Shown in pieces: positions 1 through 32,577 of a stretch of DNA of 32,577 bases. The stretch lies in NCBI GenBank assembly GCA_021776055.1, contig JAJFGP010000164.1:1-32577 (forward strand), written 5' to 3'. The stretch's first letter is position 1. The number at the start of each line of letters is the position of its first letter. A model generated the notes under the pieces. That model did no database searches, was not told the origin of the DNA, and saw only the letters and a list, made by a program, of their open reading frames with translations. The translations under genes and the position numbers were made by a program. The stretch is from Kiloniellaceae bacterium (GTDB taxonomy: Bacteria > Pseudomonadota > Alphaproteobacteria > Kiloniellales > J153).

Positions 1-1932
1 CTCGAAAGCCGACTTTGCGACCTTGGCCATACCGATGGTCTCAAAGGCGGCAGCGACCGGTGGCATGGGTCCCCTCGGCCGTTTCGGATCGGCGGCATAG
101 CGGGTCAGCAATTCGGTGCAACCGCCCCAGGCAGGAATGACACCGACACCGGCTTCGACCAGGCCGACATAACTTTCCGCGTGCGCCTGAACCGCATCGG
201 CATTGAGCAGAAGTTCACAACCGCCACCAAGTGCCAGGCCGGATGGAGCAGAAACGACTGGAAACGTTGCGTTTTTTAGGCCGCGCAGAGCCTTTTGCCC
301 TTGCTCGACCATGCTTTCGATCATGGGCCACAAGCCGGTATTGGCGGCGAAGAGGGCGAGGCCCAGATTGGCACCGGCGGAGAAATGCGATCCCTCGTTG
401 TAGATCACCAGTGCCTTGTATTCTTTGCTCACGGTCTTAATCGCGGTTTCGACCATCGACAAAACATCGGGGTCGATGGTGTTGAGCTTGGTGTGCACCT
501 CAAGGCAGACGACCCCATCGCCGATGTCCCATAGACTGGCCGAGCCGTTCTTTTTGATCGGTTTCTGGGCACGCTTGATATCTTCGAGCAACAGGACGCC
601 CTCGGGCCGCGATACGTCGGTGTAGTCGCCGTCCAGGCTAAGGAACTGTAGGTGCCCCTCATGCACGCGGTAGAAGGAACCTTTGTCGGCGGCCAGGCGC
701 AGCAGCGGCGGAACGGTTTTGCCGTCTTTCTCTAAACCGGCAGCGAACTCCGCGGCGCCGAGGCGGTCGATCAGTTCGAAGGGGCCGTATTTCCAGTTAT
801 AGCCAAGGCGCATGGCGCGATCGACATCCGGCACCGTATCGGCGATCTCGGGCACGTGCGTGGCCGCGTAGGCGAGGATCTGGGAAAGCACTGCCCAGGC
901 ATACCGGCCGCCGCGGTCCGGGTGCGCGACCAGCGCCGAGAGGCCGCCCGCCTTGCTCGCCGCCAGACTTTCCAGGACCGGCTTGCTGGCGTTGGCGTAA
1001 TCGCCGGTATCCAGGTTGATGGCTTGTTTGACCCGCTTTCCGCTGCTGCTGTTCAGGCGATAGAAACCGCCTTTGCCTTTGCGCCCGGTGTAGCCGTCGG
1101 CAATCAATTTATCGAGCAGGGGCCAGGGGCGGCGGATACCGTGATAGGCATCTTCCGGCGGCAGGGCGGCGGCCAGGCTGGCATCGACCTTTGGCATAAG
1201 ATCGAGGCCGACCAAATCGAGCAGGCCGAAGATGCCGGTCTTGGGAATTCCCAGGGGCCGGCCCATGATCGCATCGGCTTCTTCCACCGTCAGCTTGTGA
1301 TCGATGGCCTCGACGGCGGCGCATTGCAGCCAGAAGCTACCGATGCGATTGGCGATGAAGCCGGGTGTGTCGTGGCAGACGACAACGCCCTTGCCCAGGC
1401 GGCGATCGGCGAAATCGCGGAGCGTGTTGAGCGCCTCGGGCCGCGTCTTAGGGCCGGCGACCAACTCAAGCAAACGCATGTAACGCGGCGGATTGAAGAA
1501 ATGAGTAATCAGGAAGTCGCCGGCGAAGCGTGCGGGCAGTCCGTCGACCAACGTGGCAAGTGGCAACGTGGACGTGTTGGAGGAAACCAACGAGCCCTCG
1601 CGGCGCACCGCGTCGATCTTTTTGTAGAGGGCCTGTTTGATCGCCAGGTCCTCGATCACCGCCTCGACGACCCAATCAACCTCGGCCAGCTTGTCCAGAT
1701 CATCCTCGGTGTTGCCGGGGGTGATCAGCTTGGCGGCGCGGGCGTGCATGAACGGGGCAGGGTCGGCCTTGAGCATCCGGGCGATGGCACCCTCGGCCAG
1801 GGCATTGCGGCCCTTACCGTTGCCGGAAGGCACGTCGAGAAGAAGAACGGGAATGCCGGCGTTCGCCAGATGCGCGGCAATGCCGGAGCCCATCACCCCG
1901 GCGCCGATGACCGCGGCGCGCTCGATTTGCAT
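1..1932 (-). CDS. 3-hydroxyacyl-CoA dehydrogenase / enoyl-CoA hydratase, FadN-like (C-terminus cut by window edge)
   Basis: Bifunctional fatty acid beta-oxidation enzyme: hydration of enoyl-CoA and NAD-dependent oxidation of 3-hydroxyacyl-CoA in the cytoplasm. The ATG at 1932-1930 opens 644 codons without a stop, and the frame continues past base 1. A Rossmann motif GAGVMGSG (residues 10-17) starts the dehydrogenase half, and HFFNPPRYM near residue 170 is typical of it. The hydratase half lies at about residues 490-644, with SHFSAGANLG (oxyanion-hole loop, ending at residue 524) and ALGGGCEL further on. The dehydrogenase-then-hydratase order matches Bacillus FadN (about 790 residues) and is the reverse of E. 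coli FadB, so roughly 130-150 residues should lie outside the window. The start codon overlaps the thiolase stop by one base (TAATG), indicating translational coupling. Family assignment is firm; chain-length specificity cannot be read. Confidence 0.93.
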   Translation of the reverse strand, partial: MQIERAAVIGAGVMGSGIAAHLANAGIPVLLLDVPSGNGKGRNALAEGAIARMLKADPAPFMHARAAKLITPGNTEDDLDKLAEVDWVVEAVIEDLAIKQALYKKIDAVRREGSLVSSNTSTLPLATLVDGLPARFAGDFLITHFFNPPRYMRLLELVAGPKTRPEALNTLRDFADRRLGKGVVVCHDTPGFIANRIGSFWLQCAAVEAIDHKLTVEEADAIMGRPLGIPKTGIFGLLDLVGLDLMPKVDASLAAALPPEDAYHGIRRPWPLLDKLIADGYTGRKGKGGFYRLNSSSGKRVKQAINLDTGDYANASKPVLESLAASKAGGLSALVAHPDRGGRYAWAVLSQILAYAATHVPEIADTVPDVDRAMRLGYNWKYGPFELIDRLGAAEFAAGLEKDGKTVPPLLRLAADKGSFYRVHEGHLQFLSLDGDYTDVSRPEGVLLLEDIKRAQKPIKKNGSASLWDIGDGVVCLEVHTKLNTIDPDVLSMVETAIKTVSKEYKALVIYNEGSHFSAGANLGLALFAANTGLWPMIESMVEQGQKALRGLKNATFPVVSAPSGLALGGGCELLLNADAVQAHAESYVGLVEAGVGVIPAWGGCTELLTRYAADPKRPRGPMPPVAAAFETIGMAKVAKSAFE

Positions 1933-3071
1933 TAGGCTGCCTCTAGGATCGTGGCAATACCTTGCCCGCCGCCGATGCACTGGGTTGCCAAGGCCAGGCT
2001 CTTGCCCTCGCGTTGGAGAAGCTGGGCGGCCTTGCCGGTGATGCGCGCACCGGTAGCACCCAGGGGATGGCCAAGGGCGATGGCCCCGCCGTCCAAGTTG
2101 ATTTTGCTTGGGTCGAGCTTCAGCTCTTCAATGCAGGCCAGGGCTTGGGCGGCAAAGGCCTCGTTCAACTCCACCACATCGATGTCGTCGATTTTCAGTC
2201 CGGCGCGCTCAAGGGCTTTGCGGCTGGCCGCGACCGGGCCGATGCCCATGATCTCGGGGGCACAACCGGCCACTGCGATCGCGCGCAAGCGGGCGAGCGG
2301 AGTCAGGCCATTGGCTTTGGCATAGTCCTCGGTGGTGACCAGCACCGCCGATGCCCCGTCGGTTAGCGGTGAGGACGTGCCGGCGGTCACACTGCCGTCG
2401 GTTTTGAAAGCGGGGGCGAGATCCGCGAGTGCTTTGGCATCTGTCCCCGAGCGGATGCAGCCGTCGGCATCCACCGTGCGGTTGCCCAGGCGGATGGGGA
2501 CGATCTCGTCGGTGAATTTGCCCGCTTGTTGCGCGGCCGCGGCGCGCCGGTGGCTTTCCACCGCAAGCTCCTCCTGACGCTGCCGAGGGATCTTATATTT
2601 TTCCGCCACATTCTCGGCGGTTTCACCCATGGATACGTAGGCTTGCGGAAAACGCTCGGCCAAACCGGGGTGCAGCATGGGGTTGAAGCCAGCCAAGGGT
2701 ACGCGGCTCATGGACTCGACCCCGGCGCAAATGAAAGCATCGCCTGCGCCCATTTGGATGGCCCCGGCGGCGAAGTGAATGGCCTGCATGGACGAGCCGC
2801 AAAACCGGTTGACCGTGGTGCCGGCGACCGACTGCGGCAATTCCGCCAGGAAGCCGACCAAGCGGGCGACATTCAGGCCCTGTTCGCCCTCCGGAAAGGC
2901 GCAGCCGACAATGAGATCTTCGATCCCGGTGGGGTCGATCCCGGTTTTGTCCAGCAGGCCGCGAACCACTTGGGCGGCAAGCTCGTCCGGCCGGGTGCGG
3001 GTCAGTTCACCCTTCTTGGCAAAATGGAATGGGGAGCGGACGTAGCCCGCGATGACCACGGATTTGTGCAT
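1932..3071 (-). CDS. fadA: Acetyl-CoA acyltransferase (thiolase, beta-oxidation)
   Basis: Thiolase of 379 residues that cleaves 3-ketoacyl-CoA with CoA to acetyl-CoA and a shortened acyl-CoA. The nucleophilic cysteine is Cys91 in VNRFCGSSMQ. The thiolase signatures NEAF (303-306), GHPLGATGAR (His335) and CIGGGQG (catalytic Cys365) are all present and in register. The ATG at 3071 was chosen because GGAAGG lies about 8 bases upstream and the protein then begins MHKSVVIAGYVRSPF, as thiolases do; the frame stays open further upstream but that part looks non-coding. It precedes the FadN-like gene with a one-base overlap, the usual two-gene thiolase/multifunctional-enzyme operon. A biosynthetic acetoacetyl-CoA thiolase is less likely given this partner. 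Confidence 0.94.
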   Translation of the reverse strand: MHKSVVIAGYVRSPFHFAKKGELTRTRPDELAAQVVRGLLDKTGIDPTGIEDLIVGCAFPEGEQGLNVARLVGFLAELPQSVAGTTVNRFCGSSMQAIHFAAGAIQMGAGDAFICAGVESMSRVPLAGFNPMLHPGLAERFPQAYVSMGETAENVAEKYKIPRQRQEELAVESHRRAAAAQQAGKFTDEIVPIRLGNRTVDADGCIRSGTDAKALADLAPAFKTDGSVTAGTSSPLTDGASAVLVTTEDYAKANGLTPLARLRAIAVAGCAPEIMGIGPVAASRKALERAGLKIDDIDVVELNEAFAAQALACIEELKLDPSKINLDGGAIALGHPLGATGARITGKAAQLLQREGKSLALATQCIGGGQGIATILEAA

Positions 3072-3184
3072 GCTCGGTACCTTCCGCGAGGGCCTTTCGG
3101 CAGGGGGCGCAGCGGGCGGTGCCGAATCGCCGCGGCAGCCAGTAATACAACCGCTACAATTAGTTGAATTTGGTGACGCAACCG

Positions 3185-4606
3185 TTAAGGGGCAACACCC
3201 TCCAGGGCCGGCATTTGGAAGGGGGCGATCTTTTCGTAGGCCCGGGCCGCGCGCAGCACCAGGGCGTCGGCATACAGGGGTCCTACGATCTGCAGCCCAG
3301 CCGGCAGACCCGCCGAGGTTAGGCCACAGGGGACGCTGGCGGCCGGTTGCCGGGTCAGATTGAAGGGGTAGGAGAACGGGGTCCAATCCACCCAGCGACC
3401 CTGATCGGCCCCAGCCGGTCGCTCCAGGCCAGCCTCGAAAGCCGGAATTGGCAGACTGGGGGTGAGCAGCAGGTGGTATGTCTCGTGGAATCGGCTCATG
3501 GCGACGCCGATGGCCTCGCGCTGCTTCACGGCGGCGAGGTAGTCGAGCAGGGTGTAAGAGGCTCCTTCAGCCGCGATGTCACGCAGGCCAGACTCGATGA
3601 CGGCTTTTTGCTCGTCGCTGAATCCGCTGAGCAGTGCGCCCGCGCCCGCGTACCAATGCATGCGGAACGGCTCGACGCAGTCCGGCAGGTCGGGGTCGAC
3701 CTCTTCCACCTGGGCGCCGAGGTCCGCGAAACGGTTGGCGGCTACGGCCACCAAAGTAGCGATCTCCGGGTCGACCGGATGGCCACCCAGGGTCGGGCTG
3801 AAGGCGATACGCAAACCTTTCACGCCGCGGTTCAGGCCGGCAGTGTAGTCCATGGATTTCCCGGCGCCCTGGGGCGGCAGGGCATACCAGTCGCGGCTGT
3901 CGGGCTCGGCGATCACTCCGAGCAGAATGGCCGCATCGGTTACCGTGCGCGTCATAGGGCCGATATGGGCAAGCGTGCCGAAGGGGCTAAGCGGATACGC
4001 AGGGACGCGGCCGAATGTTGGCTTGAGCCCGAAGATCCCGGTGAAGGCCGACGGAATGCGGACCGAGCCGCCACCATCGGTCCCAAGTGCTAGAGCGCCC
4101 ATCCCAGTGGCAACGGCAACCGCGGCGCCGCCACTGGAGCCGCCCGGTGTGCGTTCCGGGTTCCAGGGATTGCGCGTAATGCCGCTCAGGGCGCTGTCGG
4201 TCACGCCTTTCCAGCCAAATTCCGGTGTTGTTGTTTTGCCGAGCAGGACGGCGCCATGTTCGCGCAGGCGGGCGACGGCCGGGGCATCCTCGTCCCACGG
4301 TTGGTCGCGCGGTGTTACCTTGGAGCCTCTCAGGGTGGGCCAGCCCTTGGTGAGCAGGATGTCCTTGATTGACGTCGGGACACCATCGAGGCGGCCGCGC
4401 GGCGCCCCGAGGCGCCAGCGTTCCTCGGATTTACGCGCTTCCGCCAAGGCGTTATCCGCATCGATCAGGATAAAGGCGTTGAGTGCCGGATTATGTGCCT
4501 CAATCCGCGCCAAGGCGGCTTGTGTCGCCTCGATCGGCGAAAGGCTGCCGTCACGGTAGCGGGCGATCAGATCCTGTGCCGATAGAAGCGCGATGTCGTC
4601 CGGCAT
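3185..4606 (-). CDS. Amidase signature family hydrolase
   Basis: Amidase of 473 residues from the amidase-signature superfamily, which hydrolyses C-N bonds with a Ser-cisSer-Lys triad. The triad is visible: Lys81 in PTSIKD, cis-Ser157 in PGGSSGG and the nucleophile Ser181 in GGGSVRIP, with the 24-residue spacing between the two serines seen in the family. The ATG at 4606 is preceded by AAGGAACAGGGG at a suitable distance. The next gene on the strand (thiolase) starts 113 bases after the stop, so co-transcription is possible. The GatB/GatC partners of glutaminyl-tRNA amidotransferase are absent and the C-terminal half is not GatA-like, so a stand-alone amidase acting on a small amide is the better call. 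Substrate unknown. No signal peptide. Confidence 0.9.
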   Translation of the reverse strand: MPDDIALLSAQDLIARYRDGSLSPIEATQAALARIEAHNPALNAFILIDADNALAEARKSEERWRLGAPRGRLDGVPTSIKDILLTKGWPTLRGSKVTPRDQPWDEDAPAVARLREHGAVLLGKTTTPEFGWKGVTDSALSGITRNPWNPERTPGGSSGGAAVAVATGMGALALGTDGGGSVRIPSAFTGIFGLKPTFGRVPAYPLSPFGTLAHIGPMTRTVTDAAILLGVIAEPDSRDWYALPPQGAGKSMDYTAGLNRGVKGLRIAFSPTLGGHPVDPEIATLVAVAANRFADLGAQVEEVDPDLPDCVEPFRMHWYAGAGALLSGFSDEQKAVIESGLRDIAAEGASYTLLDYLAAVKQREAIGVAMSRFHETYHLLLTPSLPIPAFEAGLERPAGADQGRWVDWTPFSYPFNLTRQPAASVPCGLTSAGLPAGLQIVGPLYADALVLRAARAYEKIAPFQMPALEGVAP

Positions 4607-4800
4607 GGCCCCTGTTCCTTGTTGAGGGTTGGAAGTGGGTGGATTCCTGACATACCGTGATACGCTTGTCGAGAGTGCCGCCGGTTCGTGACAGATCTCC
4701 CCTGGTGTAGGCCCGCCGGGGTGCCCATGTTCTAGGTTCGACGTCTTGGAAAAGGATATGTCCACGGGATGCCACCACGGGCAGGAGGGCGAGACCAGAC

Positions 4801-5100
4801 ATGACGAGGAAATACGGCGGTTTGACAGCCGCGACTCTGATAGGAGTCAGCTTGGCGATGGCGCCCGGGATGGGCGCTGCCGACGAGCCAAGTCAGCGGG
4901 AACGCGCGGAGGAGTTTGCGCGCCAGGGGGTGGAGAGACTGATGCAAGCGCTCGATCTGCTTGTCGAGTCCATTCCCCAGTACGAGTTGCCATTTGTCGA
5001 CGAGAATGGAGATATAATTATCCGTCGCCGGCAAGATGCTGGGCCGGAGAAATCGGCTCCGAGTACACGTGTTCCCGAGGCTGATAGTACGGATACGTGA
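4801..5100 (+). CDS. Small exported protein, conserved hypothetical
   Basis: Predicted 99-residue protein. An N-terminal signal peptide is clear: basic MTRKYGG, a hydrophobic stretch to about residue 21, and cleavage after the Ala-rich GMGAADE segment (about residue 27). The mature part is short: an amphipathic helix (about 34-58, EEFARQGVERLMQALDLL), then SIPQYELPFVDENGDIIIRR, then a Pro/Ser/Thr-rich tail. The phrase IPQYE-P-(x)-ENGDIIIRR is familiar from small alphaproteobacterial periplasmic proteins of unknown function; that is recollection, not a search. GGAGGG lies about 10 bases before the ATG. It is divergent from the amidase and convergent with the sensor kinase, so it appears monocistronic. 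Function unknown; a periplasmic accessory role is inferred only from export. Confidence 0.75.
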   Translation: MTRKYGGLTAATLIGVSLAMAPGMGAADEPSQRERAEEFARQGVERLMQALDLLVESIPQYELPFVDENGDIIIRRRQDAGPEKSAPSTRVPEADSTDT

Positions 5101-5117
5101 ACGAGCGACCGGGCGGC

Positions 5118-8100
5118 CTATGCCGCGTTGGCATTGCCGATGAGGCGATCGGCGGGCAAGCGGATCGTTGCGATCGAACCTGAGCCGATCTCGCTGGTGA
5201 TCATCAATTCGCCGCCATGAGTTTCCATAAGGGCACGGCTCAGCGGTAAGCCGAGACCGGTACCCTCGGCTGAGCGGCTGAGCGTCGAATCGGCCTGAAC
5301 GAATGGTTCCATGACGCGCTCGAGATCGGTTTGGGCAATACCGATACCGGTGTCGATAACCCGCAGGATCATGCCGTCGCCGGGTTCGCCTCTGAGTTCG
5401 ACGGTGATCCCGCCTTTTTCAGTGAACTTGACGGCGTTGGAAAGTAGGTTGAGCACGACCTGCTTCAAGCGCCTTCGGTCGGCGCGGACCTGAATGTTTT
5501 CCTGCGGCAAATCAGTTTCGACCGTCAGGTTCTTTTCCGTTGCCCGCGGGCGTATCAGACGCAGGCACGCCTCGATGATGTCGGCCATTTCCACAACTTC
5601 CTCGGAGAGCTCTATCATACCGGCCTCGGCCTTTGATACGTCGAGGATGTCGTTGATGAGTTCCAGTAGATGCCGGCCACTATGTAGAATATCGCCGGCG
5701 TAATCTTTGTAATTGGCATGGCCCATCGGGCCAAAGAGCTCTTGCATCATCACTTCGGAGAAACCGATGATGGCATTGAGCGGCGTGCGCAACTCGTGGC
5801 TCATGGTGGCCAGGAATTCGCTCTTCGTCCGGTTGGCGTATTCGGCCGTTTCCTTGGCCGCGAGAAGTTGGTGTTCAGCCCGCGTACGCTCGATCACGCG
5901 GCCGATCTGCGTGCCGACGTGGGTCATCACCTCAAGGGCCATCGGATTCAACTCGGTCGGTACATCGGAGAAGAACTCGAGAACTCCGGCGACCTCGGTG
6001 CCAATGGTGATCGGAAAACCGAATGCCGCGTGTATTCCGATGTCAGATGAGATGCGAACCCTTTTGAAATTCCCTTCCTTGCCGATATCGGCAATCCAAC
6101 TCGCCTCCCTACTCTCCAGGATATGTCCCGGCATTCCGACGCCGCGGGCGAAGCGAGTTGCCATCGTGATCTCGCGAAACTCCTCAAACCGCGGGGCATC
6201 GGCGAGGGACCAGATCGGGCTGGGCACAAGTTCGTTGGCATGATCCTCGGCAAGTAGGTAGGCATGGCCGACCGGCCAACCGGTATGACGACAAACTTCG
6301 TCCAGACACACCTGCAGCGCACTCTCGATCGAAACGGCTTCGTTTGCGGCCGCGGCGACCGCTTTTGACAGTTCGATGAAGACCGTCCGTTGACGCAAGG
6401 CTTCCTGCGCTTGCTTGCGTTCCGTAATGTCACGCATCGCACCGATGAAAAGACGGCGCCCGCCGTGGCGCATCTCCGTGACCGAGAGCTCTACCTCGAC
6501 GGTCGAGCCGTCTTTTCGTGATCCGGTGACCTCTCGGCCTGCCACTCCAAGGATATTCGACTTTCCAGTCTCGACGTATTGTTGAAGATCGTTATCGTGT
6601 TGACCGCGCATGGGCATGGGCATGAGCAATGAGACATTGCGGCCGATAAGCTCTGCCGCATCGTATCCGAACAATGCTTCGGTTGCTGGGTTGACTGAGC
6701 CGATGATGCCCAATTGATCGATCGTCACAAGGCTGTCCGCGACATTGTCCATGATCGCTCGGATTCGCTGCTCGCTTTCCCGGATCGCCGATTCGGCCCG
6801 CCGTTGTTCCGTAACATCCTGTACGGTGCCGCGAAGGAAGGCCGGTGTAATATTACCGTCGAACTCCACCTCGCCCTGCTCGTGTACGATGCGTTCGTTG
6901 CCATCGGGCAAAACGATACGGTGGTCAATGCTGTAAACTGTTCCGGAAAGGGCCCGGCGCGCGGCTAGTTGAACGAAATCGCGATCGTCCGGGTGAATGC
7001 GGCGGAAAAAATTGTCGTAAGTACCGTCGAAATCTTCAGGTGTGATCCCGAAAATGCGATAGGTCTCTTCCGACCACGTCAACTCATTTGTAACCAGATT
7101 CCAATCCCAATTACCTAACCGCGCGATACGCTGCGCATTCGTTAGGCTGGCCTCGCTCTTGCGGAGCGCGTCTTCTGATTTTCGACGTTCGGTGATGTCA
7201 GCGTAGGTCGTGACAAAACCACCATTGGGCATTTTTGTGCCGCGAATCTCGAGAACAATGCCATCTGGTCGTACACGCTCTATTTGATGAGGGGCGAACT
7301 TTCGAGCCAATTCGACCCGTTCGCGCACTTGTTCCACGACGTCGCCGGGACCGTATTCGCCACGCTCCGCGTTGTAACGGATGAAATTCTCAAACGGATC
7401 GCCAGGGCTAAAAAGTTCAGGCGGAAATTCAAGCAACTCAAGGAAACGGTGATTGAATGCAACAATGTTGAGTTCGGTATCGGCGACACTGATGCCTTCG
7501 GCCATGTTTTCGAATACGGTTTCAAGTAAGTTGGCGGTCTGGTGGTGCTCCAACTCGGCTGTCACTTCGGCCGTCACATCGCGACCACTGCCACGATAGG
7601 CGGTGAGTTGCCCCTGTTGGTCATAGGCGGGTTTGCCGGAAACACGAATGTAGGCATCGCCTCGGTCCGGCGATCGGTAGCGAAATTGTAAATCGCGGAA
7701 GGCTTCTCCGGCGGCCATGTATTCGCCAATGGTAGCGCTGTGGTCGGGTTCGGCGACTCCACTCCATAAATCCTGGCGCAATTTTCCGATGGGTGATTCC
7801 GACTCTCCGCCGATTGTCCCCCAAATGTCGTCGATCGTGCCATTGGCGGAGTAGTATGTGAATCGCTGATCGAGGTCCGTCTCCCAGAACCAGTCGGACG
7901 CTGATTCGGCGAAGTCTCGGAATCGAATTTCGCTTTCGCGCAGAGCTTCTTCGGCTCCTTGCTGTTGAATGGCGATACCAACCCAGCGGGCAATGATACT
8001 CATCAACTCGTGCTGTTCTGTGTCCAGAAAATCCGGTCGATCATTGATGGCAAAGACGTGCCCGACCAACCGGCCACCGGCGTCGCGGATTGCGTGGCCG

Positions 8101-9914
8101 CGGTAGCTGGCGGCTCCGACCTCGCGAAGAAAGGTGTCTTGCGGAAAACTTTCGGCAACCTGATCTGGGTAGAAGCAATATTCCCGTCCATTGGCAACAT
8201 CAGCGCAAGGCGTGTCTGCGAGAGCGTATTCAAATGGCTCAGCTGGCGCATCGGTATCCCACATTGCCAGGACTTTGGCGTGGCCGTTGCTGCGGAAGCG
8301 ACTTATGCCAGCCCAACGGTATCCCAGCCCGAACGCTAGCGCCCTGACGGCCGCATCGAGGAAATTTATCTCCCCGGTGCCACCCTCGACCAAAATCGCG
8401 AGAGCCTGCTCGCGCCGCTTGAGCAGTGTAATTTCGGTCCACGACGTGATGGTGCCGCCCTCGGTGGTCTTGGTTTCGCCGATCTGGACCCAGCGACCGT
8501 CGCGTTGCTGTTGCTGCAAAGGCTCGCTTGATGGTTCGCGGTGGGCGGCTAGGCGCTGTTGTATAAAGGCTTCGTGGTCATGGTTGATGGCGAAAAGATC
8601 TATTTCCGCTGCGCCGCGCAGGATTTCCTCGAAGGTGTTACCGGGAACCATAAGGTGTCCGGCGTCAGGGTAGATGACCTTGTGTTTGCTGTTACAGAAG
8701 ACAAGTCGGTCCTCGGCGTCGAATAGGGCAACGCCATGCGGCATGCTTTCGACGGCGTCGCGCAGACGTTGATCCAGCCGCACCGCTTGCTGTCGTGCCT
8801 CGAACTCAGGCGTTAGATCCGTGCCCGTACCTCTGTAGCCCAAAAATTTGCCGTCGGAGCCGTACGCCGGTTTACCGCTGACTCGTATATGGCGCATCCT
8901 GCCATCGGCACCTGCAAGGGTGTATTCGAGGTTTCGGAAATGCCGCCGAGCGTCCAGGTCCTCAAGGTGTTGTTGCCAGGTTGTCTCATTTGGATCGCCA
9001 CCCAGCAGTTCACGCCGGGTCTTGCCGATCATATCGGGCCCTTTCAAGCCGGTGACTTGCTCGAGCCGTTCGGAAAAGAATGTGAAGCGAAGATCCGGCC
9101 CTGTTTCCCAGATCCAGTCCGCGGCGACCTCCGCAATATCTCGGAAACGTTGCTCGGATGCCTCGATTTGGCTCGCGGCGGTGCGGCTTACCCAGTTCTC
9201 GCGCTGCTGCGCAACAATGAGTAGGCTTGTTAGCGTAAAAAGAGATAGGCCGAGGTCTCCAGCCAACGACCAACTGCTGGCCCACAGACTAGTTTCGCGG
9301 CCGGAGCTGATTGCACTCTGGATGCCAAAACCCTCGATCGCGTGGACGGTGTCGCCCATCAGGTACGCGATTGTGAGGGAAAGCGGGATGACTACAGCGG
9401 CGTACCCATACCATCCATCGGTGCGGTGCCGAGAACGGAATAGCCACAGCATCGTGATGAAAGCGGCGGTCGCTGTTGCTAGAAGAACGATCTCAATAAG
9501 TTCTGATGCCGGCTGGAACATCGTTCCGATGACAATGGCGCCGCTCGTCAGCAAGGCAGCCATGACAAACGTTGGCGGATGCCGCTTGTCGCCGATGAAC
9601 CGTAGGCAACCTGCCAGCATGAGTAGAGAGACAGGTGCGTGGCCGCCATCGCCGATAAGATCGGCATGCACATTGAGCATTGAGTCGGAGATTGCAATCA
9701 GGGCAAGGCGCAAGGCCTCGACCGATAGCGCCGCGGCCCACCAGAAAAGCGCGGGGTTGCCCATGCGCTGACGGGCGAATAAATACATGAAGCCGGCCAG
9801 TTGGGCCGAGACGATCGCGCCAGCGACAGCAAGGGTATCGGCGAAAATATCTTGCACCCTGGGGCCTGTAAAGTCTTTCCATGTTGCGCGCTGCGGCGGA
9901 CAAATGCCACCCAC
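5118..9914 (-). CDS. Large membrane-bound multi-PAS/GAF sensor histidine kinase
   Basis: A 1598-residue sensor kinase. Residues about 25-235 form around seven hydrophobic segments (membrane sensor). Then follow PAS1 (252-370), PAS2 (381-500), GAF1 (515-650), PAS3 (661-785), PAS4 (792-910), PAS5 (921-1040, WDWNL type), PAS6 (1046-1168), GAF2 (1178-1345), HisKA with phospho-acceptor His1373 in [10 protein letters not shown], and HATPase_c with N1489/N1493, DTGIGI (1521-1526) and GTGLGL (1551-1556). It ends without a receiver domain, and no response regulator gene lies in the window, so its partner is elsewhere. PAS1/PAS3 are near copies of each other, pointing to module duplication. The start is uncertain: the GTG at 9914 lacks a good ribosome site, and the GTG at 9857 (before [10 protein letters not shown]) is an alternative. 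It lies 122 bases downstream of apt on the same strand. Confidence 0.93.
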
Positions 9915-10036
9915 CGGGCCATTTGGGATGATATGGCGTCAGCGCGAGCAGGGTTGCCCCGAGCTGGGACCTTGCCCCGTGCTTGGTTAAGTTGTCGTTA
10001 AGGTATGGCGGAGACCCGCTGCTTCCGCGGCAGCGC

Positions 10037-10552
10037 CTATTGGTCGTAGCTGACCAGGGTCGTGGTCGGAATATCCAGGCGCGCCCGGCCGTTCAGGAAG
10101 GCCAATTCGATGAGGCATGCGCAAGCCATCACTTCGGCGCCAGCCTGGCGCAGAAGCTGGGCGGCGGCATTCATCGTGCCGCCGGTGGCCAGGAGATCGT
10201 CCAGGAGGACTATTTTTTGCCCTGGCTCAACCGCATCTGCCTGAATCTCGATCGTATCCGTGCCGTACTCGAGATCATAGGTGTATGGCAGCGTGGCGCC
10301 GGGCAGCTTGCCCTGTTTGCGGACCATGATAAATCCGAGGCCGAGTTTGAGCGCCAATGGCGCCGCGACCAGAAATCCACGGGATTCTATGCCAGCCAAG
10401 ATATCCGGTTTGTGTGGGGTCACCGCCTCGGCAAGGCGATTCATTGTTTCCTGCCAGGCACCGGGATGTGCCAACAGCGTCGAGACATCGTAAAACAGGA
10501 TCCCTGGCTTCGGGAAATCCGGGATAGTCCGGATGTGGTCCTTTAGGTTCAT
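10037..10552 (-). CDS. apt: Adenine phosphoribosyltransferase
   Basis: Purine salvage enzyme of 171 residues: adenine plus PRPP gives AMP and pyrophosphate in the cytoplasm. It has the normal Apt length and the typical opening ([16 protein letters not shown]; most homologues have RD at the last two positions). The PRPP-binding loop [12 protein letters not shown] covers residues 115-126, and GIESRGF (54-60) is the conserved pyrophosphate-side loop. The ATG at 10552 gives the standard N-terminus, although the upstream ribosome site is weak (GGGTCACC). The gene is divergent from the aminotransferase, with only 79 bases between the start codons, so both promoters must be packed into that stretch. 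The sensor kinase follows downstream on the same strand. Confidence 0.95.
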
Positions 10553-10631
10553 GCTGGTGACCCGTGTTGGGAAGCGTTGTATGTTGTTTGCCTGACCGAG
10601 CCACAGGAAGCAACAGGCGGGTTGAGAATCG

Positions 10632-11975
10632 GTGACATACGTATTTTATCGCCACACGAAACAAGAGTACCCGGTCGCGGTAGCCGGCGATGGTGTGCAT
10701 ATCATTGATCGCGAGGGCCGGCGATATCTGGACGCTTCCGGTGGTGCCGCCGTTTCCTGTCTGGGGCACAGCCACCCGGCGGTTATCGAAGCGATAAAGG
10801 CGCAACTGGATAAGCTACCCTATGCGCACACCTCATTCTTCTCTAACGAACCGTCGGAGGATCTGGCCGAGCATCTAATCGCCCGCGCGCCGGAGGGGCT
10901 GGGCAAGGTGTACTTCGTCTCAGGTGGTTCCGAGGCAAACGAGACGGCCTTCAAGCTCGCGCGTCAGTATTTCGTCGAGATTGGTCAGCCCGAGCGCGCT
11001 CGCTTTATCGCCCGCCGGCAAAGTTATCACGGCAATACGCTGGGGGCGTTGGCGGCCGGCGGTAACGTCGCGCGGCGCAAGATATTTGAACCGTTGCTCG
11101 TGCCCGTCAGCCACATCATGCCCTGTTTTGCATTCCGCTACAGCGATGTTGGCGAAAGCGAGGAAGAGTTTGGACGGCGTGCCGCGGATGATCTGGAGGC
11201 AGAAATCTTGCGGCTCGGGCCGGAGACGGTGGCCGGATTTATCGCCGAAACGGTGGTCGGCGCCACCGCCGGGGCCGTGTCGCCCGTGCCTGGATATTTC
11301 CGTAGGATCCGCGAGATTTGCGACAAGTACGGGGTGCTGCTCATTTTGGACGAAGTGATGTGCGGCATGGGTCGCACCGGAACATTGTTTGCGTGTGAAC
11401 AAGAAGGAATTTCTCCGGATATCTTGACCTGTGCAAAAGGCCTGGGCGCCGGTTATCAAGCCATTGGGGCCGCGGTGGTGTCCGGCAAAATCTTTGAGGC
11501 GATTGCTGACGGGAGTGGATTTTTTCAACACGGTTTTACCTACATCGGACATCCCACTGCCTGTGCCGCCGCGCTGGCTGTGCAGCAGACGATCGAGCGC
11601 GAAAATTTGCTTGAGAATGTAAGATGCCAAGGTGAATCGCTAATGCATCAATTGGAGGAGAGGTTCGGGAACCACAACCACGTGGCGGATATCCGCGGCC
11701 GCGGACTTTTCATCGGCATTGAACTTGTCGCCGATCGTGCGGGCTGTGCACCGTTCGACATTACCTTGAACCTGCACGCGCGCGTAAAGGCCGAGGCGAT
11801 GGCGCGGGGTTTGATGTGCTATCCCGGCAACGGAACCATCGATGGCGAACGCGGTGATCATATCCTGCTTGCCCCGCCATTTATCGTCGAAGATAGCCAC
11901 ATCGCACATATCGTCGAAATACTGGGTGATGCGGTAGACGCCGCCATTGCCGGGTTGCCGAGCGACCGGGTGTGA
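10632..11975 (+). CDS. Class III (omega) aminotransferase
   Basis: PLP-dependent aminotransferase of 447 residues, fold type I, subgroup III (ornithine/beta-alanine/GABA-type aminotransferases). The GSEANE substrate/phosphate loop is at 99-104, SYHGNT at 131-136, the cofactor aspartate in LLILDEV is Asp240, and the Schiff-base lysine is Lys269 in [14 protein letters not shown] (45-49) is also typical. Translation probably starts at the GTG at 10632, giving [15 protein letters not shown]; the ribosome site is poor. The stop overlaps the next gene's GTG start by four bases (GTGA), so the aminotransferase and the BKACE enzyme are translationally coupled. I infer that it converts an amino-group substrate into the beta-keto acid used by that enzyme, but the amino donor and acceptor cannot be read from sequence. 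Confidence 0.92.
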
Positions 11976-12811
11976 GCCGACCATTGGCGGAGACCGATTG
12001 GGCACCCCTGATCCTGACAGTCGCGCCCAACGGGGCCCGCCGAGGTCACGCAGACCACCCGGCTCTGCCGATTACGCCAGATGAGATTGGCCGCTGCGCG
12101 GCGGCGTGCGCCGATGCAGGGGCTGCGATGATCCATCTGCATGTACGCGATCGTGATGGGGGGCATACCCTCGATGCGGATGCTTACCGGGCAGCCATCG
12201 ACGCCGTGAAGCGGCAGGCAGGAGAGCGCTTGGTTATTCAGGTGACGTCCGAAGCGGTCGGAAAGTATGAGCCAGAGCAGCAGATGGCGATGGTGCGTGA
12301 TGTGCGGCCGGAGGCGGTTAGCCTGGCTGTGCGGGAGTTGGTTCCGGAAGGCGCTGATGAACGGGAGGCGGCAAAGTTCTTTGACTGGTTGGCGGCGGAG
12401 AGGGTGCTGGCGCAATTCATCCTCTATTCGGACGAGGATGTCCGTCGATTCGATGATCTGGCGGCACGCGGTGTTGTCGCGGACAGCCAGCGTTTCGTCC
12501 TCTTCGTCCTTGGCCGTTATAGCGCGGGACAGCAGTCTTCGCCCAGCGACGTGCTGCCGTTCCTCACCGCCAATAGCCGAGAACACACATGGGCGGTGTG
12601 TGCTTTTGGGCGGCGGGAGGCGGCTTGCATGCTTGCTGCCGCGGCCCTTGGCGGGCATGCGCGGGTGGGTTTTGAGAACAACCTGTACCTTCCGGACGGC
12701 CGTGTGGCTCCGGGCAATGCGGCTCTCGTCTCAGCCGTTGCCGATGGTGCCCGCGCCATGGGACGGCCGTTGGCGGGTGCGACCGTAGCGCGTGAAATCA
12801 TGGCGGGCTAG
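11972..12811 (+). CDS. BKACE family (DUF849) beta-keto acid cleavage enzyme
   Basis: Family of 3-keto-5-aminohexanoate cleavage enzymes, which condense a beta-keto acid with acetyl-CoA and release acetoacetate plus a new acyl-CoA. The 279-residue protein has the zinc-binding HLHVRD motif (His55, His57) and RVGFENN with Glu235, the third expected zinc ligand, and Arg231. Compared with Kce as I remember it, two positions differ: the Glu of TGAE is Arg23 (PNGARRG), and the Asp after the zinc Glu is Asn236. I believe the ARR form occurs in a proteobacterial subgroup, so this may mark different specificity rather than loss of activity. The GTG start overlaps the aminotransferase stop by four bases. 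Family call secure; substrate unknown. Confidence 0.9.
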   Translation: MSRPLAETDWAPLILTVAPNGARRGHADHPALPITPDEIGRCAAACADAGAAMIHLHVRDRDGGHTLDADAYRAAIDAVKRQAGERLVIQVTSEAVGKYEPEQQMAMVRDVRPEAVSLAVRELVPEGADEREAAKFFDWLAAERVLAQFILYSDEDVRRFDDLAARGVVADSQRFVLFVLGRYSAGQQSSPSDVLPFLTANSREHTWAVCAFGRREAACMLAAAALGGHARVGFENNLYLPDGRVAPGNAALVSAVADGARAMGRPLAGATVAREIMAG

Positions 12812-13143
12812 ATCGCTGGTCGGGATATGCAGAGTTGCAAGGGTGCCCGCTGATTCCCGTAACGAAAATCTATAAAATATAGATAAATCAATTTGTTGGA
12901 TTGAAAATTGGTGCTAGGGGTTTCTTTTTGATCTGGAAACGTGTTCACTAGGGCCTGCAACGAGAAGGTGCGAATGCACCCGGGTAGCAAACAGGGATAG
13001 GACGCGCGATCCACAATTAGTATTCGGCGCCATGCGCGCCGCCGCCGGCGAACGTTGCGCCGAATGCTGAGGTTTGCCCTGCAGCATACGGCTTCCGTCC
13101 CGTCGATTCCGACAAGCAATGGGAGAGCAGAAAGGAAGAAACG
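12812..13143 (+). promoter_or_regulatory. 332-base leader between BKACE gene and TAXI binding protein, with several inverted repeats
   Basis: No gene is seen here. The segment about 12860-12925 is strikingly AT-rich against its GC-rich surroundings and contains ATCTAT-AAAAT-ATAGAT (12868-12884), an operator-like palindrome, and a smaller CAATTT/AAATTG repeat (12889-12910). Further on are a compact hairpin GGTGC-GAAT-GCACC (12967-12980) and a nine-base inverted repeat ATTCGGCGC/GCGCCGAAT (13022-13030 and 13057-13065) with a GC-rich loop. GAAAGGAAG before the ATG at 13144 is the ribosome site. The likely reading is a promoter in the AT-rich part plus a structured leader for the TRAP operon. No riboswitch class was recognised. 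Confidence 0.55.
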
Positions 13144-14127
13144 ATGAGTAAATTTAAAATGGGAGTTTTCGCCGTTGGGCTAGCCTCCGCCGCCATCCTC
13201 GCGGGTGCGACCGGAGTGGCCAACGCGGCCGGAGAGAAATTCGTTACGGTTGGGACCGGTGGTCAGACCGGTGTCTACTACGTGGTTGGTCAGTCCATCT
13301 GTAAACTTGTGAACCGTGGTACCGCGAAGACTGGTATCAAGTGCACGGCGCCATCCACCGGCGGTTCGATCGATAACATCAACGCTATTCGCGCCGGATC
13401 GCGTGACGTTGGCGTGGCTCAATCGGACTGGCAGTTCCACGCCTACAATGGAACGTCGAAGTTCTCCGAGCAGGGCCCTCTCAAGGACCTGCGCGCCGTG
13501 TTCTCGGTTCATCCCGAGCCGTTCACGGTCGTGGCGCGCTCCGATTCCGGGATCAAGTCGTTTGCGGACCTCAAGGGCAAGCGCGTCAACATCGGAAACC
13601 CCGGTTCCGGTCAGCGCGGCACGATGGAAGTGTTGATGGGCGCCTTGGGTTGGCAGATGTCTGATTTCAAACTCGCCTCGGAGCTGAAAGCCGCCGAACA
13701 GTCAGCAGCCCTGTGCGACAACAACGTTGACGCGATCATTTACACGGTCGGTCATCCAAACGGATCGATTCAGGAAGCCAGCACATCGTGCGATGCTATC
13801 GTCGTTCCGGTGACGGGCGCCGAAGTCGACAAACTCGTTGGTGACAATCCGTTCTATGCGGCCGCAAAAATTCCAGGCGGCATGTATAAGGGAACCGACA
13901 AGGATGTCCCGACCTTTGGTGTGCGCGCGACATTCGTGGCGTCCGCCAACACCGATGCCGATACGATCTATGAGGTCGTTAAGGCCGTGTTCGATAACTT
14001 CGACCGTTTCAAGAAACTGCATCCGGCCTTCGCAAATCTCGATCCGAAAGAGATGATTAAGGCCGGTCTGTCGGCACCGCTGCATGATGGTGCCGCTAGG
14101 TACTACAAAGAAAAGGGCTGGATGTAA
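13144..14127 (+). CDS. TAXI family TRAP transporter solute-binding protein
   Basis: Periplasmic receptor of 327 residues for a sodium- or proton-coupled TRAP transporter. The signal peptide is MSKFKMG, a hydrophobic core, and cleavage around ANA/AG (residue 28). The mature protein opens with EKFVTVGTGGQTGVYY, the TAXI hallmark, and continues with TGGSIDNINAIRAG, VNIGNPGSGQRG and YTVGHPNGSIQE, all typical of the family. Length is standard. The ribosome site GAAAGGAAG is strong. The fused permease follows 89 bases later, after a stable hairpin. Many TAXI proteins are thought to bind glutamate or related carboxylates, but few are characterised; the adjacent aminotransferase and BKACE enzyme make an amino acid ligand plausible here (inference). 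Confidence 0.94.
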   Translation: MSKFKMGVFAVGLASAAILAGATGVANAAGEKFVTVGTGGQTGVYYVVGQSICKLVNRGTAKTGIKCTAPSTGGSIDNINAIRAGSRDVGVAQSDWQFHAYNGTSKFSEQGPLKDLRAVFSVHPEPFTVVARSDSGIKSFADLKGKRVNIGNPGSGQRGTMEVLMGALGWQMSDFKLASELKAAEQSAALCDNNVDAIIYTVGHPNGSIQEASTSCDAIVVPVTGAEVDKLVGDNPFYAAAKIPGGMYKGTDKDVPTFGVRATFVASANTDADTIYEVVKAVFDNFDRFKKLHPAFANLDPKEMIKAGLSAPLHDGAARYYKEKGWM

Positions 14128-14139
14128 GGCCTTCGGCAT

Positions 14140-14172
14140 GGCGCAGGGTGTGGAGCGATCCGCCCCTGCGCC
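14140..14172 (+). promoter_or_regulatory. Intercistronic hairpin between TAXI receptor and permease genes
   Basis: A perfect nine-base stem GGCGCAGGG (14140-14148) / CCCTGCGCC (14164-14172) encloses a 15-base loop that can itself form GGA-GCGA-TCC, a short helix with a GNRA-type tetraloop. It starts 12 bases after the receptor stop and ends 44 bases before the permease start. No T-tract follows, so it is not a standard intrinsic terminator. Such structures often protect the upstream mRNA so the receptor is made in excess over the membrane partner; that role is inferred. Confidence 0.6.
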
Positions 14173-14216
14173 GGCCATCTTGGACTGGGGACAGGAAATC
14201 GTGACGGGGGGTTAGC

Positions 14217-16817
14217 ATGTCGGATCATCGGGGCGTCGACGGTAGCGAGCCGGCAAATGACGCCGATCTGGAGGATATGGTCGCATCGACCGACGTTGGC
14301 GCGCGCGCGCCAACGGGGATGACGCAAAGGATTCTGCTGGGGACCGCGCTTGCGTGGTCCTTCTTTCAGCTTTGGATCGCCTCGCCACTGCCTTTCATTT
14401 TGGGCATCGGTGTTTTCAACGACACCATTGCCCGCTCGATCCATTTAGCATTCGCGGTCTTTCTGGCCTTCCTCGCCTATCCGGCCTTTCGCCGCTCGCC
14501 GCGCGACCATGTGCCCATTGGCGACTGGATCTTTGCGATTGCAGGCGCCCTGGCGGCAGCCTATGTCGCGGCCTTTAATACCGAGCTTTCGGGCCGCCCC
14601 GGCGCACCGATTTTGCAAGACGCGGTCGTTGCCGTCATCGGCATGATTTTGCTGCTGGAAGCCACGCGCCGGTCGTTGGGGCCGGCGCTGACTATTCTTG
14701 CCAGTCTTTTGCTGATCTATACTTTTGTCGGTCCCTATATGCCGACGATTCTGGCGCATGGGCCGAAAAGTTTGAACACCGTGGTCAATCACCAATGGGT
14801 GACGACCGAAGGTGTCTTTGGCATCGCGCTGGGCGTTTCGACGAAATTTGTGTTTCTCTTCGTGTTGTTCGGAGCGTTGCTCGAAAAGGGCGGCGCCGGC
14901 AACTATTTCATCAAGGTTGCGTTCTCGCTGCTTGGCCATCTGCGCGGCGGGCCGGCAAAGGCCGCTGTCGTCTCCTCCGGCATGACGGGCCTTATTTCCG
15001 GCTCCTCCATCGCCAATGTGGTTACGACGGGAACCTTCACAATTCCCTTGATGAAGCGTGTGGGATTCAGCTCGGAGAAGGCGGGGGCCGTTGAGGTCGC
15101 TTCTTCCGTCAACGGTCAGATCACGCCGCCGGTCATGGGCGCGGCCGCCTTCCTGATGGTCGAGTACGTGGGCATCCCCTACACAGAGGTGATCAAGAAT
15201 GCGTTCTTGCCGGCCGTAATTTCGTATATCGCACTGGTCTATATCGTTCATCTGGAGGCCATGAAGGTTGGCCTCGAGGGATTGCCGCGGTCGAGTCCGC
15301 CGAAGCCCTGGATGGTCCGGCTTCTCGGCATGCTGACCGGATTTATTATCGTCTGCGGACTAGCGGCTATCGTTTACTACGGTCTGGGGTGGACGAAGGA
15401 AGCGTTCGGTGATGCAACCAGCTACATCGCCGGGTTGGTGTTGGCCGCCGCCTATGTCGGTTTAATGTGGTATGGCGCGCGCTATCCGGAGCTGGAGCTT
15501 GATGACCCGAACGCACCCGTTGTCACCTTGCCGGAAGCCGGTCCGACGGTGCGTGTCGGTTTGCACTATCTGCTGCCGGTGGTCGTCCTTGTTTGGTGTT
15601 TGATGGTCGAGCGGCTATCACCGGGCCTCTCGGCGTTTTGGGCGGCCGCCTTAATGCTCGGCATACTTGTCACACAGCGTCCGATCGAGGCGGTCTTCCG
15701 CAAGCGTGGCCTTGCCGGTAGCTTCAAGCGCGGCTGGGACGAATTGGTCGACGGCCTGATCACGGGCGCGCGCAATATGATCGGCATCGGCATTGCCACG
15801 GCGGCGGCCGGCGTTATCGTCGGCACCGTCTCGCTGACCGGTGTCGGTGCGGCCATGACTGATGTGGTCGAGTTGATCTCCGGCGGGAACATCATGCTTA
15901 TGCTGTTCTTTACGGCTGTTCTTAGTCTGATTCTCGGTATGGGGTTGCCGACAACGGCTAACTATATTGTGGTCTCGTCGGTTATGGCGCCGGTCATCGT
16001 CGAGTTGGGCACGCAATCCGGATTGCTGGTGCCGCTGATTGCGGTTCATATGTTCGTGTTCTATTTCGGCATTATGGCCGACGTCACACCGCCGGTTGGT
16101 CTTGCGTCTTTTGCAGCGGCGGCGATATCGGGCGGCGATCCGCTGAAGACCGGTTTCATTGCGTTCTTTTATAGCCTGCGCACGGCCCTTCTGCCGTTCT
16201 TGTTCATTTTCAACACGGATTTGCTACTCATCGACGTGGACTTTGCGCACGGAGTACTGATATTTGCGGTGGCAACGATAGCCATGATGTTGTTCGCGGC
16301 CGCATCACAAGGCTATTTTATGGTGCGAAGCCGGATGTACGAGACGGCGGTACTATTGGTCGTGGCATTCAGTCTGTTCCGGCCAGGTTTCTGGATGGAT
16401 ATGATTGCGCCACCGTTTGAGAGCGTTGCGCCGACGGAGATCGTCCGTGCCTTGGGTGACGCGGAGCCCGGTCAGGAGCTTCGCCTAACCGTTCAGGGCG
16501 AAGATGATGTGGGTCTGCCACGCCAATTCGTGACTATCCTGCCGGTGCCCGAAGGTGCCAGTGGGGAAGAACGTCTCGAAACCGATGGCCTTGAATTGCT
16601 TATCCAAGAGGGCGAGGTCTTGGTGGACAATGCCGCGTTTAGCAGTCCGGCCGCCAAGGCTGGCCTTGAGTTCGACCAAAAGATCATTCGAGTTGACGTG
16701 CCGACATCGCCGCCGCCGAAAGAGCTGATCTTCATACCGGCGCTCCTTCTGCTGGGGTTTGTCGTCTTCGCCCAGAGACGGCGGTCAGCGGCGGAAAATG
16801 CCGCTGCCGCAGCGTAA
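14217..16817 (+). CDS. TRAP transporter fused permease (DctQM type, TAXI system)
   Basis: Integral membrane transporter of 866 residues in which the small (4TM, DctQ-like) and large (DctM-like) TRAP subunits are fused, the usual partner of TAXI receptors. A polar stretch of about 40 residues precedes the first membrane segment. Large-subunit hallmarks include SGMTGLISGSSIANVVTTG (near 258-276), SSVNGQITPPVMGAAAFL, and LGMGLPTTANYIVVSS near 575-590. The part after about residue 700 contains two to three more hydrophobic segments and a soluble loop (about 735-835), fitting the DUF3394 extension of many such proteins. The ATG at 14217 is preceded by a G-rich stretch. A UspA gene follows 15-18 bases later. 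Function as a secondary importer is secure; the substrate is not. Confidence 0.95.
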   Translation: MSDHRGVDGSEPANDADLEDMVASTDVGARAPTGMTQRILLGTALAWSFFQLWIASPLPFILGIGVFNDTIARSIHLAFAVFLAFLAYPAFRRSPRDHVPIGDWIFAIAGALAAAYVAAFNTELSGRPGAPILQDAVVAVIGMILLLEATRRSLGPALTILASLLLIYTFVGPYMPTILAHGPKSLNTVVNHQWVTTEGVFGIALGVSTKFVFLFVLFGALLEKGGAGNYFIKVAFSLLGHLRGGPAKAAVVSSGMTGLISGSSIANVVTTGTFTIPLMKRVGFSSEKAGAVEVASSVNGQITPPVMGAAAFLMVEYVGIPYTEVIKNAFLPAVISYIALVYIVHLEAMKVGLEGLPRSSPPKPWMVRLLGMLTGFIIVCGLAAIVYYGLGWTKEAFGDATSYIAGLVLAAAYVGLMWYGARYPELELDDPNAPVVTLPEAGPTVRVGLHYLLPVVVLVWCLMVERLSPGLSAFWAAALMLGILVTQRPIEAVFRKRGLAGSFKRGWDELVDGLITGARNMIGIGIATAAAGVIVGTVSLTGVGAAMTDVVELISGGNIMLMLFFTAVLSLILGMGLPTTANYIVVSSVMAPVIVELGTQSGLLVPLIAVHMFVFYFGIMADVTPPVGLASFAAAAISGGDPLKTGFIAFFYSLRTALLPFLFIFNTDLLLIDVDFAHGVLIFAVATIAMMLFAAASQGYFMVRSRMYETAVLLVVAFSLFRPGFWMDMIAPPFESVAPTEIVRALGDAEPGQELRLTVQGEDDVGLPRQFVTILPVPEGASGEERLETDGLELLIQEGEVLVDNAAFSSPAAKAGLEFDQKIIRVDVPTSPPPKELIFIPALLLLGFVVFAQRRRSAAENAAAAA

Positions 16818-16835
16818 AGATGTGAGAGGTCTGTG

Positions 16836-17264
16836 ATGTTCAAGGATATCCTTTTTGCTGTTGATCTGGAAAACGGAGCGACGCAGGAAAAAGCTTTAAA
16901 AGCCGCGACGATGTGCGCTCAAGCCAGCGGTGCGCAACTACATGTGCTTACCATCGTGCCTAATTTCGGCATGAGTATCGTCGCTGCTTACTTTCCAAAA
17001 GACTACGAGCAGAAAGCGCTGGCCGAGGCCGACAAGAAGCTGCACGCCTATGTTCAGGCGAACGTTCCCAAAGGGATAAAGGTCCAGCACATGGTCGGGC
17101 ATGGCACCATCTACCAAGAGATCATTCGTCACGCCGACAAAGTGGGGGCGGATATGATCGTGATGGCATCACACCGCCCGGAATTGCGGGACTATTTGCT
17201 TGGGCCCAACGCTGGGCAAGTCATGCGTCACGCCAAACAATCGGTCCTCGTCGTCCGAGACTAG
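16836..17264 (+). CDS. UspA family protein of the TRAP operon (TeaD-like)
   Basis: Universal stress protein fold, 142 residues, encoded directly after the TRAP permease as in Halomonas teaABCD, where TeaD regulates transporter activity. Typical features are FKDILFAVDLE at the start, LHVLTIVP in the middle and VMRHAKQSVLVVRD at the end. The ATP-binding pattern G-x2-G-x9-G-S/T is degenerate: the aligned stretch reads ASHRPELRDYLLGPN, so both early glycines and the final Ser/Thr are missing. Nucleotide binding is therefore doubtful or atypical. The ATG at 16836 is chosen over the GTG three bases earlier because GAGAGGT (16824-16830) is better spaced from it. Role in tuning uptake is inferred from context. 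Confidence 0.9.
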   Translation: MFKDILFAVDLENGATQEKALKAATMCAQASGAQLHVLTIVPNFGMSIVAAYFPKDYEQKALAEADKKLHAYVQANVPKGIKVQHMVGHGTIYQEIIRHADKVGADMIVMASHRPELRDYLLGPNAGQVMRHAKQSVLVVRD

Positions 17265-17282
17265 GCGAGGCCGACTGGAACC

Positions 17283-18122
17283 ATGAAAGCGCTGTTGCTT
17301 GTCATGGCCCTGACCCTTGCCGCCTGTGCGCAAGTGCCGGCGGCGGAATTGCCAGAGCTTGTGTCGATCCCCGGCGGGCCGTTCATTGTTGGATCCGACC
17401 GGACGGAGCGCGAAATGGCCTATCGCCTGGATGAGGCGGCGTATGGCCATTCCGTAACGCGGCAATCCAAGTGGTATGAGAGCGAGCCGGATCGCCGGGA
17501 AGAATCCCTATCCACGTTCGAGATTTCCCGTACTCCCATTACCAACCGGCAATATGCTGAGTTCATTGCCACGACGGCGCACGCCGCGCCGGATGTCGAT
17601 CCAGCGACCTGGCGCGGTTACAAGCTGGTCCATCCGTACGAACGCACGCGGCGGCATGCCTGGACGGCGGGCGCTGTGCCGAAGGGCCGTGAAGACCACC
17701 CGGTGGTTCTGGTCACATATGCGGATGCGGTCGCCTATGCCGCCTGGCTGACCCAGCGCACGGGTCGCCTCTGGCGCCTGCCAACAGAGCGGGAATGGGA
17801 GAAGGCCGTGCGTGGCACGGAGGGTCGAATGTTCCCTTGGGGCGACGATTGGAACTCAGCGCGTCTCAATAGCCATGATCGCGGTCCCTTCGACACAATG
17901 CCGGTGGGGAGCTTCCCGGAAGGCGCCGGACCGTTCGGCCTGTTGGATGGAGCCGGGCAGGTGTTCGAGTGGACGGCGACGGCAGCAGGTACGGAGAGAC
18001 AGGTTGTCAAAGGAGGATCGTGGGATGACTCGGGCTGTGGTGTTTGCCGGCCCGCCGCGCGACACACGCGTCCCGCGAACCTGAAGCATATTTTGATCGG
18101 TTTCCGATTGGTCGCCGAGTAG
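17283..18122 (+). CDS. Lipoprotein with formylglycine-generating enzyme (SUMF1/FGE-sulfatase) fold
   Basis: Protein of 279 residues with a lipoprotein signal: hydrophobic MKALLLVMALTLAAC, lipobox LAAC with Cys15 and Ala at +2, predicting outer-membrane anchoring. The rest is one FGE-sulfatase domain: VSIPGGPFIVGSD (28-39), RTPITNRQYAEF, RLWRLPTEREWEKAVRG (162-178), FPWGDDW, FGLLDGAGQVFEWT and KGGSWDDSGCGVCRPAARH (243-261). In human FGE the active cysteines lie at GGSYMC and five residues on; here the first position is Asp and the cysteines are displaced to 252 and 255. It is thus probably not a sulfatase-activating enzyme, and no sulfatase is nearby. It starts 18 bases after the UspA gene, so it may belong to the TRAP operon. 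Role unknown. Confidence 0.85.
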   Translation: MKALLLVMALTLAACAQVPAAELPELVSIPGGPFIVGSDRTEREMAYRLDEAAYGHSVTRQSKWYESEPDRREESLSTFEISRTPITNRQYAEFIATTAHAAPDVDPATWRGYKLVHPYERTRRHAWTAGAVPKGREDHPVVLVTYADAVAYAAWLTQRTGRLWRLPTEREWEKAVRGTEGRMFPWGDDWNSARLNSHDRGPFDTMPVGSFPEGAGPFGLLDGAGQVFEWTATAAGTERQVVKGGSWDDSGCGVCRPAARHTRPANLKHILIGFRLVAE

Positions 18123-18169
18123 GCGATTAAATCGAGACGGGCAAGCTCAGACATGCGGATCACGGCAAG

Positions 18170-18205
18170 TTGTGCACGTGAGAGTCGCAATAATAGACTG
18201 CACAA
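18170..18205 (+). promoter_or_regulatory. Inverted repeat upstream of the His-rich conserved protein gene
   Basis: TTGTGCA (18170-18176) and TGCACAA (18199-18205) form a seven-base inverted repeat with a 22-base spacer that includes the AT-rich TAATAGA. It ends 15 bases before the ATG at 18221. It could be an operator or a weak mRNA hairpin; there is no T-tract. Evidence is the symmetry alone. Confidence 0.3.
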
Positions 18206-18220
18206 GCTATCTATCTGACC

Positions 18221-18979
18221 ATGCGAAACAAAGCAGCAATCGCCAAGTGTGAGGTTAAGTTCTCCGGTGACCTTGCGAAACTGCCGACGGAGGAGCTTGA
18301 GCGGATGGCCGAGGCTGGCAGCGAGGTGGTCGAGGCACACCGCGTTCTTGCCAAGTCGGGCGACAATATTGTTGGTGAGCTCCTGCGTGGACACGAGACG
18401 TTCTTCGAGTGGGACCACTATCCGCCCGGTGATGTCTATGATCAGGAGACACACGGCCAATACTACTATCACGCCCATGTCATTGAAGATCGCTTTGAGA
18501 GCGAACATGGTCATTTTCATACTTTTTTGCGCCCGCGCGGCATGCCGCCTGGATTGGCGCCAGAGCCGGTGCCTGGCTACAAGCCGCCCGAGGACCCGAA
18601 CGACGCCCTAAGCCACCTGATCGCTGTGGCCATGGACCCGGCGGGGTTCCCATTTCGGCTGTTTACCGTAAACCGGTGGGTAACCGGCGAGATCTGGTAC
18701 AAAGCCGACGATGTCTCGGTCATGCTGGATTATTTCAAAATCGACCATGCGCGGCCATCCTGGCCGGTAAATCGATGGATTACCGGTATGGTCGGGCTGT
18801 TTAAACCCCAGATTCTCGAGCTTTTACAGGAGCGGGACAAAGCCGTGGCGGCCTGGGCGGGAAAAGACGGCGTTAAGGACGTTTACGAGGATCGTGACTT
18901 GGAGGTGACCTCCTATATGGACATCTCGATCGAAGATCACGTCAGGGCCGTGGCACAACTTCTGGTGGAGGGCCGGTAA
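18221..18979 (+). CDS. Conserved hypothetical protein with His-rich motif (possibly DUF6969)
   Basis: Predicted soluble 252-residue protein with no signal peptide or membrane segment. The most distinctive stretch is residues 64-102: WDHYPPGDVYDQETHGQYYY, then HAH (84-86) and EHGHFHTF (95-102), a cluster of five histidines with nearby acidic residues that could bind metal. Later NRWVTGEIW and NRWITGMVG (about 155 and 186) form an internal short repeat. I recall such proteins in alphaproteobacteria under DUF6969, but this is memory and the number may be wrong. The ATG at 18221 has no clear ribosome site; the next in-frame ATG (residue 29) would lose little of the conserved part. It is separated from the lipoprotein gene by 98 bases. 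No function is assigned. Confidence 0.75.
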   Translation: MRNKAAIAKCEVKFSGDLAKLPTEELERMAEAGSEVVEAHRVLAKSGDNIVGELLRGHETFFEWDHYPPGDVYDQETHGQYYYHAHVIEDRFESEHGHFHTFLRPRGMPPGLAPEPVPGYKPPEDPNDALSHLIAVAMDPAGFPFRLFTVNRWVTGEIWYKADDVSVMLDYFKIDHARPSWPVNRWITGMVGLFKPQILELLQERDKAVAAWAGKDGVKDVYEDRDLEVTSYMDISIEDHVRAVAQLLVEGR

Positions 18980-19094
18980 GCCGCTTTTCCGGCCTTAAGC
19001 CGTCCTTAACTTCCGGTAAAGCACAATCGATGCTTGGCATGACACTGCCCGGGTCGCGCCTGGGTTGCGGGGTTCCAGCCGAATCCGGCAGCGC

Positions 19095-19119
19095 AGTTCC
19101 GATCTGGCACTAGGGAGAG
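19095..19119 (+). promoter_or_regulatory. Leader element shared with the second DUF2336 gene, plus ribosome site
   Basis: AGTTCCGATC (19095-19104), preceded by CCGGCA, lies 27 bases before the ATG at 19122. The second DUF2336 gene has CCGGCA then AGTTCCAATC 29 bases before its ATG. AGGGAGAG (19112-19119) is the ribosome site that fixes the start. The shared element shows that the duplication included the upstream region, or that both are bound by the same factor. Confidence 0.4.
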
Positions 19120-19121
19120 CC

Positions 19122-20252
19122 ATGAGTACCAAGCCAACGCCACCCATGTTAACGCAAGCCGATGTGGCCAGGTTGCTGGCCGATCCGTCCGGGGACGTGC
19201 GCGCGAAAACGGCGGGCAAGATTGCCGGGCAATTTGATGCGCATCAGCTTAGCCCCAGCGAGCGTAAGATTGCCGAGGACATATTTCGCGCCCTTGTGAA
19301 GGACGCCGAGGAATTGGTCCGTGAGGCTCTCTCAGCGCAACTCAAATCCTCAACTGATCTGCCTCATGATGTCGCTCTCTCGCTGGCTCTGGACATCGAT
19401 TCCGTTGCCCTGCCGATGCTCAAGTTCTCGGAAGTGCTCACCGACGAAGATCTGATTGAGATCGTGCGCGTGAGCGGCTCCGCCAAGCAGGTCGCCGTTG
19501 CCCAACGCGAGAGTGTTTCCGCGAAAGTCTCGGATGCGGTTGTCGATACGGGCAACGTCAATGCGGTAGCTCGACTTGTCGGCAATGAGGGAGCGTCAAT
19601 CAGTGATGCCGCGCTTGATCGCGTGATCGACGAATATCAAGATGCCCCCGCGATTGCCGATTCATTAGCGCGACGCTCCGATCTGCCGCCGGCGATCTCC
19701 GAGCGTTTGGTGTCGGCGCTTTCCGAACGGATGCAGAACTTCCTTGTCTCGAAGCATGAGATTTCGCCGGATGTTGCCAGCAACCTGATTTTGCAGACCC
19801 GTGAACGGGCGACCATGAACTTGGTCGACTACGGGTCCAGTGATACCGAACTCGACAATCTGGTCCAACAGCTGCACCGCAAGGACCGGTTGACGGCGTC
19901 GTTGTTGCTACGGGCGCTGTGTGTCGGCGATCTGAATTTCTTTGAACGCGCGATGTCGTGTTTGACCGGATTGCCGGTCAACAATGTTCGCATCCTGATC
20001 CATGACAAAGGAATGTTGGGACTGGAGCCGCTGTATCTGCGCGCGAAGTTGCCAAAAACATTGTTTCCTGCCTTTCGAGCCGCTGTTCAATTGGTGGTCG
20101 AGACCGACTACGATGGCGGACACAATGACCGCGAGCGCTACATCGAACGCTTGCTGGAGCGCATGCTGACTCAGTTCAATGATCCGGCAAAGCGGATTGC
20201 CCCGAACGACATTGAGTATCTGATGGCAAAATTGCAGCAGATTGCCGCGTAG
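19122..20252 (+). CDS. DUF2336 family protein, first of tandem pair
   Basis: Soluble 376-residue, strongly helical protein of the DUF2336 family, known mostly from alphaproteobacteria and without a clear biochemical role. No signal peptide or membrane segment is visible. Repeating helix pairs such as ALSLALDIDSVALPMLKFSE and AIADSLARRSDLPPAISERL suggest a HEAT-like or similar helical-repeat scaffold (inference). The ATG at 19122 is chosen because AGGGAGAG lies just upstream and because the protein then has exactly the same length as its downstream paralogue. The two align without any gap across 376 residues, with identical blocks at 50-61 and 93-111. The 113-base gap to the second gene contains its own leader. 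The pair probably arose by tandem duplication. Confidence 0.9.
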   Translation: MSTKPTPPMLTQADVARLLADPSGDVRAKTAGKIAGQFDAHQLSPSERKIAEDIFRALVKDAEELVREALSAQLKSSTDLPHDVALSLALDIDSVALPMLKFSEVLTDEDLIEIVRVSGSAKQVAVAQRESVSAKVSDAVVDTGNVNAVARLVGNEGASISDAALDRVIDEYQDAPAIADSLARRSDLPPAISERLVSALSERMQNFLVSKHEISPDVASNLILQTRERATMNLVDYGSSDTELDNLVQQLHRKDRLTASLLLRALCVGDLNFFERAMSCLTGLPVNNVRILIHDKGMLGLEPLYLRAKLPKTLFPAFRAAVQLVVETDYDGGHNDRERYIERLLERMLTQFNDPAKRIAPNDIEYLMAKLQQIAA

Positions 20253-20305
20253 CTCGCTTGACAGTACAGGCCTTGGCGAACTCAACGTATTAAAGGTCGA
20301 TTAAC

Positions 20306-20354
20306 CCTATCGGACGATACTGCCGACGAGCCGGCATAGTTCCAATCGGATAGG
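20306..20354 (+). promoter_or_regulatory. Imperfect long hairpin / leader of second DUF2336 gene
   Basis: CCTATC (20306-20311) pairs with GATAGG (20349-20354), and inside it TGCCG (20321-20325) pairs with CGGCA (20332-20336), giving a 49-base imperfect hairpin that ends 12 bases before the ATG at 20367. It contains AGTTCCAATC (20338-20347), the element also found before the first paralogue. Folding could expose or hide the ribosome site (AAGAGG). The first gene has the sequence element but no equivalent outer stem that I can see. Confidence 0.4.
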
Positions 20355-20366
20355 CTAAGAGGCGCG

Positions 20367-21497
20367 ATGAGCGAAGATTTCCAGCCAAGCCGTCTTTCCA
20401 AGGAAGATGTTGTAAAATTGATGGCCGATCCGTCGGCCAAGAATCGTGCCGATGCGACGGGCAAGATCGCGGCGCAATTCGGTACAGACGAGCTTAGTCC
20501 GGCAGAGAAAACAATCGCCGAGGACATATTTCGCGCCCTTGTCAAAGACGTTGAGGTGCGCGTGCGCGAGTCGCTTTCGACGCATCTCAAGTCGAGCCAG
20601 GATGTGCCGCATGACATCGCCTTGGCGCTCGCCAGGGATGTGGACTCCGTGGCATTGCCGATGCTGAAGTTCTCGGAGGTCCTGACCGACGAGGATTTGG
20701 TTGAAATCGTCCGAGATCAGGGCGCGACGAAACAAGTGGCGATCGCCCAGCGCCCGCGCGTTTCCAGCACGGTTGCGGACGCGCTGATCGATACCGGCAA
20801 CGAGACGGCCGTGGCTCGATTGGTTTCCAATGAAGGCGCGGAAATCACAAATACATCGTTAGAGCGCGTGATGACCGATTACAGCGAGAGTACGGCGGTC
20901 TCCAACTCTCTTTCGCGCCGACCCAGCTTGCCGGCGGCCCTCTCCGAGCGTTTAGTGGGCGCTATTACCGAGCGCCTGCAGGAGTATCTGACGACGACCA
21001 TGGAGTTGGCTCCGGATGTCGCCAGCAATCTGATTCTGCAGGCGCGCGAGCGAGCAACCATGGGCCTAGTCGAATATGGGTCCACCGATACGGAGCTGGA
21101 GAATCTAATAGAACAGCTCTATCGCAAGGATCGGTTGACGCCGTCGCTTCTGTTGCGCGCTCTTTGTGTTGGCGATGTGAATTTCTTTGAGCGGGCTCTG
21201 GCCATGCTCGCGAGCGTGCCGCTGAAGAATGCCAGAATGCTTATTCACGATCAGGGCTCTCTTGGCCTGCAGTCGCTCTACCTCAAGGCCGAACTTCCGC
21301 GTCGCCTTTTCCCGGCCTTTCGTGCCGGCATCGATGTTGTGGCCGAGACGGAGTATGACGGCGGATCGAACGACCGGACCCGCTATATCGAGCGGATGTT
21401 GTCGCGGATGCTCACTCAATTCGAGGATCCCGCCACCCGCCTGTCGCAGGACGATATCGACTACTTGATGGGCAAGCTTAACGAGATCGCCGCGTAA
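20367..21497 (+). CDS. DUF2336 family protein, second of tandem pair
   Basis: Second 376-residue DUF2336 protein, collinear with the upstream one without gaps; well over half the residues match by eye. Shared blocks include IAEDIFRALVKD (50-61), DSVALPMLKFSEVLTDEDL (93-111), PDVASNLILQ, ERATM, LLLRALCVGD and the C-terminal KL-(x)-(x)-IAA. Differences concentrate in the N-terminal 20 residues and in residues about 140-230. The ATG at 20367 follows AAGAGG at good spacing. The gene converges on the TRAP permease gene with only two bases between stop codons, so there is no room for a dedicated terminator and read-through antisense RNA is likely on both sides. Function unknown; keeping two full-length copies suggests that they differ in partner or expression, or act together. 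Confidence 0.92.
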   Translation: MSEDFQPSRLSKEDVVKLMADPSAKNRADATGKIAAQFGTDELSPAEKTIAEDIFRALVKDVEVRVRESLSTHLKSSQDVPHDIALALARDVDSVALPMLKFSEVLTDEDLVEIVRDQGATKQVAIAQRPRVSSTVADALIDTGNETAVARLVSNEGAEITNTSLERVMTDYSESTAVSNSLSRRPSLPAALSERLVGAITERLQEYLTTTMELAPDVASNLILQARERATMGLVEYGSTDTELENLIEQLYRKDRLTPSLLLRALCVGDVNFFERALAMLASVPLKNARMLIHDQGSLGLQSLYLKAELPRRLFPAFRAGIDVVAETEYDGGSNDRTRYIERMLSRMLTQFEDPATRLSQDDIDYLMGKLNEIAA

Positions 21498-21499
21498 GC

Positions 21500-22867
21500 C
21501 TAATCGAGTAGCAACCGTGGCAACCAGAGTGCGAGATCTGGAAAGGCCATCACCAAACCCAATCCGACGAGCTGCAGGATGACGAAGGGTATGATCCCTT
21601 TGTAGACTTGCTGGATCCGCACCTCCGGCGGGGCCACGCCTTTGAGGTAGAACAGGGCGAATCCGAAGGGGGGTGTGAGGAACGAGGTCTGCAAGTTGAC
21701 CGCCATCAGGATGGCGAACCAGTAGACCACCTCGCGCGGCATGACGTGATTGCCGAAATCCAAGAGCTCGATGATCGGGGCGAAAACCGGCAGGACGATG
21801 AGCGTAATTTCGATCCAATCGAAGAAAAAGCCGAGAAAGAAGACCAACCCCATCAGCAGAATGAGCAGGCCCCACGAGCCGAGGCCAAGGCTTTCCACCG
21901 TGCTGATGACCATGTCGTCTCCACCCAGCGCCCGGAAGACGTAAGAGAAACACGTCGCGCCCAGGAATATGCCGAAGAGCATGGCCCCGGTCAGCGCCGA
22001 GCGCTCCACCACGTCGGTCATAACTTTCCAGCTTAGCTTGCGTCCGACGACGGCCAGTAGGAAGGCGCCCGCGGCGCCAACGCCGGCCGCCTCGGTAGGG
22101 GTTGCCCAGCCGAATAGGATGGAGCCGAGAACGAGGAATATCAAAAACAGCGGCGGCACGAAGCTGCGCAACACCATGACGATAAGGGCGATCGTGGTTT
22201 GCGGGCCCATGTGATCCGGCAAAGGCGGCGCCAACTTGGGGCGCGCCCCGCAGATCACAAAGATATAGAGCATGTAGAACCCGGCGAGCAGGAAGCCGGG
22301 GATAATCGCGGCAACGAATAGGTTGCCCACCGACCGTGACAGCAAATCCGCCATGATGACGAGCATGATGCTCGGTGGAATCAAGATGCCGAGGGTGCCG
22401 GAGGCGGCGATGGTCCCCGTCGCCAGGGGGATGTTGTAGTTGCGCTTGACCATCACGGGCAGCGCCAGCAACGTCATCATGACCACGGAGGCGCCGATGA
22501 TCCCCGTCGTTGCCGCCATGATTGTGCCCATCAAGGTCACCGACAGGGCCAAACCACCGGGCACCCGGCGCAGCAGGACCTGGAGGCAGTTGAGCAGATC
22601 GTTGGCGACACCGCTGCGTTCCAGCATGGTCCCCATGAAAATGAACATCGGAATGGCGGTGAGGACCGGGTTCTCGGCGATGCCACCCCATATGCGCGGC
22701 GCCAAGTTGAAGAACTGGATGAAATCGAAGACGTCGAAGGCCATGCCGATGAAGCCGAAAGTCAACCCGACCCCACCCAGAACGAAGGCCACCGGATATC
22801 CGCAGAAGAGCAGGAGGGCCAGGACTAGGAACATGAAGGCGGGCAGGTAGTCGACGAAATGCATCAT
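21500..22867 (-). CDS. dctM: TRAP transporter large permease subunit
   Basis: Large membrane subunit of a DctPQM transporter, 455 residues, about 12 hydrophobic segments. Family hallmarks are present: FIFMGTMLERSGVANDLL (near 75-93), TGTIAASGTLGILIPPSIML (near 146-165), the FGWATPTEAAGVGA segment (near 247-260) and NLQTSFLTPPFGFALFYLKG near the C-terminus. The ATG at 22867 (a second ATG follows at once) overlaps the small-subunit stop by one base (TGATG), so translation is coupled. It mediates sodium- or proton-driven uptake of the ligand delivered by the receptor at 23528-24586. Its 3' end abuts the DUF2336 gene tail to tail. Confidence 0.95.
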   Translation of the reverse strand: MMHFVDYLPAFMFLVLALLLFCGYPVAFVLGGVGLTFGFIGMAFDVFDFIQFFNLAPRIWGGIAENPVLTAIPMFIFMGTMLERSGVANDLLNCLQVLLRRVPGGLALSVTLMGTIMAATTGIIGASVVMMTLLALPVMVKRNYNIPLATGTIAASGTLGILIPPSIMLVIMADLLSRSVGNLFVAAIIPGFLLAGFYMLYIFVICGARPKLAPPLPDHMGPQTTIALIVMVLRSFVPPLFLIFLVLGSILFGWATPTEAAGVGAAGAFLLAVVGRKLSWKVMTDVVERSALTGAMLFGIFLGATCFSYVFRALGGDDMVISTVESLGLGSWGLLILLMGLVFFLGFFFDWIEITLIVLPVFAPIIELLDFGNHVMPREVVYWFAILMAVNLQTSFLTPPFGFALFYLKGVAPPEVRIQQVYKGIIPFVILQLVGLGLVMAFPDLALWLPRLLLD

Positions 22868-23460
22868 CAGTCCGGACCGGCCCGCTTTATGGGGGCCTCG
22901 ACCAGACGTACGGCCTCGGTTTCCTCGGTTTCTTGGACCTTGGCGCGAAGATCGGGCGGGCCGAAGAGCTCCACCAGCTTGCGGAAGACGGTGGCCACTC
23001 CCGCCAGAGCCAGCAACCCGAAACCTACGGGGATGACCGATTTGATGATCCAGCGATAGCTAAGGCCCGTGGCAGAAGCCGAGATTTCGCTGGTGGCGAA
23101 GGAGCGCACTGCAAAATCGTAGCTGAAGTAGATGATGAGCGCACAGTACGGCAGGAGGAAGAGAAAACAGCCGGCCAGCTCGATCCACCATTGCGTCCGC
23201 TTGCCCAGGCGCTCGCGGACAAGATCGATGCGAACGTGCGAATCCTTGAGATAGGCATAGCCGATGAGCAGGGCGAACAGCACAACATGCATGTGCCATT
23301 CGAACTCCTGAATTTTCGTCGAGCCGAGAACTAGAAAACGCCGGGTGATCACATCGAAAATGGTCGTCACGATCAAGATGACGCCCGCCCACGCGGCGAT
23401 CTTGCCGATACGGGCCAGCAACCAGTCAATCCAGTCGCTGATCCTGGTCAAGACGTCCAT
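22867..23460 (-). CDS. dctQ: TRAP transporter small permease subunit
   Basis: Small 4TM subunit of the same TRAP system, 197 residues. Hydrophobic segments lie at about 15-35, 48-66, 92-112 and 135-160. The features VITRRFLVLGSTKIQEFEWH (near 38-57) and AYLKDSHVRIDLV (near 69-81) are typical of DctQ proteins. The C-terminal tail (about 165-197) is longer and more charged than in the shortest homologues. The ATG at 23460 is 67 bases after the receptor stop on the same strand, and its own stop overlaps dctM by one base. Gene order receptor-small-large is standard for TRAP operons. Confidence 0.93.
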   Translation of the reverse strand: MDVLTRISDWIDWLLARIGKIAAWAGVILIVTTIFDVITRRFLVLGSTKIQEFEWHMHVVLFALLIGYAYLKDSHVRIDLVRERLGKRTQWWIELAGCFLFLLPYCALIIYFSYDFAVRSFATSEISASATGLSYRWIIKSVIPVGFGLLALAGVATVFRKLVELFGPPDLRAKVQETEETEAVRLVEAPIKRAGPD

Positions 23461-23527
23461 GATGCCCGGCCCCCCGACGGCAGGCGCCGAGGCCCGGAAG
23501 CCTCGGCGCTTGTCTTAGCCGTTGTTA

Positions 23528-24586
23528 CTAGAGGTAGCCCAGCTCTTTCCAAACCGCGTATTCGGCTCGGAACGCTTCCAGAGATTCCCAGACTTCCTTG
23601 AAGGAAGGATCCTCGGCCACCAATTCTGCGGCGACCTCTTTCCAAGCTCCGCGCAGCGTGTCGAGAATTTCCGGCGACCAACGGTGGATGTTGACGCCCT
23701 TCTCCTTGAGCTCCGCCAAGGCCTTCCCCTGAATGGCCTCGCCTTCGGCCAAGCCCTCGCGGAAGTTGTCGCCGCAAGCAACTTCGATCTGTGCTTGCTG
23801 CGTCTCCGACAGCGCCTCCCACTTGTCCTTGTTCATCATCAGATCGAAGAGTGTCGACTGCTGATGCCAACCGGGGAAGTAGTAGTGCTTGGCGACCTGG
23901 TAGAAGCCCAGTTTGAGATCGATGGCGGGCATGGAAAATTCCGTCGCATCGATGGTGCCGCGCTCCAGGGCCGGATAAATGTCGCCGCCGGCGAGAAGTT
24001 GGGTCGAAACACCAAGCTTTTCCATGACCTTGGCGCCGAGACCGAAGAAGCGCATCTTTAGGCCTTTGAGATCATCGACGCTTTTGATTTCCTTGCGGAA
24101 CCAACCGGAAGCCTCTGGCGCGATGATGCCGCACATCACCGACTTGATGTTGTACTTGGCGTAGATCTTGTCCATCAACTCCTTGCCACCGCCATAGTAA
24201 AACCAGGCCATGTACTCACCGGCGCTGGGCCCAAACGGGACGGCCGCGAAAAGGGTCAGTGCCTTTTCCTTGCCAAACCAATAGCCGGGTGTCGACCAGG
24301 CCGCATCGAGCGAACCAGCGGAGACGGCATCGAACATTTCGAGCGGCGGTACCAACGCGTTCGGCTCGAAGAATTTCAGTTGCAGATTACCGCCGGAGAT
24401 ACGATCGATCTTGCTGGACAGGCTCTTGCCGAGCGAGCCGAGCTGAACGAGTTTGCCGGGATAGGCACTGCCCATTTTCCATCTGACAGCTTCCTCGGCG
24501 GATGCTGTCCCAACGGATGCCAAGCCAAGGCTGGCTCCGAGCGCCAACGCGGCGACCGTGGAATAAATTTTGTGACGTCTTGTCAT
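23528..24586 (-). CDS. dctP: TRAP transporter DctP-family solute-binding protein
   Basis: Periplasmic receptor of 352 residues. The signal peptide is MTRRHK followed by a long hydrophobic stretch, with cleavage near TASA/EE (residue 30). The conserved carboxylate-binding arginine of the family is Arg179 in DLKGLKMRF. GGDIYPALERGTIDATEF (200-217) and KLGFYQVAKHYYFPGW (225-240) resemble the branch that includes the 2-oxo acid receptor TakP, so an organic acid ligand such as a keto acid or hydroxy acid is likely, though the WVGP-type pocket of TakP reads EFSMP here. GGGGAGGA before the ATG at 24586 is a strong ribosome site, as expected for an abundant receptor. First gene of the dctPQM operon. 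Confidence 0.94.
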   Translation of the reverse strand: MTRRHKIYSTVAALALGASLGLASVGTASAEEAVRWKMGSAYPGKLVQLGSLGKSLSSKIDRISGGNLQLKFFEPNALVPPLEMFDAVSAGSLDAAWSTPGYWFGKEKALTLFAAVPFGPSAGEYMAWFYYGGGKELMDKIYAKYNIKSVMCGIIAPEASGWFRKEIKSVDDLKGLKMRFFGLGAKVMEKLGVSTQLLAGGDIYPALERGTIDATEFSMPAIDLKLGFYQVAKHYYFPGWHQQSTLFDLMMNKDKWEALSETQQAQIEVACGDNFREGLAEGEAIQGKALAELKEKGVNIHRWSPEILDTLRGAWKEVAAELVAEDPSFKEVWESLEAFRAEYAVWKELGYL

Positions 24587-24745
24587 TACCGCTGTCCTCC
24601 CCTTTTATTTGGATCTTGCCAGCGAAGCGGCTTGCGGCTGGATCTCATTGATATTCTTGTGCAGCCAACGAGCCTGAACCAAAGTTTTTCGGTCGGCCGC
24701 GCGCGCATGGCACGCTAGCCCAGGGAACTTTGCCCGACAAGAACC

Positions 24746-24774
24746 AAAAACCCCTGACTACAGCGAATTCAGGG
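24746..24774 (-). terminator. Candidate intrinsic terminator on the minus strand
   Basis: Read on the minus strand, CCCTGA (24774-24769) and TCAGGG (24757-24752) form a six-base stem with an 11-base loop, followed after one G by five T (24750-24746). It lies 160 bases upstream of the dctP start and on the far side of tRNA-Pro from yjbQ, so it would stop minus-strand transcripts coming from yjbQ through the tRNA before they enter dctP. Alternatively it is an attenuator in a long dctP leader. The stem is short, hence moderate confidence. Confidence 0.45.
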
Positions 24775-24870
24775 TGATAGGCCGGATGTCGCGCGAGTGC
24801 GGCGGTCCAGGTGCACGCCGGTCGTGGTCGTTGCCAAGGGGCCGGCGACCGGCTATAACCCCGGCCGCGC

Positions 24871-24947
24871 CGGGGAGTAGCTCAGCCTGGTAGAGCACCG
24901 TCTTCGGGAGGCGGGGGCCGGAGGTTCGAATCCTCTCTCCCCGACCA
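24871..24947 (+). tRNA. tRNA-Pro (anticodon CGG)
   Basis: A complete cloverleaf of 77 bases. The acceptor stem is CGGGGAG/CTCCCCG, the D-arm GCTC...GAGC, and the anticodon stem CCGTC/GGCGG with loop TTCGGGA, giving anticodon CGG that reads the proline codon CCG. A five-base variable region GGGCC follows, then the T-arm GGAGG-TTCGAAT-CCTCT. The discriminator base is A and the CCA end is encoded. The codon CCG is frequent in this GC-rich sequence. It stands alone between the dctPQM operon and yjbQ, both on the opposite strand. No integrase or repeated 3' end was seen that would suggest an attachment site. Confidence 0.96.
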
Positions 24948-25013
24948 GCGCTTTCAGTTACTTAACCGTTCGTGGGATGGGGCGCGGCATGTTCAAATGA
25001 ACACAGCCGGCCC

Positions 25014-25433
25014 CTATTGGCCCAGGAAGTGGAGCGCGAGGTCCCGTTTGTGTGGGTTCGCGCGATGCTCGAAAACGTATATACCCTGCCAAGTTCCAAG
25101 CAGCATCCGACCACCGCGGACCGGGACGGACAGATGGCATTGGGTGAGCGCGGCCTTGATATGAGCCGGCATGTCGTCGGGACCCTCGGCCGTATGGCGG
25201 TAAAGGCGCGATTCTTCCGGAACCAGGCGATGAAAGAAGGTCTTGAGGTCGTGCAGAACGTCCGGGTCGGCATTCTCCTGTATCAGCAATGATGCCGAGG
25301 TATGCCGGAGAAAAAGGGTAAGCAGGCCATCGCCGACGCTTTGCGCCGCAAGCCAGCTAGCTACCGCGTCCGTGATATCGACCAGGCCCTGGCCTGATGT
25401 CGCCACCGAAAGTGTATAATGTGCTTGTCTCAC
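25014..25433 (-). CDS. YjbQ / UPF0047 family protein
   Basis: Protein of 139 residues from the YjbQ (UPF0047) family, annotated elsewhere as a secondary thiamine-phosphate synthase because some members can complement that activity; the native role is not settled. The conserved pieces are LRHTSASLLIQENADPDV (42-59), EGPDDMPAHIKAAL (83-96), VPVRGGRMLLGTWQGIY (103-119) and FEHR (121-124), whose histidines are thought to form the active site. The gene starts with GTG at 25433 without a clear ribosome site. It is encoded opposite to the tRNA and to the methyltransferase-like gene, so it appears to be a single-gene unit. Confidence 0.92.
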   Translation of the reverse strand: MRQAHYTLSVATSGQGLVDITDAVASWLAAQSVGDGLLTLFLRHTSASLLIQENADPDVLHDLKTFFHRLVPEESRLYRHTAEGPDDMPAHIKAALTQCHLSVPVRGGRMLLGTWQGIYVFEHRANPHKRDLALHFLGQ

Positions 25434-25643
25434 AATAGGATTTTGCCGGTATCAGGGTTGTCACAGAAGAACGCTTGATTTCCGATCATAACCCAAACAC
25501 CATGGGCTGCCAGCGCCGTGTCGACCGCAATATCTGCCAAATCTCGGGTGGAACCTGGTAGTCCTGCATGATGGAAATGAACGTCGAAACTGGGCTGAGG
25601 CAAGCGAATACTTCCAAGGCAAAGGGACTAACGATGGCAGTAG

Positions 25644-26312
25644 TTGGAGCTTTCAGTGCTTGACGGTGGCAACGCACCCGCGGGGGCGACCAGGGGCGTG
25701 GCTGAGCCTTCCGAAGCTGCTGCCGAGACTATTCGGCGGTTGCCGATCCCGCCGGGACCGCCGGGCGTCCACCATGCCTTCAGTGAAAATCAAATCGTCT
25801 CCAAGACATGGCTGACGGACAAAGTGCACGAGATTCTAGGCGGGCATTTCGGAACCGTCTATGTGCTGGGAGGGTGGTACGGTGTGCTCGGTGCTATCCT
25901 TTTGACCGACCCAAAATTCCATATCGGTCGGGTCGTAAGCTTTGATATCGATCCCGAGTGTGTACCGGTGGCCGAGCATCTTAACGCCGCGCATGTCGCA
26001 TCGGATCGGTTCAAAGCGATAACGGCGGACGCCTGCACCCTCGATTATCAATGTTTCGACGGCGCCGTGAGCAATCTGGTGATCAACACAAGCTGCGAGC
26101 ATATGCCCTCTGTTGAAGCCTGGTACGAGCGGCTTCCGGCGGGAATCTCGCAAGCATTTCAGTCGAATGATTATTTTGACTGCCCTGAGCACGTGAATTG
26201 TATCGAAGATTTGGCGGCTTTTAAGCAACAGGTGCCCATGTCGGAGTTGTTGTACGAAGGGGCCTTGCAACGTAAACGTTACTCACGCTTCATGTTAATC
26301 GGTCGGAAGTGA
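25644..26312 (+). CDS. Class I SAM methyltransferase-like protein of unknown substrate
   Basis: Predicted 222-residue protein with a Rossmann-like methyltransferase pattern: VYVLGGWYGVLG (72-83) as the SAM-binding loop, SFDIDPECV (99-107) with the ribose-binding acidic residue, TADACTLDY (127-135), and FDGAVSNLVINTSCEHM (138-154) in the motif IV position. The first 45 residues are Pro/Ala-rich and probably disordered. The start is unclear: TTG at 25644 directly follows an in-frame stop, and GTG at 25656 is also possible. An ATG at 25634, which has a better ribosome site, opens a nine-codon frame shifted by one base. No partner genes are evident; the ABC importer begins about 190 bases downstream. 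Substrate not assigned. Confidence 0.75.
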   Translation: MELSVLDGGNAPAGATRGVAEPSEAAAETIRRLPIPPGPPGVHHAFSENQIVSKTWLTDKVHEILGGHFGTVYVLGGWYGVLGAILLTDPKFHIGRVVSFDIDPECVPVAEHLNAAHVASDRFKAITADACTLDYQCFDGAVSNLVINTSCEHMPSVEAWYERLPAGISQAFQSNDYFDCPEHVNCIEDLAAFKQQVPMSELLYEGALQRKRYSRFMLIGRK

Positions 26313-26498
26313 ACGACCACAAGGGCCGCATTATGACGGTCCGAGAGAAAGACGTTCTGGGAGGCGAATGACCGATGGTAGTGGGGCTAAGGACCTGCGT
26401 GCAGCACTTGGTCCGGGGCACTGGCCGGGGCATTGGATGGAGAGCCGGCTGTGGCGCCATTCGGTTCTCCCACGAGTAGTCGGACCGGCCAATTGGAA

Positions 26499-28418
26499 AT
26501 GGACGACGTCCTGACCATCCGCGATCTGCGGGTCGGCTTCGATATCCATGGCACCGTGATCCCGGCCGTCGACGGCGTGTCCTTTTCGGTGCGTCAGGGG
26601 TCGACGGTGGCCATTGTCGGTGAGTCCGGGTCCGGGAAATCGACGGTAGCACAGAGCATCATGGGCATTCTGCCGAAAGTTGGCAGGGTCCTGGGCGGCG
26701 AAATTCTCTATCGCGATCCGGCATCCCCGAGCAATGCCGTCGACATCGCCAAGCTGGACCGTGACAGCCGGGCCATGCGCGCCATTCGCGGCGGCCATAT
26801 CTCGATCATTTTCCAAGAGCCGATGACCTCGTTATCGCCCGTGCATACCGTGGGTGACCAGGTCGGCGAAGCCTTGCATTTGCACCGGACGGTCGACCGG
26901 CGGAACGGGCGGGAGATAACGATCGAGACGTTGCGGATGGTGGGCTTTCCGAACCCGGAAGCGGCGTACAAAGCCTATCCGTTCGAGCTTTCAGGGGGGC
27001 TGCGCCAGCGGGCCATGATCGCCATGGCGTTGATCTGCCGGCCGGCCATCCTTATCGCCGACGAGCCGACGACGGCATTGGATGTGACCATCCAGGCGCA
27101 GATATTGAAACTTTTGACCCAGCTTCAGGACGAGTTGGGTATGGCGATTTTGATCATAACGCATGATCTGGGCGTGGTCGCCAATTTGGCCGAGGACGTC
27201 GTTGTGATGTACCATGGCAAAGTCGTCGAAAGTGGGCCTTGCGAGGAAATCTTTGCACGGCCGGGGCATCCCTATCTAAAGGCGCTGTTCACAGCCGTGC
27301 CGAGGCCGAACATGCCGCGGGGCGAGCGCCTGATCCCCATTCGCACCATCGAACCGGGTAAGGCCAAACTCTTGCGGCAAAAAGCCGAGAAACCGGCAGC
27401 CAACGGTTCGGGGGCCAATGGAGCGGGGGCCAATGGAACGGGGGCGCCGCTTTTGACCGTCGATCATGTCAGCAAGCACTTCACCATGCGGCAGCAGGGC
27501 CTTCTCGGCTTGGGTGCGCGTACGGAAATCACTGCTGTCGAAGATGTGAGCTTCGTCGTTCGACGCGGCGAATGTCTTGGCTTGGTTGGCGAGTCGGGGT
27601 GCGGGAAGACGACCTTGAGCAAGCTTATCATGCGCGCGCTGACGCCGAGCTCAGGGGAGATAACCTACGACGATCACGGCCAAACCATCGATGTGCTTGG
27701 CCTGCAGGGCGATGCCTTGAAGGCGTTCCGGCGCAAGGTTCAGTTCATCTTCCAGGATCCCTTCGGTTCCCTGAACCCGCGTATGACGGCCCTCGACATC
27801 ATCAATGAACCGCTGGTCGTGCATAGCATTGGCACGCCGGAGGAACGCATAGAGCTGGTCAAGGAACTGATGCGCCTTGTCGGTCTCGACATTCGTTTCT
27901 TGCGCCGCTATCCGCACAGTTTTTCGGGCGGTCAGAGACAACGCCTCGGTATCGCGCGGGCGCTTGCCTTGCAGCCGGAGCTATTGATCTGTGATGAGCC
28001 GGTCTCTTCGCTCGATGTGTCGATCCAGGCGCAGATATTGAACCTGTTAAAGGACCTGCAAGGTGAGCTTGGGCTGACCTTTCTATTCATCTCGCATAAC
28101 TTGGCGGTGGTCGACTACATGGCCGACCGGATCGCTGTCATGTGCAGCGGGCGCCTGGTCGAGGTTGCGCCGCGCGATTCTTTGTTTGCGTCGCCGGTGC
28201 ATCCTTATACCAAGGCATTGTTGGCCGCGGTGCCGTATCCCGATCCGAGCCGGCGGTTGGATTTCGATCATCTATCGGCGGTGCGTTTGCAAAGCTTGGC
28301 GGACTATGCGCCGCCATTCGGCGTCATCGGCCCAGGCACATCCAAACTGATCGAGATTGGGCGCGAACACTTCGTCCGGGCGACCACCGATACCAGCCCG
28401 GAGATGATCCTGTCATGA
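26499..28418 (+). CDS. ABC transporter, two fused ATPase domains (DppD-DppF / GsiA type)
   Basis: Cytoplasmic energiser of a peptide/nickel/oligosaccharide-class ABC importer, 639 residues. The first domain has Walker A GESGSGKS (41-48), signature LSGGLRQR (164-171) and Walker B ILIADEP (184-190). The second has Walker A GESGCGKT (364-371), signature FSGGQRQR (475-482) and Walker B LLICDEP (495-501). Both carry the family's HPYLKAL/HPYTKAL end motif. A linker (283-318) contains three near repeats of Ala/Ser-Asn-Gly units. The start is chosen at the ATG 26499 ([14 protein letters not shown]); an in-frame TTG at 26433 would add 22 residues that do not look like the family. The stop overlaps the binding-protein start by four bases (ATGA), so the importer genes are coupled. 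Confidence 0.93.
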
Positions 28419-30337
28419 ATTCAGCACGCGGATTTATCTTCGCGATTGCGGTTTTGTTGGTCACACCGGGGATTGCCCTGGCCAGCGCAACGCTTGTCGA
28501 GCCGCCGGCGCTAGCGCCGGTGGTCGCAAGCGGAGATCTGCCGCCGGTCGAGCAGAGGTTGCCCAATCCGCCACGAGTGGCCGATCTGGACGGTAAGGAT
28601 CGGACCATCGGGAAATATGGCGGGTCTCTCCGACTGCTCATGGCACGGCAGAAGGATATCCGGCTGCTTGTCGTCTACGGCTATGCACGCCTTGTCGGTT
28701 ACAACCGGGACCTGGAGCTTGAGCCGGACATTCTTGAAAGTGTCGAGGTGGAGGATCAAAGAGTCTTTACGCTGCGGTTGCGCGAGAACCATCGTTGGTC
28801 GGACGGTCAGCCCTTTACCTCCGAGGACTTTCGCTATTTCTGGGAGGATGTGGCGAATAACGAAGCGTTGTCGCTTTTTGGCCCACCGCGGGTGATGATT
28901 GTCGATGGCCAGTCGCCGCGTTTTGAGGTTCTCGATGAGCGAACGATTCGCTATAGCTGGCCGACTCCAAACCCCTATTTCCTGCCGGCGCTCGCTGGTG
29001 CGCGGCCTCTGTTCATTTATCGGCCGGCTCACTACTTGAGACGGTTTCATCAGCGCTATGCCGACGCGCAGAAGCTTCAGGCAATGATCGAAGAAGCTGG
29101 TGCGCGCAATTGGGCGGGCTTGCACCACGAGATGGATGAACAATATCGCTTCGACAATGTCGATTTGCCGACGCTTCAGCCGTGGGTCAACACGACCAGG
29201 CCGCCGTCGGAGCGGTTCATCTTTCACCGCAATCCGTACTACCACCGAATCGACAGTGCCGGTCACCAGCTTCCCTATATCGATGAGGTTGTGATCTCGA
29301 TTGCCGATGCGAATTTGATCCCGGCTAAAACAGGATTTGGCGAGTCGGACCTGCAGGCGAAATATATTCGGTTCGACCACTACACGTTCCTGAAGAAAGG
29401 CGAGAAAGACAAAGACTTCGACGTGCGCCTATGGCCGACAGCCTCGGGCGCTAAGGTGGCGCTGTATCCGAATCTCACGGCCGCCGATCCGGTCTGGCGT
29501 GAGGTTCTGCGAGATGTACGGTTCCGTCGCGCCTTGTCTCTGGCGATCGATCGGCAAGCGATCAACCAAGTGCTCTATTTTGGTTTAGCACGGCCGAGCG
29601 CCGATGCGATCCTGCCGGAAAGCCCGCTGTTTGAGGCGGAGTATCAGAGCACGTGGGCGGCGCTCGACATCGACCAAGCAAATGCCTTGCTGGACGACAT
29701 CGGGCTGGCGCGATCCGACGGCGGGACGCGTTTGTTGCCGGACGGCCGCCCCTTGCAGATCATTGCCGATACGGCTGGCGAAAGCACCGAGGAGTCGGAT
29801 GTTCTTGAGTTGGTCAAGAGCGACTGGGCGCAAATCGGTGTGGAGCTATTCACCAAACCATCGCAGCGCGAGGTTTTCCGCAATCGCGTTTTCTCCGGAG
29901 CGGCGATCATGTCCGTTTGGTCAGGGCTGGAAAACGGATTGCCGACGGCAGACATGAGCCCAGCGGAATTGGCACCCACCGGACAATGGCAGCTACAATG
30001 GTCGGAATGGGGCGAGTATTTCGAAACGGCACAGGCATCCGGCTTGCCGCCGGATATGCCGGTCGCCAAAGAGTTGTTGCGGCTCAACAAGGATTGGCGC
30101 TTTGCGAAAGACAGTGCGCAACGCCGCCAGGTCTGGCGCGAGATGCTCAAGCTGCGCGCCGACCAAGTGTTTTCGATTGGAACGGTAAACGGCGTGCCGA
30201 GCCCAGTCGTCGTCAACAGACAGCTCAGAAACGTGCCGGAGAAAGCTGTCTTCAACTGGGATCCTGGTGCGTTTTTTGGAATCTACAGGCCGGACACGTT
30301 CTGGTTTGACGGTGACCGGCGGACAGAGGCGCAGTGA
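28415..30337 (+). CDS. ABC transporter family 5 extracellular solute-binding protein
   Basis: Periplasmic receptor of 640 residues. The signal peptide is MNSARGF plus a hydrophobic core to about residue 20, with cleavage around ALA/SA (residue 23). The SBP_bac_5 pattern is visible: LEPDILESVEVEDQRVFTLR, then LRENHRWSDGQPFTSEDFRYFWED (near 125-148, the family hallmark), and DVRFRRALSLAIDRQAIN (near 368-385). It is longer than the usual 500-540 residues for dipeptide receptors, as in members that bind larger peptides or oligosaccharides. The ATG at 28415 overlaps the ATPase stop by four bases. Permease genes follow. Ligand not predictable from sequence alone. Confidence 0.93.
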   Translation: MNSARGFIFAIAVLLVTPGIALASATLVEPPALAPVVASGDLPPVEQRLPNPPRVADLDGKDRTIGKYGGSLRLLMARQKDIRLLVVYGYARLVGYNRDLELEPDILESVEVEDQRVFTLRLRENHRWSDGQPFTSEDFRYFWEDVANNEALSLFGPPRVMIVDGQSPRFEVLDERTIRYSWPTPNPYFLPALAGARPLFIYRPAHYLRRFHQRYADAQKLQAMIEEAGARNWAGLHHEMDEQYRFDNVDLPTLQPWVNTTRPPSERFIFHRNPYYHRIDSAGHQLPYIDEVVISIADANLIPAKTGFGESDLQAKYIRFDHYTFLKKGEKDKDFDVRLWPTASGAKVALYPNLTAADPVWREVLRDVRFRRALSLAIDRQAINQVLYFGLARPSADAILPESPLFEAEYQSTWAALDIDQANALLDDIGLARSDGGTRLLPDGRPLQIIADTAGESTEESDVLELVKSDWAQIGVELFTKPSQREVFRNRVFSGAAIMSVWSGLENGLPTADMSPAELAPTGQWQLQWSEWGEYFETAQASGLPPDMPVAKELLRLNKDWRFAKDSAQRRQVWREMLKLRADQVFSIGTVNGVPSPVVVNRQLRNVPEKAVFNWDPGAFFGIYRPDTFWFDGDRRTEAQ

Positions 30338-30386
30338 TGCAAGCCACGTGTGTATCAAGCGGCGGACGAGCGAAGGCGGATAGTCC

Positions 30387-31385
30387 ATGCTGAGCTACGT
30401 CGTGCGCCGAATGCTGGCCATGGTGCCAACTCTTCTGGCGATCAGCTTCATTATCTTCGTTATTATCCAGCTTCCGCCGGGGGACTATTTTGAAAGCTAT
30501 ATGGCCGAGCTGCAGTCGCAAGGCGAGTCGGTCGACAAGGGGAAGATCGAATTCCTGCGCCAACAGTATGGCTTTGATCGCCCCTTTTTGGAGCAATATG
30601 CATTCTGGGTCTGGGGCCTGTTGCAGGGCGACCTTGGGTACTCGTTCGAGTTTCGCCTGCCGGTCAATGAGGTGGTCGGCGACCGTTTGTATCTGACCGC
30701 CCTCGTCTCGGTCGCGACTATCATTTTCACGTGGTTGATCGCGTTTCCGATCGGCCTTTATTCGGCGGCGCGGCAGTATAGCTGGGGCGACTATACGCTT
30801 ACCTTTGTGGGATTCATCGGGTTGGCGACGCCGAATTTCCTGCTCGCGCTTGTTCTGCTCTATCTGGCCAACGTTATTTTCGGCACCTCGATCGGTGGCT
30901 TGATGGCGCCGGAATATATCGACCAGCCCTGGTCCCAGGGAAAAATCCTATCGGTTCTCGAGCATCTTTGGATTCCGGTGATCGTCATTGGTACCTCAAA
31001 TACCGCCGGCATGATCCGGCGTCTGCGGGCCAATTTGTTGGACGAGCTGGAGAAACAATACGTGGTCACAGGGCGCGCCAAAGGCTTGTCGCCAGTCCGT
31101 TTGCTATTGAAGTACCCGTTCCGGTTGGCGCTCAATTTCTTTGTTGCCGATATCGGCAGCTTGCTGCCGAGTATTATCTCGGGCGCTGCCGTGGTGGAGA
31201 TCGTGCTGTCGTTGCCGACGACGGGGCCGATGTTGCTCGCCGCGCTGCGTAGTCAGGACATGTACTTAGCGGGATCGTTCCTGATGTTCCTGGCCTTCCT
31301 CACGGTAATCGGGGTGCTCCTGTCGGACCTGGCGCTTGCCATGCTCGATCCGCGCATTCGCCTTCAGGGCGGGACGACGCGGTGA
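30387..31385 (+). CDS. ABC transporter permease (DppB/OppB type)
   Basis: Membrane subunit of 332 residues with the DppB layout: first membrane helix at about 9-28 (MLSYVVRRMLAMVPTLLAIS start), a periplasmic loop including FDRPFLEQYAFWVWGLLQGDLGYSF (63-87), then five more helices. The cytoplasmic EAA loop that docks on the ATPase is YVVTGRAKGLSPVRLLLKYP (225-244). GGCGGA provides the ribosome site before the ATG at 30387, 49 bases after the receptor stop. The stop overlaps the second permease's GTG by four bases (GTGA). Confidence 0.94.
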   Translation: MLSYVVRRMLAMVPTLLAISFIIFVIIQLPPGDYFESYMAELQSQGESVDKGKIEFLRQQYGFDRPFLEQYAFWVWGLLQGDLGYSFEFRLPVNEVVGDRLYLTALVSVATIIFTWLIAFPIGLYSAARQYSWGDYTLTFVGFIGLATPNFLLALVLLYLANVIFGTSIGGLMAPEYIDQPWSQGKILSVLEHLWIPVIVIGTSNTAGMIRRLRANLLDELEKQYVVTGRAKGLSPVRLLLKYPFRLALNFFVADIGSLLPSIISGAAVVEIVLSLPTTGPMLLAALRSQDMYLAGSFLMFLAFLTVIGVLLSDLALAMLDPRIRLQGGTTR

Positions 31386-32557
31386 GCCCGCCAGGTGATA
31401 CGGTGACGGGCCGGGGCGCGCACTATGTCTCCGAAGAGCCGTTTGATCCGTACTCTGTCGAGAAGCTGACGCCGGAGCAGGAGAAATATTACCTGGCGTC
31501 GCAATGGCAGTTGATGTGGTGGAAGTTGAAACGCCACCGGGTTGCCGTGTTCTGTGGTGTGCTGTTGATCTTCATGTATGGGTCGACCCTGGTGAGCGAG
31601 TTCTTGGCGCCCTACAACCTGCATAGTCGGCATACCGATTTCATCTATGCGCCACCGCAAAGCGTCCATCTATTCGACAAAGGCGAATTCGTCGGGCCAT
31701 TCGTCTATGGCTGGTCCTATCGCCTGAATATGGAGAATCTAAAACGCGAGTACGCCGAGGATACGAGCAAGGTGTATCCGGTGCGTTTCTTTTGCTTTGG
31801 CGACAATTACAAATTTTGGGGTGCGATCCCTGGGAGCTTTCATTTTGCCTGCCCGCCGGAGGGGGGCACCCTATTTTTGCTGGGCACTGATCGGCTTGGC
31901 CGAGATATGTTCTCCCGGATTATCTATGGGGCTAGAATTTCGCTGACGGTCGGACTGATCGGTATTGTCATCAGCTTTTCTCTAGGGTTGGTGATCGGCG
32001 GAATCGCCGGCTACTACGGTGGTCGCATCGACAATATCATCCAACGGATCATCGAGATCTTTCGCTCGTTCCCCGAGATACCGTTGTGGATGGCGCTTTC
32101 CGCGATTCTGCCGGTGAACTGGAGTCCGGTACTGATCTACTTTGGGATCAGCGGCATCCTTGGTCTGCTGGATTGGACCGGGTTGGCGCGGGCGGTGCGT
32201 TCGAAGTTGCTGGCGTTGCGCGAGGAAGACTATTGCACGGCGGCGCAACTCATGGGCGCGAAGCCGCGGCGCATTATTGCCCGGCACTTGATGCCAGGAT
32301 TCATGAGTCACATGATTGCGTCGGCAACCCTGTCCATTCCGACCATGATTTTGGGCGAGACGGCGTTGAGCTTTCTGGGCCTTGGACTGCGGCCGCCGAT
32401 TACAAGCTGGGGCGTGTTGTTGAACGAGGCGCAGAACATCAACGTGGTCGCACTTTATCCCTGGCTTATGCTGCCGGTGGTGCCGGTGATCGTGCTGATC
32501 CTGGCCTTCAACTTCTTCGGCGACGGCCTGCGCGACGCCGCGGATCCGTATAAGTAG
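31382..32557 (+). CDS. ABC transporter permease (DppC/OppC type) with long periplasmic insert
   Basis: Second membrane subunit, 391 residues, well above the usual 280-310 of DppC. The extra length comes from a cytoplasmic N-terminal stretch (1-50) and a hydrophilic insert of about 90 residues (78-165) between the first helix and the LLGTDRLGRDMFSRIIYGAR segment (166-185) that starts the conserved core. The insert presumably lies in the periplasm, where it could contact the unusually long binding protein. The EAA loop is DYCTAAQLMGAKPRRIIARH (283-302), and the end FGDGLRDAADPYK is typical. The GTG start at 31382 overlaps the upstream permease stop. Last gene seen; only 20 bases follow it. Confidence 0.94.
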   Translation: MSPPGDTVTGRGAHYVSEEPFDPYSVEKLTPEQEKYYLASQWQLMWWKLKRHRVAVFCGVLLIFMYGSTLVSEFLAPYNLHSRHTDFIYAPPQSVHLFDKGEFVGPFVYGWSYRLNMENLKREYAEDTSKVYPVRFFCFGDNYKFWGAIPGSFHFACPPEGGTLFLLGTDRLGRDMFSRIIYGARISLTVGLIGIVISFSLGLVIGGIAGYYGGRIDNIIQRIIEIFRSFPEIPLWMALSAILPVNWSPVLIYFGISGILGLLDWTGLARAVRSKLLALREEDYCTAAQLMGAKPRRIIARHLMPGFMSHMIASATLSIPTMILGETALSFLGLGLRPPITSWGVLLNEAQNINVVALYPWLMLPVVPVIVLILAFNFFGDGLRDAADPYK

Positions 32558-32577
32558 AGCGGCCTCGAAGCTTTCTG

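Follow-up and report, generated by a model that had tools for sequence, protein, structure and literature searches.

What two adjacent genes of the Pfam family DUF2336 encode, what controls them and why both are kept are the questions raised by the stretch of Kiloniellaceae DNA analysed here, which is 32,577 nucleotides long and is referred to below as the window. The preliminary description of this DNA saw in them tandem paralogues of equal length that align without a gap, and this part of it was confirmed, with 376 residues in each protein and 64% identity between the two. The coordinates of the genes and of the features upstream of them are given in Table 1.

Table 1. Positions of the SpbR-family genes and of their upstream features in the window
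Feature	Position	Strand	Remarks
CtrA box TTAAGCCGTCCTTAAC	18995..19010	+	Perfect TTAA-N7-TTAAC; starts 127 nt before the first ATG
Weak -10-like hexamer CACAAT, copy 1	19022..19027	+	27 nt from box start; assigned by analogy; no ATANT match
Leader words, copy 1	CCGGCA 19085-19090, AGTTCC 19095-19100	+	Judged chance; absent in 15 other clade genes
SpbR-family (DUF2336) gene, copy 1	19122..20252	+	376 aa; Pfam PF10098 266.4 bits; NCBIfam SpbR 470.8 bits
CtrA box TTAAAGGTCGATTAAC	20290..20305	+	Perfect TTAA-N7-TTAAC; starts 77 nt before the second ATG
Imperfect hairpin, copy 2 leader	20306-20354	+	Unsupported; 5' arm overlaps predicted -10
-10-like hexamer GATACT, copy 2	20316..20321	+	26 nt from box start; predicted; fits family ATANT peak
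Leader words, copy 2	CCGGCA 20331-20336, AGTTCC 20338-20343	+	Judged chance; absent in 15 other clade genes
SpbR-family (DUF2336) gene, copy 2	20367..21497	+	376 aa; Pfam PF10098 252.9 bits; NCBIfam SpbR 473.9 bits

Family membership and predicted fold

For Pfam DUF2336 (PF10098) as such it is correct to say that the family lacks a known function, but this is not so for the subfamily found in the window, which NCBIfam names SpbR. Both proteins score above the curated cut-off of 400 bits of the equivalog model NF052659, with residues 10-371 matching model positions 1-358, and Caulobacter vibrioides, the control genome of the search, likewise exceeds it. The DUF2336 domain, for which the Pfam gathering score of 34.6 served as cut-off, is nearly complete in both (profile positions 1-256 and 1-258 of 262), the Pfam family being broader than SpbR. 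Judged by curated score, the window pair is assigned to the SpbR family, cell-pole proteins of Alphaproteobacteria.

In Caulobacter, SpbR is located at the cell pole and binds PopZ. SpbR of Caulobacter crescentus is reportedly the subject of work by Wang and Bowman from 2019, the title of which names regulated proteolysis. The function given to SpbR here is borrowed from Caulobacter via the curated model, its basis being the NCBIfam name, this one title and general background. The window proteins resemble the Caulobacter protein in that they and the Caulobacter genome exceed the equivalog cut-off, but the window has two adjacent copies, and the polar location and the PopZ link are predictions here. 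SpbR is a little-studied protein: a search of the open-access literature found two papers that name SpbR alongside Caulobacter, one of them relevant, but no paper on DUF2336 or PF10098, none that links SpbR with PopZ and no SpbR-CtrA link in print.

An AlphaFold2 model built from 29 sequences is all-helical, with a mean pLDDT of 79.7 and a pTM of 0.59 (the structure alignment left out L060, a related partial protein). The first ~200 residues of the model resemble HEAT/ARM-like repeats such as alphaRep, the PP2A scaffold and importin with Z up to 11.6, which falls below the level of about 13 at which a match may reflect just a common arrangement. The best Foldseek match had an E-value of 1.6e-4 and a TM-score of about 0.3, only generic repeat proteins being returned, and a PDB sequence search remained without a match up to E = 1. 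The modelled repeat fold is a common arrangement, compatible with a protein-binding adaptor but no proof of anything beyond that.

Elements upstream of the two genes

The real element common to both genes is a predicted CtrA box, which the preliminary description had missed. CtrA is a master cell-cycle regulator in Alphaproteobacteria, and the predicted boxes tie a little-studied family to its control. The window has three copies of TTAA-N7-TTAA where 0.07 would be expected, at 18995, at 20290 and, upstream of a kinase gene described below, at 9987-10001.

A -10-like hexamer was assigned downstream of each box. Of the 74 perfect boxes, 42 have an ATANT motif that begins 27-28 nt from the box start, with a mean of 1.9 in shuffled sequence. 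According to PMC4287350 and PMC11264516, Caulobacter promoters activated by CtrA have the full motif beginning near -35 (at -39 in ctrA P2), and a full motif in this position goes with predivisional expression. Compared with these promoters, the window has the perfect consensus plus a C, and a -10-like hexamer tends to lie at a fixed distance family-wide; the hexamer of copy 2 fits and that of copy 1 does so weakly, the transcription starts here being predicted. By analogy, the spacing from box to ATANT would be the geometry of CtrA-activated promoters.

We consider it probable that the pair encodes CtrA-activated polar SpbR adaptor proteins with a helical-repeat fold, in two copies that each have their own CtrA-type promoter. 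In the predicted mechanism, binding of phosphorylated CtrA to TTAA-N7-TTAA at the -35 region would bring in RNA polymerase. Both proteins would accordingly be made while CtrA is active (in predivisional cells, in Caulobacter terms) and would then act at the cell pole. The all-helical, HEAT/ARM-like product would most likely work there as a protein-binding adaptor, perhaps with PopZ as its target.

The boxes might alternatively be used by another TTAA-preferring regulator, for example one like MucR or SciP, and not be activated by CtrA. According to PMC4287350, MucR and SciP also act on CtrA promoters in Caulobacter, but the strict N7 spacing and the fixed distance from box to -10 are as expected for CtrA at -35, and we regard this alternative as quite improbable.

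A further alternative takes the features noted at first, namely the words CCGGCA and AGTTCC(G/A)ATC in both leaders together with a hairpin before the second ATG, as a control element of the pair that acts post-transcriptionally. The words do stand before both window genes, and the 49-nt hairpin was moderately stable when folded alone, with z = -2.59 (6/200 shuffles as good), for a region chosen post hoc. As a conserved element, however, the words failed: between box and start, the exact CCGGCA and AGTTCC occur only in the window's two among the 17 clade genes and in 0/15 of the others, among them the two from the same-genus genome (L038), and their spacing differs between the copies (4 nt in copy 1 vs 1 nt in copy 2). 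The 90-nt leader containing the hairpin is not unusually stable (z = -0.59; 52/200 shuffles as good). The hairpin was reported for copy 2 only, and its 5' arm lies over the predicted -10 and would precede the predicted RNA start at about 20328. We judged words and hairpin alike to be due to chance and rejected them as control elements; a post-transcriptional role for them is extremely improbable. What stands of the claim that two full-length copies were kept with a common control element is that both are kept and that an element is shared, this element being the CtrA box.

The box among relatives and in the own genome

The search of relatives covered 58 genomes including the window's own, and all of the 51 genes in 42 genomes that exceeded the SpbR cut-off were examined. 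We counted TTAA-N7-TTAA within 200 nt upstream of start codons assigned by script, using eight other spacings (N3-N6, N8-N11) as controls. A perfect box precedes 50/51 of these genes (the own two included), compared with 0-3/51 for the other spacings; with at most one mismatch the figures are 51/51 at N7 and 3-32/51 elsewhere. Relatives are not independent samples, and the 50/51 count spans five families: f1, to which the window belongs (17/17), f4 (21/21, one gene appearing under its named duplicate locus), f2 (3/3), f5 (5/5) and f6 (4/5).

DUF2336 genes under the cut-off are mostly without a perfect box, which was found for 10/63 among the matches listed (0-7/63 at other spacings). The difference from the 50/51 SpbR genes gives a Fisher p of 6e-21, uncorrected for kinship and, for the lower group, among the matches listed. 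If one mismatch is allowed, boxes are also frequent under the cut-off (46/63 among the matches listed, vs 6-22 at other spacings), and the loose box is therefore not special to SpbR but reaches beyond it.

Further afield, 15/24 named loci from Kordiimonas, Emcibacter and other Alphaproteobacteria, unscored against the cut-off, have a perfect box (other spacings 0-3). The class-wide sample comprised 48 genes from 70 over-cut-off genomes, chosen from the top DUF2336 hits and in most cases limited to one for each family; the perfect box precedes 9/48 of these SpbR genes (0-2 at other spacings) and the box with at most one mismatch 32/48 (vs 4-11), while 0/12 class genes under the cut-off had a perfect box upstream. 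These main counts use NCBIfam's own cut-off. An alternative score of 405, picked after the boxes were known, gave 69/80 vs 6/58 within 250 nt upstream, and 7/29 vs 2/31 class-wide. Given the perfect boxes in relatives and the looser class-wide counts, the box looks ancient on sequence comparison, strict in the window's order and looser elsewhere. A near-invariant CtrA box in the order would make SpbR a member of the CtrA regulon far outside Caulobacter as well, and would time its production.

The surroundings of the pair were scanned in other genomes of the family. No perfect box was found in four flanking stretches (65 kb: L244, L246, L248 and L250). L252 (13.9 kb) and L253 (19.1 kb) have no perfect boxes other than the two upstream of the SpbR genes. 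The remaining four flanks have 1-2 boxes each, at most 600 nt from the pair-side end, where copy 1's own box sits. In one genome (G007, L098) the copy 1 gene has two perfect boxes, at -220 and -125.

The window's own genome encodes CtrA (L179:1066-1797; NF045991, 426.8 bits, cut-off 350). Locus L174 was considered for this role and rejected, its sequence and neighbour resembling PhoB and PhoU by eye. TTAA-N7-TTAAC has 35 matches in this genome vs 6 for the reversed control; these correspond to 28 places, since seven palindromic ones enter the count on both strands, and loci were available for 30 of the 35 matches. Four of the 28 places precede DUF2336 genes, two in the window and two at a paralogue on contig 3. 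Among 20 open reading frames that begin within 350 nt of the examined boxes, 11 have a Pfam family and 9 do not; the families include FtsZ, ClpX, MotA, bactofilin, a Tad-type protein, a ParA-like ATPase, two transglycosylases and the contig 3 DUF2336 protein. This gene set is of the sort expected of CtrA. The contig 3 paralogue (L010 of G000, gene at 1695-2924) has an SpbR score of 341, under the cut-off, and its two perfect boxes lie at -194 and -54.

Duplication, retention and the motile pole

A tree of 138 DUF2336 proteins was built with a quick method. All 17 f1 genes form one clade (SH-aLRT 99), which argues against the copies being unrelated acquisitions; within it the copy 1 genes are a subclade of 8 (SH-aLRT 99), and the 9 copy 2 genes are not recovered as one clade. 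The simplest explanation is that the gene was duplicated in tandem once, together with its promoter, in the common ancestor of the bacterial family. The box predates this duplication, since the SpbR genes of neighbouring families, which lie outside the f1 clade, also have it.

Two copies over the cut-off are present in 8/9 f1 genomes, the ninth (G004) being 59% complete. The copies are adjacent in 7 of them; in G002 they are on two contigs and are probably not adjacent, as one sits well inside its contig. Of the 49 genomes outside f1 in the search of relatives, G056 alone has two such copies, and in the class sample two were found, for which a limited number of candidates was scored per genome, only in the window's genome. 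Another tandem DUF2336 pair, with SpbR scores of 320-348, occurs in family f6 (L129, L133) and appears to be an independent parallel of the window pair. A perfect CtrA box is found upstream of each copy at L129 and of one copy at L133, where the box of the other copy is 289 nt from the chosen start.

Comparison of the window copies with those of the same genus gave dN/dS values of 0.074 (copy 1) and 0.085 (copy 2), indicating that both are under purifying selection. Equal length had been taken as a sign of a functional pair, and we rejected it as such: lengths vary among the eight two-copy genomes, with 376/376 in just four, 375/376 in three and 376/369 in one, the last depending on a script-chosen start codon. 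The CtrA box is no sign of pairing either, because single-copy SpbR genes carry it too.

Two accounts of why both copies persist are compatible with activation by CtrA. In one, two equivalent copies raise SpbR output from CtrA promoters; both copies have the same promoter type, and fixed differences between the copy sets are limited to 4 residues. Dosage gene pairs are often homogenised, however, and here the copies stay 56-66% identical within genomes across the family, the longest identical run between the window copies being 26 nt. We consider this explanation possible but somewhat unlikely. In the other, the ancestral SpbR role has been split, for example between old and new pole or between subunits of a heterodimer. 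The presence of two copies in nearly all genomes of the family, the constraint on both, their degree of divergence and the separate promoter of each copy are in line with such a division of labour; the few differently fixed sites, the lack of a supported copy 2 clade in the quick tree and the same box on both promoters are not, and dosage alone would also retain two copies. This second account seems to us unlikely. The tandem pair, with a box for each copy, is a natural experiment that asks if a single pole protein can be divided in two.

The window's own genome has a gene for DUF2497, which we take to be PopZ, the polar organiser (G000:C4:33458-33685; 69.3 bits, cut-off 27), and also encodes FliF. 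The DUF2497 gene is found in 52/58 genomes, including all seven without any DUF2336; SpbR therefore does not follow PopZ, and a link between the presence of the two was rejected. CtrA is found in 52/58 genomes (E up to 1e-80) and is absent in four of the seven DUF2336-free ones. One genome with SpbR and box (G055) had no CtrA match at E 1e-80 and no fliF match, perhaps because of an assembly gap.

In a hand tally of the 58 genomes, 40 have both SpbR and fliF, 7 fliF only, 2 SpbR only and 9 neither (Fisher p 4.5e-5, uncorrected for kinship). There is thus a weak indication that the presence of SpbR goes with fliF and not with the PopZ gene. The fliF pattern is similar to that of the losses in PMC12700997 and hints at a role of SpbR at the motile pole. 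On a wider and more tentative reading, which we hold to be unlikely as a whole, CtrA-SpbR would be an ancestral circuit of several alphaproteobacterial orders in which the master regulator helps to build the pole that organises its own control. This circuit would have been duplicated whole here, giving two SpbRs that may serve separate poles and whose main job may be to build the motile pole and not to control PopZ.

The third box in the window (9986-10001), also perfect, lies ~72 nt before the start of a gene for a 1598-residue PAS/GAF histidine kinase (5118-9914, - strand). The kinase portion of this protein matches the models for PdhS (260 bits), FixL and DivJ, but with scores well under the cut-off of each. 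Two other genomes (L247, L251) have relatives of the kinase close to the pair, and no perfect box was found near them. In six other f1 genomes, genes that neighbour the pair in the window flank it as well. TRAP transporter genes occur on both sides of the pair in the window, at 14217-16817 (a DctM protein with DUF3394) and 21500-24586 (DctM/DctQ/DctP), and their relatives are present in the flanks of some, not all, of the six genomes examined.
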